From assembly GCF_016863295.1 (NCBI RefSeq), contig NZ_BOOP01000022.1:62001-126000 (forward strand): 64,000 bases of DNA, written 5' to 3'. The notes beneath the pieces are model-generated. The model saw only the letters and a program-made list of their open reading frames with translations, had not been told where the DNA came from and searched no databases. The position numbers and the translations under genes are program-made. Shown piece by piece: positions 1 through 64,000 of the stretch. Numbering within the stretch: the stretch's first letter is position 1; each line of letters starts with the position of its first letter. Source of the stretch: Planotetraspora phitsanulokensis. GTDB taxonomy: Bacteria > Actinomycetota > Actinomycetes > Streptosporangiales > Streptosporangiaceae.

Positions 1-287
1 GGCAGGGGAACGAGCCCGCTCCGGTCGATGGCCCCTTCATACGCGCGCTCGAACGTCAGGTTCGCGGCCCGGGCCTGGGCCTCGTTGTCCGGGAAGATCC
101 CGTGGAAGACATCGATCTTCGGGCAGCCCCGGGACCGGTGCACATGCACCATGGCACGCGCATATGCGCTGGTCCCGGGAACGATGCCCTGTGTGGCGAT
201 CGCCTCGGCGAACGTACGCTCCACCATGGCGATGTCACCGATCGTGGTCCCCGCAAGATCAAGGCAGGCCAGTTTCACGGGTGCCAT
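1..287 (-). CDS. HAD-family phosphatase, phosphonatase-like (C-terminal part outside window)
   Basis: The reverse strand reads MAPVKLACLDLAGTTIGDIA from an ATG at 287 and stays open to the window edge, giving about 95 residues. The motif DLAGTT near the N-terminus is HAD motif I (D-x-A/D-G-T), with the nucleophile Asp at about residue 9; the Ala variant is typical of phosphonatase-like HADs. The segment that follows (CPKIDVFHGIFPDNEAQA) would be the cap-domain start. GAAGGGT upstream of the ATG is a plausible ribosome binding site. The substrate cannot be told from the fragment. It is cut by the window and not obviously broken. Confidence 0.75.
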   Translation of the reverse strand, partial: MAPVKLACLDLAGTTIGDIAMVERTFAEAIATQGIVPGTSAYARAMVHVHRSRGCPKIDVFHGIFPDNEAQARAANLTFERAYEGAIDRSGLVPL

Positions 288-326
288 TCCCGGACCCTTC
301 CCACGATCAAGACCCATCTCGGGTGA

Positions 327-446
327 TCAGTTCTCGCTACCTGTCGCCTCGGTCCACAGGTCAAGCTCGGCGCGGTTAGTCTGCACCTTGCGCCAGACCA
401 GCAGCCCCCCGAGAGCGACCAGCGCGAGAACGAGCAGCTTCTTCAC
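327..446 (-). CDS. DLW-39 family small protein
   Basis: A 39-residue protein starting with GTG: a KKLLVLALVALGGLLVW hydrophobic segment forms one N-terminal membrane helix, followed by a basic RKVQTNRAE stretch and the DLW tripeptide (residues 29-31) that names the family. The exact length of 39 and the DLW signature make the call firm. Function is unknown. In actinobacteria this gene is normally found just beyond gyrA/DUF3566 and the tRNA-Ile/tRNA-Ala genes, but here tRNA-Ile is 19 kb away, so the interval between may be inserted (inference). Confidence 0.85.
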   Translation of the reverse strand: MKKLLVLALVALGGLLVWRKVQTNRAELDLWTEATGSEN

Positions 447-586
447 GGTGTGACCCCACTTCTCAACGGTCTCACCTGCCGGGTGAGACAACGCCCGGTT
501 CTACGGTTCTCTGCAGCCTAGCAAGGGTTCGGCGCGTGACCCTGATTGCTTGAGAATCGGTTGCACCAGATCAATAATTAACGACC

Positions 587-628
587 CACCTGCCGGGCAT
601 GCCGTACGGCATGCGCGACCGGTAGGTG
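587..628. repeat. Long inverted repeat in the 447-773 gene-free stretch
   Basis: The core GCATGCCGTACGGCATGC (597-614) is an 18-bp perfect palindrome. It is flanked by CACCTGCCGG (587-596) and CCGGTAGGTG (619-628), which pair with one mismatch, so the whole can fold into a long hairpin. No T-run follows on either strand. It lies downstream of the ATPase gene ending at 774 and upstream of the DLW-39 gene. It could be a terminator-like structure or an operator. Nothing else recognisable was seen in 447-773. Confidence 0.6.
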
Positions 629-773
629 AATCATGACTGCCCAGGTCACGCCTTCGTTAACCCTCGTGGCACCCTACCGCGGAGCGGTCGTGAGGGCCCT
701 GTTTCGGACAACGCACCACCGCTCCGCCGTGAGCATAAGGCCGTCCGGGTCGGCGGAAAAGGCTCCGGCGTCT

Positions 774-1169
774 TCAGGGAAGCTTCGTGCAAAGCCGCAG
801 GATCGTGCCGCCGGGCCCCGTCCTGACGTCCCTTTTGGCCAGGCGGTTCATCAGCCACAGTCCACGCCCGCCGAAGTCGAACCGGGTCGACGGATAGTCG
901 AGATCAAGAGCCTTGGCGGGGATGCCCGGCCCCGCGTCGGACACCTCGCAGATCAGCAGACCCGACTCCGTCCACAGGGCGATCCCTCGCGGCGGCAGGC
1001 CGTGCCGCACCGCGTTGGTCAGGGCCTCGTGGACGGCGAGCACGAAGTCCTCCAGCGCGGCACCCCTCAGCCCGGCGTCGCGCGCCGACTCCGTGACGAG
1101 ATGCCGCACCCTGGTGATCGAACCCAGTTCGAAGTCCAAGGTAAGCAGGCTGCTCACCAACGTCATCAT
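774..1169 (-). CDS. ATP-binding protein, anti-sigma factor-like (HATPase_c_2)
   Basis: A 131-residue single-domain protein of the GHKL ATPase fold. The N box is HEALTNAVRHG (about residues 47-57), the G1 box DAGPGIP (about 78-84) and the G2 box GGRGLWLMNRL (about 99-109). There is no histidine phosphoacceptor domain, so this is a RsbW/SpoIIAB-type serine kinase or anti-sigma relative and not a sensor kinase. It lies on the same strand as the XRE regulator and the DUF397 gene upstream, a grouping common in actinomycetes. Two consecutive ATG codons (1169 and 1166) follow a GGAAGG; either may be used. Partner sigma factor unknown. Confidence 0.8.
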   Translation of the reverse strand: MMTLVSSLLTLDFELGSITRVRHLVTESARDAGLRGAALEDFVLAVHEALTNAVRHGLPPRGIALWTESGLLICEVSDAGPGIPAKALDLDYPSTRFDFGGRGLWLMNRLAKRDVRTGPGGTILRLCTKLP

Positions 1170-1269
1170 CGCCTTCCGCTTTCACACAGTGGCAACCACT
1201 CCCCTTACCACCGATGCACACCTGACACATCTCACCTGCCGATCAGGCGCTTCCCCGGGCGTGACAGAG

Positions 1270-1290
1270 CCGTGGCCGAAGAGGCCACGG
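1270..1290 (-). terminator. Hairpin after the XRE regulator gene
   Basis: CCGTGGCC and GGCCACGG form a perfect 8-bp stem around GAAGA, 24 nt past the stop codon of the XRE gene. No clear T-run follows, so it may be a weak or factor-assisted terminator. Confidence 0.45.
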
Positions 1291-1313
1291 GGAACGGCGG
1301 GACGACAACGGGC

Positions 1314-2219
1314 TCAGAGGTCCACTGAGATCTCGTGCAGGACGCGACGGGAGTCCGTCGCCGGCTTGGCCGTGATGCACAGGCGTTCCATGACCGCGAG
1401 ATAGTGGTCGACGTCATCGCGTTTGTCCAGGTAGACCGCACTGGTGAGCTGTTCGAGATAGACGACGTCGGGGATGTCCGGCTCGGCGAAGCGCAGGATG
1501 CTGAAGGGTCCCCCCGCGGCCGCGTGACCGCCGGCGCTGAACGGCACCACCTGCAGGGTGACGTCGGGCCTCGCCACCAGTTCCAGGAGACGGTCGATCT
1601 GCCCTCGCATGACGGCCGGGCTGCCGGGAGAGCGCCGCAGCACCGACTCGTCGACGACCGCCCAGACATGCGGCGGGTTCGGGTCGTCGAGCACCCGTTG
1701 GCGAGCCATCCGGAACTCGACGCGGCGCTCGATCTCCTCTGGACGGGCGTCGGGATGTCCGAGCCGGATCACCGATCGCGCGTAGTCCGCGGTCTGGAAC
1801 AGGCCGGGAACGAACTGGACCTCGTAGTTCCGGATGCCGGTGGCCGCCTGCTCGAGGCCGACGTACGCCTCGAACCATGAGGGGACGATGTCGCCGTAGT
1901 TGTGCCACCAGCCGGGAACACTGGCCTCCGACACCAGGGCCAGCATGGCGGCGCGCTCGCCCTCGTCGGCCACGCCGTACAGGGTGAGCAGATCCGCGAC
2001 GTCCCGCCCTCGGACGCTCACCCGGCCGAGCTCCATCCTGCTGATCTTGGAATGCGAGGCGCGGATGGCATGCCCGGCTTCTTCGAGCGTGATGTGCCTG
2101 CTCTCACGCAGGCGGCGCAACTGGGTGCCCAGGAGGATCCGCAGGACCGTGGACGTTCGAGGTGGTGCAGTGGGGGTGCGCGGGTGTGGCTGTGCGCCCT
2201 CCGTCGGGGCCGTAGTCAT
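1314..2219 (-). CDS. XRE-family regulator with DUF5753 domain
   Basis: A 301-residue protein. Residues about 28-85 form a Cro/CI-type helix-turn-helix (LGTQLRRLRESRHITLEEAG, then ISRMELGR). The rest matches the DUF5753 ligand/partner domain (VPGLFQTADYAR, RQRVL, LQVVPF, VVYLE). The family, which includes Streptomyces WhiJ-type proteins, is usually encoded next to a DUF397 protein and often an anti-sigma-like ATPase, exactly as here (DUF397 immediately upstream, ATPases on both sides). The start ATG at 2219 is preceded by AAAAGGA at about 7 nt. The role as an accessory developmental or antibiotic regulator is inferred from the family. Confidence 0.9.
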   Translation of the reverse strand: MTTAPTEGAQPHPRTPTAPPRTSTVLRILLGTQLRRLRESRHITLEEAGHAIRASHSKISRMELGRVSVRGRDVADLLTLYGVADEGERAAMLALVSEASVPGWWHNYGDIVPSWFEAYVGLEQAATGIRNYEVQFVPGLFQTADYARSVIRLGHPDARPEEIERRVEFRMARQRVLDDPNPPHVWAVVDESVLRRSPGSPAVMRGQIDRLLELVARPDVTLQVVPFSAGGHAAAGGPFSILRFAEPDIPDVVYLEQLTSAVYLDKRDDVDHYLAVMERLCITAKPATDSRRVLHEISVDL

Positions 2220-2298
2220 TCCAGGTCCTTTTGGGCCGTTCCAATGATTTACGCCTCGTTAACGATACCGGCGCGACCCTTTTTGGCAAGCCGTAATG

Positions 2299-2538
2299 CT
2301 AGGCCTCGATGAAATCGTCGAAATCGCCATTTTCAACGGCGCGCGCGAAGGCAACAAAGTCGTCGCGCGTGTAAACGAGGACGGGTCCTGCCGCGTCTCG
2401 CGAATTCCTGACGGCCAGCCGTCCGTCGGGGAGTTCGGCGATCTCCACGCAGTTGCCGTCGGGGTTGCTGTGAGTGCTCTTGCGCCAGACGAGGCCGGGC
2501 AGGCTCGACGCGTCCATTCCGTTGCGGATCTCCGTCAT
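2299..2538 (-). CDS. DUF397 domain-containing protein
   Basis: A 79-residue protein with the DUF397 signature: VWRKSTHSNPDGNCVEIAEL (about 17-36), followed by VRNSRDAAGPVLVYTRDDFVAF. A strong GGAGGTGAGG lies before the ATG at 2538. It is encoded 79 nt upstream of the DUF5753 regulator on the same strand and probably co-transcribed. DUF397 proteins are thought to be the small partner of these XRE regulators, sometimes described as toxin-antitoxin-like; the biochemical function is not established. Confidence 0.9.
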   Translation of the reverse strand: MTEIRNGMDASSLPGLVWRKSTHSNPDGNCVEIAELPDGRLAVRNSRDAAGPVLVYTRDDFVAFARAVENGDFDDFIEA

Positions 2539-2640
2539 CGGGACCTCACCTCCGGTTCACCGGTCAGCATGCGGCCCGACGCCCCCACGACGGGCTGCAC
2601 GTGCATCCGCACTTGCATAAGGACATCAAAAGGGAGCATT

Positions 2641-2673
2641 ATGACTAACCGCTTCATCTCATCACATACCTGA
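2641..2673 (+). other. Ten-codon leader ORF, in frame with the ATPase gene downstream
   Basis: ATG at 2641 follows a strong AAAGGGAG at 5-nt spacing and reads MTNRFISSHT before TGA at 2671-2673. The same frame is then open through the ATP-binding gene that starts at 2695. It is either a leader peptide for translational coupling or the original N-terminus interrupted by an in-frame stop codon. Confidence 0.4.
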
Positions 2674-2694
2674 CAGGGACCGCACGGGCTCTTG

Positions 2695-3264
2695 ATGACT
2701 GGCTTTCTGACGTACGGCGCTTCCCGGGCGGAAGCCGATGGCGATGGCTGGGAACAGTGGCCCGACACCGCCGCCGACCAGGCGTTCCCGATCAGACGGG
2801 CATGGCCGTGGGAAGCCGTGGAGCGGAACGGCGGGCAGCGTGCGCTCGAGGTCGCTGCGCACGAATGCCAACGCGACATCACCGCGGCCCGTGCGGCGCG
2901 ACGCTTCACGACGGGCATGCTGCGGACCTGGGCCATGCCGGACATCGTCGACGACGCCTCACTGGCGGTCAGCGAACTCGTGGCGAACGCCGTCGGCCAC
3001 GGTCTGCGCCGGCCGACCTCCGAGCCCCATCCCGTCCGGCTGTACCTCTTCCGGTCGCGTCATTCGGTGGTGTGCATGGTCACCGATCCGAGCAACGACC
3101 CTCCGATCCTGCGCGCCCCCGACTACGTCGCGGAGAGCGGCCGGGGCCTCCAGCTCATCGCCTCCGTGAGCCACCGGTGGGGGTGGACGCCCCTGCGCCC
3201 TCTGGGCAAGGCGGTCTGGGCCCGTTTCACCGACAAGGCGATTCGCCGGTCGTCCTGCCGCTGA
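2695..3264 (+). CDS. ATP-binding protein, anti-sigma factor-like
   Basis: A 189-residue protein whose C-terminal two thirds is a GHKL ATPase: N box VSELVANAVGHG (about 100-111), G1-like VTDPSND, G2 ESGRGLQLIASVSHRWGW (about 148-165). The first 60 residues are unrelated and Trp-rich. It is transcribed away from the DUF397/XRE pair. The start is uncertain: TTG at 2692 and ATG at 2695 are adjacent and poorly preceded by a ribosome site, while a well-placed site feeds the ten-codon ORF at 2641 in the same frame. The role is probably to antagonise a sigma factor or anti-anti-sigma factor, inferred from the fold. Confidence 0.75.
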   Translation: MTGFLTYGASRAEADGDGWEQWPDTAADQAFPIRRAWPWEAVERNGGQRALEVAAHECQRDITAARAARRFTTGMLRTWAMPDIVDDASLAVSELVANAVGHGLRRPTSEPHPVRLYLFRSRHSVVCMVTDPSNDPPILRAPDYVAESGRGLQLIASVSHRWGWTPLRPLGKAVWARFTDKAIRRSSCR

Positions 3265-3552
3265 CCAAAAAGGGCGGGGGAAACATTTCCACGGCCCCCC
3301 GAAAACAGAATTCGAATTCCCGCCCCGAAGTACGTCTCCCCATTCGGCGTGAATCTCTTCCGCGCGCGAAGCTCCCGCTGGAAAGCCGTTGACGCGACGG
3401 CTCGACCGCCGCGGGTGAATGCCACAGAGACGCGAAGCCGCTCCCCGGCGAGGTTCGTCGCCACGCCGGCTGAACCCTCTTCGACTCGACCGCGTACCTG
3501 CCTGTGAATCCCGTTTATCAGGCGAACCACGGCGCAGGGACGAGGACATGCC

Positions 3553-4152
3553 ATGAAGAGGTCGCTCAAGGTCTGGGCCGCGGCAGCCGGAATCGCCGCG
3601 GTGTCGTTGACCGGGTGCTCCGGCTCCTCCGGATCCGCCGCCTCGGGATCCGCCGCCTACGGGCAGAACGCCGCCGCCGTGCCCGCCGCGGACAAGGCAG
3701 GTCACAACGACGCCGACGTCCGCTTCTCCCAGCAGATGATCCCGCACCACTGGCAGGCCATCCAGATCGCCGCGCTCGCGTCCGAACGCGGGTCCGATGC
3801 CTATGTGAAGAGCCTCGCCAAGGAGATCACCGAGCATGAGGCCGCCGACATCCGGGTGATGTCCGGGTGGTTGCGATCCTGGCAGGTCGAGGTGCCGACC
3901 GGAGACATCGACATGGGGCACGACATGCCGGGGATGATCTCCAAGACGCAGATCCTGGCGCTGGAGGGCCGGTCCGGCGCCGACTTCGACCGCTTGTGGC
4001 TCTCGGTCCTGGCCAAACATCTCGACGCCGGCGTCGCCATGGCCGAGGAGGTCGCCGGCTCGGGTGAGCACCAGGGGACCAAGGACCTCGCCGAAAAGAC
4101 CGTCAAGACGCAGCGCGCCCAGATCGAGCAGATCGTCGACCACCTTCCCTAG
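3553..4152 (+). CDS. DUF305 lipoprotein
   Basis: A 199-residue protein. A signal peptide ends in the lipobox LTGC (Cys at about residue 22), followed by a Ser/Gly/Ala-rich linker and a DUF305 domain. The domain shows the family pattern DVRFSQQMIPHHWQAIQIA near residue 55, the second half containing HEAADIRVM and a Met/His-rich loop DMGHDMPGM. The DUF305 fold is a ferritin-like helical bundle; the His/Met residues suggest a metal role (inference), but no function is proven. GAGG lies 9 nt before ATG. It converges with the GH15 gene, leaving only 7 bp between the stops. The 288 bp upstream (3265-3552) holds no gene. Confidence 0.88.
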   Translation: MKRSLKVWAAAAGIAAVSLTGCSGSSGSAASGSAAYGQNAAAVPAADKAGHNDADVRFSQQMIPHHWQAIQIAALASERGSDAYVKSLAKEITEHEAADIRVMSGWLRSWQVEVPTGDIDMGHDMPGMISKTQILALEGRSGADFDRLWLSVLAKHLDAGVAMAEEVAGSGEHQGTKDLAEKTVKTQRAQIEQIVDHLP

Positions 4153-4159
4153 GCAGTGG

Positions 4160-5983
4160 TCAGCCGAGGGTGCGATCGAGGTTGAAGGCCGCGCTGATCA
4201 GCGCGAGATGCGTGAAGGCCTGGGGGAAGTTGCCGAGTTGCTCCCCCGTGTGCCCGATCTGCTCCGCGTACAGCCCCAGGTGGTTGGCGTAGGTCAGCAT
4301 CTTCTCGAAGGCCAGCCTGGCCTCGTCGAGTTGCCCCGCTCGGGTCAGAGCCTCGACGTACCAGAACGAGCAGATGGAGAAGGTCCCCTCGTCGCCCCGC
4401 AGGCCGTCCGGGCTGGCCAGGGGGTCATAGCGGTAGACCAGCGAGTCCGAGACGAGTTGCCTGCCCAGCGCGTCCAGTGTGGACAACCACTTGGGGTCGG
4501 TCGGGGAGACGAACATGGTCAGCGGCATCATGAGGACGGCCGCGTCGAGCACGTCCTCGTCGTAGTGCTGGACGAACGCCCGCATGGTGGGACACCAGCC
4601 GCGTCGCATGATCTGCCGGTAGACGGCGTCGCGGGCCTCGCGCCAGCGCTCGAGCTCGGCGGGCAACCCCCGCCGCAGGGCCATCCGGATGGCGCGCTCG
4701 ATCGCGACCCAGCACATCAGCCGGGAGTAGACGAAGTTCTTTCGGCCGCCGCGGGTCTCCCAGATGCCCTCGTCCGGCTGGTCCCAGTTCTCGCAGACCC
4801 AGTCGACGATCAGGCACACCTGGTCCCACCGGTCGCTGGAGATGGGACGGCCCCACTTGTCGTAGAGATAGATGGAGTCGATGAGGGCTCCGTAAATGTC
4901 GAGTTGGAGCTGGTCGACGGCTCCGTTCCCGGTTCTGACCGGCCCCGAGCCTTCGTATCCCTCAAGGTGCCCCAGCTCGCGTTCCGGCAGGTCACGACGT
5001 CCGTCGATGCCGTACATGATCTGCAGGGGTCCCACAGTGCCCGCGTCGCACAACGTGACGTTGGTGGCGAGGAAGTCGATGAAGGCCTCCGCCTCGCTGA
5101 CGAAGCCCAGCCTGAGCAGCGAGTACACGCAGAACGCGGCATCGCGGATCCACACGTAGCGGTAGTCCCAGTTGCGCTCGCCGCCGATCCGCTCCGGCAG
5201 GCTGGTGGTGGGGGCGGCGACGATCCCTCCGGTCGGGGCGTAGGTGAGCAGCTTCAGCGTGAGCGCGGAACGGTGGACCATCTCCCGCCACCGTCCGCGA
5301 TAGCGGGACGAGGACAACCAGTTCCGCCAGAACTGCACGGTCGCCGCGAACTGGTGCTCGGCCTCGGCGAGCGGGCAGCCTTTTATCTCGACGTCTTCGC
5401 AGACGCGGTCGAGCGCGAAGACGGCGGACTCGCCCTCGAGAAGCTTGAACTCCGACCACACGTCCGTCCCGTCGATCTCGATGGGGACGCTGGTGGTCAG
5501 GGCGAGGCTGAGCGAGGGCGCCTCGAAGACCGCCCGATGGCCCTCGACGGACAACGTGTGCGACTCGGTGCCGTAGGCGAACCGGGGGGCCACCCGCGCC
5601 CGGAAGGGCAGCGAGCCCCGCACGCACAGGACGCGCCGGATCAGGCGGTGCCGGTCGACCTCACGCGACGCGTCCTCGACGGGCATGAAGTCCTGGATCT
5701 CTCCCACCCCGTCGGGGGCGTAGAAGCGGGTGATCAGGACGTTCGTGTCGGGGAAGTAGAACTGCTTCGTACGCGACGGCACACAGGCGGCCAGTTCGAA
5801 CGAGCCTCCGCGGTCGGCGTCGAGGATCGATCCGAACACGCTCGGAGCGTCGAAGCGCGGGCAGCAGTACCAGTCGATCGTGCCGTTGGTGCCGACCAGC
5901 GCCACGGTGCGGAGATCGCCGATCAGCCCGTGATCGGCGATGGGCAGGTAGCGGGAGCCCGCAGGTGATCCGGATTGCGTCAT
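4160..5983 (-). CDS. Glycoside hydrolase family 15 protein
   Basis: A 607-residue cytosolic protein with the usual length of bacterial GH15 enzymes. An N-terminal beta domain begins [17 protein letters not shown] with [19 protein letters not shown] (about 30-48). The (alpha/alpha)6 catalytic barrel contains [14 protein letters not shown] (about 269-282), the W-x-R-D substrate-binding motif, and a C-terminal [10 protein letters not shown] segment. Relatives include glucoamylase-like enzymes and the mycobacterial/Streptomyces phosphate-dependent trehalase; which substrate is used cannot be read from the sequence. No signal peptide is present, which fits intracellular trehalose or maltooligosaccharide hydrolysis. 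Confidence 0.9.
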
Positions 5984-6087
5984 TTAGGCCACCTTGTCCA
6001 CCGAATTCCTTTCACGCTATTCCGCGTGCACGCTCCGTCAGGTCTGCCCCGGCCCAAGGGGAGACCAGCATTCCGCCAACCCGGCGC

Positions 6088-7050
6088 TCAGGCCCCGTCC
6101 GGCAGCACGGCGAGTGCGCGCCCGGCGGCCTCACGGAGGGCGGCGACACTGCGGTGGAGGCCGGCTCGCTCGTCCGGTGACATGGCGGGCTCGTACATCT
6201 GCTGGACTCCGCCCGCCCCGAGCACGCTGACCAGCGAGAGCGTGGTCTCGTACGGCGGGTAGTAGGCCGCCACCGGCAACACGGCCCGCTCGTCGCGCAA
6301 CACGGCCTCGACCAGGAGCGCGGACACGACGCCGATGCCGTACTGGCTGGCCCCGGTCCCCTCGATGATCCTGATGTTGGCGTAGCGGATGTCGTCCTCG
6401 ATCTCCTGCCGCACCCGGTCGACGGGCTCCCCGCATCGGGTCAGCAGGTCGAGGACGGGGATGCCGCCCACCGACGCGGACGACCACAACAGCACCTCGG
6501 ACGTCCCGTGCTCGCCCACGACCATGGCCTGCACGTCCCTCGGCCTGACCCGCAGCCGTTCCGCGAGGTGGACCCGGAAGCGGAGGCTGTCGATCAGTGT
6601 CCCGGTGGAGAACACCCGGTCGTGCCCGGCCAGCCGCCGGGTCAGGACGGCCAGCGGATCGGGCGGGTCGGTGACCACCATCAGCACCGCCTCGGGCGCT
6701 ACGGCCACGACCCGGGGCACGATGTCCGCGTAGACCTTCGCGTTGGCGCCGATGAGCCGCAACCGGCCCTCGGGGTCTGAGCGGTCGGTGGCGCCGCCTG
6801 CCCTCTCGTTGAGGCCGGCGGTGATGATCACTATCGCCGCCCCGGTCAGGTCGTCGTAGCCGCCCGCCCGGACGGCCACGGTGGGGGCCAAGGGAGTGGC
6901 GTACCGCATGTCGGCGGCGACACCTGCGGCCCGCCGGGCGTCGAGATCCACCAGGACGATCTCACAGCACATCCCGTCCCGCTCGATCAGGGACAACACG
7001 GTGGCCGCCCCCACCGCACCGACTCCCACGACGCCGACCTTGCTCACCAT
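6088..7050 (-). CDS. Lactate/malate dehydrogenase family protein with an altered active site
   Basis: A 320-residue NAD-dependent dehydrogenase. The ATG at 7050 is chosen because GAGGGGGTGG lies just upstream; the frame stays open further out. The Rossmann motif is VGVVGVGAVGAA (about 5-16). Catalytic elements seen are STGTLIDSLRFR (Asp and Arg of the family) and GEHGTSEV (catalytic His). Two oddities: the usual N-P-V-D is D-P-P-D (VTDPPDPLAVL), replacing the conserved Asn, and the mobile substrate loop (AGLNERAGGATDRSDPEGR) is about eight residues longer than in typical LDH. Specificity is therefore unclear. It is divergent from the PoxB-like gene, suggesting shared pyruvate metabolism. Confidence 0.8.
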   Translation of the reverse strand: MVSKVGVVGVGAVGAATVLSLIERDGMCCEIVLVDLDARRAAGVAADMRYATPLAPTVAVRAGGYDDLTGAAIVIITAGLNERAGGATDRSDPEGRLRLIGANAKVYADIVPRVVAVAPEAVLMVVTDPPDPLAVLTRRLAGHDRVFSTGTLIDSLRFRVHLAERLRVRPRDVQAMVVGEHGTSEVLLWSSASVGGIPVLDLLTRCGEPVDRVRQEIEDDIRYANIRIIEGTGASQYGIGVVSALLVEAVLRDERAVLPVAAYYPPYETTLSLVSVLGAGGVQQMYEPAMSPDERAGLHRSVAALREAAGRALAVLPDGA

Positions 7051-7201
7051 CCACCCCCTCATGTCTCGATCGGAACATCCCCGTCCAGGGGACGATCGGG
7101 CCATGCCCGCGGCAGATTTTGGCCGCCTCTGACGTGCGGAAACCAGAAAATGGCACACTCGGATGAGAAAGGCGACAATACGGGAGGCAGGGGGCGCTGC
7201 C

Positions 7202-8944
7202 ATGGCCAGACGCACGGTCGCCGACCAGTTCGTGGAGATCCTGCTCGCCGCCGGCGTCCGGCGCATGTACGGGGTCGTGGGGGACAGCCTCAACCCCGTC
7301 GTGGACGCGGTCCGCCGCCACGAGGACATCCAGTGGGTCCACGTCCGTCACGAGGAGGCCGGCGCGTTCGCCGCGGGCGCGGAGGCCCAGCTCACCGGCC
7401 GGCCCACGGCGTGCGCGGGAAGCTGCGGTCCCGGCAACGTCCACCTGATCAACGGGCTCTACGACGCCCACCGCAGCATGGCCCCGGTGATCGCGCTGGC
7501 CGCCCAGGTGCCGAGCACGGAGATCGGCACCTCCTACTTCCAGGAGACCGATCCCGGCCTCTACTTCCGTGAGTGCAGCTACTACTGCGAGACGGTCTCA
7601 CGCCCCGAGCAGCTGCCGCGGGTGGCCCAGATCGCGATCCAGGAGGCGATCGGCCGGGACGGCGTCGCTGTCGTCGTCCTGCCCGGCGACGTGGCCGACC
7701 AGCAGGCGACCGCCACCTATCTGGAGCATTCGTACCGTCTCGAGCAGCAGCCGACCGCGCGGCCGTCGGACACCGTGCTGGAGGAGATGGCCGAGATGGT
7801 CGACCGGGCCAAGCGGATCACCCTGTTCTGCGGCCGCGGCGTCGCCGGCGCGCACGACGACGTGGTGGCCCTGGCCGCGCGGCTCAAGGCCCCCATCGGA
7901 TTCGCGCTCCGGGGAAAGGACTGGATCGCGTACGACAATCCGTACGAGGTGGGCATGTCGGGGCTGCTGGGCTACGGCGCCTGCTACGACGCGATGCACG
8001 AGTGCGACCTGCTGATCCTGCTGGGCACCGACTTCCCCTACGTGCAGTTCATGCCGTCGGAGCCGAAGGTCGTGCAGGTCGACGTGCGCCGCGAGCGTCT
8101 CGGCCGCCGGTCCAAGCTGGATCTCGGCGTGTGGGGGGACGCGGGGGAGACGGTCCGGGCGCTGCTTCCGCGGGTCGCGGAGAAGTCCGACTCCTCCTTC
8201 CTCGACCGGATGCTTCGCCGGCACGGGGAACTCGTCGGGCGGCTGCGGACGTACGCCGACGAGGTGAGCGACCACCGTCCGATCCATCCGGAGCACGTGG
8301 CGTCGACGCTCGACCGGTTCGCCACCGACGACGCCGTCTTCACCGTCGACACCGGAATGTCCACCGTCTGGGCGGCCCGCCTGATCAACGCCACCGGACG
8401 GCGGCGCCTGCTCGGCTCCTTCGTCCACGGCTCGATGGCCAACGCGCTGCCCCAGGCGATCGGCGCGCAGGTCGCGTATCCGGATCGGCAGGTCGTCGCC
8501 CTGTGCGGAGACGGCGGCTTCGCCATGCTCATGGGCGACTTCCTCACCCTGCTGCAGTACGACCTGCCGGTGAAGGTGGTCATCTTCAACAACGGCTCAC
8601 TCGGCATGGTCGCCCTGGAGATGCTCGTCGCCGGCTATCCGCCGTACCAGACGGGTCTCAAGAACCCGGACTTCGCGGCCATGGCCCGCGCGGCGGGGAT
8701 GAAGGGCATCCGCATCGAGGACCCCGCCGACGTACGGCCCGGCCTGCGCGAGGCCCTGGAGACGGACGGGCCGGTCCTCGTCGACGTGCTCACCGACCCC
8801 AACGCCCTGTCGATGCCGCCCAGGATCAAGGGGGAGCAGGTCAGAGGGTTCGCGCTCGCGATGACGAGGCTGGTGCTGGCCGGGGAGGCCGACGAGGTCG
8901 TGAACATGGCGCGCAGCAACCTGCGCAACCTTCCCCGGCCCTGA
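7202..8944 (+). CDS. poxB: Thiamine-diphosphate pyruvate dehydrogenase (quinone), PoxB-like
   Basis: A 580-residue ThDP enzyme. It closely follows the PoxB pattern: GVVGDSLNPVVD (about 21-32), RHEEAGAFAAGAEAQLTG with the catalytic Glu (about 48), CAGSCGPGNVHLINGLYDAH, YFQETDP, FRECSYYCE. The ThDP motif begins GDGGFAMLMGDF at about residue 436 and ends in FNNGSLGM. The family oxidises pyruvate to acetate and CO2 and passes electrons to a membrane quinone. ATG 7202 is preferred over ATG 7163 because of AGGGGGCG a few nt upstream. The E. coli enzyme has a C-terminal membrane-binding helix; here the tail MTRLVLAGEADEVVNMARSN is only weakly similar. Confidence 0.88.
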   Translation: MARRTVADQFVEILLAAGVRRMYGVVGDSLNPVVDAVRRHEDIQWVHVRHEEAGAFAAGAEAQLTGRPTACAGSCGPGNVHLINGLYDAHRSMAPVIALAAQVPSTEIGTSYFQETDPGLYFRECSYYCETVSRPEQLPRVAQIAIQEAIGRDGVAVVVLPGDVADQQATATYLEHSYRLEQQPTARPSDTVLEEMAEMVDRAKRITLFCGRGVAGAHDDVVALAARLKAPIGFALRGKDWIAYDNPYEVGMSGLLGYGACYDAMHECDLLILLGTDFPYVQFMPSEPKVVQVDVRRERLGRRSKLDLGVWGDAGETVRALLPRVAEKSDSSFLDRMLRRHGELVGRLRTYADEVSDHRPIHPEHVASTLDRFATDDAVFTVDTGMSTVWAARLINATGRRRLLGSFVHGSMANALPQAIGAQVAYPDRQVVALCGDGGFAMLMGDFLTLLQYDLPVKVVIFNNGSLGMVALEMLVAGYPPYQTGLKNPDFAAMARAAGMKGIRIEDPADVRPGLREALETDGPVLVDVLTDPNALSMPPRIKGEQVRGFALAMTRLVLAGEADEVVNMARSNLRNLPRP

Positions 8945-8966
8945 CCACGAGTCCGTCTCAGCCGAG

Positions 8967-9002
8967 CCGCCTCAGGTGAGCCTGTGGCTTCAGCTGAGGC
9001 GG
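8967..9002. terminator. Hairpin between convergent poxB and aldo/keto reductase genes
   Basis: CCGCCTCAG (8967-8975) and CTGAGGCGG (8994-9002) form a perfect 9-bp stem. The right arm overlaps the last codons of the aldo/keto reductase. It is placed to serve both converging genes, but lacks a T-run. Confidence 0.5.
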
Positions 9003-9934
9003 GGGGCGATCTCGTCCAGCTCGGCGAGCGCCTGCTCGTCCGGGACCCACGAGCCGGCGGCGGCGTTCGCCTTGATCTGCTCGGGCTTGGTCGCGCCCGC
9101 GATCACCGAGGCCACCGCGGGCTGGGCGAGCAGGCCGCCGATCGCGACGTCGAGCAGGCTGACGCCCTGCCGCTCGGCGAACGCCTCCAGCGCCTCGACC
9201 ACGTCGAACCTGGCCTCGGTGAGGTACTCGGGGCGGTTGGCCAGCCGGGCGCCCTCGGGCCTGTCCTGGTCGCGGCGGTACTTGCCGGTGAGCATGCCGT
9301 TGGCCAGGGGGAAGTACGGGAGCAGGCCGATGCCGTGGTGGACCAGCGCGGGACTGAGCTCCCGCTCCACCTCGCGGTTCAGGAGGCTGTACTCGTTCTG
9401 CGCGCTGATGAAGCGCTCATGCCCTTCGGTCCGGGCGATCCACTCGGCCTCGGTGACCTGCCAGCCGGCCAGGTTCGAGGAGCCCACGTACCGCACCTTG
9501 CCCTCGCGGACCAGGTCGGACAACGCCGAGAGCGTCTCCTCAAGCGGGGTCGACGGGTCCGGCTTGTGGAACTGGTAGAGGTCGATCCAGTCGGTCTGCA
9601 AACGGCGGAGCGACCGCTCGACGGCCTTCCTGATGTACCGCCGCGAGCCCCTGGCCCCCCAGTCGGGACCGTTGGCGCCGCCGGTGTCCCAGCCGAACTT
9701 CGTGGCCAGCACCACCTCGTCACGACGCCCCTTCAGCACCTCGCCGAGGAACGTCTCCGACTCGCCGTAGCTGTCGGCAGTGTCGATGAGGGTGACTCCG
9801 ACCTCGAAGGCGGCGTCGACGACCGCCCTCGTCGCGTCGAGGTCGATCCTGCGGCCGAAATTGTTGGCGCCGAGCCCCACGGCCGAGACGACGAGCCCCG
9901 AGTCCCCGAGCCGCCGGTAGGTCATGTCCGCCAT
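8990..9934 (-). CDS. Aldo/keto reductase
   Basis: A 314-residue NADP-dependent TIM-barrel oxidoreductase. The catalytic tetrad is visible: Asp in LIDTADSYGESE with Tyr a few residues later (about 51-56), Lys in LATKFGW (about 78) and His in YQFHKPD (about 125). GSSNLAGWQ and FISAQNEYSLLNREVE are typical of the AKR11/Tas-like subgroup, and the C-terminal SVIAGATKPEQIKANA binds NADP. The physiological substrate is not readable. It is one of several oxidoreductases clustered between 6 and 13 kb. Confidence 0.9.
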   Translation of the reverse strand: MADMTYRRLGDSGLVVSAVGLGANNFGRRIDLDATRAVVDAAFEVGVTLIDTADSYGESETFLGEVLKGRRDEVVLATKFGWDTGGANGPDWGARGSRRYIRKAVERSLRRLQTDWIDLYQFHKPDPSTPLEETLSALSDLVREGKVRYVGSSNLAGWQVTEAEWIARTEGHERFISAQNEYSLLNREVERELSPALVHHGIGLLPYFPLANGMLTGKYRRDQDRPEGARLANRPEYLTEARFDVVEALEAFAERQGVSLLDVAIGGLLAQPAVASVIAGATKPEQIKANAAAGSWVPDEQALAELDEIAPRLS

Positions 9935-9971
9935 GTCACTCTCTTTTCTTAGGTACCGCAGACCACATTAG

Positions 9972-10835
9972 TCAGCGTCGTTCACGCCGGACCAATTCCA
10001 CTACAGCGGCGATGTCGGCCTCGGCCCACCCCAGCTCCGCGGCCTCCTCGTAGAGCCGCTCGACGAGATGGGCGAGCGGCAGCATGACCCCGTGCTGTTC
10101 CGAGACCTCCCGGGCGAGTCGTACGTCCTTGGCTCCGAGCCGCGTGGTGAACCATCCCTCATGGGCGCCGCCGACGATGTCGTCGAGCCGGTTGCGCAGG
10201 ATGGGCGGGACGGTCGCCCAGGTGAAGAGCTGGTCACGCACCGCCGCCATGTCGAAGCCCGCGGCCTCCGCCGTGGTGACGACCTCGGACACCAGGACGA
10301 CGTTCGCCATGAGCAGGTAGTTGTTGAGCAGCTTCAAGGTCACCGCACATCCGGGATCCTCACCGCAGTAGGCCGAGGAGGCGAAGACGTCCCGCCAGAT
10401 CGGCTCCAGCCGATCGGCGGTGGCACGGTCGCCGCCGAGCAGGACCCGCGCGTTTCCCAGCACGAGGTCAAGCGGCCCGCCGAGAATGGGGGCGGCCACG
10501 AACCGGCGCAGCGGCACGAGCTCACGCAGCGCCCGGGAGGTGCCGGGGGAGACCGTGCTCGTGTCGGCCACGAACATCTCGTCCCCGTCCGGCATGGTGT
10601 CGACGAGCCGGGCCGTGACGTCGCGGACTGCCGTGTCGTCGGAGAGGGACAACAGGACCGCGTCCGCCCCGTGCGCGGCCTCAGCCGGGGAGAACGCCTC
10701 AGTGGCCCCGTCCTGCACCACCTGCCCGGCCTGGCCCGGCGTCCGGTTCCACACGGTGACGCGGAAGTGCTGGGAGAGCAGGCGCTGTGCGAGCGCCCGG
10801 CCCATCCGGCCCATGCCCAGCACTGCTATCCGCAT
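9972..10835 (-). CDS. NAD(P)-dependent oxidoreductase, 6PGDH/3-hydroxyisobutyrate dehydrogenase-like
   Basis: A 287-residue protein. The N-terminal Rossmann motif is VLGMGRMGRALAQRL (about 4-18) with VWNRTP at the end of beta-2 (NADP preference suggested by Arg). The all-helical C-terminal domain carries the catalytic Lys region CAVTLKLLNNYLL (about 168-180) in place of the classic G-x-x-x-K-x-x-N-N. The substrate-binding segment is APILGGPLDLVLGNARVLLGG, where the family usually has D-A-P-V-S-G-G. ATG at 10835 follows AAAGGGGGTC, although the frame remains open upstream. It belongs to the beta-hydroxyacid dehydrogenase or imine-reductase-like group; substrate unknown. Confidence 0.82.
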   Translation of the reverse strand: MRIAVLGMGRMGRALAQRLLSQHFRVTVWNRTPGQAGQVVQDGATEAFSPAEAAHGADAVLLSLSDDTAVRDVTARLVDTMPDGDEMFVADTSTVSPGTSRALRELVPLRRFVAAPILGGPLDLVLGNARVLLGGDRATADRLEPIWRDVFASSAYCGEDPGCAVTLKLLNNYLLMANVVLVSEVVTTAEAAGFDMAAVRDQLFTWATVPPILRNRLDDIVGGAHEGWFTTRLGAKDVRLAREVSEQHGVMLPLAHLVERLYEEAAELGWAEADIAAVVELVRRERR

Positions 10836-10914
10836 ATGTGACCCCCTTTCCCAATTGTCGCTTTCCCTGTATCCAGGCGGACAGAGGGGTTGGACGTGCA
10901 GGAGGATGAGGCCC

Positions 10915-12252
10915 ATGCGACCTCTGCGGCACAGCGTTAGAGCGATCCTCTTCGACGGCGACGAGATCGTCCTCTTCAAGCGCATCCGCCCGGGGCGAGA
11001 GCCGTACTGGATCACTCCCGGCGGCGGAGTCGAGCCGTCGGACGCCACCTTGGAGGCGACCCTCCGCCGCGAGCTCGACGAGGAGCTCGGTGCGACGGCC
11101 GGGCCGGCGCTGCGCGTGTTCACGATCGTCGAGCAGGACAGGCTGACGACGGCGTACGCCTGCCGGCTGGTGCACATGGACCTGAGCCGGCGCAGCGGAC
11201 CCGAGTTCCTCGATCCCGAGAAGGGCCTCCACGAGATCGTCCGGGTCAGGCCGGAGAAGCTGCGGGAGCTGAACCTGATTCCGACGGAGCTGGCGGACTT
11301 CGTCGCCGACGGCGCCGCCACGCTGCCTGCGCTCCTGGCCGCCGCCGAGGCTCCGGGCCGATACCGGCCGGTCGTGGACGTCCACCTCCTGCTCTTCGAC
11401 GAGCGGGAACGGGTACTGCTCGGCCGCCGGCAGGGCACGGGATACGCCGACGGCGAGTGGCAGGTGATGCCGTCGGGACACCTCGAGGAGGGCGAGTCGA
11501 TCATCGACGCGACCGCGAGGGAGGCGGCGGAGGAGCTCGGGATCGAGGTGTCCGGCCTGACCGTCGCCCATGTGGCGCATCACCGCAATCCCGGCGGGAC
11601 CGCCCGGGTGGGGATGTTCCTGGTGGCCCGCACGGTCAACGGCACCCCCACGAACGCCGAGCCGCACAAGTGCGCGGAGCTCGCGTGGTTCCCGGTCGAC
11701 GACCTTCCGGAACGGACGGTCCCCTACGCGCGGGCGGGGATCGAGGCCGTCCGCGACACGATCGGCTTCGCCCTGCACGGCTGGGAGCCCGCGACCATCC
11801 CTCTGCTCGAGGCCGAGGCCGTACGAGCCGGATTCGAAGAGCTGACCGTTTCGCTCATCGTGCACCACGACGGGAACGTGGTCGTGGTGTCCGACGAGGA
11901 GACCGACCGGCTTCCCACCGTGGTCGCGCGGCAGGGACTCCAGGCGGCCGTTCACAGGCTGACGGGTTCCGATCAGCCGCGGTTCGTCGGCGCGGACGAC
12001 TACGTCTCGGTCGACGGCAGACCGGGACGGCGGTTCGTCTTCGCCGCTCCGCTCCCCGCCGGCTCATCCGCGCTCGACTTCGCCACGGTTTCACGTGAAT
12101 CCACAGCATCTCCAGTCACAGAGCCACCATCCACAGGGGCGGGTGCGGCACGTCCGGCGCGGCCACGCTGGCTGCCCGCGCGGGCCGTCGGCGCGAGCCG
12201 CCTGCCGCATGCCGAGCGCGTGCTGGTCGCACGATGGCTCCGCGAGGAGTGA
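10915..12252 (+). CDS. Tandem Nudix hydrolase
   Basis: A 445-residue protein with two Nudix folds. Domain 1 (about 1-135) has a slightly irregular box GGGVEPSDATLEATLRREL followed by DEELG. Domain 2 (about 148-290) has a textbook box GHLEEGESIIDATAREAAEE then LGIE, so it should bind Mg and hydrolyse a nucleoside-diphosphate-linked substrate. The final 150 residues contain a third small domain (VVVSDEETDRLPTVVA) and a Pro/Ala-rich tail. AGGAGG sits 9 nt before ATG 10915. A near-perfect parS sequence lies within its 3' part at 12088. Confidence 0.85.
   Translation: MRPLRHSVRAILFDGDEIVLFKRIRPGREPYWITPGGGVEPSDATLEATLRRELDEELGATAGPALRVFTIVEQDRLTTAYACRLVHMDLSRRSGPEFLDPEKGLHEIVRVRPEKLRELNLIPTELADFVADGAATLPALLAAAEAPGRYRPVVDVHLLLFDERERVLLGRRQGTGYADGEWQVMPSGHLEEGESIIDATAREAAEELGIEVSGLTVAHVAHHRNPGGTARVGMFLVARTVNGTPTNAEPHKCAELAWFPVDDLPERTVPYARAGIEAVRDTIGFALHGWEPATIPLLEAEAVRAGFEELTVSLIVHHDGNVVVVSDEETDRLPTVVARQGLQAAVHRLTGSDQPRFVGADDYVSVDGRPGRRFVFAAPLPAGSSALDFATVSRESTASPVTEPPSTGAGAARPARPRWLPARAVGASRLPHAERVLVARWLREE
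12088..12101. promoter_or_regulatory. Candidate degenerate parS site
   Basis: GTTTCACGTGAATC matches the 14-bp parS core with one mismatch (GTTTCACGTGAAAC is the core found at parAB). It lies in the coding sequence of the Nudix gene, about 24 kb from parB. Secondary parS sites scattered near oriC are usual in actinobacteria. Confidence 0.5.
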
Positions 12253-12348
12253 CGAGGGGAGTGACGCGGTGGAACTGATCGCCGGGTTCTCCATCTGGAC
12301 CTCCATCCCGGCTCCGCCCGGCGTCCCTCCGGTCGCCGCCTGACCGGA

Positions 12349-13188
12349 TCAGGGCGCGAGGACGCCCACGACCGCTTCCCTCAAAGACGTCGCGGGACGG
12401 CCGAGCACCCGAGAGAGGTCCTCCGTCTGGGTCTCCAGAGCACCGGCACGGACCTGCCCGTGGAGCCAGGCGAGCGGACCCGCGACGCCGTCCGCGTCCT
12501 CCCGGTAGGCGACGGCGGTGCCGGACACCTCGGTCAGGGTCTCGGCGAGTTGGGGATAGGTCCACAACGGTCCGGTGAGGTCGTAGGCGCGACCGAGATG
12601 ACCGTCCTGCGTGAGCACGTTCGCGGCGGCCTCCGCCAGGTCGGCGCGGAACGCGGTGTTGAGCCCGCGGCCCCCGGTGCCACTCGTCAGCTCACCCGCC
12701 GCCACAGCGGCCCGCAGCCCTTGGTTGACGAACGCCTCCCCGTAGAACGGGTTCCGCAGGAGCGTGTACGGCAGGCCGCTGTCCACGATCGCCCTCTCGG
12801 TGGCGTGGTGCGCCTCGGCGACACCCGAATCGCTCGTGTCCGCGCCGAGGACGCTGGTGTAGGCGATCGCGCCGACGCCGACGTCCCCGGCCGCCTTGAC
12901 GGCGGCGAGGTGCTGGGGGACGCGGCGAGCCGGGTCCAGTTCCGGTGAGGAGATCAGCAACAGCCGGTCGGCTCCCTCGAAGGCGGCCCGCAGGCTCGCC
13001 AGGTCGTCGTAGTCGCCTCGTCGTACCTGGATGCCGCGGTCTGCCAGGTCCGAGGCGCGGCCGGGATCACGGACGGCAGCGACGATCCGGCCGGGGGAGA
13101 CGCGAGCGAGCAGGTGGCCGGCGACCAGTCGGCCGAGCGCGCCCGACGCAGCGGAAACAACGATCAAGGAGTCATTCACGCGGCTCAC
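12349..13188 (-). CDS. NmrA-like NAD(P)H-binding protein (quinone oxidoreductase type)
   Basis: A 279-residue atypical short-chain dehydrogenase. The N-terminal motif SAASGALGRLVAGHLL replaces the G-x-x-G-x-x-G nucleotide loop; RDPGRASDLADRGIQVRRGDYDD and LLLISSPE match the QorB/YtfG and NmrA group. The later LLRNPFYGEAFVNQGL and TGPLWTYPQLAETLTEVSG are typical of the same family. The classical Y-x-x-x-K pair is absent, as usual in NmrA-like proteins. Starts are ambiguous: GTG 13188 or GTG 13179. It converges with the Nudix gene. Role probably in quinone or carbonyl detoxification, or redox sensing. Confidence 0.82.
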   Translation of the reverse strand: MSRVNDSLIVVSAASGALGRLVAGHLLARVSPGRIVAAVRDPGRASDLADRGIQVRRGDYDDLASLRAAFEGADRLLLISSPELDPARRVPQHLAAVKAAGDVGVGAIAYTSVLGADTSDSGVAEAHHATERAIVDSGLPYTLLRNPFYGEAFVNQGLRAAVAAGELTSGTGGRGLNTAFRADLAEAAANVLTQDGHLGRAYDLTGPLWTYPQLAETLTEVSGTAVAYREDADGVAGPLAWLHGQVRAGALETQTEDLSRVLGRPATSLREAVVGVLAP

Positions 13189-13473
13189 CGTCGTCCCGAC
13201 GGCGGGCCGGCGTCAACCGGATTTACACCGCGGGCCGCACCCGGGCATTCTCGTGCACGGATCCCGGCGCTCCCGCCAGAGGCATCCGAATATTTCCTCC
13301 GAACGGTTGGTCCGCACGCGGGCGACGTGGACAAAGAACAGGTAATCATCTGCGCCGCAGATCATTCGGCGGGGGACCGGCACCCGGTCGCAGGGTATGC
13401 AGGGTCACGTTACCCATCTCCGCGCCGACGAAGGCGACCACCAACGAATGACGTGAGAGGCAGGTGTTCGACA

Positions 13474-13836
13474 ATGCGTCGTCATCGTGCGGGAAGTTCG
13501 TTTCCCGGCGTGGTCGTCACCGCACGGCTGCTGGCACTGACCACGGCCGCCCTCACGCTTTCCGGATTCGTCGCCACGCCACAGGCGAGCGCGAACGGAG
13601 GAAAGGCCCGCCAGGGGCGATGGGTGTCCTTCTTCCCGGACGAACACGGCCCGGTCTGGAACCACAACCACGGACGGCACAACCAGAACGCACCGGCCAT
13701 CAACAGCCCGACCACCGTCACCGGCGTGCAGCAGGTCTCGAGCGTCAGCGAGAACACCAACACCCAGTCCGGCTTCTGTAAGGCGGGGACGAAGTTCTGC
13801 AAGATCTCCCAGAAGCTCTTCTTCCGCCGCCGGTGA
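13474..13836 (+). CDS. Small secreted protein with paired-Cys motif (paralogue A)
   Basis: A 120-residue protein of unknown function. A basic N-terminus (MRRHR), a hydrophobic core (VVVTARLLALTTAALTLSGFVA) and a likely signal-peptidase site after PQASA indicate export. The mature part has a His/Asn segment (GPVWNHNHGRHNQN), then an Asn/Ser/Thr-rich region and the C-terminal motif FCKAGTKFCKISQKLFF, ending RRR. The next gene encodes a protein with the related motif LCRKAKVCNITQKVIVV. The two Cys residues could form a disulfide. GAGAGGCAGG precedes the ATG. No family recognised; the pair is probably a locally duplicated exported family. Confidence 0.65.
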   Translation: MRRHRAGSSFPGVVVTARLLALTTAALTLSGFVATPQASANGGKARQGRWVSFFPDEHGPVWNHNHGRHNQNAPAINSPTTVTGVQQVSSVSENTNTQSGFCKAGTKFCKISQKLFFRRR

Positions 13837-14028
13837 GAGCGCACATCGGGCTGGGACCCGCATTCACCGGAGTGAATTGAATTTCCTGTCCTTCTGCCGG
13901 CAATAATGCGGTAATAACGCGCGCATTCATCGCGGGAAACACGATCGATCGCAGGCCGCCACGTATGCTGGCGACGGCTCCGGACGGCAGGAATGCCTGC
14001 CAGGACTCGTCGATTCAGCGGGGGGACG

Positions 14029-14565
14029 ATGATTTGCCAGCGGTACGGCAGGGCGCTCGGAAAAAAGACCGCCGCCGCGTACGTCGTCGCGGGCGTATCC
14101 GCCTCGACTGTATTCATCGGCGCGCTGGCGCCATTCCCCGCGAATGCGGGCGTCAGAGATCCTCGGCCGGCGAAGAAGGCCGTGGATCCCGGCCCCGACG
14201 TCCTTTCCGCCAAGAGTGAAGACGGGCTCTACGGCCGTCAGAACACGTCGACGACCACGGCCTCGGGCGCGACGAGCGTGCAGAACGCGCTGTGCCGCAA
14301 GGCCAAGGTCTGCAACATCACGCAGAAGGTGATCGTGGTCGCCCCCACGCCGACCGCGATCCCGGAGCCCGTGGCGGCCGCCGAGCCCGTGGTGGCCACC
14401 GAGCCCGTGGTGGCCACCGAGCCCGTGGTGGCCACCGAGTCCGTGGTGACGCCCGAGCCGGTCGCGCTCGAGCCGGAGGCCGCTCCCGTCCTCGCCCCCG
14501 AGCCGGTGCAGCCGTCCGTCCTCAGCCTGGGATTGCTCCTGTTCCTCCGCGGCGGGACCTGGTGA
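14029..14565 (+). CDS. Small secreted protein with paired-Cys motif and EPVVAT repeats (paralogue B)
   Basis: A 178-residue protein. A signal peptide (basic RALGKKTAAAY, then VVAGVSASTVFIGALAPF) is probably cleaved after PANA. The middle holds GRQNTSTTTASGATSVQN and the paired-Cys motif LCRKAKVCNITQKVIVV, both aligning with paralogue A. A Pro-rich tail of hexapeptide repeats (EPVVAT) follows, then a short hydrophobic C-terminus VLSLGLLLFL. The repeats look like a cell-wall-spanning stalk and the end like a weak membrane anchor (inference). The ATG at 14029 is preceded by GGGGGGAC. Unknown function. Confidence 0.65.
   Translation: MICQRYGRALGKKTAAAYVVAGVSASTVFIGALAPFPANAGVRDPRPAKKAVDPGPDVLSAKSEDGLYGRQNTSTTTASGATSVQNALCRKAKVCNITQKVIVVAPTPTAIPEPVAAAEPVVATEPVVATEPVVATESVVTPEPVALEPEAAPVLAPEPVQPSVLSLGLLLFLRGGTW
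14365..14454 (+). repeat. Five tandem 18-bp units encoding EPVVAT-type repeats
   Basis: Units start at 14365, 14383, 14401, 14419 and 14437. The middle three are identical (GAGCCCGTGGTGGCCACC); the outer two have a few changes. The DNA-level identity suggests recent expansion by slippage. Confidence 0.85.
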
Positions 14566-14645
14566 CCTGACCCCGACTTCTCCGGAAGAGGGACGGTCCC
14601 GGCAGCTCGTCCGATCAGGACGTGCCACCGGGACCTCCGGGATGA

Positions 14646-14672
14646 CACGGCGGCGGGCGGCCCGTCGCCGTG
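14646..14672. terminator. Hairpin between convergent paralogue B and cbtA
   Basis: CACGGCGGCGGG and CCCGTCGCCGTG pair over 12 bp with one wobble and a 3-nt loop. It is situated between the stop codons of the two converging genes. Confidence 0.5.
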
Positions 14673-14678
14673 CGACGG

Positions 14679-15419
14679 TCAGACGCCCACAGCGGTGGGA
14701 ACGCCGGCGGTCCGCCTGCCGAGGGCACGGTCGGTGAGACCGCCGAACAACAGGCCCAGCGTCCCCCACACCGTCAGCTGGATGGCCAGCGAGGCCAGCC
14801 GGAAGCGCCACAACACGGTCGCCGAGAAATCACCCGGAACCTCGTTCACCTCCGGCATCACCACATAGGTGATCCCGATGATGACGGCGAAGACTCCCAC
14901 GGCCGCCAGGGTGGCGTTCCACCCGCCGAGCCGCGGCGCGAGCCGGCGGCCCGCATACAGCGCGACGGCGGTCGTGAGCAGGCTCAGCAGGATCATCGTG
15001 ACGTACAGCGTGGTGCGGGAGCCGATGGTGTCCTCGCTCCCTACCGCGGGCGGGTTGGGCGGGTACTTCAGGAACGGGACGACATAGATCACGGCGAAGC
15101 CGACCAGCGCCACCAGCGCCGCGGTCGTCCGAGGCCGGAAATCTCCGATCCGGCCGTGCGCGAACGCGAACACGATGGAGAACAACCCGCCGAAGGCCAC
15201 GCCGTACACGACGAGAGCGGTGATCAGGCCGAGGGTCTCCTGAACGGTCCGGCTGAACACCTCGTGATCATGCGCCTCGCCGGCCGCGGCCGCCTTGGCC
15301 TCCTCGAACGAGATGGCCAGAGCGACCTGGGGCTCACCGAGGAACCACGCGACGACGTACGCGAGCGCGGCCGCGGCAAGCCCGACGAGCATGCCGCGGA
15401 TCAGCAGAGATCGCATCAT
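14679..15419 (-). CDS. cbtA: CbtA-type cobalt transporter subunit
   Basis: A 246-residue polytopic membrane protein with about five or six helices. It starts MMRSLLIRGMLVGLAAAALAY and has the family features EAHDHEVFSR in the first loop, QETLGLITALVVYGVAFGGLF, FLKYPPNPPAVG and YVTMILLSLLTTA. CbtA with the one-helix CbtB forms a cobalt uptake system regulated by B12 riboswitches (family knowledge). It is encoded 18 nt downstream of cbtB, both behind the cobalamin riboswitch at 15691-15838. It should import cobalt for cobalamin synthesis. Confidence 0.88.
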   Translation of the reverse strand: MMRSLLIRGMLVGLAAAALAYVVAWFLGEPQVALAISFEEAKAAAAGEAHDHEVFSRTVQETLGLITALVVYGVAFGGLFSIVFAFAHGRIGDFRPRTTAALVALVGFAVIYVVPFLKYPPNPPAVGSEDTIGSRTTLYVTMILLSLLTTAVALYAGRRLAPRLGGWNATLAAVGVFAVIIGITYVVMPEVNEVPGDFSATVLWRFRLASLAIQLTVWGTLGLLFGGLTDRALGRRTAGVPTAVGV

Positions 15420-15437
15420 GGGAGCGAGTCCCGGCCG

Positions 15438-15650
15438 TCAGTGGCAGGGGAAGCCGAGAAGGTGACGTCCGTCGTGGACGAATTCGTGGACGGTGCTGCC
15501 GCTGATGATCGACGTGGCCCCCTGCTCGGCGCCGACGAAGTACAGCAGAGCCAGTCCGAGAACCGCGGCGAACACGGCCCAGGGAACGATCTCGCGAACC
15601 GGGATGCGGATCGGAGCGGTCTTGCCTGAAGGAACGGCGACGTTGGCCAC
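15438..15650 (-). CDS. cbtB: CbtB-type cobalt transporter small subunit
   Basis: A 70-residue protein: a single transmembrane helix VPWAVFAAVLGLALLYFVGA and the metal-binding C-terminus VHEFVHDGRHLLGFPCH, whose four His and one Cys are characteristic of CbtB. GTG at 15650 is chosen because AGAGGAG lies 6 nt upstream; a longer reading frame begins at 15671 but lacks such a site. The leader contains a cobalamin riboswitch, and a hairpin (15661-15680) ends right at the ribosome binding site, so control is probably translational. Confidence 0.88.
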   Translation of the reverse strand: MANVAVPSGKTAPIRIPVREIVPWAVFAAVLGLALLYFVGAEQGATSIISGSTVHEFVHDGRHLLGFPCH

Positions 15651-15690
15651 GGTTTCTCCTCTCGGGGTCACGCGCCCCGACGACGGAGGA

Positions 15691-15838
15691 CAACGGGTCA
15701 GTCTTCTGACTCCCGAGCGCCGCTCTTCCCTGGCCGTTTCCGCCTGTCACAACGGTGGCCACATCGGGGGAGAGGGACTCTCGGTCACAGCGGCGGGACC
15801 GTCCTGGAATCGCACCAGGTTCCTGCACACCGTTGCCT
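15691..15838 (-). promoter_or_regulatory. Cobalamin (B12) riboswitch of cbtBA
   Basis: On the minus strand the conserved cobalamin elements appear in order: the closing stem arm GGCAACGG (near 15838), the CCTGGTGCGATTCCAGG hairpin, the core ACGGTCCCGCCGCTGTGA, a GCCACCGTTGTGACAGGCG segment, GGGAAGAGCGGCG, and the B12 box equivalent AGTCAGAAGACTGACC followed by the closing arm CCGTTG (near 15691). The downstream hairpin at 15661-15680 abuts the cbtB ribosome binding site and may be the expression platform. High cobalamin should reduce CbtBA synthesis. Confidence 0.9.
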
Positions 15839-15978
15839 CAATGTTGATTTGTCCCCCAGAGACTCCCTCCTTCCTGCTTGTGACGTCAAGGCCACTTTGA
15901 ACAATGTCTTCCGAATCACGGTCATCCATCCCTGAAGCCACCTGCCCCACGCAGTGGCAGGAAGGTAGGCTGATCGTC

Positions 15979-16020
15979 ATGCATCGTGTGTCGTGTCCGA
16001 GTCGGTGGCGCTCCGCTTAG
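15979..16020 (+). CDS. Tryptophan leader peptide of the attenuator
   Basis: ATG at 15979 opens a 13-codon ORF, MHRVSCPSRWRSA, ending in TAG at 16018-16020, with AGGAAGGTAGG a short way upstream. The only Trp codon (codon 10, TGG at 16006-16008) sits at the foot of the first hairpin. Stalling there would change the folding of the downstream RNA. The peptide itself is unlikely to have a function. Confidence 0.8.
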   Translation: MHRVSCPSRWRSA

Positions 16021-16079
16021 GAGCGGCCATCTCTCACGCACGACACAGGGCCGTTCGGATGGACGGCCCTTCGTGTTTT
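15987..16079 (+). promoter_or_regulatory. Ribosome-mediated transcription attenuator of the auxiliary trpS
   Basis: Segments visible: hairpin 1 pairs 16006-16014 with 16020-16029 (one bulged G) and contains the Trp codon. A terminator pairs AGGGCCGT (16047-16054) with ACGGCCCT (16063-16070), followed by TCGTGTTTT. An alternative antiterminator pairs GAGCGGCC (16021-16028) with GGCCGTTC (16049-16056), excluding both. An outer stem TGTGTCGTG (15987-15995) / CACGACACA (16039-16047) is also possible. With scarce Trp-tRNA, a ribosome paused at 16006 would block hairpin 1 and favour read-through. The layout resembles that described for S. coelicolor trpRS1. Confidence 0.82.
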
Positions 16080-16144
16080 CTCCCTGGATGAGCGGTCGCC
16101 GTCGGAACCGGCCCTGACCCCGTCTCGCCCTTCAGGAGAACCAC

Positions 16145-17233
16145 ATGATCACCGACCTAGACGTCGACCGTCCGGCCCTCATCGACGGGATCTCCACCGT
16201 CCAACGCCGCAGTGCCGCTCTGGAGGAACTGATCCGTCAGGACCCTGGGCGGTTCCGCGTGCTCACCGGCGACCGCCCGACGGGCCGGCTGCACCTGGGG
16301 CACTACTTCGGCACCCTCCACAACCGTGTGCGCCTGCAGAACCTGGGAGTGGAGATGCTGGTGATCATCGCGGACTACCAGGTCCTGACCGATCGTGACG
16401 TCGCCGACCGCCTCCCCGAACACGTCGAGGACCTGGTGCTGGACTACCTGGCCGTCGGCGTGGACCCGGAACGGGCCACGATCTTCACCCACAGCGCGAT
16501 TCCGGCGCTCAACCAGCTGCTCCTGCCGTTCCTCAGCCTGATCACAGTCGCCGAACTCGGCCGCAATCCCACCGTCAAGGAGGAGATCGCCCAGTCGCAG
16601 CAGTCCTCAGTCAGCGGACTGATGTTCACCTACCCGGCGCACCAGGCCGCCGACATCCTGTTCTGCAAGGCCAACCTGGTGCCGGTCGGGCAGGACCAAC
16701 TGCCTCATCTTGAGGTCACGCGCACCATCGCCCGCCGATTCAACAGCCGCTACGGAAACGGCGTCCAGGTCTTCCCCGAGCCCGACGCCCTGCTGTCGTC
16801 GGCTCCGCTGCTGCTGGGGACCGACGGCACCAAGATGAGCAAGAGCCGCGGCAACGCCATCGCCCTCGCCGCGAGCGCCGACGACACCGCCAGGTCGATA
16901 CGCACCGCGAAGACCGACTCCCACCGCCACATCACCTACGAGCCCGACACGCGGCCAGAGGTCTCCAGCCTGGTCCTCCTGGCCGCACTGTGCCTGGACC
17001 GCGATCCCCACCAGGTCGCCGAGGACATCGGCGGCGGGGGAGCGGCGGCGTTGAAGGCGACCGTCACCGAGGCGGTCAACGCCTACCTGGCTCCCATCCG
17101 GGAGCGCCGCGCCCTGTACGCCCAGGACCGCGGTCACATCCGGAAGGTGCTGCGTGACGGCAACGAACGGGCCGCGGCCATCGCGGAGACGACCCTCACC
17201 GAAGTGCGGACCACGATGAACGCCCTCTACTGA
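16145..17233 (+). CDS. trpS: Tryptophanyl-tRNA synthetase, auxiliary (indolmycin-resistant type)
   Basis: A 362-residue class I synthetase that charges tRNA-Trp. The HIGH motif is GRLHLGHYFG (about 47-56) and the KMSKS motif is TKMSKSRGNA (about 230-239). The strand before HIGH reads TGDRPTG, whereas housekeeping bacterial enzymes have G-x-Q-P-S-G; loss of that Gln, which contacts tryptophan or indolmycin, is a mark of the auxiliary resistant group. AGGAGA lies 6 nt before ATG. Expression is under the attenuator just upstream, so it should be induced by low charged tRNA-Trp or by inhibition of the main enzyme. A housekeeping copy is expected elsewhere. Confidence 0.88.
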   Translation: MITDLDVDRPALIDGISTVQRRSAALEELIRQDPGRFRVLTGDRPTGRLHLGHYFGTLHNRVRLQNLGVEMLVIIADYQVLTDRDVADRLPEHVEDLVLDYLAVGVDPERATIFTHSAIPALNQLLLPFLSLITVAELGRNPTVKEEIAQSQQSSVSGLMFTYPAHQAADILFCKANLVPVGQDQLPHLEVTRTIARRFNSRYGNGVQVFPEPDALLSSAPLLLGTDGTKMSKSRGNAIALAASADDTARSIRTAKTDSHRHITYEPDTRPEVSSLVLLAALCLDRDPHQVAEDIGGGGAAALKATVTEAVNAYLAPIRERRALYAQDRGHIRKVLRDGNERAAAIAETTLTEVRTTMNALY

Positions 17234-17273
17234 ACAGACTCATCCGCCCCGGGAACACGGGGATACTGGATCG

Positions 17274-17771
17274 GTGACCCGCCCTCTCCTGCTCCTCGAC
17301 GTGGACGGCGTCCTCAATCCCTTCGCCGCGGCTCGGTGCCCCCCGGGATTCGACGAGTACGCGATGTTCGACGACGAGGAGCCAGTGCGCCTCTGCCCAG
17401 AGCACGGACGGTGGATCTCCGAGCTTGGGCGGCTGTGCGACGTGGCATGGGCCACGGGCTGGAACGACAACGCGAACCGTCTCCTGGCGCCCGTTCTCGG
17501 GATTCCCCCCTTGCCGGTGTTGGCCATGCCGGCGCCGTTCCAGCCCCGGGACAAGGTGCCGGTCATCGCCGCCGCGGCGGCGGGACGTCCCGCCGTGTGG
17601 ATCGACGACGCCCATACGCCTGAAGCCCTCGACTGGGCCGGAGGGCGTCGCGAGCCCACGCTGCTGGTCGCGATCGATCCCGCGATCGGGCTGGGCCGTA
17701 CAGCCGTCGACGAGGTTCTGAGGTGGGTTACCGAGCTTGACCGCCCGCCGCGTCCAGCGCCCCCGGCCTGA
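17274..17771 (+). CDS. HAD-domain protein of unknown substrate
   Basis: A 165-residue protein starting with GTG. LLLLDVDGVLNPF (about 5-17) is HAD motif I (D-x-D-G-V), and WIDDAHTPEAL (about 107-117) is the acidic motif IV; WATGWNDNAN (about 61-70) occupies the motif II position. There is almost no cap domain. Such short HAD proteins are widespread in actinomycetes without known substrate. It follows trpS by 40 nt and could be co-transcribed. Confidence 0.75.
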   Translation: MTRPLLLLDVDGVLNPFAAARCPPGFDEYAMFDDEEPVRLCPEHGRWISELGRLCDVAWATGWNDNANRLLAPVLGIPPLPVLAMPAPFQPRDKVPVIAAAAAGRPAVWIDDAHTPEALDWAGGRREPTLLVAIDPAIGLGRTAVDEVLRWVTELDRPPRPAPPA

Positions 17772-17834
17772 TCGATCCTGGTCACATTCGGTACACGCAG
17801 CCAATAGATCTTGTCCGTCAGGCGGACGATGCCT

Positions 17835-17888
17835 CCCTTTTTCGTTTCTCACGGAATCCCGTCCGACTTCCATGAGAAACGAAAAGGG
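17835..17888. terminator. Strong bidirectional terminator
   Basis: A stem of about 16 bp: CCCTTTTTCGTTTCTCA on the left and TGAGAAACGAAAAGGG on the right, with one extra T and a 21-nt loop. A/T-rich arms give a T-run on both strands. It separates the HAD gene (+) from the acetyltransferase gene (-). Confidence 0.8.
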
Positions 17889-17929
17889 ACACACCTTGGT
17901 CGGCCGTCCGTGGCACGCCTGGTGGACGG

Positions 17930-18424
17930 CTACCGCACCTCGTAAAGCATCGTGTCCGCGTCCTCGAACCGCTCGACGACGGTGAATCCCTCGTCGGCGT
18001 ACAGCGCGGCCGCGTGATTCGCCCGCTCGACGCTGAGTGAGATCCGCTCAATCCCCAGCTCGCCCGCGACGCGGACGAGTTCGCGTAGCAGGGCCCGCCC
18101 CACTCCACGTCCGCGCCATTCCTCGCACACACCGATCGTCAACTCGGGGACGTCATCCGCCACATGGCCGTAGCCCGGATCAGCGGCGGGCAGCCGTCGT
18201 AGCCATGCCGCTCCGCATGGCCTCCCGTCCATGCCGACCGCGATGACTCCGAGGTCATCCGGTCGCGGCCAGTCCGCGACATAGTGCGCGAAGGTGGGAT
18301 TGGACAGAACCTGCTCGCGTGAGAGGTTGCTCGTCGGGGACCAGTTCACCGCCTCCACCAACATGTCAGTGAGAAAGTCCAGGTCAGCGGCTTCAGCGGC
18401 ACGAACGGCGAAAGGGGTCGGCAC
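17930..18424 (-). CDS. GNAT family N-acetyltransferase
   Basis: A 164-residue single-domain acetyltransferase. The acetyl-CoA loop is VCEEWRGRGVGRALLRELV (about 114-132, R-G-x-G-x-G/A pattern), followed by ERISLSVERANHAAALYADEGFTVVERFED, the typical GNAT C-terminus. GTG at 18424 is chosen as the first plausible start before the conserved PFAVRAAEAADLDFLTDML; upstream frame codons are Arg-rich and unlike protein. Substrate not predictable. Confidence 0.82.
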   Translation of the reverse strand: MPTPFAVRAAEAADLDFLTDMLVEAVNWSPTSNLSREQVLSNPTFAHYVADWPRPDDLGVIAVGMDGRPCGAAWLRRLPAADPGYGHVADDVPELTIGVCEEWRGRGVGRALLRELVRVAGELGIERISLSVERANHAAALYADEGFTVVERFEDADTMLYEVR

Positions 18425-18536
18425 ATGGGCACCGTACCGGCGTTCCCCCTCACATGCTCTACTGCGTGAGGTTCGTCGGGCTGTGCGGCGTCCACTCTCC
18501 ACAGGGTGTGGACAAGGATGGAAAGGGGGCGAGCCT

Positions 18537-18971
18537 ATGTGGCAGGACATTCTCATCGGTGTCCTGGTCGCCGTCGCAGTGAGCTGGGCACTCCTGATCA
18601 CGGCGTTGGCCGTCATGCGCCCGAAAGGGCCGCTGCTCGGCGAAGCGCTTCGGATTCTGCCTGACCTCCTGCGCCTGCTCCGTCGGCTGGCGGCCGACCC
18701 CGGCCTGCCCCGCGGCGTCCGCGTTCGCCTCGCCCTGCTGCTCGCCTACCTGGCGTTCCCGATCGACCTGATTCCCGATTTCATCCCCGTGCTCGGTTAC
18801 GCCGACGACGCGATCATCGTGACCGCCGTGCTGCGCGGGGTGGTCCGGCGTGCCGGCCTGGATGCCGTCCGACGGCACTGGCCCGGTAGCGACGACGGTT
18901 TCGCCGCACTCTGTCGCCTGACCGGACTCAGGAAGGGGGATGAGCGCGCGATAAGGGAGGAGAGCCCATAA
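18537..18971 (+). CDS. YkvA/DUF1232 membrane protein
   Basis: A 144-residue protein with an N-terminal transmembrane helix (ILIGVLVAVAVSWALLITALAVM) and a DUF1232 domain whose core AFPIDLIPDFIPVLGYADDA is fully conserved (about 78-97) and itself hydrophobic. The ATG at 18537 has AAAGGGGG at suitable spacing. Function of the family is unknown. Confidence 0.85.
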   Translation: MWQDILIGVLVAVAVSWALLITALAVMRPKGPLLGEALRILPDLLRLLRRLAADPGLPRGVRVRLALLLAYLAFPIDLIPDFIPVLGYADDAIIVTAVLRGVVRRAGLDAVRRHWPGSDDGFAALCRLTGLRKGDERAIREESP

Positions 18972-18979
18972 CGGCCTGA

Positions 18980-19171
18980 ATAGATCGGCCGGCCCGTTGT
19001 CGCTCCGGCCCAGTTCCTACGTTTGAGCCCAACGACTACCTTGGGGATGTCGATTCTCTCTTTTTCTTTTTCTCCACGATTCTCATCACCACTGGGCTGG
19101 TCCAGTTCCTGGGAGTGCTCGCGGCACTGAAGGTTCGGGATCATCGACGCCGGAAGCGTGGCGAATCGTGA
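18980..19171 (+). pseudogene. Possible fragment of a membrane protein gene (gap 18972-19293)
   Basis: One frame is open from 18980 to TGA at 19169-19171 and ends in a convincing membrane helix with basic cytosolic tail: SLFFFFSTILITTGLVQFLG, then VLAALKVRDHRRRKRGES. It has no ATG or TTG and only a late internal GTG, so if real it is a 5'-truncated remnant or uses an unusual start. Nothing else was recognised in the 322-bp gap. Confidence 0.25.
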
Positions 19172-19293
19172 GTTCGTAGGTCCAGAGGTCCCGCTCGGAC
19201 GCGACAACGTATGACATGCCGGGCCAGACAGGTCTGTAGACGCCGAAGGTCGAATCAGCCAGACTTGTCCTCCCCCAAAAGATGGAGGATCAA

Positions 19294-19464
19294 GTGGCGG
19301 GGCTCGGGTTACCTGAGATCTTGTTTGTCCTAGTGGCGTGGGTCGTTCCGGCGGTGGCGTTCTTCTTCCTCATCTATTGGGCAGTCCGGCTCGCGATCAG
19401 GCATGAGGGAAATCGGGCGCTGAACGCACGCGAGACGCGGATCACCGACGCGCGAGACGTCTGA
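19294..19464 (+). CDS. Small single-pass membrane protein
   Basis: A 56-residue protein: a long hydrophobic segment (PEILFVLVAWVVPAVAFFFL and IYWAVRL) followed by a charged tail (RHEGNRALNARETRITDARDV). GTG at 19294 has GGAGG at 5-nt spacing; ATG 19282 in the same frame has no site. The orientation would place the charged C-terminus in the cytosol. No family recognised. Confidence 0.55.
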   Translation: MAGLGLPEILFVLVAWVVPAVAFFFLIYWAVRLAIRHEGNRALNARETRITDARDV

Positions 19465-19582
19465 GGCAGGGCGCGCGTCCAAGCGCTTCGCTGTCCTGAT
19501 TTCTCGCCTGCTGGTCCCTTCCCAGCCGGCTACGGCCCGCCTTGTGCGCGGGCTGATCTCTCGGAGCGTCGAGGCATGAGAA

Positions 19583-19613
19583 AGGCCGCTCTCCGATGAT
19601 CGGAGAACGGCCT
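19583..19613 (-). terminator. Terminator downstream of tRNA-Ile
   Basis: Nested stems AGGCCG/CGGCCT and TCTCCGA/TCGGAGA form an almost uninterrupted hairpin 9 nt past the CCA end on the minus strand, followed by TTTCTC. Confidence 0.75.
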
Positions 19614-19621
19614 GTGAACTG

Positions 19622-19698
19622 TGGTGGGGCTACCAGGACTTGAACCTGGGACCTCTTCCTTATCAGGGAAGCGCTCTAACCGTCTGAGCTATAGCCCC
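19622..19698 (-). tRNA. tRNA-Ile (anticodon GAU)
   Basis: A 77-nt tRNA including an encoded CCA. Acceptor GGGGCTA pairs with TAGCCCC, D arm GCTC-AGACGGTTA-GAGC, anticodon stem CTTCC/GGAAG with loop CTGATAA (anticodon GAT), T arm CCAGG-TTCAAGT-CCTGG. It lies downstream of the DUF3566 gene as in many actinobacteria, but the usual neighbour tRNA-Ala is not found nearby. Confidence 0.97.
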
Positions 19699-19826
19699 GC
19701 GTTGCGCAAGGAACGTTACCGCATCCCGTATCGGGAGGCGAATCACGCCTGAACGAGGAAAAGCTTACCGTGTCCACACGGCTGCCGCGCCTTCCGGCGT
19801 CGCCTTCAGGCGCGCCCAGCGCGATT

Positions 19827-19866
19827 CGTACGGCTACCGCCCACGAACGGGGGCGGTAGCCGTACG
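19827..19866 (-). terminator. Hairpin after the gyrBA-DUF3566 operon
   Basis: CGTACGGCTACCGCCC and its exact complement form a 16-bp perfect stem with an 8-nt loop, 5 nt past the DUF3566 stop codon. No T-run, but very stable. Confidence 0.7.
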
Positions 19867-19871
19867 GGTGG

Positions 19872-21059
19872 CTACTCGGCCTCGCTGAAGGTGACCTCGA
19901 TGCCGCCGACGAACTCGGCACACACGTTGTAGATCACCGCACCGAGGGTGGACAGAGCAGTGATGAGCACGACGTTGATCGCGCCCAGCAGGCCCGCGTA
20001 GCCCAGGATGCGACCAGGGGCGAACCAGCTGCTGATGTCCAGGGTGCTGGCGGTCTTGGTGTCACCGGTCGTGAGCTGCGTGACGGCGTCCGTGATCGAG
20101 CTGAACACGCCGATCCCGGACAACACGCCGTACAGGATCGCGACCGCCACGAACAGGATGACGAAGCAGACGATCGAGATGACGAAGCTGAACTTCATGG
20201 CCGACCACGGCTCGATCCGCCGCAGCACCAGGTGAGCCTTGCGGGGGCCCTTGGCGTCGCCCTTCTTCCCCTTGCCCTTGGGCAAGCCGCTCGGGGCGTC
20301 CTTCGGCCGCTCGCCGATGCTGAACGCGGACCCGCGAGCAGGGGCGTCCTGTGCCGATGCGGCCGCCGCGGGTGCGATCGGCGACGCGGCGGACCGAGGG
20401 GGCGTCGAGGAGGAGGAACCGGCTGCCGGGGCGGCGCCGGGCCGGGAGCCGTCCCCAGGCGAGGGGGTCGGCCTCGGGAAGGCCGACGTGGGGGAGTCGG
20501 TCACCGGCGGCACCGATGCCCCGGGCCCGCGAGCCCCGCCCCTCGGAGCGGATCCGGCGTCCGGCTTGCCGCCGAACGGCTTGTCACCACCGAGCGGCTT
20601 GTCGCCGCCGGGCTTGGACTTGCCGATCCCGGAGCCGGATCCCGGACCCGACGCGGCCGCCTCGTTCTTCACGGGCTTAGCTCCGGTGGACCCGCCTGCC
20701 GTACCGCTGCGCTCGGCAGGAGAGGCAGCGGACGGTGTCGCGGCGGAGGGCTTGGCGAAGGGAGCGGTCTGGTCGGAACCGGACTGACGATCGGCCGGCT
20801 TCTCGCCGTCCTTGGACGACTGCTTCTTCCACGGTTGGTCGGCCGCGGAGGTGCGGATGCGCACAGTCGCGTTGTCGGAGTCGGACTCGGGCTTCCCAGC
20901 CGGAGTCGCATCTTCTTTCTCGGACGCCACCTCGACGACGTTAGCGTCTTTGTCCACCCGCTCGGTAACGCCGTCCCTCATCGAGGACGACGCCGGGCGG
21001 GCTCCCGGCGATTTTTTTCTGGCTGCCCCGGTCGCCCGCGCTCCGCCGCTATCACTCAT
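19872..21059 (-). CDS. DUF3566 membrane protein
   Basis: A 395-residue protein. Residues 1-275 are low-complexity (Pro/Ser/Ala/Lys-rich) and probably disordered in the cytosol; the C-terminal DUF3566 domain starts [20 protein letters not shown] (about 282-301), with two transmembrane helices ([21 protein letters not shown] and [20 protein letters not shown]) and ends [13 protein letters not shown]. It is the homologue of M. tuberculosis Rv0007, which also follows gyrA. Its start codon overlaps the gyrA stop (ATGA), so it is translationally coupled. The disordered part is longer than in many homologues. Confidence 0.9.
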
Positions 21060-23632
21060 GCATCGTCTCCTGCCCCGTTTTCCTCGATCTCCACTGACGC
21101 GAGCTCTGTCGGCTCGGTCTGGGCCGATTCGACGGACTCCGACTCGGAATCGTCCGTGTTGGCGTCCAACGCCTCGGCATTGCGGGCGAGGGCGACGACG
21201 CTGTCCCCATCAGCGAGGTTCATCAGGCGCACCCCCATGGTCTGGCGGCCCGATTGCTTGATCTCACCCGCGCTGGTCCGGATCACTCCACCGGCCGAAG
21301 TGATGGCGAAGACCTCGTCTTCGGGCCTCACCATGACGGCTCCGACCAGCTTGCCACGGGCGCTGACGATCTTCGCCGTCAACACCCCCTTGCCACCCCG
21401 CCCCTGCACGGGGTACTGGTCCGCGGGAGTGCGCTTCGCATAGCCGCCCTCCGTCGCGATGAGCACGTCATCACCGTGACTCGCGACGTTCATCGCGAGG
21501 AGTTCGTCCCCGTCGAGGAACCGCATGCCGATGACCCCGCTGGTTGCGCGGCCCATCGGTCGGAGAGCCTCGTCGCTGGCGGTGAAACGAATCGACTGCG
21601 CGTTCTTGGAAACGAGCAGCAGGTCGTCCTCCTCCGAAACGAGTCGTGCGGCGATCACCTCGTCATCTTCGCGCAAATTGATTGCGATAAGACCACCAGA
21701 TCGGGGCGAATCATATTCGGAAAGCCGGGTCTTCTTGACGAGACCACTCCGAGTGGCCAGCACCAGATACGGCGCGACCTCGTAATCCCGCAGATCGAGA
21801 ATCTCCGCGACGTGCTCGTCCGGCTGCATGGCGAGCAGGTTGGCCAGGTGCTGCCCCCGAGCGTCGCGGCCCGAATCCGGCAGTTCGTACGCCTTGACCC
21901 GGTAGACCCGGCCCTTGTTCGTGAAGGCCAGCAGCCAGTGGTGGGTCGTGGTGACGAAGAAGTGCTCGACGATGTCGTCCTGGCGGAGCTGGGCGCCCCG
22001 GACTCCCTTGCCGCCGCGCTTCTGCGCCCGGTAGAGGTCGGTGTTGGTGCGCTTGGCGTAACCGCCGCGGGTGATCGTGACGACCATGTCCTCTTCGGCG
22101 ATCAGGTCCTCGATGGACATGTCGCCCTCGTAGGCGATGATCTCCGTCTTACGGTCGTCGCCGAACCGGCTGATGATCTCGCTGAGCTCGTCGGCGACGA
22201 TCTGCCGCTGCCTGGGCTCGGAGGCCAGGATGTCGAGGTAGTCGGCGATCTGTGTCATCAGGCCGTCGTACTCGTCCTGGATCTGCTGCCGCTCCAGTGC
22301 GGCCAGCTTGCGCAGCTGCATGTCCAGGATGGCCTGCGCCTGGATCTGGTCGATCTCCAGCAGTTCCATCAGGCCGCCCTGCGCCTCGGCCGCCGAGGGC
22401 GACCGCCGGATGAGGGCGATGACCTCGTCCATCCGGTCGAGGGCCCTGAGCAGTCCACGCAGGATGTGGGCCCGCTCCTCCGCCTTGCGGAGCAGGAAGC
22501 GGGTCCGCCGGACGACGACCTCGATCTGGTGCTCGATGTAGTGCCGGACGAACTGGTCGAGACGCAGCGTCCGCGGCACGCCGTCCACCAGGGCGATCAT
22601 GTTGGCGCCGAAGGTGGTCTGCAGCTGGGTGTGCTTGTAGAGGTTGTTGAGCACGACCTTGGCGACGGCGTCGCGCTTCAGCACGATCACCAGGCGCTGG
22701 CCGGTCCGGGAGGAGGTCTCGTCGCGGACGTCGGCGATGCCGGTGACCTTGCCGTCCTTGACCAGCTCGGCGATGGTGAGCGCGAGGTTGTCCGGGTTCA
22801 CCTGGTACGGCAGGGCCGTGACGACCAGGCACTGCCGGCCCTTGGCGTCCTCCTCGACCTCGACGATCGCCCGCATCGTGATCGAGCCGCGCCCGGTGCG
22901 GTAGGCGTCGTCGATGCCGCGGCGGCCGACGATCAGGGCGCCGGTCGGGAAGTCCGGCCCCTTGATCCGCGCGATGAGCCCTTCGAGGAGCTCCTCGTCG
23001 GTCGCCGTGTGGTTCTCCAGCGCCCACTTGACGCCCTCGCCGACCTCGCGGAGGTTGTGCGGCGGGATGTTGGTCGCCATTCCGACCGCGATGCCCGCGG
23101 CACCGTTGACCAGGAGGTTCGGGAACCGCGACGGCAGGACGATCGGCTCCTGCGACCGCCCGTCGTAGTTGGGCTGGAAGTCGACCGTGTCCTTGTCGAT
23201 GTCGCGGAGCATCTCCATGGCGATCGGCGCGAGGCGGCACTCGGTGTACCGCATCGCCGCGGGCGGGTCGTTGCCCGGCGAGCCGAAGTTGCCCTGACCG
23301 TCGACCAGGGGATAGCGCAACGACCACGGCTGCGCGAGCCGTACGACCGTGTCGTAGATCGAGGCGTCACCATGCGGGTGGTAGGACCCCATGACGTCAC
23401 CGACGACACGTGAGCACTTGAAGTACCCGCGGTCGGGCCGGTAACCGCCGTCGAACATCGCGTACAGCACGCGCCGGTGCACGGGCTTGAGACCGTCCCG
23501 CACGTCCGGCAGCGCACGGGACACGATGACCGACATCGCGTAGTCCATGTAGCTGCGCTGCATCTCGGACTGGATGTCGACCGGTTCGACGCGATCGGCG
23601 GGCGGTCCGGGAGGCGTGTTCACTTCCGTCAC
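21056..23632 (-). CDS. gyrA: DNA gyrase subunit A
   Basis: An 858-residue type IIA topoisomerase breakage-reunion subunit. The catalytic Tyr is residue 129 in [10 protein letters not shown]. The quinolone-resistance region [12 protein letters not shown] has Ala90, Ser91 and Asp94 in M. tuberculosis numbering, i.e. the wild-type susceptible pattern there. The C-terminal beta-pinwheel has the GyrA box [10 protein letters not shown], needed to wrap DNA and introduce negative supercoils. It is encoded 15 nt downstream of gyrB and overlaps DUF3566. Confidence 0.98.
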
Positions 23633-23647
23633 GGAAAGATCCTTCTG

Positions 23648-25926
<2,279 letters not shown>

Positions 25927-26451
25927 TCACCCGTAACTGTCCCCTGGGCCCTGGCTGCCGTGGACCCGCAGACCTCCCGTCGGCCGCGGCCCCACGTTCG
26001 GCCCGTGCACCTTCACCCGCGTGACCGTGCCGTCGCCCAGCTCCTCGTTCAGCCTTCTGACCAGCGTAGACGCCAGAAGGCGGACTTGCGTGGCCCAGGC
26101 TGTCGAGTCCGCGGCCACGACGACCTCCCCGTCGGCGAAGGTCTCTGGGGTGGTGTGCCCGGCCAGTTCGGGCCCGACGATCTCCCGCCAGCGGCCGAAG
26201 ACGCCGCCGATGGCGGCCGGCTGCTCCCAGCCCCGGTCGGCCAGCAGGTCGCGGATGGCGCGGCCGAAGAGCAGGGGATCGCCCGCGTCCCGCTGAGGCA
26301 CGCCCTTCCTGCGGCGGGGCTCCGACCGGGGGAGCTGCCCGCGTTTCATGGCGTCGGCCTTGGCCTGGGCCAGTTTCTCGCGGGCCATCGCGGCCCCCTT
26401 GGCCGCGGCCCCTTCCGGAGACTGGTCCCCACCTGTGGACTCAGCGGACAC
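25927..26451 (-). CDS. dciA: DciA-like DUF721 protein (helicase loader/operator)
   Basis: A 174-residue protein with an Ala/Lys-rich N-terminus and a DUF721/DciA domain: [20 protein letters not shown] (about 58-77), [62 protein letters not shown]. DciA is the ancestral protein that helps load the DnaB helicase, so it belongs functionally with dnaA/dnaN/recF. GTG at 26451 overlaps the end of recF by 11 nt, indicating translational coupling. Confidence 0.88.
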
Positions 26452-27652
26452 GCGAGACGCTCCCTTCGGTCACGTCGAATCGGGACCCTGCGAGCTGGGC
26501 AGGGACGTCGGCCGGCACCGCGGCCGTGATCAGGACCTGCTCGGCGGGGGCGACGATGTCGGTCAGCCGCCTGCGCCGCTGGTCGTCGAGTTCGGCGAAG
26601 ACGTCGTCCAGGATCAGCACCGGGTCGCCGCCGTCCGAGCGCAACAGGTCATAGGCCGCCAGCCGCAGGGCCAGGGCGAACGACCACGATTCGCCGTGGC
26701 TCGCGTAGCCGCGCGCGGGCAGCTCGCCGAGGGTCAGCAGCAGATCGTCGCGATGCGGCCCGACCAGGGTGACGCCCCGGTCCAGCTCCGCCTGCCGTAC
26801 CTCGGCCAGACCGACCCGGAGTCGCTCGGCCAGATCCTCACGGTTTATCCCCAGAGTGGGGACATCTGTGGACAACGTGTCGTCGGCCCGGTCCTCGTCG
26901 GCCGAACCCCGATACTCGAGGCCCGCCGGCGCGGAGTTCGGCGCGAGAGTGGCGTACGCCTTCGCCACCAGGGGGCGCAGCGCCTCGACCAGGTCGAGCC
27001 GCCCGGCCAGGAGTTCGGCGCCGTGCCGTACGAGATGGGAGTCCCACACCTCGAGCGTGCTCATGACGTCGCCGGCCCCGGCGGCCGCGAAGGCGGAGTC
27101 GTCGTCCTGCCTGCGTGAGCCGCGCCGCCGGCCTGTCCGGGTGGCCGCCGCCGTCCGCAGCAGGGCGTTGCGCTGCTTCAGCACCCGGTCGTAGTCGGCG
27201 CGGACCCCGGCGAACCGCGGGGCCCGGGCGACCAGCAGGTCGTCGAGGAACTTGCGGCGCTCCGACGGGTCTCCCTTGGAGAGGGCGAGATCCTCTGGCG
27301 CGAAGAGCACCGTCCGGAGCAGGCCGAGGGCCTCGCGCGGCCGCGGAACGGGGGAGCGGTTGACCCTCGCGCGATTGGCCCGGCCGGGGTTGATCTCCAG
27401 CTCGATCAGCGCCCGGCGGTCGTCCTTGACGACCACCGACCGGATGATCGCCCGCCCCGCGCCCTGCCGTACGAGCGGGGCGTCCGTCGCGACGCGGTGG
27501 CTGGAGTGCGTCGCGAGATAGCCGACGGCTTCGATCAGGTTGGTCTTCCCCTGCCCGTTGGGCCCGACGAAGGCCGTCGCCCCCGGTTCGAGATCGAGCT
27601 CGACCGCGGGGTACGACCGGAAGTCGGTGAGGGAGAGGCTGGCCACATACAC
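26441..27652 (-). CDS. recF: DNA replication and repair protein RecF
   Basis: A 403-residue SMC-like ABC ATPase of the RecFOR gap-repair pathway. Walker A is GPNGQGKTN (about 30-38), the signature region is [17 protein letters not shown] (about 315-331) and Walker B is [14 protein letters not shown] (about 342-355). The N-terminus [20 protein letters not shown] is canonical. A non-conserved basic insertion ([14 protein letters not shown]) lies near residue 178. It sits between gnd and dciA, on the standard dnaA-side operon. Confidence 0.96.
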
Positions 27653-27731
27653 GCCGCAAGGCTACTAACGCCCAGGCGCCCGCGTCGTACGGCGGACGCG
27701 TTCGGTCCGGTCTGTCGGCCGGACCCCGATG

Positions 27732-28676
27732 TCAGTGCTGGGCTTCGCGCGGCGGGGCGACGTCGGCGCCGGGGGCGTCCGCGCCCTTGCCCTCCTGGCC
27801 TTCCGCCGAGGCGACCGCGTGCCCGCCGAACTGGTTGCGCAGCGCGGCGATCATCTTCATCGCGGGGGAATCCGCCTGACGCGAGGTGAAGCGCGCAAAG
27901 AGGGCGGCCGTGATCGCCGGAAGCGGCACCGCGTGGTCCACAGCCGCCTGCACCGTCCAGCGGCCCTCGCCGGAGTCCTCCGCGTACCCCTTGAGCTCGG
28001 ACAGGTCGGGGTCCTGCTCCAGGGCCCGCACCATCAGGTCGAGCAGCCAGGAGCGGATGACCGTGCCGTGGCGCCAGCTCGCGAACGCGCCGGGGACGTC
28101 GGTGACGACGTCACTGGCCTCCAGCAGCTCCCAGCCCTCGGCGAAGGCCTGCATCATGCCGTACTCGATGCCGTTGTGGACCATCTTCGCGAAGTGGCCG
28201 GCGCCGACCGGACCGGCGTGGACGAACCCGTCCGGGCCCTCAGGCTGGAGCGTGCCGAAGACCGGGTCGAGCCGCCGCACGTCCTCGGCCGCGCCGCCCA
28301 CCATGAGGGCGTAGCCGTTCTGCAGCCCCCAGACGCCGCCGCTGACCCCGACGTCGACGAAGCCGATGCCCTTCTCGGCGAGGTCGGCGGCGTGCTGCTG
28401 GTCGTCCTTGTAGTGCGAGTTGCCGCCGTCGATCACGAGGTCACCGGGGGAGAGCAGATCACGCAGGTGGTCGATCGTGGCGCGGGTGGGCTCGCCGGCG
28501 GGCACCATCACCCACACGGCACGGGGTGCCTCAAGCCTGTCCACGAGGTCGGCGAGACTGCCGACGTCGCTGACAGCGGGATCGCGGTCGTAGCCGACCA
28601 CGTCGTGACCGCCGCGGCGAAGCCGCTCGGCCATGTTCCCGCCCATCTTGCCAAGACCGATCATGCCGATCTGCAT
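27732..28676 (-). CDS. gnd: 6-phosphogluconate dehydrogenase, decarboxylating (short form)
   Basis: A 314-residue enzyme of the oxidative pentose phosphate pathway. Rossmann motif MIGLGKMGGNMAERL (about 4-18), substrate motif DGGNSHYKDD (about 91-100), GVSGGVWGLQNG, and the catalytic-Lys segment GAGHFAKMVHNGIEYGMMQA. The short length (usual long form about 480) and the motif set fit the NAD-preferring YqeC/Gnd2 type. ATG at 28676 follows AAGGGG at good spacing; GTG 28685 upstream overlaps that site. A gene for this form between dnaN and recF is typical of actinobacteria. Confidence 0.93.
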   Translation of the reverse strand: MQIGMIGLGKMGGNMAERLRRGGHDVVGYDRDPAVSDVGSLADLVDRLEAPRAVWVMVPAGEPTRATIDHLRDLLSPGDLVIDGGNSHYKDDQQHAADLAEKGIGFVDVGVSGGVWGLQNGYALMVGGAAEDVRRLDPVFGTLQPEGPDGFVHAGPVGAGHFAKMVHNGIEYGMMQAFAEGWELLEASDVVTDVPGAFASWRHGTVIRSWLLDLMVRALEQDPDLSELKGYAEDSGEGRWTVQAAVDHAVPLPAITAALFARFTSRQADSPAMKMIAALRNQFGGHAVASAEGQEGKGADAPGADVAPPREAQH

Positions 28677-28770
28677 GTGAGCCACCCCTTAGCCCTCGCG
28701 GATCCAACGCGAGGCACGTCTACCCGTAAAGAGGCCCTCGATTCGGCCCCGGTAGATGGTACGCCCCGGG

Positions 28771-29910
28771 TCAGCTGGACAGACGGATGGGCATGATGAG
28801 GTAACGATAGTCCTGGATTTCCCCGTCATCCACAGGCTTTCCCCCGGTGAGGATGGCGGGCTTGGTGGACGTCGTGAACTGCAGGCGCGCCACGTCGGAG
28901 TCGATCGCGCCGAGCCCCTCCAGCAGGAACTGGTGGTTGAAGGCGATGTTGATCTCGTCGCCCTCGAACTCGACCGGCAGCGCCTCCACCGCCTGGGCCT
29001 CGTCGCCGCTGCCCGCCTCCAGGATGACCTCCTCGCCGCGGAAGGCCAGCCGTACGGGGGTGTTCCGCTCGGCCACCAGCGCGACGCGCTTGACGGCCTC
29101 CACGAACGCGGCTGTGGACAAGTCCGCGCGTGCGGAGAACTGGGTCGGCAGCAGCGAGCGGTACTTGGGGAACTCGGGATCGAGCAGCCGCGTCGTGGTC
29201 CGCCGGCCGGAGCTGGAGAAGCCGATCATCCCCTCGCCGGTGCCGCCCGCGGAGCTGAGCGCGATCTCGACCTGCGCGCCGGTGGCGCCCAGCGCCTTGG
29301 CCGTGTCGGCCAGGGTCCGTCCGGGCACCATGGCGATCGCCTGGAAGTCGGGCTGCTCGGGCTGCCACTTCAGTTCGCGTACGGCCAGGCGGTAGCGGTC
29401 GGTGGCGGCGAGGGTGACCGTGTCGCCCTCGATCTCCATCCGGACGCCGGTGAGCATCGGCAGGGTGTCGTCCTTGCCCGCGGCGACGGCGACCTGGCCG
29501 ACGGCCGAGGCGAAGACGTCGCTGCCGATCCGCCCGGCGGCCGGGGGCATCGCCGGAAGGGACGGATAGTCCTCCACCGGCATGGTCAGCAGGGTGAAGC
29601 GTGCGCTTCCACAGGTGACGACCGCCTTGGGACCGTCGACGACGAAGTCGACCGGCTGAGCGGGCAGCGCCCTGGTGATCTCGGCGAGGAGCTTGCCCGA
29701 CACCAGCACCACACCGGGTTCGCCGACTTGGGGGTCGAGGGTCACCTCCGCCGACACCTCGTAGTCGAAGCCGGAGAGCTTGAGTTGCTGCTCCTCCGTG
29801 ACCTCGAGCCTCATGCCCGCCAGCACCGGCACCGAGGGCCGGGCCGGAAGGCTGCGCGCGGTCCACGCCACGGCCTCGGCGAGCACGTCGCGATCGATCC
29901 GGAACATCAC
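28771..29910 (-). CDS. dnaN: DNA polymerase III beta subunit (sliding clamp)
   Basis: A 379-residue clamp of three repeated domains; the start MMFRIDRDVLAEAVAWTARS and the end YRYLIMPIRLSS are canonical, the final segment forming part of the peptide-binding pocket. Motifs such as LTGVRMEIEGDTVTLAATDR and FNHQFLLEGL are conserved. GTG at 29910 is preceded by AGGAGG at about 10 nt, with ATG as the next codon. Encoded next to oriC. Confidence 0.97.
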   Translation of the reverse strand: MMFRIDRDVLAEAVAWTARSLPARPSVPVLAGMRLEVTEEQQLKLSGFDYEVSAEVTLDPQVGEPGVVLVSGKLLAEITRALPAQPVDFVVDGPKAVVTCGSARFTLLTMPVEDYPSLPAMPPAAGRIGSDVFASAVGQVAVAAGKDDTLPMLTGVRMEIEGDTVTLAATDRYRLAVRELKWQPEQPDFQAIAMVPGRTLADTAKALGATGAQVEIALSSAGGTGEGMIGFSSSGRRTTTRLLDPEFPKYRSLLPTQFSARADLSTAAFVEAVKRVALVAERNTPVRLAFRGEEVILEAGSGDEAQAVEALPVEFEGDEINIAFNHQFLLEGLGAIDSDVARLQFTTSTKPAILTGGKPVDDGEIQDYRYLIMPIRLSS

Positions 29911-30435
29911 GGGGATCAGCCTCCTGGGTTTCGCTGCATCGTCAAGTGTGCACTCTCTGAGCCCCTGGCTCCTCCAGAACCCCTTCTATGGTTCTTGAGT
30001 TCTTAGGAGAGAGATATATAGGTCTTCTCATTAGGGGCCGTGGATATGTGGATGTCGAGCATGTTCGCAGGTCAGGACCAAGGTTTAATCCACTGCGGGT
30101 GTGGGTGAGAGGTGCATGTGAAGCCTGTTGCTGTGGGGGACGACGGCTTCCCCACAGCGGTTCCCCAGTCTCGAGGCCGTTCGTCCACGAGTTACCCACG
30201 AGGTTTCCACCGGTTGTCCACGGGGTACGAGGCGCCGCCGCGAGGTGCGGAAACGGCCGCGCACAGGGCTTCCCCAAGTCGTCCACGAGTAGTCCCCAGG
30301 CCATCCCCAGGATTTCCCCACATCCGTCCCCACCTCTTAATGGCCTATTTCGGGTAACCAACGGGCCGGTGACGGCCGGAAGGCGTCACGGGCGTGTGCA
30401 GGGTTTGATCCACAGCGATATCCACAGGCTGTGCA
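29911..30435. other. oriC: Chromosomal replication origin oriC (dnaN-dnaA intergenic)
   Basis: A 525-bp non-coding region with many DnaA-box-like 9-mers in one orientation: TCGTCCACG (30181), TTACCCACG (30192), TTGTCCACG (30214), TCGTCCACG (30279), TGATCCACA (30406), ATATCCACA (30418), plus several weaker CCCCAC forms. The A/T-rich segment 29990-30035 (including GAGAGATATATAGG) is a plausible unwinding element. Position between dnaN and dnaA, and divergent gene orientation on both sides, support the call. Confidence 0.88.
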
Positions 30436-32055
30436 TCACGCGTTGCGTGCGCGCTGCTTAACCCGGGTCGTGAGCTCGTTGACCTGGTTGTACATCGAGC
30501 GGCGCTCCGCCATGAGCGAGCGGATCTTACGCTCCGCGTGCATCACCGTCGTGTGGTCGCGGCCGCCGAACTGCTGTCCGATCTTCGGGAGGGACAGGTC
30601 GGTGAGCTCGCGGGCCAGGTACATGGCGATCTGCCGGGCGGTGACTAAGGCACGCGACCGCGAGCTGCCGCACAGGTCGTCGAGCGACACCCCGAAGTAC
30701 TCGGCCGTCGTCGACATGATGAGGGAGATCGTGATCTCGGGGCTGGCGTCCTCGCTGATGAGGTCCTTGAGGACGATCTCGGCCAGCTGGATGTCCACAG
30801 ACTGCCGGTTGAGGCTCGCGAACGCGGTGACCCTGATGAGGGCCCCCTCCAGCTCGCGGATGTTGGTGGCGATGCGGCTGGCGATGTACTCGAGCACATC
30901 AGGAGGCGCGGCCAGCCCTTCCTGGATGGCCTTCTTCCTGAGGATCGCGATGCGGGTCTCCAGCTCAGGCGGCTGGACGTCGGTGATCAGGCCCCACTCG
31001 AACCGGTTGCGAAGGCGGTCCTCCAGCGTGACAAGCTGCTTGGGCGCCCGGTCGCTGGAGATCACGATCTGCTTGCTCGCGTTGTGGAGGGTGTTGAAGG
31101 TGTGGAAGAACTCCTCCTGCGTCTGTTCCTTGCCCTCCAGGAACTGGATGTCGTCCACCAGCAGGATGTCCACAGCTCGATAGCGGGAGCGGAACCCGTC
31201 GGCCTTGTGGTCGCGGATCGAGTTGATGAAGTCGTTGGTGAACTCCTCGGAGCTCACGTATCTCACCCGGGCGCCGTCATAGAGGCTCTGGGCGTAGTGG
31301 CCGATCGCGTGCAGCAGGTGCGTCTTGCCCAGTCCGGAGTCCCCGTAGATGAACAGGGGGTTGTACGCCTTGGCCGGCGTCTCCGCGACGGCGACCGCCG
31401 CGGCGTGGGCGAACCGGTTGCTCGCGCCGATGACGAAGGTCTCGAAGGTGTACTTCGCGTTGAGCCTGGCCGGCTCGCTGCTGGTCCTCGAGCCCCGGCT
31501 GTCCCACCGGTTCTGCACGGGCTCGGGCTTGGGCGCCGGAGGCGGCTCGGGGGAGTAGACGGGGGTCGGCTGTGGATACTGCTGCGACCCGTAGGGCTCC
31601 TCCACGGGCGCGGGGCCGTCCTGGCCGAAGGAGGGGAAACCCTGCTGCTGTGGACGGTGTTGTGGATAGTCGGTGGACGGGCCGAGAGGCTCGGGCCGAT
31701 GTTGCCTGCCGTAGCCGGGCTGCGGCTGTCCACCGTGGGGATAACCCTGATCTTGCTGCTGGGGATAGCCGTCGTGCTGGGCGCCGGTGGTGGACGCCGC
31801 GCCGGCGTCGACCATGACCGCGATCCGCACTGGGCGGCCGAACTCCTGGGAGAGCGCGTGGGCGATCAGCGGCCGCAGCCGGACCTCGAGGACTTCCTTC
31901 GCGAAGTCGTTCGGAGCGGCCAGCAGGATCGTGTCGTTGATGAGGCCTGACGGCTGGGTCATCTGGAGGAATGCACGCTGTTGTCCCGAAACGCCCTCAT
32001 CGAGAAGGGTTCCGAGCGCCCGAGACCACACAGCGTTGAGGTCGACGCCTTCCAT
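30436..32055 (-). CDS. dnaA: Chromosomal replication initiator DnaA
   Basis: A 539-residue AAA+ initiator. Domain I (1-85) [15 protein letters not shown]; domain II (about 86-200) is long, Gln/Pro/Gly-rich and unstructured, as in actinomycetes; domain III has Walker [10 protein letters not shown] (about 239-247), Walker [10 protein letters not shown] and sensor [10 protein letters not shown]; domain IV ends with the DNA-binding signature [15 protein letters not shown]. It is adjacent to oriC, and DnaA boxes in its own promoter region suggest autoregulation. Confidence 0.98.
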
Positions 32056-32625
32056 GGCTCCGCCCCTCCCTCCTTTGCGCGGCCCCCGCTCGCATGCCGC
32101 GATCCGTTTCCACTCCAGCCCGGCCCGGGATGGCCCGGCGGTGATTCAGCCCCCGTTAGCTGATCCACATGAGATCCACATGTTGTGCACAGTCTGTGCG
32201 ATGTTTCCCGGGCGCATTCACGGTGCCAGAGGGAAAGGCCGGAGGGTTGACAGTAGCGGCGGAGCAACATGCGTTCAAGACGTTGTCCACAAGCGTAGTG
32301 GGCTGTGGACGCCCGCCGTACGCGCTTGTTCCTTCCGGTGTGGCGAGCCTCCCGGCCCTTGTCGGGGCGGGTCACCCTCGCCTGTGGTGGCCTGCGCACT
32401 CACATGATCTGTTTTGTGGGGACGCGTCCGGAGATGGTGAACGACGGTTCGAGAGGGATAGAGTGGCCGGTCGGGTTTGACCTGGCGTGGGGTCGGCCCG
32501 TAACGTATGGCGGTCGGCTAATCACGCGACGGCTATTTCGCATGCCCACGCACTGACGAGCCGTACCCTTGGAATGTCCCGCGCCCGCAAACCTTGCGTG
32601 CGTATCTGAGCTTGGGAGCCCACTC
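32056..32625. promoter_or_regulatory. dnaA-rpmH intergenic region with a second DnaA-box cluster
   Basis: This 570-bp divergent promoter region holds TGATCCACA (32161), AGATCCACA (32172), TTGTGCACA (32183) and a perfect TTGTCCACA (32283). These could mediate dnaA autoregulation or contribute to origin function. Promoters for dnaA (leftward) and rpmH (rightward) must lie here. No gene was recognised in it. Confidence 0.65.
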
Positions 32626-32763
32626 GTGAGCAAGCGTACGTATCAGCCGAACAACCGTCGCCGCGCGAAGACCCACGGCTTCCGGCTGCGCATGCGCACC
32701 CGTGCCGGCCGCGCGATCCTGGCCAGCCGGCGCCGTAAGGGCCGCGCCGAGCTGACCGTCTGA
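32626..32763 (+). CDS. rpmH: 50S ribosomal protein L34
   Basis: A 45-residue, highly basic ribosomal protein, [20 protein letters not shown] and then [20 protein letters not shown], matching L34 along its length. GTG at 32626 has GGGAG at 7-nt spacing. It begins the rightward operon from the origin. Confidence 0.98.
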
Positions 32764-32779
32764 CGACGAGACGCCCGCC

Positions 32780-32811
32780 GTCGCCCGCCGTCCGTTCCGT
32801 CGGCGGGCGAC
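32780..32811 (+). other. Perfect 11-bp hairpin between rpmH and rnpA
   Basis: GTCGCCCGCCG and CGGCGGGCGAC pair perfectly around a 10-nt loop. No T-run follows, so it may be a partial attenuator or an RNA processing/stability element that lets rpmH be expressed more than rnpA. Confidence 0.6.
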
Positions 32812-32834
32812 AGCCGTAGTTGAAGGAACATGCG

Positions 32835-33212
32835 GTGCTGCCGTCCGCGTCGCGGATGCGACGAGGTGACCAATTCGCCGACGCGATACGCCGCGGGCGA
32901 CGCGCCGGCCGTCCGATGCTGGTCGCGCATTTCTCGGTGCGTGAAACCGACGAACCACCGGTGGTGGGTTTCGTCGTGAGCAAGGCGGTCGGGGGCGCGG
33001 TGATCAGGAACCAGGTCAAGCGCAGGCTCAGACACCTCATGCGGGACCGTGTAGCGCGGCTCCCGAGAGGTAGCCTGCTTGTGGTACGCGCCAATCCACC
33101 GGCCGCGTCCGCGCGAAGCGAGAATCTGGCCGCCGAACTCGACGTCGCGCTGGATCGTTTACTCCGGCGGCGGGGGTCCGAGTCCCGGACCCTGACGGAT
33201 GGACGGTCATGA
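32835..33212 (+). CDS. rnpA: Ribonuclease P protein component
   Basis: A 125-residue basic protein that binds RNase P RNA for 5' tRNA maturation. The RNR signature is [16 protein letters not shown] (about 56-71), and [19 protein letters not shown] is the typical N-terminus. GTG at 32835 is chosen with AAGGAA at 7 nt; TTG 32820 would precede it in frame. Its stop overlaps the yidD start. Confidence 0.95.
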
Positions 33213-33532
33213 CAGTGGAGCAGCCGATTCCGGAATCCGGAATCGCGGTGACAGGCACGCAGCCGGAAGGCACGCCGAGCCCGGTCGCTCGAGTTCTGCT
33301 TGTCCCGATCCGGTTTTATCGGGCCTTCATCAGCCCGATGCTCGGCCCGCGCTGCCGGTTCGAGCCGTCCTGCAGCGCCTACGGCCTCGAGGCGATCACC
33401 GTTCACGGGGCGCTTCGCGGGGTATGGCTGACCGTTAGGCGTATCGGGCGTTGCCACCCGTTCCATCCTGGAGGTTTCGACCCGGTGCCCCCACCCCGAG
33501 TCCGGTCTCACGACGAAACGCAAGGGAGCTAG
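33209..33532 (+). CDS. yidD: Membrane protein insertion efficiency factor YidD
   Basis: A 107-residue protein with the YidD core: [20 protein letters not shown] and then [10 protein letters not shown] (about 34-63), followed by [18 protein letters not shown]. The three conserved Cys residues are present. ATG overlaps the rnpA stop (ATGA). It assists YidC-mediated insertion; the N-terminal 30 residues are an uncommon extension. Confidence 0.94.
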
Positions 33533-33536
33533 CTCG

Positions 33537-34490
33537 GTGGAGCTGCCATTCCTGAACTGGCTGTACACGATCGTGGCCTGGGTGATCACCCAGATCCACG
33601 CGGGGTACAGCCTGGTCATCCCCTCAGATAACGGGTTCAACTGGGCACTCACCATCATCACGCTCACCGTGCTGATGCGCCTGCTCATCTTCCCCCTCTT
33701 CATGAAGCAGATGCGTTCGTCGAGGAAGATGCAGGAGCTCGCCCCCAAGGTCCAAGAGCTGCGCAAGAAGTACAAGAACGACAAGCAGCGCATGAACCAG
33801 GAGGTCATGGCCCTCTACCAGGGTGCCGGGGCCAATCCTCTCGGCGGCTGCCTTCCGGTCGTCGCGCAGTTCCCGATCTTCATCTCGATGTTCACCGTGC
33901 TGCGGGCCATCGCGGAGGACCGTCCGTCCTTTGGCATGACGCGCGAACTGGTGGACAGCGCTCGCGCGGCCCACATCCTGGGCGCCCCGCTGCCGGCGAC
34001 CTTCTTCACCGGCGCCAGCGAGATCACGAAGTTCGGCGCGGACCCGGTGATCACCAAGATCGTGCTCGCCGTCTTCGTCGCGATCAGCTCGGGCACGACG
34101 TTCCTCACGGTCCGGCAGAGCGTGACGCGCTCGATGGCGCAGATGCCGGACAACCCGATGGCTCAGCAGCAGAAGATCCTGATGTACATCTCGCCGCTGT
34201 TCGCCGTCTTCAGCCTTAACTTCCCCCTCGGCTTGATCCTTTACTGGGTGACGACCAACCTGTGGACACTCAGCCAGCAACACTGGTTCTACAGTCGCCA
34301 TCCCATGCCGGTCGTCGATGAGAAGGGCAACATGGTGACGCCCGCACCGACCAACGGCATCTTCACCAAGCTGGTGGGCAAGCCGAAGGCCGCGTCTGAG
34401 CCGCCGCCGGCGCCGGCAGAGCCTAAGATCGTCCGTCAGCAGCCCACGCGCCAGCCTCGCAGCAAGCGCACCGGCAGCAAGAAGCCGTAG
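33537..34490 (+). CDS. yidC: Membrane protein insertase YidC
   Basis: A 317-residue Oxa1/Alb3-family insertase with five transmembrane segments. The first is LYTIVAWVITQIHAG; conserved are NWALTIITLTVLMRLLIFPL (with the groove Arg), QELRKKYKNDKQRMNQEVMA (the coiled cytosolic hairpin), GGCLPVVAQFPIFISMF and FPLGLILYWVTTNLWTLSQQ. A basic C-terminal tail can bind ribosomes. The GTG start is 5 bp after yidD. Confidence 0.96.
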   Translation: MELPFLNWLYTIVAWVITQIHAGYSLVIPSDNGFNWALTIITLTVLMRLLIFPLFMKQMRSSRKMQELAPKVQELRKKYKNDKQRMNQEVMALYQGAGANPLGGCLPVVAQFPIFISMFTVLRAIAEDRPSFGMTRELVDSARAAHILGAPLPATFFTGASEITKFGADPVITKIVLAVFVAISSGTTFLTVRQSVTRSMAQMPDNPMAQQQKILMYISPLFAVFSLNFPLGLILYWVTTNLWTLSQQHWFYSRHPMPVVDEKGNMVTPAPTNGIFTKLVGKPKAASEPPPAPAEPKIVRQQPTRQPRSKRTGSKKP

Positions 34491-34509
34491 CAGAAAGAGA
34501 GTCCCGGAC

Positions 34510-35004
34510 GTGACCGAAGCTGAGGACAGCCCGAAGCCTGCTCCCGACGTCGAGGCGTTGGAGCAGGAGGGGGAGATCGCGGCCGACTACCTCGAGGGCC
34601 TTCTCGACATCGCCGACATCGATGGCGACATCGACATGGACGTCGAGGGCGATCGTGCGGTGGTGTCGATCGTCGACATCAAGGGCGTCGACCTGACGGG
34701 TCCCTCCGGCGAGGTGCTCGAGGCGCTGCAGGAGCTCACCCGTCTCGCGGTGCACCGGCAGACCGGCGAGCGGTCCCGGCTCATGCTCGACGTCGGTCGT
34801 TACCGCGAGCGCCGCAGGGTGGAGCTCACCAAGATCGGCTCTGCCGCGGCCGTCGACGTCAAGCGCAGCGGCGAGCCCAAGGCGCTTAACCCGATGACGC
34901 CGTTCGAGCGGAAGATCGTGCACGACGCGGTCGCCGCGGCTGGACTCAGGAGCGAGTCGGAGGGCGAGGAGCCGCGTCGATTCGTGGTCGTCCTCCCCGT
35001 CTGA
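34510..35004 (+). CDS. khpB: Jag/KhpB RNA-binding protein (KH and R3H domains)
   Basis: A 164-residue protein: an acidic N-terminus, a KH domain (DYLEGLLDIADIDGDIDMDV to LALQELTRLAV-like region, about 28-90) and an R3H domain containing MTPFERKIVHDAVAA (about 130-144). It lies 20 nt after yidC as in most bacteria. It binds RNA and influences cell elongation and division in Gram-positives. The N-terminal Jag domain is missing, as usual in actinobacteria. Confidence 0.92.
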   Translation: MTEAEDSPKPAPDVEALEQEGEIAADYLEGLLDIADIDGDIDMDVEGDRAVVSIVDIKGVDLTGPSGEVLEALQELTRLAVHRQTGERSRLMLDVGRYRERRRVELTKIGSAAAVDVKRSGEPKALNPMTPFERKIVHDAVAAAGLRSESEGEEPRRFVVVLPV

Positions 35005-35017
35005 TCTCTTTGTACGG

Positions 35018-35056
35018 AAAGCCGCCGGACTCCTCGGAGCCGGCGGTTTTTCTTTT
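35018..35056 (+). terminator. Rho-independent terminator after khpB
   Basis: CCGCCGG and CCGGCGG pair with extra A-T pairs outside, followed by TTTTTCTTTT. It ends the rpmH-khpB operon. Confidence 0.9.
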
Positions 35057-35208
35057 CCACAGGTTCTGCTGTGGAAGCCGGTAGAGGCGGGGGCAACGCG
35101 CCCTCTGGGTCCCTCGCGGCAGGGCATGATTTGTCAGACACGACCTTCAGGTTCGTGCGGGGATGGGCCACTACCCTTGGCCCGAGAGTGTTCGCGAATG
35201 AGTGAGTG

Positions 35209-35898
35209 ATGACGGAGAGCAACGAGCTGCCCGAAGCGCCGGCCGTGGCGCGGGAGGTTTTCATCGGTGACGCGCTGGGCCGGGCACGGCTGTTCGCGGA
35301 GCTGCTCGCGGGACCGGGGGTCGTTCGCGGCCTGCTCGGGCCTCGTGAGATTCCTCGCATATGGGAGCGCCACCTGCTCAACTGCGCCGTCGTCGCCGAA
35401 GCGATCCCTCAGGACGCTCGCGTCGTAGACATCGGCTCAGGGGCGGGGCTGCCGGGCCTGGTCCTGTCGATCGTGCGCCCGGACATCCAGGTGACGTTGC
35501 TTGATCCGCTTTTGCGGCGAACCGTCTTCCTGTCCGAGGCGGTCGAGGCGCTGAAGCTCGATAACGCGGAGGTGGTGCGCGGCCGGGCGGAGGAACTCGC
35601 GGGCAACCGGACCTTCGACGTGGCGACGGCCCGTGCGGTCGCGCCCCTCGACCGGTTGCTCGAGTGGTCGCTGCCGCTTCTCCGTGAGGACGGGCAGTTG
35701 CTGGCGATGAAGGGGGAGCGGGCCGTCGAGGAACTCGAGGCGGCCAGACCGCGATTGAAGGCTTCCGGGGCGCGTTCGGCTGAGCTTGTTACGGTAGGGC
35801 GCGGTAGGGTCGAGCCGCCCGCCACTCTCGTTCGCGTTGTCGCGGGAGCATCCCCCGAGTCGAGTGGACGTGGTGCACGGCGGCGACGGAAGAGGTGA
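35209..35898 (+). CDS. rsmG: 16S rRNA (guanine527-N7)-methyltransferase RsmG
   Basis: A 229-residue SAM-dependent methyltransferase (GidB). Motif I is VVDIGSGAGLPGLVL (about 69-83), with VTLLDPLLRRTVFL and VATARAVAPLDRLLEW as later motifs. It methylates G527 of 16S rRNA; loss gives low-level streptomycin resistance in many bacteria. GTG 35206 and ATG 35209 are adjacent; ATG is used here. It precedes parA with a 141-nt gap, or overlaps it by 4 nt if the upstream parA start is used. Confidence 0.94.
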   Translation: MTESNELPEAPAVAREVFIGDALGRARLFAELLAGPGVVRGLLGPREIPRIWERHLLNCAVVAEAIPQDARVVDIGSGAGLPGLVLSIVRPDIQVTLLDPLLRRTVFLSEAVEALKLDNAEVVRGRAEELAGNRTFDVATARAVAPLDRLLEWSLPLLREDGQLLAMKGERAVEELEAARPRLKASGARSAELVTVGRGRVEPPATLVRVVAGASPESSGRGARRRRKR

Positions 35899-36038
35899 GC
35901 GTCTTGCTGGATGCGGCAGCGGGCCTGGGTTGGCCGACGACTCCGGTCGCCCTACCCTGGGAGATCGCGACAGCAAGCCGGCCGTCGGGGCTTGGCTGGC
36001 CTCGATTTTCCGTTTCGCAGGTCGAAAGGACGGCGACC

Positions 36039-36980
36039 GTGTCCCAGACCCCCCTTCAACCTGGCGATTCACCGTTGGTACGAGAGGCATTGAGCTCCGT
36101 GGTTTCACGTGAAACAGCCGCACCCCCACTGGTGGCTGAATCTTCTGTCGGCTATTCGACCCGTAGTGGCGGGGACTGGCCACGGCCTCCCCGTTGCCGG
36201 GTGATGACCGTGTCCAACCAGAAGGGTGGGGTGGGCAAGACCACCACGTCGGTCAACCTCGCGGCGGCGTTGTCCATGCACGGGCAGCGCGTCCTCGTCG
36301 TCGATCTCGACCCACAGGGGAACGCCTCTACCGCTCTCGCGACGGACCACCGCGCGGGAACGCCTTCGGTGTACCAGGTGCTGGTGGACGACCTAGCGCT
36401 CGCGTCGATCGTGAAGCCGGTGCCGGACATGCCCGGGCTCTTCTGCGCGCCCGCCACGCTGGACCTGGCAGGCGCGGAGATCGAACTCGTTCCGATGGTG
36501 GGCAGGGAGACGCGCCTGAAGCGTGCGCTGGCCGCCTTCGAGTCCATGGAGTTCGACTACATCTTCATCGACTGCCCGCCGTCCCTCGGTCTGCTCACCG
36601 TGAATGCCATGGCGGCGGCGCAGGAGGTGCTGATCCCGATCCAGTGTGAGTACTACGCGCTGGAAGGTCTCAGCCAGCTCCTGCAGAACGTCGAACTCGT
36701 CCGCGTTCATCTGAACCAGACGCTGGCGTTGTCCACGATCCTCCTCACGATGTACGACGGCCGTACGCGGCTCGCCTCACAGGTCGCCGACGAGGTGCGG
36801 TCCCACTTCGGTGACACGGTCCTCGATTCGGTGATCCCGCGCAGTGTCCGTCTGTCCGAGGCGCCGAGCTATGGGCAGTCGGTCATGACCTACGACCCGG
36901 GCTCGAGTGGTGCGATGGCGTACATGGAGGCCGCTCGGGAGATCGCCTATCGGGCGGCCACGGTCGCCGACGGCTCTTAG
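36039..36980 (+). CDS. parA: Chromosome partitioning ATPase ParA
   Basis: A 313-residue Walker-type ATPase. The deviant Walker A is NQKGGVGKTTTSVNLAAALS (about 63-82), the A' motif DLDPQGNAS and Walker B DYIFIDCPPSLGLLTVNAM. GTG at 36039 is chosen because GAAAGGAC lies 7 nt upstream; the frame is open back to a GTG at 35895 overlapping rsmG, so a longer N-terminus is possible. A parS sequence lies inside the N-terminal coding region at 36101, encoding part of VVSRETAA, which is unusual. Confidence 0.93.
   Translation: MSQTPLQPGDSPLVREALSSVVSRETAAPPLVAESSVGYSTRSGGDWPRPPRCRVMTVSNQKGGVGKTTTSVNLAAALSMHGQRVLVVDLDPQGNASTALATDHRAGTPSVYQVLVDDLALASIVKPVPDMPGLFCAPATLDLAGAEIELVPMVGRETRLKRALAAFESMEFDYIFIDCPPSLGLLTVNAMAAAQEVLIPIQCEYYALEGLSQLLQNVELVRVHLNQTLALSTILLTMYDGRTRLASQVADEVRSHFGDTVLDSVIPRSVRLSEAPSYGQSVMTYDPGSSGAMAYMEAAREIAYRAATVADGS
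36101..36116. promoter_or_regulatory. parS: parS site inside parA
   Basis: GGTTTCACGTGAAACA matches the consensus TGTTTCACGTGAAACA at 15 of 16 positions and has the full 14-bp core palindrome. It lies within the N-terminal coding sequence of parA and should bind ParB. Confidence 0.9.
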
Positions 36981-37046
36981 GGTCGTGCCTGCGAAAATCA
37001 AGCCGTGATGCGAGCGGCCCGGATACCGCCCCGCTTCGTTGTCGTC

Positions 37047-37087
37047 GGCCGGAGGTCTCCTTTTCTGGGAGGCCCCCGGCTTTTTCC
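37047..37087 (+). terminator. Terminator in the parA-parB intergenic region
   Basis: A G/C-rich stem (GGCCGGAGGTCTCC against GGGAGGCCCCCGGC, with mismatch) is followed by TTTTTCCTTT, about 70 nt past the parA stop. It suggests parA and parB are transcribed separately. The rest of the 441-bp gap (36981-37421) shows no gene. Confidence 0.8.
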
Positions 37088-37421
37088 TTTCTGCGTATCG
37101 ACTCCGCGGCGGGGCCGGCAGGCATGGGGGGAGTGTGCGGATCTCCGCCTCAGGCGGCACGGACTGAATGCGTTTTCCGGAGGATGCGTCCCCAGGGAAG
37201 GTGGCTCCACAGTGCGCTGCTGATGTCGCCGAAGCGCCGCCCCCTTCTTTGATCGCCGGCGTCCACGTCTTACGCCTCGATCGCTTGCCGCCAAGCCAGA
37301 GTCTGTGCGCCGATGCTCATGCAGGGGGCCGCGCGGCGGTAACCTCTCGTGGTGTATGCGTGAGTGCCCAGTGGTCTCGGCCGCTGGGCACAGCCTTCTG
37401 TGCGGTGCGTAAGGAGCAGCG

Positions 37422-38381
37422 GTGACTCAGCAGCGTCGGGGACTGGGCAAGGGGCTCGGAGCTCTGATCCCCACGGGGCCGATCGTCGATCCAGCGGTCG
37501 CGGTGAGTGCTCCCGCTGAGGATTCGATGGAGTCGGGGTTGAAGCCCGTCGAGGGCGCCTACTTCCAGGAGATTCCGGTCGCGTCGATCTCTCCCAACCC
37601 TCGTCAGCCGCGTGAGGTCTTCGATGACGAGCGTCTCGAAGAGCTGTCCGCCTCCATCAAGGAGGTCGGCCTCCTCCAGCCCGTCGTCGTGCGTGCGATG
37701 GGCGGCGGCGAGTTCGAGCTCATCATGGGGGAGCGGCGCTGGCGGGCCTCAAAGCTCGCCGGCTTCGAGACCATTCCCGCCATCGTCCGCAGCACGCAGG
37801 ACGACGAGATGTTGCGCGAGGCTCTCATCGAGAACCTCCAGCGCGAGCAGCTCAACTCGCTGGAGGAGGCGGCGGCCTACCAGCAACTGCTGGACGACTT
37901 CGGCGCCACCCACGAGGTGCTGGCCCGGAAGGTCGGCCGCTCGCGTTCGCACATCACCAACACCCTGCGCCTGTTGAACCTGCCGCCGAACGTTCAGGTG
38001 CGCCTGGCGGCAGGTGTGATCAGCGCGGGGCACGCACGCGCGTTGTTGTCGCTGAACGACGTGGCCGCCCAGGAGCGCCTTGCCGGGCGGATCGTGGCAG
38101 AGGGGCTCTCCGTCCGGACGGTCGAGGAGATCGTGGCGTTGGGGGATGCCACTTCGGGACCGGCCCCGCGGCAGCCGAAGAAGAAGCAGCCGACCGCACC
38201 GGCGCTCCGTCATCTGGCCGACAGGCTCTCGGATCATTTCGACACCAAGGTGCGGGTCGACCTCGGCCAGCGAAAGGGAAAGATCGTGGTGGAGTTCTCC
38301 ACGATCGACGACCTGGAGCGGATCATCGGCACGATGGCCCCCGACGCCAGCAACGCGATGCGAGGGCTTGCCCCCGAATGA
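37422..38381 (+). CDS. parB: Chromosome partitioning protein ParB
   Basis: A 319-residue CTP-dependent clamp that binds parS. N-terminal [12 protein letters not shown] interacts with ParA; the CTPase motifs are [16 protein letters not shown] (about 51-66), [20 protein letters not shown] (with GERRWRA near 105) and [16 protein letters not shown]. The helix-turn-helix is [20 protein letters not shown]. The C-terminal dimerisation segment [20 protein letters not shown] is present. GTG start after AAGGAGC. Three parS sites follow within 190 bp. Confidence 0.96.
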
Positions 38382-38391
38382 ATCGCCGCTC

Positions 38392-38407
38392 TGTTTCACG
38401 TGAAACA
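38392..38407. promoter_or_regulatory. parS: parS site after parB, embedded in a 30-bp palindrome
   Basis: A perfect TGTTTCACGTGAAACA. The palindrome extends exactly on both sides to GCCGCTC/GAGCGGC (38386-38415), so the same DNA could also act as the parB terminator hairpin. Confidence 0.95.
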
Positions 38408-38441
38408 GAGCGGCTTGTCGGCCCTCCTGGTCGGCTGCTGA

Positions 38442-38457
38442 TGTTTCACGTGAAACG
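38442..38457. promoter_or_regulatory. parS: parS site
   Basis: TGTTTCACGTGAAACG, one mismatch from the 16-bp consensus, 50 bp from the preceding site. Confidence 0.92.
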
Positions 38458-38548
38458 ACGGGCAGGCGATCCGGGCAACCTTCTGTCGCCTGCCGTTGCC
38501 TAGGGTCCGCGTCGCCCAGGGGTTCGGTCACCACAAGGCGGAAGAGCG

Positions 38549-38564
38549 TGTTTCACGTGAAACG
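38549..38564. promoter_or_regulatory. parS: parS site at the 3' end of the ddl-like gene
   Basis: TGTTTCACGTGAAACG, one mismatch from consensus, a few bp beyond the stop codon of the ligase gene on the opposite strand. Confidence 0.92.
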
Positions 38565-38571
38565 CTGAGAG

Positions 38572-39522
38572 TCAGCCCCGGCGAACGGCGACTTCGAGGA
38601 GACCCTTGCAGAGGGCGCCGAGATCCCGCCCCGCCGCCTCGGCCGCCATCGGCAGCAACGATGTCTCGGTCATGCCGGGCGCGACGTTGACTTCGAGGAA
38701 GTACGGTCGACCGGAGGCGTCGACGATGAGGTCGGTGCGGGAGATGTCACGAAGGCCGAGGGCGGTGTGCGCGGCCACGGCCATCGCCGTACATGCCTGG
38801 GTCGCCTCCTCGGACAGTCGCGCAGGGGCGAAGAACTCCGTGTGGCCGGCCGTATAGCGGGCCGCGTAGTCGTAAACCCCTCCGTCGGGCACGATTTCCA
38901 CCGGAGGCAGCGCGGTCGGTCCGTCACCGAGGTCGACGACGGACACCGCGACCTCCACACCCGTGATGTACTTCTCGATCAGAGCGGTGTCACCGTACGC
39001 GAAGCAGCCGACCATGGCGGCGGGCAACTCGTCGGCGCTGCGCACGATGGAGGCGCCGAGAGCCGACCCGCCGCGGGACGGCTTGACGAACAGCGGGAGC
39101 CCGAGGTTGTCCACGATCCTCGCGAGGACGGCCGTGGCGCCCAGGTCGTGGAACGTCTCCTTGGGCAGTGAGATCGAGTCGGGGGTGTTCAGTCCCCAGG
39201 ACCGCACGACCGCCTTGGCCGTCGGCTTGTCGAAGGCCACCCGGCACGCGTCGGGGGTCGCTCCGACGTAGGGAACACCGAGCAGTTCGAGGACGGACCG
39301 GATGGCGCCGTCCTCGCCCGCACCCCCGTGGAGGGTCACGAACGCCGCGTTCGGCGGATCGGCCAGCACGGCGGGCACGAGCGAGGCGTCGGTGTCGCGC
39401 GTCTCGACGTCGACCCCCGCCGAGCGCAACACGTCGGCGACGCGGCGCCCGGAGCGGATCGACACCTCACGCTCGTAGGAGAGACCGCCCGCGAGAACGA
39501 GCACATGGCCGAGATCGCTCAT
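38572..39522 (-). CDS. D-alanine--D-alanine ligase family protein
   Basis: A 316-residue ATP-grasp ligase. Seen are VLAGGLSYEREVSIRSGRRV (about 8-27, the Glu and Ser that bind D-Ala), LHGGAGEDGAIRSVLELLGV (about 67-86), FVKPSRGGSALGASIV (ATP-binding) and FLEVNVAPGMTETSL (Mg ligands and the D-Ala2 loop). The usual H-G-x-x-G-E-D-G and E-x-N-x-x-P-G-x-T patterns are intact. ATG 39522 follows GGGAGG. The position beside parB and the aminotransferase is typical of Streptosporangiales-like genomes; a main Ddl may be encoded elsewhere. Confidence 0.86.
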   Translation of the reverse strand: MSDLGHVLVLAGGLSYEREVSIRSGRRVADVLRSAGVDVETRDTDASLVPAVLADPPNAAFVTLHGGAGEDGAIRSVLELLGVPYVGATPDACRVAFDKPTAKAVVRSWGLNTPDSISLPKETFHDLGATAVLARIVDNLGLPLFVKPSRGGSALGASIVRSADELPAAMVGCFAYGDTALIEKYITGVEVAVSVVDLGDGPTALPPVEIVPDGGVYDYAARYTAGHTEFFAPARLSEEATQACTAMAVAAHTALGLRDISRTDLIVDASGRPYFLEVNVAPGMTETSLLPMAAEAAGRDLGALCKGLLEVAVRRG

Positions 39523-39681
39523 GCCGGCCTCCCGGGGCGCGGCCGGGCGTTCACGGACCGCAGTTCGAGCAGCGGAAGGGGCATGGAGCATTCAGGCATC
39601 GTTGGCTTGCTCACGGAGAGGGCCTTTCTCTCGCGTAGGGGTCCTCTAGGGCCGGCCCGATCAGGCTAGCCCTACCGGACC

Positions 39682-41007
39682 TCAGGCGAGATCGGGGCCG
39701 GGCGTGTCGATCCCCGCGTGCCACCGGGCGGTCCCCGTGCCGAACGTGTCGCGCAGCTGCAGTTCCTGCTCGATGACGCCGGCGAGCCGTCGCACTCCTT
39801 CGCGGATGCGGTCGGGCTCGGGGTAGCAGTAGGACAGACGCATGTGCTGGGCGCCGCCGCCGTCGGAGTAGAAGCCGGTTCCCGGGACGAACGCGACGCG
39901 CTCGGCGACCGCGCGCGGCAACAAGGCCTTGGAGTCGAGTCCTTCGGGCAGGGTCATCCAGACGAAGAAGCCGCCGGCCGGCCGCGTCCAGGAGCAGCCG
40001 GCGGGCATGAAGACCTCGAGCGAGTTGAGGAGCGCGTCCCGCCGCTCACGGTAGAGCTCCCGGAAGGTCTTGATCTGCTCGCGCCAGGGCTGGCTCGCGA
40101 GATACTGCCCGACGGCGAGCTGGGTGAAAGTCGAGTGGGACAACACCGCTGACTCCATCGCCAGGACGAGCTTGTCGCGGACCGCGTGCGGGGCCAGGGC
40201 CCAGCCGACGCGGAAGCCCGGCGCCAGAGTCTTGGAGAAAGAGCCGAGATAGACGACGCCTTCGGGATCGTCGGCGCGCAACGCGCGCAGCGGCTCCCCG
40301 TCGAAGCCGAGCAGCCCGTACGGGTTGTCCTCGACCACCAGGACGCCCGCGCGCTGGCAGATCTCGAGAACCTGGCGGCGGCGGACCTCGTTGAGCGTGA
40401 CGCCGGCCGGGTTCTGGAAGGTCGGGATCGTGTAGAGGAACTTGATGCGGCTTCCCGCGGTCTGCAAGGCGTAGATGGTCTGCGCGAGCGACTCGGGGAT
40501 GAGCCCCTGGTCGTCCATTGCGACGTGCACGACCTTGGCCTGGTACGCACTGAACGTCCCGAGCGCGCCCACGTAGGAGGGGCCTTCGGCCAGAACGACG
40601 TCACCCGGATCGATGAAGATCCGGGTGATCAGGTCGAGGGCCTGCTGAGAGCCCACGGTGACGACGACGTCGTCCGCGCCGGCCTCGATGCCCTCCATCC
40701 GCATGACCTCGCAGATCTGCTCGCGCAGGTCGGGGTCTCCCTGGCCCGAGCCGTACTGCAGGGCGACGGGGCCGCGTTTGGCGACGAGATCGGCGACGAG
40801 TTCGCCGACGACGTCGAGGGGGAGGGCGGTGACATACGGCATGCCGCCGGCGAGCGAGACCACCTCGGGCCTCGACGCGACGGCGAACAGAGCTCGGACT
40901 TCGGAGGCGACCATCCCGGCTGCGCGAGCGGCGTACCGGTCGATGTAGGCGTCAATTCGCGACCCTTGGGCCGCGCTCATTCGACCGTGATCGAGTTCAT
41001 GGGTCAC
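39682..41007 (-). CDS. PLP-dependent aminotransferase (class I/II, 2-aminoadipate transaminase-like)
   Basis: A 441-residue fold-type I aminotransferase. The catalytic Lys is in YLGSFSKTLAPGFRVGW (about 253-269); other landmarks are LQYGSGQGDPDLREQI, TVGSQQALDLITRIFIDPGD, IPTFQNPAGVTL and VVEDNPYGLLGF. Relatives include LysN-type 2-aminoadipate and aromatic aminotransferases, and the aminotransferase half of MocR regulators, but there is no GntR DNA-binding domain here. GTG 41007 has GGAGG at 6 nt. Substrate not certain. Confidence 0.87.
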   Translation of the reverse strand: MTHELDHGRMSAAQGSRIDAYIDRYAARAAGMVASEVRALFAVASRPEVVSLAGGMPYVTALPLDVVGELVADLVAKRGPVALQYGSGQGDPDLREQICEVMRMEGIEAGADDVVVTVGSQQALDLITRIFIDPGDVVLAEGPSYVGALGTFSAYQAKVVHVAMDDQGLIPESLAQTIYALQTAGSRIKFLYTIPTFQNPAGVTLNEVRRRQVLEICQRAGVLVVEDNPYGLLGFDGEPLRALRADDPEGVVYLGSFSKTLAPGFRVGWALAPHAVRDKLVLAMESAVLSHSTFTQLAVGQYLASQPWREQIKTFRELYRERRDALLNSLEVFMPAGCSWTRPAGGFFVWMTLPEGLDSKALLPRAVAERVAFVPGTGFYSDGGGAQHMRLSYCYPEPDRIREGVRRLAGVIEQELQLRDTFGTGTARWHAGIDTPGPDLA

Positions 41008-41291
41008 GGTCCACCTCCGATCACGTAGCCGAGAAATCCAGAGTACGGTAGCGCGCCACGCCGATCACAGCAGGGCCTTGACCATGAAGAGCTCTCGACC
41101 TTGCCGGTACATGCCGCCTGTAGACGCCTTTCGCCGGTTTGGACACGGCGCCGGAAACCCGTGAAAACAGGGGCCGGGGAACGTTGTGGCGTCCGGCCTC
41201 GACCCCGTGTCCCTGGGTTACGATGCCAGCTGGAGACGCCGTATTCGCGCGCATTTCCTGGCAACACTCCTGGCGGGGATTGGGGCAACAC

Positions 41292-41909
41292 GTGTCGCGT
41301 CGGCTGGCCAACGTCACCCTCGACAATCTTGACGACCTGCCACGTCGTTGCCGGCAGTGCGTGTTCTGGGAGCTCGACCCCGTCGGCGGGGAGCGTGCCG
41401 TACAGGCCGGTGACCCGGGTCTGGAGAAGGAGGCGTGGATCTCCGGAACGCTCCTGGACTGGGGGAGCTGCGGGAAGATCGTCTATGTCGACGGGGTGGC
41501 CGCGGGATTCGTGCTCTACGCGCCGCCGCTCTACGTGCCCCGCTCGATCGCCTTTCCGACGTCGCCGGTGAGCTCCGACGCCGTGCTGCTCATGACGGCG
41601 CACATCATCCCCGAGTTCTCCGGGGGAGGGCTCGGCCGAATGCTCGTCCAGGGCGTGGCCAAGGATCTGACGCGTCGGGGAGTGCGGGCGATCGAGGCGT
41701 TCGGTGACCTGAAATGGGAGCAGCCCAGCTGCGTAATGCCGGCCGAATACCTGCTTTCGGTTGGATTTAAAACGGTTCGCCCGCATTTGCGCTTCCCTCG
41801 GCTCAGGCTCGAGCTCAAGACGGCCGTCTCCTGGCGTGAGGACGTCGAGGTGGCCCTGGAACGCCTTCTCGGATCAATGAGCCCGGAACGGGCGCTTCGG
41901 CCCGTCTGA
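41292..41909 (+). CDS. GNAT family N-acetyltransferase
   Basis: A 205-residue protein. GTG at 41292 begins VSRRLANVTLDNLDDLPRRC, the usual start of this actinobacterial group; a longer frame upstream is not supported. CRQCVFWELDP near residue 17 contains paired Cys. The acetyl-CoA loop is IIPEFSGGGLGRMLVQGVAK (about 109-128) and the C-terminal part AIEAFGD to CVMPAEYLLSVGFKTVRPHL is typical. It is a conserved neighbour between parB and trxA. Substrate unknown. Confidence 0.82.
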   Translation: MSRRLANVTLDNLDDLPRRCRQCVFWELDPVGGERAVQAGDPGLEKEAWISGTLLDWGSCGKIVYVDGVAAGFVLYAPPLYVPRSIAFPTSPVSSDAVLLMTAHIIPEFSGGGLGRMLVQGVAKDLTRRGVRAIEAFGDLKWEQPSCVMPAEYLLSVGFKTVRPHLRFPRLRLELKTAVSWREDVEVALERLLGSMSPERALRPV

Positions 41910-42125
41910 GGCGATCTCAGGGCGCCGGTCTCGCCCAAGTCGCTCCGCGAGGCCGTTCTGCGAGATCGATGCGCGAGGCCGATCGGCCGGGGGAGCCGCC
42001 AGGGCGGCGCTACCGCTGTACAAACGGATCGCCGGTCGGACCTCCGGCCGGGCGTGCCCGTCGCGGAAACTCAGATGCCTCGACTCCACGCGCGCAATGA
42101 ACCCACGCGCCCTGAACCCCGCGCT

Positions 42126-42199
42126 AGATCCGCGAGAGCCGCGCGGCCCTGAGCCCCGCGCGCCGAGATCCGCGCGCCGAGATCCGCGAAAGCCGCGCG
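42126..42199. repeat. Short direct repeats in the 41910-42391 gap
   Basis: A 14-bp unit CGCGCGCCGAGATC is perfectly duplicated in tandem (42157-42170 and 42171-42184). A 20-bp word AGATCCGCGAGAGCCGCGCG (42126) recurs with one change at 42180. These simple G/C repeats fill much of the 482-bp gap between the GNAT gene and trxA; no gene was recognised in it. Confidence 0.75.
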
Positions 42200-42299
42200 C
42201 CGTGGACCTCAGGTGCTGCGAATTCCACGGCCGCGAATCCGCGAAAGGCGGGCGCTGTGAAATCCCCCGCGCCACGACGTCACGGCGCAGTGAAACTCG

Positions 42300-42332
42300 A
42301 AAGCCCCCCGCGCCGGCGGCACGGGGGGCTTT
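42300..42332. terminator. Bidirectional terminator next to trxA
   Basis: AAAGCCCCCC (42300-42309) and GGGGGGCTTT (42323-42332) form a perfect 10-bp stem, with T residues on both strands. It ends trxA on the minus strand and can stop read-through from the left. Confidence 0.85.
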
Positions 42333-42391
42333 CTGTGGGTGTGTTCCGCCGGAAGGCGGTGGTACGGCTCACGCCGCAGGGGGCACGACCG

Positions 42392-42715
42392 TCAGATGAT
42401 GCCCTCGAGCTCGCGGAGCAGCATCGCCTTCGGCTTGGCGCCGATGATCTGCTTCACGACCTCTCCACCCTTGTAGACGTTCAGCGTGGGGATCTGGAGC
42501 ACGCCGTAGTCGCGCGGAGTCGCCGGGTTCTCGTCGATGTTGAGTTTGACGACAGTCAGCTTCTCGGCGTTCTCGCTCGCGATCTCCTCGAGGATCGGGG
42601 CGACCTGGCGGCACGGACCGCACCACTCGGCCCAGAAGTCCACGATGACCGGCTTGTCACTCTTGAGGACCTCGGCATCGAAGGTGCCGTCGGTCACGCT
42701 CTTGATGGCGCCCAA
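42392..42715 (-). CDS. trxA: Thioredoxin
   Basis: A 107-residue thioredoxin with the active site [10 protein letters not shown] (about 29-38) and the cis-Pro loop [11 protein letters not shown] (about 73-83). The start is TTG at 42715, giving [20 protein letters not shown] after the initiator; AAGGGGAGAG lies 5 nt upstream, and no better start fits. It is reduced by the thioredoxin reductase encoded 64 nt upstream. Confidence 0.95.
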
Positions 42716-42779
42716 GGTATCTCTCCCCTTGATCTGTGTGGTCGTTGTAACCGCGGAGCCTGCCCGCGCATTCCCGGCG

Positions 42780-43736
42780 TCAGCTGTGGTCGGCGAGCCA
42801 GCGCTCGGCGTCGAGGGACGCGGCGCATCCCGTGCCCGCCGCCGTGACGGCCTGCCGATAGGTGTGGTCGACGACGTCGCCCGCCGCGAACACCCCGTCG
42901 AGGTTGGTCTTCGTCGTCGGGGCGTCGACCAGGATGTATCCCTCGTCGTCCAGGTCGATCTGCCCTCGGACGAGATCGGTCCGCGGGTCATGCCCGATGG
43001 CGATGAACAGGCCGGACGCGGGAAGCTCGGTCTCCTCGCCCGTCTTCCGGTTCCGGACGCGGACGCCGGAGACGCGCGTTTCGCCGAGGATGTCCACGAC
43101 CTCGCTGTCCCAGACGAAGCGGATCTTCTCGTTGGCGAACGCCCGATCCTGCATGATCTTGCTGGCGCGCAGTTCGTCGCGCCGGTGGACGATGGTCACC
43201 GACTTGGCGAACCGGGTGAGGAACGTCGCCTCCTCCATCGCGGTGTCGCCCCCGCCGACGACCACGATGTCCTGGTCGCGGAAGAAGAACCCGTCACAGG
43301 TCGCACACCAGGAGACGCCGCGGCCGGACAGGCGCTTCTCGTTCGGCAGCCCCAGCTCGCGGTAGCCCGACCCGGTCGCGAGGATGACCGACTTCGCGTA
43401 GAACGTGTCGGTGTGCGTCTTGACGACCTTGGGATCGGCCGCCAGGTCCACCTCGACCACGTCGTCGGCCACCAGTTCGGCGCCGAAACGCTCCGCCTGC
43501 TTGCGCAGGTTGTCCATCAGGTCGGGACCCATGATCCCGTCGGGGAAGCCGGGGAAGTTCTCCACATCGGTGGTGTTCATGAGGGCGCCGCCGGCGGTGA
43601 CCGACCCCTCGAACACGAGCGGCTTGAGATCGGCTCGAGCCGAGTAGACGGCCGCCGTGTAGCCGGCAGGGCCCGACCCTATGATGATCACGTTACGGAC
43701 GTCGCTCAACGGATTCGCCTTCCCGGTGCTGTTCAT
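42780..43736 (-). CDS. trxB: Thioredoxin-disulfide reductase
   Basis: A 318-residue FAD/NADPH flavoenzyme. FAD motif [20 protein letters not shown] (about 16-35), redox-active CATC in [15 protein letters not shown] (about 142-156), NADPH motif [16 protein letters not shown] (about 158-173) and C-terminal FAD contact [20 protein letters not shown]. It provides electrons to TrxA. Encoded in the conserved order sigM-trxB-trxA, but without the usual anti-sigma gene in between. Confidence 0.96.
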
Positions 43737-43874
43737 GCAGTGGCGTCAACAGATCCTAGGTCTTCCGGATTCCCGCCACCGTCACCACGGACCCGACTCC
43801 CCGTCAACGGCGCCGATGTGAGTGATTCTGCCCTGTGAGACGTGGTGCGCACACGGCTGCGCCCCAGCCGTCCG

Positions 43875-44504
43875 TCAGCAGACCCTGGCGACCTTCGGCC
43901 CTCTGCCCAGCCCCGGCCGGCTTCGCAGATGAGAGAGCATCGGGACGAGCTTGGCCCGCCCCCGGGAGCAGCGACTCTTGACCGTACCGGCCGGCACGTC
44001 GAGCACGGTGGCCGCGTCCTCCACCGAGTACCCCATCATGTCGACCAGCACCAGAGCCGCCCGCTGGTCGCTGGGGAGGCGTTTGAGCGCCGCCTCGATC
44101 TCCATCGCGATTTCGTGCTCGCCCGTCTGGTCGGCCAGTGAGACCTCCCGGTCGGCGGCCTCGATGAGCTCGGCGTCGGCCACGGGCCGTACGGGCTTGC
44201 GGCGCATCCGGTCGAGACAGGCGTTGACCACGATGCGGCGAAGCCACGTGGTGACCGCGGCCTCGCCGCGGAAGCTCCCCGCCTTGCGGTAGGCGGAGAC
44301 GAAGGCGTCCTGTACGGCGTCGGCCGCCTCGTCGGGGTCGCCGAGCGTCCGCAGGGCGACCACCCAGAGGCGTTCACGATGTCGTTGGACGATCTCGCGG
44401 AACGCGTCGGGGTCGCCGTTCAGGTGACTACTCAGAAGATCGGCATCCGTCGGCGCCGGGCGCGTTGTGTGCTCAGCGGGCGGGGGATCGTCTGAGTAGG
44501 TCAC
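43875..44504 (-). CDS. sigM: ECF RNA polymerase sigma factor SigM
   Basis: A 209-residue ECF sigma factor. Region 2 is FREIVQRHRERLWVVALRTL to AADAVQDAFVSAYRKAGSFR and TTWLRRIVVNACLDRMRR (about 34-101); region 4 is LKRLPSDQRAALVLVDMMGY and then VEDAATVLDVPAGTVKSRCS (about 138-180). The position between the pseudokinase/murJ block and trxB identifies it as SigM. The 138 bp to trxB are too short for an anti-sigma gene, so the RsmA counterpart known in mycobacteria is missing locally. Confidence 0.9.
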   Translation of the reverse strand: MTYSDDPPPAEHTTRPAPTDADLLSSHLNGDPDAFREIVQRHRERLWVVALRTLGDPDEAADAVQDAFVSAYRKAGSFRGEAAVTTWLRRIVVNACLDRMRRKPVRPVADAELIEAADREVSLADQTGEHEIAMEIEAALKRLPSDQRAALVLVDMMGYSVEDAATVLDVPAGTVKSRCSRGRAKLVPMLSHLRSRPGLGRGPKVARVC

Positions 44505-44512
44505 ATACCCTG

Positions 44513-46018
44513 CTATGCAGATGCGGAGGAATGCACCAGTATGTCATAAATTGTCCCGCGATACTTGCCTTCGTAGAAAGGCAGTTTCGTGAACCAGACC
44601 AGGACATACTGGCCGGTCACCGCCTTACTCGGCGTAAGGGTGACGTCTCCGGAGGCGTTGCCGTTCTTGGCCACGGACTTGAGTGCGGACAGATCGGCGG
44701 CGTCGCCGACCCTGAGCTCCACGCTGGCTCCGTCGGCGTCCGGCAGCGAGAGGTCGACGTTCGCGATCGGCACCGGCTTGCCCATGTCGAGGATCAGACC
44801 GACGCCCGATTTGAGCCGCCCAAGTTCGGCGCTGTTGTAGGTGTCGGTGTGCCAGTCGGTCGACGACTTGCCGTCGATCGCGGCGTTCGCGTATTCGGGG
44901 TTCTCCTGTTTGTCGTCACCCAGAGGATCGAAGCCCGTGGCGCTGACCGGCTTGACGGTGACAGGCTTCGCCGACGGCGAGGCGGACGTGGGGCTGCTGC
45001 TGCTGTTGCGCGTCACCGGCGGGGTGTTGCCCAGATTCTTGCCCACGGTCCACGCCCCGAGGCCGACGGCGGCCATGACGAGAACCACGATGATCGCCAG
45101 AAGGACCTTGCTCGCCGCCCCGGTCTGCGGACGCTGGCCGTGTTGCGGGCCCTGTGCGGGTGGCTGCGCCGAGGGCGTGGGCCACGGGTCCATCGTCTCG
45201 GGCGCCTCGGAACGCACGTTCAGCGAGGGCGGCGCGGAGGAGATCGACGCGGGAGTCGGCCGCGGCACCTCGGACAGCGCGTCCGCGATCTCCGCGGGGG
45301 TGGTGAGCGGCGGCTGACCCCGGCGGGGCTCGTGGAGGAGCACCCGGCAGGTGATGGCGTCGAGATAACTCGGCACGCCCGCGGTCACCTGGCGCGGCGT
45401 GCACAGTCTCCCGTAGTCGAGGGGGGCCGGCGGAAGCCCGCAGTCCATGTCTCCCGGCCAGTGACCGGTCAGGGCGGCGTACAGGAGGCGTCCCAGCCCC
45501 TCGGTGTCCTCCCGGACCGGATCGTCGCTCGTCAGGCCGAGGATCGCGGCGTCGACCGCGACGCCCAGCAGCTTGACGGTGCCGCCGCTCGTCCAGACGA
45601 GGCGGCTCGGCGTCAGGTGGAGATGCGTGAGACCGGCGGCGTGGGCGTGGGCGAGTGCCTCGGCGGCCTCGGCGACCAGCGCAGCGCCGCGCTCGGGCTC
45701 GATCGGCCGGCTGGTCAGCAGGTCGAGGAGAGACTCACCGCTGACCCACTCGCTGACCACGTAGGCCGTGCCGTCCTGGTCGGCCGCGTCGAACACCTGG
45801 GTGAGGCGGGGATCGGTGAGACGGCTGGCCGCGCGCGCCGCCAGCACCACCTCCTCCACCCGGGGGAATTCGGGACTGAAGGTGTGGACGGCGACCGGAC
45901 GGGCGAGGATCTCGTCGATGGCCTTCCAGAGCGTCGCACCGCCGAATTCGGTGACCCTGTCCTCGAGCCGGAAACGATTCGCCAGCCGGGTCCCTGGTTC
46001 GACTGCGGACATACTCAT
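44513..46018 (-). CDS. Membrane pseudokinase with extracellular discoidin/CBM-like domain (MurJ partner)
   Basis: A 501-residue protein. Residues about 15-250 have a protein-kinase fold, but catalytic residues are gone: the VAIK Lys is replaced (VAVHTFSPE), the HRD loop reads HLHLTPSRLVW without Asp, and DFG is LGV. A transmembrane helix (VLLAIIVVLVMAAVGLGAW, about 308-326) leads to an external domain ending STDWHTDTYNSAELGRLKSG and VLVWFTKLPF, resembling F5/8 C-type carbohydrate-binding folds. In M. tuberculosis the same pseudokinase and extracellular domain are fused to MurJ (MviN) and bind FhaA when phosphorylated; here they are a separate gene beside murJ. Confidence 0.83.
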   Translation of the reverse strand: MSMSAVEPGTRLANRFRLEDRVTEFGGATLWKAIDEILARPVAVHTFSPEFPRVEEVVLAARAASRLTDPRLTQVFDAADQDGTAYVVSEWVSGESLLDLLTSRPIEPERGAALVAEAAEALAHAHAAGLTHLHLTPSRLVWTSGGTVKLLGVAVDAAILGLTSDDPVREDTEGLGRLLYAALTGHWPGDMDCGLPPAPLDYGRLCTPRQVTAGVPSYLDAITCRVLLHEPRRGQPPLTTPAEIADALSEVPRPTPASISSAPPSLNVRSEAPETMDPWPTPSAQPPAQGPQHGQRPQTGAASKVLLAIIVVLVMAAVGLGAWTVGKNLGNTPPVTRNSSSSPTSASPSAKPVTVKPVSATGFDPLGDDKQENPEYANAAIDGKSSTDWHTDTYNSAELGRLKSGVGLILDMGKPVPIANVDLSLPDADGASVELRVGDAADLSALKSVAKNGNASGDVTLTPSKAVTGQYVLVWFTKLPFYEGKYRGTIYDILVHSSASA

Positions 46019-46219
46019 AGGGCCGCCTCAATCCGCGGCTCATCGGCCTGCATCAGCCGATGCCGGGTGGTTTCGCCCACGCCTTCCCGCTTCCGCTCGC
46101 CGGTCGAACTCTAGGCGCACCATGCTAGTGCCGTGCCGGTCCTGCCCGCCTTCCCGATCGAAGAGGTCTGAATCGGACTTTTGGTCAAGCCTCTACCGTT
46201 CGGTCACTCTTGAGGACTC

Positions 46220-47818
46220 TTACCGTCCTACCCGGCTAGTAACGAGTCCAATGATGGAGCTCACTTCGGTGACCCGCATCCGATGGGCGGCCAGCAGGTA
46301 GAGCAGCAGGCCGAAGCCGCCGCCGGCCGCGAGGATGACCGCGGAGCTGAGTGCCGTGATCGCGGTGATCTCCCTGGTCAACCATAGGACGGCGAGGGCC
46401 ACGACGGCCGCGGGAATCGCCGCGACATACATCCGGGACAGCCCCGAGGCGACCGCCCGGCCGCCGAGACCGCGGATCCTCCGGCTCGCCATCAGCCAGG
46501 CGATTCCACTGCCGATCACGTACGTCAACGTGAACGCGAAGGCCAGACCGATCACGATGTACCGGGCAGGAAGCGTGAAATACGCAATCAGGCTCAAAGT
46601 TGCATTTATTGCGACATTTACCGCAGCGATAAGCGCCGGGGTCTTCGTGTCACCGAAGCTGTAGAAGACCCGGAGCAGAAGCTGGAAGATCGAGAACGGC
46701 ACGAGCGCCAGCCCGAAGACCTGCAGCACGTTGCCGATGTAGAGCGCGTTCTCCGGGGTCATGTTGCCCCAAGAGAAAATCAGCGTGGTGACGGCGGGAC
46801 CCAGGACCATCAACAGCAGCCCGGCCGGGACGATCACCGACGAGACCAGGCGCACCCCGGAGCCGAACTCCGTCCGGGCCGCGTCGAACTCCCCGTCCGC
46901 GACGTACCGGCTCATCCTGGGGAGCATCGCGGTGATCACCGACACCGCGATGATCCCGTACGGCAGCTGGAACAGCTGGAACGCGTAGGAGTAGGCGCTG
47001 TTGCCCGCGCCGGGGGCCTGGGCGCCCGCACCGGTGGCGAGCTTGGTGGTGACCCAGAAGCCGAACTGGGTGATGCCGACGTACGCGAAGGTCCACGCGG
47101 CCGTGCGCGCGGTCTCGCCGAGACCCGTGTCGCGCAGGCCGAGACGGGGCCGGAACCGGAAACCGGCCCGGTGCAGCGCCACGATCAGCACGAGCGACTG
47201 GACCACGATGCCCGCCGTCGTGCCGACGCCGAGCAGCGTGAGGTCCTGGCCGGAGACCTTGTCGATGTCGGACGTTCCGACGGCCAGGTAGCCGATCCCC
47301 ACTCCGATCACCACGAGGTTGTTGAGCACCGGCGCCCACATGGGGGCCGCGAACCTGTCCCGGGTGTTCAGGATCGCGCCGGCCATGGCCCCGATCCCGA
47401 AGAAGGCGATCTGCGGGAGGATGTACCTGGCGAGCGTGCTCGCCACCTCGATCTTGTGAGCCGACCAGTTCGAGGCCGTGTAGAGCTCCATGATCGGCTG
47501 GGCGAGGAGCACGCCCAGGGCGGCGATCAGGGTGAGAGCCACGATCGCGAGCGTCATCAGCCGCTGCTCGAAGGCCCGCCCGCCGTCCTCGTCCCGCTTC
47601 TTCGCACGGACGATCATCGGGACGATCACACTGCTCAGGACGCCGCCGATCAGCAGGTCGAACAGGATGAACGGGATCTGGTACGCGGCGTTGTACGCGT
47701 CACCGAGCGCGAAGGTGCCGAGGGCCGCCGCGAGCACCGCCGTACGCAGGAAGCCGGTCAGCCTGGAGACCATCGTGCCCGCCGCCATGATCGCGCTGGC
47801 TCGGAGCATCCTGCTCAT
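46220..47818 (-). CDS. murJ: Lipid II flippase MurJ
   Basis: A 532-residue MOP-superfamily transporter with about 14 membrane helices. The N-terminus SAIMAAGTMVSRLTGFLRTA is the canonical MurJ start; DAYNAAYQIPFILFDLLIGG and SVIVPMIVRAKKRDEDGG follow, with conserved Arg residues of the central cavity. It moves lipid II across the membrane for peptidoglycan synthesis. It lacks the C-terminal pseudokinase found in mycobacterial MviN, which is encoded next door. Confidence 0.95.
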   Translation of the reverse strand: MSRMLRASAIMAAGTMVSRLTGFLRTAVLAAALGTFALGDAYNAAYQIPFILFDLLIGGVLSSVIVPMIVRAKKRDEDGGRAFEQRLMTLAIVALTLIAALGVLLAQPIMELYTASNWSAHKIEVASTLARYILPQIAFFGIGAMAGAILNTRDRFAAPMWAPVLNNLVVIGVGIGYLAVGTSDIDKVSGQDLTLLGVGTTAGIVVQSLVLIVALHRAGFRFRPRLGLRDTGLGETARTAAWTFAYVGITQFGFWVTTKLATGAGAQAPGAGNSAYSYAFQLFQLPYGIIAVSVITAMLPRMSRYVADGEFDAARTEFGSGVRLVSSVIVPAGLLLMVLGPAVTTLIFSWGNMTPENALYIGNVLQVFGLALVPFSIFQLLLRVFYSFGDTKTPALIAAVNVAINATLSLIAYFTLPARYIVIGLAFAFTLTYVIGSGIAWLMASRRIRGLGGRAVASGLSRMYVAAIPAAVVALAVLWLTREITAITALSSAVILAAGGGFGLLLYLLAAHRMRVTEVSSIIGLVTSRVGR

Positions 47819-47902
47819 AGTGTTCCTTCAACTCGGGGGCTCGTTCGGCCGTGTACGTGCGCCGGGCGGTCCTGACGCCCTCTTCCTGGGAGTCTGGCAG
47901 AG

Positions 47903-50116
47903 CTACGTCGACGGCGACTCTCGCTGGTCGGCCGGGACGACCTGGGCCTCCCCGGGCGTGGACACGGGCTTCGGCTCGGCGGGCTGCTCCGGACTGAACG
48001 GGAAGGACTTCCGCGAGCGGCGACGGAGGATCCGCATCACCACGGCGGCCAGCATGATCGTGAGCGCGGCTCCGACGATGACCAGTGCGATGCCGGTGTA
48101 GCCGGTGGCGCGGACGGTGACGTGGACGGCGTCGCCGTAGCGCTTGCTCTCGCGCGTCAGGAGCTGGATGGCGATGGTCGCCTCGCCGCCGCCCTCCGGG
48201 ACGATCACCGGCACGTTCTCGAGCCGCGTGCGCGCCTCGAGGATGCTGACGGGCTCGGACAGGTAGACGCCGCCGGGGGCGTCGATCTGCAGTCGCTTCG
48301 GGTTGTCCGAGGTGACCTGGATCCTGATGGTGACGGCCTGGTCGAGAGTGTTGGAGACGCTCACCGGAACCTGGCCGTTCGCCCCGGCCACCGCGCGGGG
48401 CGTGTCGGTCACCTGCACGTCGTTCATGCGGTCGTCGATCGCATCCCCCACCCGGGCCGCGAAGGCGGCGGACCGTTTGGAGTCCCCGCGCCAGGACGAC
48501 GAGGCCAACCGGAGGATGGCGTCGTGGAAGAGCTGGGTGGGCGTCGCGGTCACCGTGGACGCCGCGTCGGTCTTCTGGCTGAGCTTGCGCACGGTGGCCA
48601 GATAGGACTTCCCAAGCTCGGCCTGGCGGTCGCGGTCGGTGTACACGAGGTCGGACCTGTGCACCTGGGCCTTGGTCGGCTTGATCGAGCCGAGCGTGGT
48701 CATCTGCAACCACGGAGCCCTCGAGACGGTCTTGAGAAGCGACGTCACGAACTTGGGGTCCGGGCTCCACAGTTCCGCAGGGGGCGCCGCGACGATCGTC
48801 CTCGCCGTCTGGGCGCCCTTGGCCGCCTGACCGCCTCCCTGCGTACCCGTGGTGGTTACAGGGGACTGCGTGGCCGGCGGCTCGAACGCGATCATCGCGG
48901 TCTCGGCGATGAACCGCTGCCGGGCGAGCAGCGCGCTCCCCGGAGCCGAGACGTCGCTGCCGAGGACCTGGCTCAGCGTCGGATCGGAGACGATCGCCGT
49001 GAGGGGCCCGGACACGGTGTCCAGGCGTGACGCGGCGTCCGGGGTTGTCGTGATGGGCGGGTCGGGTGGGAGGGTGTCGCCGGAGAGCAGCACGGACTTC
49101 ACCCCGGCCGTGGCGAGCTCGTCGACCGCGTCGCGGTCCATCGCGCCGCCCGACGGCCACGCGACCGAGGTCGGCACCTCACGGCCGAGTTGTGCCGTGG
49201 CCGCCGCCGCGCCTCGCTGAATCGCGGCCACGGCCGGCGCGTCCAGCCCGTTGTGGACCAGCGCGGTGATGTCCGGGTCCCCGTACGGCGTCGCCACCAC
49301 GGGCCTGTCGGCGAGAGCCGTCCGAACGGCTTCGAACCACTGGGCCGCGGCCGCGTCAGGAGCCTTGTGGTCGTCCTTGTCGCCCTTCTCCACGGTGTAC
49401 GGCCCGGCGGACGACTTGCGGGCGTCGTCGAGCACCGCGGGGTCGAGGAACCACGTCACGGCCTTGCTCGTGCTCTGGGCCAGTTGGAGCAGCTTCGCCA
49501 GGCGGCCCGACGTGATCGACGCGTGGAGGTCGTCGTCCATGAACGTCGAGTCGTCGGCGCGGTGGGGCCGGTCGACGAGGGGCAGCGCGACGGCCAGCTT
49601 GATCTTGGGGGTCTGCTGGCCCTGGGGCACGTAGGTCAGGAAAGTGCGATAGATGGCGATCTGCTGGCCCGTGTTGCCGTCGAGCACCTCGATGGCGAAC
49701 GGGTAGACCCCCGTCGCCGTCATGCCGAGTTCGTGCGGCGTCACGGTGAAGTCGAACGGCAGTTTGCCCGACTGGTCGAGCTGCGTGTACTGGACCTTGG
49801 TGTTGTACGACGTGGTGACGAGCTGGCCGGCGGTGAAGCGCGCCATGTCGGCACGGGCACGGAACGGCTGTCCGGGCGAGTAGTGAATGCGGATGCGCAC
49901 AGGGGCCATTGGGGAGCCCGTGACCGTGCCCGAGACCTGGATGGGGGTGGTCGGCTCGCGCGGCACGTCAGGAGTCATCCCCGCCACCAGGAGCGGGTTC
50001 GCGGGAGCAGCAGTCTTGCCCAGACCTCGGGGAGCCGCGTCAGCCGTACCGGCCATGCTCGGGGGGACGAGCAGGGCAGTGGTCAGCAGGGCGAGTAGGG
50101 CGGCCTTACGGATCAT
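47903..50116 (-). CDS. Secreted DUF6049 protein
   Basis: A 737-residue protein with an N-terminal signal peptide (MIRKAALLALLTTALLVPPS, cleaved around TADA) and a C-terminal membrane anchor (YTGIALVIVGAALTIMLAAV then MRILRRRSRK, about 682-710). The long extracytoplasmic region contains beta-rich segments (PIQVSGTVTG, VTIRIQVTSDNPKRLQIDAP) and a middle glycosidase-like barrel area (VTWFLDPAVLDDA, ATPYGDPDITALVHNG). Always located between the CCA-adding enzyme and murJ in actinobacteria, it probably works in envelope biogenesis, but the function is unknown. Confidence 0.85.
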   Translation of the reverse strand: MIRKAALLALLTTALLVPPSMAGTADAAPRGLGKTAAPANPLLVAGMTPDVPREPTTPIQVSGTVTGSPMAPVRIRIHYSPGQPFRARADMARFTAGQLVTTSYNTKVQYTQLDQSGKLPFDFTVTPHELGMTATGVYPFAIEVLDGNTGQQIAIYRTFLTYVPQGQQTPKIKLAVALPLVDRPHRADDSTFMDDDLHASITSGRLAKLLQLAQSTSKAVTWFLDPAVLDDARKSSAGPYTVEKGDKDDHKAPDAAAAQWFEAVRTALADRPVVATPYGDPDITALVHNGLDAPAVAAIQRGAAAATAQLGREVPTSVAWPSGGAMDRDAVDELATAGVKSVLLSGDTLPPDPPITTTPDAASRLDTVSGPLTAIVSDPTLSQVLGSDVSAPGSALLARQRFIAETAMIAFEPPATQSPVTTTGTQGGGQAAKGAQTARTIVAAPPAELWSPDPKFVTSLLKTVSRAPWLQMTTLGSIKPTKAQVHRSDLVYTDRDRQAELGKSYLATVRKLSQKTDAASTVTATPTQLFHDAILRLASSSWRGDSKRSAAFAARVGDAIDDRMNDVQVTDTPRAVAGANGQVPVSVSNTLDQAVTIRIQVTSDNPKRLQIDAPGGVYLSEPVSILEARTRLENVPVIVPEGGGEATIAIQLLTRESKRYGDAVHVTVRATGYTGIALVIVGAALTIMLAAVVMRILRRRSRKSFPFSPEQPAEPKPVSTPGEAQVVPADQRESPST

Positions 50117-50162
50117 GTGCGGGCCTGCATTGGGGTTCGGCGCACGCCCAGAATGCTATGGC

Positions 50163-50699
50163 CTAAGCCGTACTCATTGGGCTGGCCAGGCTCGCCAGGC
50201 CGCGTCGTCTTGCCGTCGTGAGATCGACTGGCTTGCCGGACATCAGGTCGAAAAGGTGGAAAGCACGTAGTCGCAGGGCTGTGGACCGCTCTCCGGTGGC
50301 CGTGACGACAGGCTCATCCGGATCCAGGTTGTCGATGAGGCGTTGGTCGACGAGGACGGTCAGATGCTCGGGAAGCAGGAGCGGGCAGACCAGGCCGTCC
50401 GCGTAGTCGGTCGCGGAATTCACGACGAAGGCGGAGGCGGGAACCACGCGCCTGGCGCGGAAGAGGGCTCCGACGGCCTTGGCCTTGGGCGGGGTGTCGA
50501 CGGCGCCGACCACGGCGACCGGGTCCCTGCCGTCCTCGGACGAGACCTCGAAGACCCGGACGCTCACGCAGGTCCCGGCCCCGACGCCGAGGACCTCGGG
50601 AAGCTCCTGCGAGGACGTCAACGCACGAGGAAGCCGTACGATCTCATGGTGGATCTGATGGGCGAGGAGCCAGCGGTGAATCGCGAGAGCGTCTTTCAT
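50163..50699 (-). CDS. YbaK/EbsC-family aminoacyl-tRNA deacylase-like protein
   Basis: A 178-residue protein. MKDALAIHRWLLAHQIHHEI, VVGAVDTPPKAKAVGALFRA (with the YbaK-type K-x-x-x region) and DYADGLVCPLLLPEHLTVLV match the YbaK/ProX editing-domain fold (the proline-region G-G-x-x-P is replaced by G-L-V-C-P-L). Such proteins hydrolyse misacylated tRNAs. Why this gene lies between cca and DUF6049 is not evident; the two are otherwise adjacent neighbours. Confidence 0.72.
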   Translation of the reverse strand: MKDALAIHRWLLAHQIHHEIVRLPRALTSSQELPEVLGVGAGTCVSVRVFEVSSEDGRDPVAVVGAVDTPPKAKAVGALFRARRVVPASAFVVNSATDYADGLVCPLLLPEHLTVLVDQRLIDNLDPDEPVVTATGERSTALRLRAFHLFDLMSGKPVDLTTARRRGLASLASPMSTA

Positions 50700-50832
50700 C
50701 TCTGAGCTCCTTGCTTCGTCCAGCGCCCCCGAACTGACCGTAGCCTGGTGATTGCTAGGTGTGTATCTCCCCTAGGTGACACCAGGATGCGACGGGGGAG
50801 AATCGTTCCGTGACCGAAGGACTTACCCAGCC

Positions 50833-52269
50833 TTGTCCGTTTCAAATCTGAGCGACCGTCAGCAGCGAGCCGTGGACGACCTGTTCAGGCGCATCGCACC
50901 GGTCGCCGACGAGCTCGGCGAGCTGTTCGAGGCCCGTGGGCACGAGTTGGCCCTCGTCGGCGGCTCCGTCCGCGACGTCCTGCTCGGCCGGGTCGGCCAC
51001 GACATCGATCTGACCACGGACGCCAGGCCCGAACGCGTACTGGAGATCGTCAAGGACTGGGCGGACGCCGTCTGGACGATCGGGATCGACTTCGGCACGG
51101 TCGGCGTCCGCAAGGGCGGCTGGCAACTGGAGATCACCACGTACCGCAGCGAGTCGTACGACCCCGCCTCGCGCAAGCCCGAGGTCTCCTACGGCGACAC
51201 GCTGGAGGGCGACCTCCGCCGCCGGGACTTCGCGGTCAACGCGATGGCGGTCCGGGTGCCGAGCCACGAGTTCGTCGACCCGTTCGGCGGGCTGCCCGAC
51301 CTGTCGGCGAAGGTGTTGCGCACGCCGGGCGCGCCGGAGGAGTCGTTCGACGACGATCCGCTGCGGATGCTCCGCGCGGCCCGGTTCGCCTCGCAGCTCG
51401 GCTTCTCGGTGGACCCGAAGGCCGTCGAGGCGATGACGGCGATGGCCGGCCGGATCGAGATCGTGTCGGCCGAGCGCATCCGCGAGGAGCTGGACAAGCT
51501 GATCTGCGGGGCCCATCCGAGGGAGGGCCTGGCCATGCTGGTGGACACCGGCCTCGCGGCTCACGTCCTGCCCGAGCTGCCCAAGCTCCGGCTGGAGATC
51601 GACGAGCACCACCGGCACAAGGACGTCTACGAGCACACGCTGATCGTGCTGGAGCAGGCGGTGGGGCTGGAGACCTCCGGTCCCGACCGGGTGCTGCGGT
51701 GGGCGGCGCTCCTCCACGACGTCGGCAAGCCCAAGACCCGGCGCAACGAGCCCGGAGGCCGCGTCTCCTTCCACCACCACGAGGTGGTCGGCGCCCAGAT
51801 GGCCAAGAAGCGGCTGAGCGAACTCAAGTTCCCCAAGGACGTCGTGGCCGACGTGTCGCGGCTCGTCGAGCTCCACCTGCGCTTCCACGGGTACGGCCTG
51901 GGGGAGTGGACGGACAGCGCTGTGCGCCGGTACGTCCGTGACGCCGGGCATCTGCTGGAACGCCTGCACAAGCTGACCCGGGCCGACTGCACGACCCGGA
52001 ACAAGCGGAAGGCGGCCGCCCTCTCGCAGACGTACGACCAGTTGGAGGATCGAATCTCCCGGCTGGCAGAGGAGGAGGAGCTGGCGAAGATCCGGCCGGA
52101 GCTCGACGGCAACGAGATCCAGGAGATCCTCGGCCTGGCTCCCGGTCCGGTGATCGGCAGGGCCTACAAGCACATGCTGGACATCCGCATGGACGAAGGC
52201 ATGATCGGCAAGGAGGCCGCCAAGGAGGCCCTCCTGAAATGGGCCCACGCCCAGGGCATCCTCCCCTGA
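50833..52269 (+). CDS. cca: CCA tRNA nucleotidyltransferase
   Basis: A 478-residue enzyme that adds or repairs the 3' CCA of tRNA. The nucleotidyltransferase motif is LVGGSVRDVLLGRVGHDIDL then TTDA (about 38-61), followed by EITTYRSESYDP and RRRDFAVNAMA. A C-terminal HD domain (AALLHDVGKPKTR, HHHEVVGAQMAKKRL) is present, as in many actinobacterial enzymes, giving phosphohydrolase activity. The TTG start at 50833 (SVSNLSDRQQRAVDDLFRRI) is tentative: GAAGGAC lies 12 nt upstream, and no ATG is near. Confidence 0.93.
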   Translation: MSVSNLSDRQQRAVDDLFRRIAPVADELGELFEARGHELALVGGSVRDVLLGRVGHDIDLTTDARPERVLEIVKDWADAVWTIGIDFGTVGVRKGGWQLEITTYRSESYDPASRKPEVSYGDTLEGDLRRRDFAVNAMAVRVPSHEFVDPFGGLPDLSAKVLRTPGAPEESFDDDPLRMLRAARFASQLGFSVDPKAVEAMTAMAGRIEIVSAERIREELDKLICGAHPREGLAMLVDTGLAAHVLPELPKLRLEIDEHHRHKDVYEHTLIVLEQAVGLETSGPDRVLRWAALLHDVGKPKTRRNEPGGRVSFHHHEVVGAQMAKKRLSELKFPKDVVADVSRLVELHLRFHGYGLGEWTDSAVRRYVRDAGHLLERLHKLTRADCTTRNKRKAAALSQTYDQLEDRISRLAEEEELAKIRPELDGNEIQEILGLAPGPVIGRAYKHMLDIRMDEGMIGKEAAKEALLKWAHAQGILP

Positions 52270-52292
52270 CCTCGGTCCCCCCAACACCCCCC

Positions 52293-52393
52293 GCGTGATC
52301 ATGATCATGCCCGGCGGGTATGCCTGCGAAGCCGTGCATGATCACCACACGGGTTTTTGGCGGATCGCACTCCCCGATCCTGTGCATGATCAC
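52293..52393. promoter_or_regulatory. Repeated GTGCATGATCAC boxes upstream of bioA
   Basis: The 12-mer GTGCATGATCAC occurs exactly at 52334-52345 and 52382-52393. A related inverted form GTGATCATGATCATGC lies at 52295-52310. All are in the 152-bp gap before bioA. CATGATCAC also occurs just before idi (55163-55171). It may be an operator array; no known regulator site (BirA, BioQ) matches. Confidence 0.5.
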
Positions 52394-52421
52394 GCTGGGG
52401 GGCGGCTCTAGGGTGGGGGGA

Positions 52422-53705
52422 ATGAATGAGGGGGAGATCCTTCGGCTGGATGAGGACCATGTGTGGCACCCCTACACGGCAGTGCCGTCCACGGTCCCCG
52501 TCCACGCCGTCCGTCGCGCGGAGGGCGTGCGGCTGACCCTGGCCGACGGCCGTGAGCTCGTCGACGGCATGTCGTCCTGGTGGGCGGCGATCCACGGGTA
52601 CAACCACCCACGGCTCAACGCGGCGGTGCGCGACCAGCTCGACGACATGGCCCACGTCATGTTCGGCGGCCTCACCCACGAGCCCGCCGTCCGCCTGGCC
52701 GCGACGCTGGCCGGGATGACGGGCCTCGACCGGGTGTTCTTCGCCGATTCCGGCTCGGTGGCCGTCGAGGTGGCCGTCAAGATGGCCTTCCAGTACGCCT
52801 CGGCCACCGGTCGCGCGGGCCGTTCGAAGCTGCTCACCGTCCGCGGCGGCTACCACGGCGACACCTTCGGCGCGATGTCGGTCTGCGACCCGGTCAACGG
52901 CATGCACCATCTGTTCTCCGGCCTGCTGCCGCAGCACGTGTTCGCGCCGATCCCGCCAGGGGAGTACGGCTTCCGCCCGGGAGAGGCCACGCAGGCCGGG
53001 CCCGACCCGGCCTATCTCGGCGAGTTGGAGACCCTCGTCGCCGCGCACGCGCACGAACTGGCCGCGATCATCGTCGAGCCCGTTGTCCAGGGCGCCGGCG
53101 GCATGCGCTTCTATCACCCGGCCTACCTCCGCCGGCTGCGTGAGCTCGCCGACGTACACGGCATCCTGCTCATCGCCGACGAGATCGCCACCGGCTTCGG
53201 CCGGACGGGCGAGATGTTCGGCTGCGACCACGCCGGGATCAGGCCGGACATCATGTGCGTCGGCAAGGCCCTCACCGGCGGCTACATGACCCTTGCCGCG
53301 ACGCTCACCACCGCGGAAGTGGCCGACGGCATCGGCGTCCTGATGCACGGGCCGACCTACATGGGCAACCCGCTCGCGACCGCCGTGGCCGGCGCCTCAC
53401 TCGAACTGCTGGCCGAGCGGCCGTGGCGGGAGGAGACCAAGCGCATCGAGGCCGGTCTCCTCGACGGCCTGGCGGAGGCCGTACACATGCCCGGTGTGCA
53501 CGACGTCCGCGTGTTGGGTGCGATCGGGGTCATCGAGACGGTCGATCCCGTGGATGTCGCGAAAATTCAGGACATCGTGATGGGGCATGGCGTCTGGCTC
53601 AGGCCGTTCGGGCGCCTGATCTACACCATGCCCCCGTACGCCTGCCGGCCCGAGGAGATCGCGATGATCACCGAGGCCATGGTGTCCGCCGCCGCGAGCC
53701 TGTAA
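52422..53705 (+). CDS. bioA: Adenosylmethionine-8-amino-7-oxononanoate aminotransferase
   Basis: A 427-residue fold-type I PLP enzyme of biotin synthesis, converting KAPA to DAPA with SAM as amino donor. Hallmarks: [11 protein letters not shown] (about 9-19), [19 protein letters not shown] (about 107-125), [17 protein letters not shown], the PLP-binding [11 protein letters not shown] and the Schiff-base Lys in [13 protein letters not shown] (about 284). ATG 52422 follows a G-rich stretch. No other bio genes are in the window, so the rest of the pathway must be elsewhere. Confidence 0.95.
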
Positions 53706-53776
53706 CCCCGCAACCCCGTGACGCCGCAGACACTGCGACGCCGCGGGGCGCTGTGACGGCACGCGAGCCGACGGGG

Positions 53777-55078
53777 TCAGTCCGTGGCGACGGCGGGCTC
53801 GCGGCCGGCTCCCGTGCCGGAGACGGTGATCCGGTAGATCAGGGCGCCCACCAGATAGCCGAGGCCGATGACGATCAGCACGAAGAACGACTTGCCGTTC
53901 GGCGGGAGGAGGAGCGCGGCGATCACCGCGCCGAGCACGGTCATGCCGTTGAAGAGCATGTCGTAGATCGAGAAGATCCGGCCCAGGTAGACCTCGCCGA
54001 TCTCACGCTGGACCACGGTGTCCGCGCAGATCTTCACGCTCTGACCGGCCACGCCGAGCACGAATGCCGCGAGGTTGAGGCCCACCTCGCTGAAGGTGGA
54101 ACACAGCAGGAAGCCCAGTACGCCGCAGGTGACGAGCATCACCGGGATCCAGGTCTCGATGCGGTACCGCTGGGTGGCCCAGGGCGTGAGCGGCACGGCG
54201 AAGAAGAAGCCGGCGCCCGAGGAGGCCAGCACGATCGTGATGCCGCGCAGCGCCACGTCGGGGTCGGTGGTGAAGTAGTAGCGGTACAGCATGACCACCA
54301 TCGCGGTCAGCATGCCGTACAGCAGGCGGTGGGTGGCCATGCCGCCGAGCGCGGCGGCCGCCCCCCTCCGGTGCGCGATGTGCCGGGCGCCGTCGACGAG
54401 CCCGCTCACGACGTTCCGTACGGCCTCGCGGACCTGGGGGAGCGAAGGGTCGTAGGCGGGGCCGAGCAGGGACCTGCTCATCGTGCGGGCGATCAGCGCG
54501 CTCAGGCCGAAGATGACCCCCGAGGTCACCAGCAGAAGGGCCGTTCCGCCGGTGCCGGACCCGAACACCACCCGCAGCACGAACCCGGCTCCGGCGCCGA
54601 CGAAGGTCACGACGGTGCCGGACGTGGGGGTGACCGCGTTGGCCGTCACGAGCCGTTCTCTGGGGACGACGTGGGGGAGGGCCGCGCTGAGGGCCGAGAG
54701 GAAGAAGCGGTTCACGCCGAGAACGCCGAGAGCGGCGGCGTAGAAGACCACGTCGGACGCCCCGCCGGCCACGAGGGCGGCCGCCACGAGGAGAAGGCTC
54801 CCGCGGACGATCGGCGCGATGACCAGGATCTGCCGCCTCGACCAGCGGTCGATGAGCACCCCGACGAAGGGCCCGAGAACGCTGTACGGCAACAGCAGCA
54901 CGGCGAATCCCGCGGCGATCTCGGCCGCCGTGGCCTGACGCTCGGGACTGAAGAAGGCATAGCCTCCGACCGTGAACTGGAAGATCCCGTCTGAGAACTG
55001 GGAGACCAGGCGGGTGCCGAAAAGACGGCGGAAGTTCTGCCCCTGCAGAACCACGCGCAGGTCGGAGACAAATGACAC
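53777..55078 (-). CDS. MFS transporter
   Basis: A 433-residue protein with about 12 membrane helices and the loop 2-3 motif LIDRWSRRQILVIAPIVRG (about 76-94). The starting QNFRRLFGTRLVSQFSDGIF is typical of an actinomycete MFS group found between bioA/cca and idi. Substrate unknown; no associated regulator is encoded nearby. Confidence 0.85.
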   Translation of the reverse strand: MSFVSDLRVVLQGQNFRRLFGTRLVSQFSDGIFQFTVGGYAFFSPERQATAAEIAAGFAVLLLPYSVLGPFVGVLIDRWSRRQILVIAPIVRGSLLLVAAALVAGGASDVVFYAAALGVLGVNRFFLSALSAALPHVVPRERLVTANAVTPTSGTVVTFVGAGAGFVLRVVFGSGTGGTALLLVTSGVIFGLSALIARTMSRSLLGPAYDPSLPQVREAVRNVVSGLVDGARHIAHRRGAAAALGGMATHRLLYGMLTAMVVMLYRYYFTTDPDVALRGITIVLASSGAGFFFAVPLTPWATQRYRIETWIPVMLVTCGVLGFLLCSTFSEVGLNLAAFVLGVAGQSVKICADTVVQREIGEVYLGRIFSIYDMLFNGMTVLGAVIAALLLPPNGKSFFVLIVIGLGYLVGALIYRITVSGTGAGREPAVATD

Positions 55079-55187
55079 GGCGACAGCCTACGCGGGTAGA
55101 TCAGTCTCGCCATCAGGGTCATCCCTGACCGCCCACTGATCGCGCGTCGGCCTGCCGGAACGCACATGATCACGTACTCTCTGTTGA

Positions 55188-55769
55188 GTGACCTATGACG
55201 AACATGTCGTGCTGGTCGATGGCGAGGGAAACCCGATCGGCACCGCTCCCAAGTCCACGGTTCACGGCGTCGAGACACCTCTGCATCTCGCGTTCTCGAG
55301 TTATGTCTTCGACAGGCAGGCCCGTGTGCTGCTGTCCAGGCGGGCGGATCACAAGATCACCTGGCCTGGCGAGTGGACCAATAGTTGTTGCGGCCATCCG
55401 TTGCCCGGTGAGCCGCTGGAGTCCGCGGTGCTCCGCAGGCTCGACTTCGAGCTCGGGCTGCGCGTCGACTCGATCGATCTGCTGCTGCCCCGCTTCTCCT
55501 ACCAGGCCGTCATGGACAACGGGATCATGGAACACGAGCTCTGCCCGGTCTACCGAGTGATCGTGTCCGCCGATGCCGTGCCGAACGCCGAGGAGGTCGG
55601 CGCGATCCGGTGGGTTCCGTGGAAGGAGTTCGCCGACGAGGTGCTGAGCGGTGAGATGCAGATATCTCCCTGGGCACGCGAGCAGGTGCCGCTCCTCGTC
55701 GCACTCGGCCCTGATCCGCTCACCTGGCCGACGGCCGATCCGGAGAACCTGCCGCCGGCGGCCCGCTGA
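55188..55769 (+). CDS. idi: Isopentenyl-diphosphate delta-isomerase, type I
   Basis: A 193-residue Nudix-fold enzyme that interconverts IPP and DMAPP for isoprenoid (menaquinone, polyprenyl carrier) synthesis. The catalytic Cys is in WTNSCCGHP (about 61-69) and the catalytic Glu in IMEHELCPVYR (about 111-121). The Nudix-like segment RADHKITWPGEWT is typical. GTG at 55188. The CATGATCAC word in its upstream region is shared with the bioA promoter. Confidence 0.95.
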   Translation: MTYDEHVVLVDGEGNPIGTAPKSTVHGVETPLHLAFSSYVFDRQARVLLSRRADHKITWPGEWTNSCCGHPLPGEPLESAVLRRLDFELGLRVDSIDLLLPRFSYQAVMDNGIMEHELCPVYRVIVSADAVPNAEEVGAIRWVPWKEFADEVLSGEMQISPWAREQVPLLVALGPDPLTWPTADPENLPPAAR

Positions 55770-55810
55770 CGCGAGGACGTCCGCCGGATCCGATCACATG
55801 TCTGGACGGC

Positions 55811-55846
55811 AAGATGCCCCGGCTCGCCGTTGAGCCGGGGCATCTT
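55811..55846. terminator. Bidirectional terminator between idi and ino1
   Basis: AAGATGCCCCGGCTC and GAGCCGGGGCATCTT form a perfect 15-bp stem with a 6-nt loop, followed by T residues on both strands. Confidence 0.85.
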
Positions 55847-55877
55847 GTGATCAGGAGACTTGCGTACGCGAGTGTCT

Positions 55878-56957
55878 CTAGCGCTCCACCTGGCCGCGGA
55901 TGAACTGCTCGACGGCGTCACGGGCGGCGTCGTCGGAGTACTGCTCCGGCGGCGACTTCATGAAGTAGGAGGACGGCGACAGCAGCGGCCCGCCGATCCC
56001 GCGGTCCAGGGCGATCTTCGCCGCGCGCACGGCGTCGATGATGATGCCGGCGGAGTTGGGCGAGTCCCAGACCTCGAGCTTGTATTCCAGGTTGAGCGGG
56101 GTGTCGCCGAAGGACCTGCCCTCCAGGCGGACGTAGGCCCACTTGCGGTCGTCGAGCCACGGCACGTGGTCGGACGGGCCGATGTGGACGTCGGCCTTGG
56201 CCATCTCGTGCGGGATCTGCGAGGTGACCGACTGCGTCTTGGAGATCTTCTTGGACTGGAGGCGCTTGCGCTCCAGCATGTTCATGAAGTCCATGTTGCC
56301 GCCGAAGTTGAGCTGGTAGGTGCGCAGCAGCTCGACCCCGCGGTCCTCGAACAGCTTGGCCAGCACGCGGTGGGTGATGGTCGCGCCCACCTGTGACTTG
56401 ATGTCGTCGCCCACGATGGGAACGCCGGCCTCGGTGAACTTCGCGGCCCACTCCGGGTCCGACGCGATGAAGACGGGCAGCGCGTTGACGAAGGCCACCC
56501 GCGCGTCGATCGCGCACTGCGCGTAGAAGCGGTCGGCCTCCTCCGATCCCACGGGAAGGTAGGAGACGAGCACGTCGACCTGGGCGTCCTTGAGCGCCTG
56601 CACGACGTCGACCGGCTTCTCGTCGGACTCCTCGATGATCTCGCGGTAGTACTCGCCGAGACCGTCGAACGTGGGCCCGCGCTGGACGGTCACACCGAGC
56701 GGCGGCACATCAGTGATCTTGATCGTGTTGTTCTCGGAGGCGACGATCGCCTCGGAGAGGTCGCGGCCGACCTTCTTGGCGTCCACGTCGAAGGCGGCGA
56801 CGAACTCGACGTCGCCCACGTGGTAATCGCCGAACCGCACGTGCATCAGGCCCGGCACACGGGTGCTCGGATCTGCGTCCCTGTAGTAGTGGACGCCCTG
56901 GACCAGCGACGCGGCGCAGTTACCCACACCAACGATGGCTACGCGCACCGAACCCAT
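55878..56957 (-). CDS. ino1: Inositol-3-phosphate synthase
   Basis: A 359-residue NAD-dependent enzyme converting glucose-6-phosphate to inositol-3-phosphate, for phosphatidylinositol and mycothiol. NAD motif [16 protein letters not shown] (about 6-21), [19 protein letters not shown], the conserved [14 protein letters not shown] (about 191-204), [13 protein letters not shown] and [25 protein letters not shown] lies 8 nt before ATG. Downstream of, and probably co-transcribed with, the PadR gene. Confidence 0.96.
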
Positions 56958-56982
56958 CGCACCTGCTCCTTTACCTTTTGTC

Positions 56983-57630
56983 TTACTTATCTGATTCGGG
57001 CCTTTCGGCCCTCTCTGAGGCTTCCTGTACCGCCTGTTGCTGATCGGGATCGGCGGTGCCTCCCTCTTCGGGGCGCGGGGCGGCGGTGCTTCGCCGTTCT
57101 GAATCGATCAGCTCGTTCAGCCAGCGAACCTCGCGCTCGACCGACTCCAGCCCATGACGCTGGAGCTCGAGGGTGTAACTGTCCAGCCGTTCCCTGGTCC
57201 GGGCGAGAGCCGTACGGACACCCTCCAGGCGCTCCTCCAGGCGGCTGCGGCGGCCTTCGAGGATGCGAAGTCGCACCTCCGCCTCTGTGTGGCGGAAGAA
57301 CGCGAAATGGATGCCGAAGCTCTCGTCCTCCCAGGCGGAGGGGCCCGCCTGGGTCAGCAGCTCCTGAAGTCGTTCCTTGCCTTCGGCGGTCAGCTTGTAG
57401 ACGATCTTCGACCTGCGGCCGAGGACCGTTTCCTGTGGCGGCTCCTCCTCGACGATGAGCCCGTCGTTGAGCAGCCCCCGCAGGCAGGGATACAGCGACC
57501 CGTACGAGAAGGCGCGGAACATCCCGAGCAGGGTGTTGAGCCGTTTGCGCAGCTCGTAACCGTGCAGGGGAGTCTCGTGCAGTGATCCCAGGACGGCGAG
57601 CTCCAGCACACCTCCACGAGAGCCCGTCAC
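56983..57630 (-). CDS. PadR family transcriptional regulator
   Basis: A 215-residue regulator. The winged-helix domain is [20 protein letters not shown] to [20 protein letters not shown] (about 8-65), with [14 protein letters not shown] as the wing; the C-terminal half is a long coiled-coil ([20 protein letters not shown]) typical of PadR subgroup 1. GTG 57630 has GGGGGTGG upstream; GTG 57639 is an alternative. A perfect palindrome lies 25 nt upstream and is its likely operator. It probably controls itself and ino1. Confidence 0.88.
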
Positions 57631-57654
57631 TGGATCCACCCCCTGTGTCCGACC

Positions 57655-57675
57655 GATGTATCGAACCGATACATC
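57655..57675. promoter_or_regulatory. Palindromic operator upstream of padR-ino1
   Basis: GATGTATCG-AAC-CGATACATC is a perfect 9-bp inverted repeat with a 3-nt centre, just upstream of the PadR gene. The ATGTATC/GATACAT form is a typical PadR-family operator. It also faces the divergent DUF5318 gene. Confidence 0.75.
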
Positions 57676-57756
57676 TGCAGGATACGTCGGGCCGTCATAT
57701 CACGCAACGGATGAATGGTTGGGCAAGCTTCAGCAAACAGCCGTAATCTGGGTCAC

Positions 57757-58140
57757 ATGTGGTCACAGCGGGCGGTCGTGGACTACGGCCTCGCAAGGCG
57801 GGCGACGATTCAGTCGATCCGCTCCGGCCACATGGAAGCACGGGACGTCTGCGACGCTCATCCGTACCTGCTGCGCGCCGCGCGGTTCCACGGTGAGCCG
57901 ACGGAACGCGTCTGCCCCATCTGTGAGCACCGGAACGTGACCAACGTCACTTACGTTTACGGGGACGAATTAGGACGCCTGGCCGGACGCGTCAAGGCGA
58001 CGGCCGATCTTGCCGATATGGCCCAGGAATACGGTGAATTCCGGGTCTACGTGGTCGAGGTCTGTCAAGGTTGTTCATGGAACCATCTGGCGGTCTCGTT
58101 CGTGCTCGGTACAGGCGACCCCCCGGGCCCCTGCCTATAA
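57757..58140 (+). CDS. DUF5318 protein
   Basis: A 127-residue protein beginning MWSQRAVVDYGLARRATIQS, the conserved start of DUF5318. DVCDAHPYLLRAARFHGEPT (about 29-48) is followed by CPIC at about 52-55 and CQGC near the end, so four Cys residues may hold a zinc ion. It lies between the PadR and PBP genes as in other actinomycetes. Function unknown. Confidence 0.85.
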   Translation: MWSQRAVVDYGLARRATIQSIRSGHMEARDVCDAHPYLLRAARFHGEPTERVCPICEHRNVTNVTYVYGDELGRLAGRVKATADLADMAQEYGEFRVYVVEVCQGCSWNHLAVSFVLGTGDPPGPCL

Positions 58141-58220
58141 GGGCGACTTTCAGCTCCAAGAGGTACGCTCACCGGCCTGTCGACCCGATGTCGGCGATTC
58201 CCCCAACTTAACGAGGACGC

Positions 58221-61199
58221 GTGACTTACAGCAGCTACGGCCAAGAGGAACCTTCGGGCTCCGGCGGATCGCCCCGCCCTGGGCGTCGCCGCCGTTCGCC
58301 CGGCCAGTACGGGGACAACCGTGACACGGCCCGCGGTGCGCAGCCCCAGCCAGGGCCAGGCCGACCCAATGCCTCTCAGCAGCCGCCCCCCGCGGCGCCC
58401 CGGCCGGCGCGGCCCAGTGCCCCGGCCGATCCTCGCCGCAGTCAGTCCGCATTCGAGGACACGGCCGCGATGGGAGCGATGCAGCCGCCGTCCGGCGGCC
58501 GCCGCCCCGACCAGCGCCAGCCCGGCCCCGGCCGTGACCCGCGACAGGCCGCGGGACCCGGTGGCCCCCGCGGCGGCGGTCCCCGTCAGCCCGGCGCCCC
58601 TGCCGGACCCGGCGCTCCTCAGGGTCCTGGTGGCGCGATGGCCCCCGCCGGGCCCGGCAGGTCCGCGCGCCCCGGTGGTCCGGGAGCACCCGGCGGCGAA
58701 CGCACGCAGGCTCTGGCCGCGGACGGTCCCGGCATGCGCCGTGGGCCGGACGGCGAAGGCACCCAGGCGATGTCGGTCGGAGGCCGCCGCAGGGCAGGAG
58801 GGCCCGGCAGGCGTCGCATGGGCCCCGGAGGTCCGGGCGGCCCAGAAGGTCCTGGCGGCCCCGGTGGCCGGGGCCCCCGCGACCCGTTCGACGACGATGA
58901 CGACGACAAGCCGCGTAACTGGAAGCGGTTCATCCCCAACTGGAAGATCGTCGTAGCCGGCTTCACGATCCTGGCCGCCGGCGTCTTCGGCATGATCGCG
59001 GTCGCCTACGCGAACACCCCGGTCCCCCAGGCCACGCAGGACGAGGCGGTCTCGCAGGGCAGCAGCATCTACTATGCCGACGGCAAGACGCTGATCGCCC
59101 GCGTGGGCACCGCACGCGAGATCGTCCCTCTCAGCGACGTGCCGCCGCATGTTCAGGACGCGGTCATCTCAATCGAGAACAAGACGTTCTGGGATGACTC
59201 GGGGGTCTCCGTCCCCGGAATGGCGCGGTCCCTCTGGATGACGGCGACGGGCCAGCAGTTGCAGGGCGCGTCCACGATCACCCAGCAGATGGCCCGCAAC
59301 TACTACGACGGCCTCAGCCAGGACGTGTCGATCAAGCGAAAGCTCAAGGAGATCTTCGTCGCGGTCAAGCTCAACAAGGAGATGGACAAAGACAAGATCC
59401 TTGAGCAGTACCTCAACACCGTGCCCTTCGGGCGCGCGTACGGCATCCAGGCGGCCGCCAAGGCCTACTTCAAGAAGACCGCCAAGCAACTGACCCCGGC
59501 CGAGGGGGCCTACCTGGCCGCCCGCATCCAGACGCCCGCCCTCGACGCCGACTCCCCCCAACTCCAGAGCCGGTTCAAGGACGTCATCAACGCGATGGCG
59601 GCCTACGCTCCCGACAAGTACGGCAACCTCCCGGCGACCGCGAAGTTCCCCAAGGCGGTCAAGGAGTACACCAATACGGACCTCAGCGGCTCCAAGGGCT
59701 ACATGGTCAACGTGGTGCTCCGGGAGTTGGCGAAGAGGGGCATCCAAGAGGACAAGGTCAAGGCCAACGGCTACAAGATCGTTTCAACGTTCGACCGGAA
59801 ACTCATGTTGGCGGCGAAGAATGCCGTCCTGGCCACCACCAAGGGCATGGACAAGGACTTCCACGCCGGGCTCGCGTCCGTCGATCCCAAGAACGGGCGC
59901 GTCGTCGCCTTCTACGGCGGAGACGACTACGAGCACGACCCGTGGAACGAGCCGTTCGACTCCCGCAAGCAGGCGGCGTCCGCGTTCAAGCCCTACGTCC
60001 TCGCCGCCTGGCTCGAGGCGGGATACAGCCTGAACAGCTACGTTCCTGGCAAGGCGACGGTGCCGAAGGTGCTTCCCGGCACGACGAAGATCACCAACGA
60101 TGAGGTTGTGCCGGCCTCCATCGACGTGACCTACGCGACCGCCCACTCGATCAACACGGCGTTCGCGTCGATGGCCTTCAAGCTGCCGGGCCAGCTCGAG
60201 GACGTCAGGTCCCTGGTCGAGCAGGCGGGGATCAGCACGAAGGCTGTCAAGGACGACAAGGAAGGCGTCAACGGTGAGCACGGCCACGGCTACCAGCTCG
60301 CCATCGGCAGCATCGGCGTGACGCCGGTCGAGCAGGCCGCCGGTTACTCGATCTTCGCGAACAACGGCCTGCACGCCGACTACCACGTGATCAAGTCGGT
60401 CCAGCAGGGCAAGGTGACCGTGCTGCCCGAGCTCAAGTCCCTCCGCCAGGTCATCTCGCCGGAGTCCGCCGCCGACGCCACCTCGGCGATGGAGGAAGTG
60501 CTCAAGGTCGGTACGGCCCAAGGCAAGGGGATCGGCCGCCCGGCGGCCGGCAAGACCGGAACGAACAACGACGAGAAGGAAGCCTGGTTCGTCGGCTACA
60601 CCCCGCAGTTGGTCACCTCGGTCGGGATGTACCGCGAGCAGTGCCGCACCAAGAAGGGCAAGGTCGTCCAGCCGGAGTTCTCGAACTGCCCGCCGTCCGA
60701 CGGCAAGAAGAACAGCAAGTACTCCGCGGTGAATCCGTACAGCCTGCCTTACGAGGTCTCGTTGGGCTTCCAGGGTGCCAACCAGCCCACCGACATCTGG
60801 CGCGACTTCATGATGGCGGCGCTGCAGAACAAGCCGGTCGAGCAGTTCCCGCAGAAGGCCGGAATCGGATCGCCTGAGGACATCGTGCCCAGCCCGCCGC
60901 CCCCGGCACCGCCGAAGGACCAGGGCCAGGACTGCAAGCCGTGGGACCACAGCCCGCAGTGCCAGGGGCAGAACGGTCAGCAGTGCCAGCCGGGTGACAA
61001 CAGGCCGCAGTGTCAGGGCCAGGGTGGTCAGCAGTGCCAGCCGGGTGACACCCGTCCGCAGTGCCAGGGGCAGCAGGTCCCGATCGACCCGAACCAGCCC
61101 AACCAGCCGAACAACCCGAACCAGCCCAACCAGCCCAACCAGCCGGGCACGCCGGTGACGACCCAGGCCGAGACCATTCGAAGGTTCACGGGTCGATGA
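58221..61199 (+). CDS. Class A penicillin-binding protein (PBP1a-type) with Cys-rich repeat tail
   Basis: A 992-residue bifunctional peptidoglycan synthase. Residues 1-235 are a Pro/Gly/Arg-rich cytosolic tail; one membrane helix (VVAGFTILAAGVFGMIAVAY, about 245-264); the GT51 domain with SIENKTFWDDSGVSV and GASTITQQMARNYY (about 313-363); the transpeptidase domain with SxxK in KQAASAFKPYVL (Ser about 590), SxN in AHSINTAF and KTG in AAGKTGTNND. After residue 890 come Cys-containing units (QQCQPGDNRPQCQGQGG) repeated, then NQPNQPNNP repeats. The Cys tail is exported and may be disulfide-linked. GTG start. Confidence 0.93.
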   Translation: MTYSSYGQEEPSGSGGSPRPGRRRRSPGQYGDNRDTARGAQPQPGPGRPNASQQPPPAAPRPARPSAPADPRRSQSAFEDTAAMGAMQPPSGGRRPDQRQPGPGRDPRQAAGPGGPRGGGPRQPGAPAGPGAPQGPGGAMAPAGPGRSARPGGPGAPGGERTQALAADGPGMRRGPDGEGTQAMSVGGRRRAGGPGRRRMGPGGPGGPEGPGGPGGRGPRDPFDDDDDDKPRNWKRFIPNWKIVVAGFTILAAGVFGMIAVAYANTPVPQATQDEAVSQGSSIYYADGKTLIARVGTAREIVPLSDVPPHVQDAVISIENKTFWDDSGVSVPGMARSLWMTATGQQLQGASTITQQMARNYYDGLSQDVSIKRKLKEIFVAVKLNKEMDKDKILEQYLNTVPFGRAYGIQAAAKAYFKKTAKQLTPAEGAYLAARIQTPALDADSPQLQSRFKDVINAMAAYAPDKYGNLPATAKFPKAVKEYTNTDLSGSKGYMVNVVLRELAKRGIQEDKVKANGYKIVSTFDRKLMLAAKNAVLATTKGMDKDFHAGLASVDPKNGRVVAFYGGDDYEHDPWNEPFDSRKQAASAFKPYVLAAWLEAGYSLNSYVPGKATVPKVLPGTTKITNDEVVPASIDVTYATAHSINTAFASMAFKLPGQLEDVRSLVEQAGISTKAVKDDKEGVNGEHGHGYQLAIGSIGVTPVEQAAGYSIFANNGLHADYHVIKSVQQGKVTVLPELKSLRQVISPESAADATSAMEEVLKVGTAQGKGIGRPAAGKTGTNNDEKEAWFVGYTPQLVTSVGMYREQCRTKKGKVVQPEFSNCPPSDGKKNSKYSAVNPYSLPYEVSLGFQGANQPTDIWRDFMMAALQNKPVEQFPQKAGIGSPEDIVPSPPPPAPPKDQGQDCKPWDHSPQCQGQNGQQCQPGDNRPQCQGQGGQQCQPGDTRPQCQGQQVPIDPNQPNQPNNPNQPNQPNQPGTPVTTQAETIRRFTGR

Positions 61200-61204
61200 C
61201 GTCG

Positions 61205-61238
61205 GGCGCCGGGACCGGATGAAGCCGGTCCCGGCGCC
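61205..61238 (+). terminator. Hairpin after the PBP gene
   Basis: GGCGCCGGGACCGG and CCGGTCCCGGCGCC form a perfect 14-bp stem with a 6-nt loop, 5 nt past the stop codon. No T-run. Confidence 0.75.
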
Positions 61239-61346
61239 AAGGCGTCTATCAGAGGGACTCCGATCGCGCGGTCATATGGTGCCGGAGCGGAAATCTTGTG
61301 CCGGTGGTGTCGCGGACCCCGTGCGTCGAGTGATGCAATACCCACC

Positions 61347-62654
61347 ATGACAACCCCGACCGCGAACGCTTCCAGCCCCGTGCCGGGGGTCGTCCAGCGG
61401 GCAGTGCCGTACCTGCCGCTGGGGCTCCTCGCCGGACTCGGCGCCGTGCTCGCCTTCCTGTGGAAGTCCCCCTGCCGATTCGGGGGCGCCTGGAACACCG
61501 GGGTCGGGCAGTACACCAACTTCTGCTACACCGACATCTATCCGCTCTGGTGGGCCGAGCACCTCAACGAGGGAAAGATCCCCTACGTCGACTATCCGGT
61601 CGAGTACCCGGTCGGCATCGGCGGGATCATGGAACTGGTTCGGCGTCTGGCGCACGGCGACGGCCTGGCGTTCTATGACATCACCGTCGTCCTCATGGGC
61701 ATCGCGCTGGTCGTCGGCGTCCTGCTCATGGCCGCGCTGGCCGGGCCGGCCCGGAAGTGGGACGCGCTGTGGTACGCCATCGGCCCGGCTGTCATCCTCT
61801 GCGCCTACATCAACTGGGACCTGGCCGCCGGCGCGCTCGCCCTCGGGGGCCTGCTGGCCTGGGCCCGGGAGAGGCAGTACCTCGCGGGCGTGCTGCTCGC
61901 CCTGGCGGTCGCCACGAAGTTCTACCCGTTGATGTTCTTCGGAGCGCTGTTCCTGCTCACGGTCCGGACGGCCAAGTGGATCCCCTTCGTGAAGACGGCC
62001 GGCGCCGCCGCCGGAACATGGCTGCTGGTCAACGTGCCCATCATGTTGATCAGCTTCGACGGCTGGAAGCGGTTCTACACGTTCAGCAGCGAACGCGGAG
62101 CCGACTGGGGCGGCCTGTGGTTCTTCTTCCAGAGGAAGGACTGGGGCGTCCTCGCGGATCCGGATCTGCTGAACAGGCTGGCGATGGGCGCGCTGGCCGT
62201 GCTCCTGCTCGGCGTGGCCGCGCTCGCGCTCTTCGCGCCGCGCAGGCCCCGGCTCATGCAGTTATGCTTCCTCGCGCTCGCCGCATTCATGATCACCAAC
62301 AAGGTCTGGTCACCGCAGTACGTGCTGTGGCTGGTGCCGTTCGCGGTGCTGGCCAGGCCCAAGTGGGGTGCGCTGGTGGCCTGGCAGGTGGCCGAGTGCT
62401 GGTACTTCTTCTCGATCTGGCTCTACCTCGTCTCCCAGGACCCGGAGCACGCGAACCTCGGCATCGGCGACACCCCGTACTTCCTGTCGATGTGGGCGAG
62501 GGCGCTCACGATCGCCGTCCTGATGGCGCTGGTGGTCAGGGACGTTCTGCGGCCGGAGTCGGACGTCGTCCGCAAGAACGGGGCCGACGACCCGTCCGGC
62601 GGGGTCTACGACGGCGCACCCGATCGTTTCGTCCTGCCGCCCCGTCTCGCCTGA
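61347..62654 (+). CDS. Polytopic glycosyltransferase, GT87-like
   Basis: A 435-residue membrane protein with about ten helices of the GT-C fold. DIYPLWWAEHLNEGKIPYVD and VEYPVGIGGI in the first external loop contain the acidic residues typical of polyprenyl-phosphate-dependent mannosyltransferases; VATKFYPLMFFGALFLLTVR and ITNKVWSPQYVLWLVPFAVL are family-conserved. It probably transfers a hexose from a lipid carrier to an envelope glycolipid. ATG 61347. Located directly after the PBP gene and before a second, related gene. Confidence 0.85.
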   Translation: MTTPTANASSPVPGVVQRAVPYLPLGLLAGLGAVLAFLWKSPCRFGGAWNTGVGQYTNFCYTDIYPLWWAEHLNEGKIPYVDYPVEYPVGIGGIMELVRRLAHGDGLAFYDITVVLMGIALVVGVLLMAALAGPARKWDALWYAIGPAVILCAYINWDLAAGALALGGLLAWARERQYLAGVLLALAVATKFYPLMFFGALFLLTVRTAKWIPFVKTAGAAAGTWLLVNVPIMLISFDGWKRFYTFSSERGADWGGLWFFFQRKDWGVLADPDLLNRLAMGALAVLLLGVAALALFAPRRPRLMQLCFLALAAFMITNKVWSPQYVLWLVPFAVLARPKWGALVAWQVAECWYFFSIWLYLVSQDPEHANLGIGDTPYFLSMWARALTIAVLMALVVRDVLRPESDVVRKNGADDPSGGVYDGAPDRFVLPPRLA

Positions 62655-62777
62655 CCCGTTCGTACGGCCAGGCGGGCGGACGGCTCGCCGGCGCAGGCCG
62701 CGTGCAGAACGCTCCCCACGGGAGACCAGAGGAGCACACCCTCTGTAGCTGTTTGATTACCGAAAGGCGTTGATCGG

Positions 62778-64000
62778 ATGCCGGAGGTAAGGCGTCAGGT
62801 GCGGAACAGTCTCCCGTGGCGGGTGCTGACCGCCTGGGTGGTGACCCGAGCGGTTCTGCTGCTCGCCGTCACCCAGGTCATCCCCGTCGGCCATGCCGGG
62901 CATTTCGAGAACGACGTCGCGCTCTACCGGGACTGGTCGCAGGCCCTGCTCGCCGGACACTTCCCGGCCGGTGACGACAAATGGCAGTACCCCCCGCTCG
63001 CGGCCTTGCCGATGGTCGTCCCTCACCTGCTGCCGTGGACCTACCATCTCGACTTCTATCTCGTCGCGCTGCTCTGCGACCTGGGGATACTGCTCCTCCT
63101 GTGGAGGTTCGCCCACAGGGTCGGCGGCGGCCGCACCGGGCTGTGGGCCTGGACCGTGGGTGCGGCACTCCTGGGACCGCTGCTGCTCTCGCGGTACGAC
63201 CTGTCGGTGACGCTCGTGGCGGTGATGGCGCTGGCCGCGTCGGCCGACCCCGTCATCCGAGGGATGCTGATCGGAGTCGGCCTCGCCGTCAAGGTGTGGC
63301 CGGTCGCGCTGCTCGTGGGGCTCCGGCGCGGTCGTGAGGTCGTCGCCGGCGCCGGATCAGCGCTCGCCGTCGCCGCCGTGGGCTGCGGGGTGGCCGTTCT
63401 GCTGATGCCGAACGCCCTCGACTTCCTAGCAGCCCAGGAGGACAGGGGCCTGCAGATCGAGTCGCCGGCGGCGACCCCGTTCGCGCTAGCACGGGCGCTC
63501 GGCTGGTGGGACGGCTACACCAACTACCAGCACGGCGCGATGGAGGCGGTCGGGCCCGGGGTGGCCACGGCCGAACAGTTGGCCCTGTTCGCGACCCCGG
63601 CGGCTCTCGTGTTGCTGGCCGTGTGGTGGGTGCGGGCGAGACCGGACGCCGCGACGTACTACGACGCGGCGCTCACCGCGGTGCTCTTCCTCGTGGTCAC
63701 CAGCAGGGTGCTTTCACCGCAGTACATGACCTGGGTGGCCGGCGTCGCGGCGGTCGTCCTGACCGTACGGCCGGGCGGACGCGGCACCGGACAGCGACCG
63801 GTCGCATGGCTGGTGCTGTTCGCCACCCTGCTGACGGGGATCATGTATCCGTGGCTGGAACAGGACTACAGCTGGACGGGTGACCTGCCCGGAACGCTCG
63901 TGCTCGCCGCGCGCAACCTCGTCCTGGTCGTCGCCGCGATCGTGTCGTTCGTCCGGCTCTGGCGGGGCACCGGGCATTCGAGATGGGCGTCGGGGAGCCT
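62778..64000 (+). CDS. Polytopic glycosyltransferase, GT87-like (cut by the window edge)
   Basis: Open from ATG 62778 to the edge (at least 407 residues). It shares the GT-C pattern of the preceding gene: FENDVALYRDWSQALLAGHF, KWQYPPLAALPMVVPHLLPW, GLAVKVWPVALLVGLRRGRE and SRVLSPQYMTWVAGVAAVVL. The start has AAAGG upstream. The two genes look like distant duplicates acting in the same envelope glycan pathway. The C-terminus lies outside the window. Confidence 0.82.
   Translation, partial: MPEVRRQVRNSLPWRVLTAWVVTRAVLLLAVTQVIPVGHAGHFENDVALYRDWSQALLAGHFPAGDDKWQYPPLAALPMVVPHLLPWTYHLDFYLVALLCDLGILLLLWRFAHRVGGGRTGLWAWTVGAALLGPLLLSRYDLSVTLVAVMALAASADPVIRGMLIGVGLAVKVWPVALLVGLRRGREVVAGAGSALAVAAVGCGVAVLLMPNALDFLAAQEDRGLQIESPAATPFALARALGWWDGYTNYQHGAMEAVGPGVATAEQLALFATPAALVLLAVWWVRARPDAATYYDAALTAVLFLVVTSRVLSPQYMTWVAGVAAVVLTVRPGGRGTGQRPVAWLVLFATLLTGIMYPWLEQDYSWTGDLPGTLVLAARNLVLVVAAIVSFVRLWRGTGHSRWASGS

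Follow-up and report, generated by a model that had tools for sequence, protein, structure and literature searches.

In the trp operon attenuator of Escherichia coli, the leader RNA can pair as segments 1:2, 2:3, or 3:4, the Trp codons lie in segment 1, and the stop codon lets a finishing ribosome cover segment 2. Vecchione and Sello reportedly described in 2010 that the Streptomyces coelicolor gene for an auxiliary, antibiotic-resistant tryptophanyl-tRNA synthetase (TrpRS), trpRS1, is under ribosome-mediated transcriptional attenuation. For Streptomyces avermitilis trpS2, a classical attenuator was predicted in 2005, with this single species given for trpS in the available part of the report (PMC1262725). 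RNA-seq published in 2021 placed trpL2 ahead of trpS in Streptomyces lividans TK24, and the accessible text describes this leader as leaderless and 13 amino acids long, containing a single Trp and lacking a U-rich stretch, in a species whose consensus -10 box is TAnnnT (PMC8079986).

The locus analyzed here lies in a 64,000-nucleotide stretch of the Planotetraspora phitsanulokensis genome (contig NZ_BOOP01000022.1; hereafter the window). Judging from its sequence, we consider it likely, with a probability of roughly 0.88, that an auxiliary trpS gene is under the control of a ribosome-mediated transcription attenuator of the classical type. The features on which this reading draws, and the genes on either side, are as follows.

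14679-15419 and 15438-15671, minus strand: cobalt-transporter genes CbtA (PF09490) and CbtB (PF09489), respectively
15966-15971, plus strand: candidate -10 box, TAGGCT, at a 7-base spacing from the leader start codon
15979-16020, plus strand: leader open reading frame (ORF), 13 codons and TAG, read from the sequence and from relatives
15987-16047, plus strand: outer stem, 15987-15996 with 16038-16047, from pairs, folding, and a conserved five-pair core
16004-16031, plus strand: hairpin 1 (segments 1:2), 16004-16009 with 16026-16031 and 16010-16014 with 16020-16024, from pairs and folding
16021-16056, plus strand: antiterminator (segments 2:3), 16021-16028 with 16049-16056, from pairs and covariation
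16047-16079, plus strand: terminator hairpin (segments 3:4), 16047-16056 with 16061-16070, and an interrupted T-run, from sequence and folding
16145-17233, plus strand: auxiliary trpS, 362 amino acids, TIGR00233 above cut-off and PF00579

This arrangement resembles the E. coli trp attenuator in its segment logic, in having its Trp codon in segment 1, and in the placement of its stop codon. The two differ in that trpL of E. coli carries a ribosome-binding site and a pair of adjacent Trp codons and stands before biosynthesis genes, whereas the window has a probably leaderless start, one Trp codon, and a synthetase gene.

The leader peptide of the window is MHRVSCPSRWRSA, encoded from the ATG at 15979 to the TAG at 16018-16020, and the 13-codon leader with one Trp codon that the initial annotation had claimed is therefore present. 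Its sole TGG is codon 10 (16006-16008). That annotation had put the Trp codon at the base of hairpin 1; the hairpin is present, but the codon sits inside the 5' strand of its lower part (16004-16009/16026-16031) and not only at the base. The preceding codon 9 reads CGG, where most relatives carry TGG.

The gene behind the leader charges the same amino acid as its control codon specifies (TIGR00233 above cut-off), and among solved structures its product matches 1yi8 and 2a4m best, of which 2a4m carries the name "Tryptophanyl-tRNA synthetase II." Searching the window's own genome at the protein level found two TrpRS places, and a Pfam search found three, the third of which (L001) is presumably a tyrosyl-tRNA synthetase gene. 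The second TrpRS gene (G000:C26, locus L002) is 33% identical to the window enzyme (96/291 positions), and the RNA model described below has no match at its locus at E values up to 1. Because the genome has this second TrpRS gene, the label "auxiliary" that trpS had been given holds. At the place where the second TrpRS has IADLHALT, the auxiliary enzyme (16145-17233) has IADYQVLT; a His in this motif has reportedly been associated, in a different TrpRS, with sensitivity to indolmycin. The surroundings hold other features of their own. A 165-amino-acid ORF after trpS (17274-17771, plus strand) resembles HAD_SAK_2 (PF18143; 25.4 bits, under the cut-off of 27.5), and a tRNA gene lies at 19625-19698 on the minus strand (RF00005, 76.4 bits). 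Upstream of the CbtB and CbtA genes, a cobalamin riboswitch (RF00174, 61.3 bits; 15679-15848, minus strand) is oriented divergently from the trpS attenuator, so that two RNA switches stand back to back.

We compared the locus with those of trpS relatives, of which a search confirmed 343 and the best 80 were examined. Among these best 80 of 343, the closest named relatives come from Planotetraspora species, with up to 91% identity in a comparison that may omit records of the window's own genome. A pattern found the element upstream of 69 of the 80 loci, and these together with the window form a 70-row alignment (A1); of the other 11 loci, 9 were dropped because their best match looked wrong on inspection and 2 because they had no match. 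Two of the dropped loci nevertheless carry the element, and the covariance model made from the alignment (R1) scores them at 71.5 bits (L080) and 92.2 bits (L082); it gave a weak match at L009 (23.9 bits). The remaining 8 of the 80 loci (L030, L035, L036, L041, L054, L066, L072, and L077) had no R1 match at E values up to 1 in the stretch examined, which for L036 held only 249 bases upstream.

A Trp codon is present at codon 9 or 10 of a short ORF in every one of the 70 rows. Codons 9 and 10 read TGG TGG in 67 rows, CGG TGG in 2 (the window and L058), and TGG CGG in 1 (L051), which puts Trp at codon 10 in 69/70 and at codon 9 in 68/70, a conservation that is partly by construction, as the selection pattern covered the Trp codons with the start of the hairpin, and the terminator core. 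The -10 box, start codon, ORF length, stop codon, and outer stem all lie outside that pattern, in rows cut relative to the Trp motif. The leader starts with ATG in 67/70 rows and with GTG in the other three (L061, L064, and L070), and it is 13 codons long in 68/70, the exceptions being L012 with 12 and L081 with 15, both with starts moved by hand. In all 70 rows the stop is TAG, three codons past codon 10.

Hairpin 1, the antiterminator, and the terminator share strands and are thus mutually exclusive. The outer stem has nine Watson-Crick pairs (15987-15995/16039-16047) and a T-G pair at 15996/16038. The antiterminator was claimed as an 8-bp helix exclusive with both hairpins, and its eight pairs, one of them G-U, are indeed found, on strands taken from both. 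A search for the hairpin-1 sequence that allowed up to three mismatches hit a single place in the window and nothing in any of 100 shuffles, and no tandem repeats were found in 15000-17500.

Covariation in the alignment argues for the first helices of the switch, in figures that we read as support for structure and not as probabilities, the shuffles having kept the relatedness of the rows. Across the outer-stem core and hairpin 1, 97.3% of cells are paired, and 19 cells changed on both sides compared to 4.3 after shuffling (0/500 as high), while the number of pairs with two-sided change was 5 against 2.7 (18/500). Within this total, the five-pair outer-stem core is paired in 94.0% of cells, with two-sided changes in 3/5 pairs, and the 10-pair conserved version of hairpin 1 is paired in 99.0%, with two-sided changes in 2/10. 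The antiterminator is paired in 97.8% of cells and shows 7 two-sided changed cells versus 0.9 when shuffled (0/500); in L047 its core carries one change from G-C to A-U. Further pair types showed no excess over shuffles, either in the outer stem with hairpin 1 (274/500) or in the antiterminator (326/500). The terminator is nearly invariant: its nine conserved pairs, part of a region that the selection pattern covered, are paired in 99.4% of cells, only 1 cell changed on both sides, and a control register slid by +3 covaried more than the real one (0.086 versus 0.069).

Folding gave a consistent picture for the leader RNA. The 102 nucleotides of 15979-16080 fold at -56.9 kcal/mol, whereas shuffled versions average -36.4 (z = -5.7; 0/200 as stable), into a long arm that joins the outer stem to hairpin 1, with the terminator stem behind it; in this minimum free energy fold the outer stem spans 15988-15996/16038-16046. 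This stability, the shuffle result for the hairpin-1 sequence, and the recurrence before trpS all speak against a chance occurrence. When each row was folded singly, 67/70 had four or more leader bases paired past hairpin 1 (exceptions L020, L064, and L068), a loose measure, as the register is free to differ between rows.

A ribosome was simulated by masking the RNA, with footprint edges assumed from general ribosome geometry. In nascent RNA ending at 16056, hairpin 1 and the outer stem formed with a probability of 1.0 when no ribosome was present, and the antiterminator formed with a probability of 1.0 when the ribosome was stalled at codon 9 or 10. With the ribosome on the stop codon, neither hairpin 1 and the outer stem nor the antiterminator appeared. 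Under these assumed footprint edges, a stall thus frees segment 2 and a ribosome on the stop codon masks it, at a TAG whose position is constant in 70/70 rows. When the full-length leader was folded at equilibrium, the terminator prevailed in all three states tried, the stalled ribosome included, and no antiterminator formed. Because the terminator wins at equilibrium on the full leader, the decision of the switch would have to fall kinetically, during transcription.

Taken together, the leader peptide, stop position, and competing helices conserved across actinobacteria, and the simulated-ribosome folds agree with the claim that trpS is regulated by ribosome-mediated trp attenuation, and we infer that the switch would work as follows. 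Transcription would start at the AUG of the leader, with a ribosome loading at the 5' end of the RNA. When charged tRNA-Trp runs short, through starvation or because the housekeeping TrpRS is inhibited, this ribosome would stall at codon 10 and open the outer stem and hairpin 1, leaving 16021-16028 free to pair with 16049-16056; the antiterminator so formed would block the terminator, and trpS would be transcribed. When Trp-tRNA is plentiful, the ribosome would get to the UAG and cover 16021-16030, or would leave and let hairpin 1 reform. If no ribosome has loaded, hairpin 1 and the outer stem should form, and in this case as in the plentiful one, 16047-16070 would fold as the terminator. The outer stem would then help lock hairpin 1 in the absence of a ribosome, making termination the default state.

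Where transcription begins bears on how this switch would be entered. A TAnnnT motif precedes the leader start in 69/70 rows, at a spacing of 6 bases in 57 and 7 in 12, compared to a mean of 0.5 rows after shuffling the upstream 60 bases, a control that preserves single-base composition only; for this count, the start of L012 was moved by hand one codon later and that of L081 two codons earlier. The one row outside the count, L037, is too short upstream, but in its alignment row TACCCT stands 6 bases ahead of the start codon. The column frequencies of the upstream sequence gave no clear -35 consensus. A -10 box at its usual spacing puts the transcription start shortly downstream, and the predicted start is on this account 15978-15979, at either the first base of the ATG or the base preceding it. 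Transcription therefore probably begins at the leader start codon, making the message leaderless.

This raises the potential that leaderless initiation is obligatory in a broad actinobacterial RNA family that has no Rfam entry, and that the outer stem serves as a second gate, one that senses initiation. Were that true, transcription would begin with the start codon itself, the ribosome would have to bind before the outer stem could close, and the switch would read both the charging of tRNA-Trp and the supply of ribosomes that can initiate at a bare AUG at the 5' end. We regard this extension as tentative and rather doubtful, but because the -10 box stands at leaderless spacing in 69/70 rows, obligatory leaderless initiation is directly testable. 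The outer stem had been proposed as a further switch. The stem itself exists, is conserved, and covaries, but it arises together with hairpin 1 in ribosome-free folds and both vanish under the simulated ribosome, so that an independent switch is not favored. From these folds, the outer stem looks like an extension of the pro-termination hairpin.

Alternatively, the attenuator may be decaying, with a two-Trp ancestor having lost one Trp codon and a poor T-run remaining, such that the leader now damps trpS constitutively and senses Trp poorly. Codon 9 of the window is CGG, whereas the close relatives L004-L006 have TGG there and thus two Trp codons, and the alignment suggests that the window leader probably lost one codon of an ancestral pair. 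The T-run is likewise interrupted: the terminator stem at 16047-16070 is present as first annotated, but the run that follows it, TTCGTGTTTT at 16070-16079, has 7 T of 10 and is weaker than a textbook one. Against decay, the element is otherwise intact, at 103 bits, and the trpS leader of S. lividans, as described in the accessible part of its report, also has one Trp and lacks a U-rich stretch (PMC8079986). We therefore consider decay improbable, and favor a working attenuator that responds to charged tRNA-Trp.

Either the leader peptide or the leader RNA released at the terminator could instead act in trans on other genes, as is said of the Sinorhizobium trp leader, with attenuation of trpS in cis being secondary. 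The -10 box predicts a leaderless transcript that would release a short structured RNA and could in principle supply such an agent, but the peptide differs between groups outside positions 9-12 (WWRS), which argues against a peptide with its own target, and we judge this explanation very improbable. Attenuation in cis remains our preferred reading over a T-box or other known riboswitch that senses tRNA-Trp or tryptophan directly with no translated leader, a proposal that is almost certainly wrong: the downstream gene does encode an aminoacyl-tRNA synthetase, a common T-box target in Firmicutes according to the available text of PMC1262725, but the conserved ORF, start, and stop speak for translation, and no family in Rfam release 15 reaches its gathering score over 15979-16080. 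At E values up to 10, the same Rfam search returned three matches, all to unrelated families far below their gathering scores.

R1 found one element in the window's own genome, at 103 bits, along with a chance-level match (L115; E = 0.17). At an E value of 0.001, and with stricter filters under which weak matches are lost, it matched 11/197 genomes of a class sample, the window's own included and four of the eleven weak at 27-39 bits, and 25/150 genomes from the genus of G081, one of them weak at 28 bits. One genome of that genus, G374, carries two strong copies (C89 and C104; 97.3 and 94.4 bits). Similar DNA occurred in 4/72,556 plasmid records. One is the 330-kb linear plasmid of Streptomyces sp. 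Mut1 (L126), with the element at 4001-4105 ahead of an annotated trpS, and because element and gene sit together there, the module can be plasmid-borne; the annotation tables of the other three show no genes at the matched places. Among the five R1 matches read outside the trpS set, no convincing leader could be read at L115, L122, or L124, and L123 has a Trp leader ahead of an ORF judged trpS-like by eye. At L125, around 1501-1630, a leader reading MIVVPTPWWRLL and a hairpin of the same kind precede an ORF that by eye resembles anthranilate synthase, which suggests that the same switch architecture may be used on Trp biosynthesis.

Set beside the described systems, the window comes closest to S. 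lividans trpL2. Both have a 13-residue peptide with Trp at position 10, a leaderless start (predicted in the window from the spacing of its -10 box), hairpins between leader and trpS, and no good U-run; the peptides differ outside the W-R pair, and the likeness is to the description in the available part of PMC8079986. As a back-translated pattern, the S. lividans leader was found in 0/392 sampled genomes of the genus of G081. For S. avermitilis trpS2, the resemblance, as far as the accessible text of PMC1262725 goes, is that of a predicted classical attenuator before an actinobacterial TrpRS gene. Going by the title alone, S. coelicolor trpRS1 joins an auxiliary TrpRS gene to ribosome-mediated attenuation, as we propose for the window.

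The window is thus a well-preserved further member of an attenuator kind already described in Streptomyces. Its single Trp codon, which the initial annotation presented as a special twist, is not a novelty, and neither is its leaderless start; both are already reported for trpL2 in the part of PMC8079986 available. Our set adds that the leader of this lineage has one Trp codon, that the outer stem covaries, and that the -10 box keeps its leaderless spacing in 69/70 rows, and it provides a covariance model for an element that has no match in Rfam release 15. In the accessible portions of PMC1262725 and PMC8079986, we found no statement of the covarying outer stem or the leaderless -10 box as conserved features. 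TrpRS1 is listed as indolmycin-resistant in the available part of PMC9437257. Auxiliary TrpRS genes can shield actinomycetes when the main enzyme is inhibited, and a conserved attenuator would explain how such a spare TrpRS stays off until it is needed.
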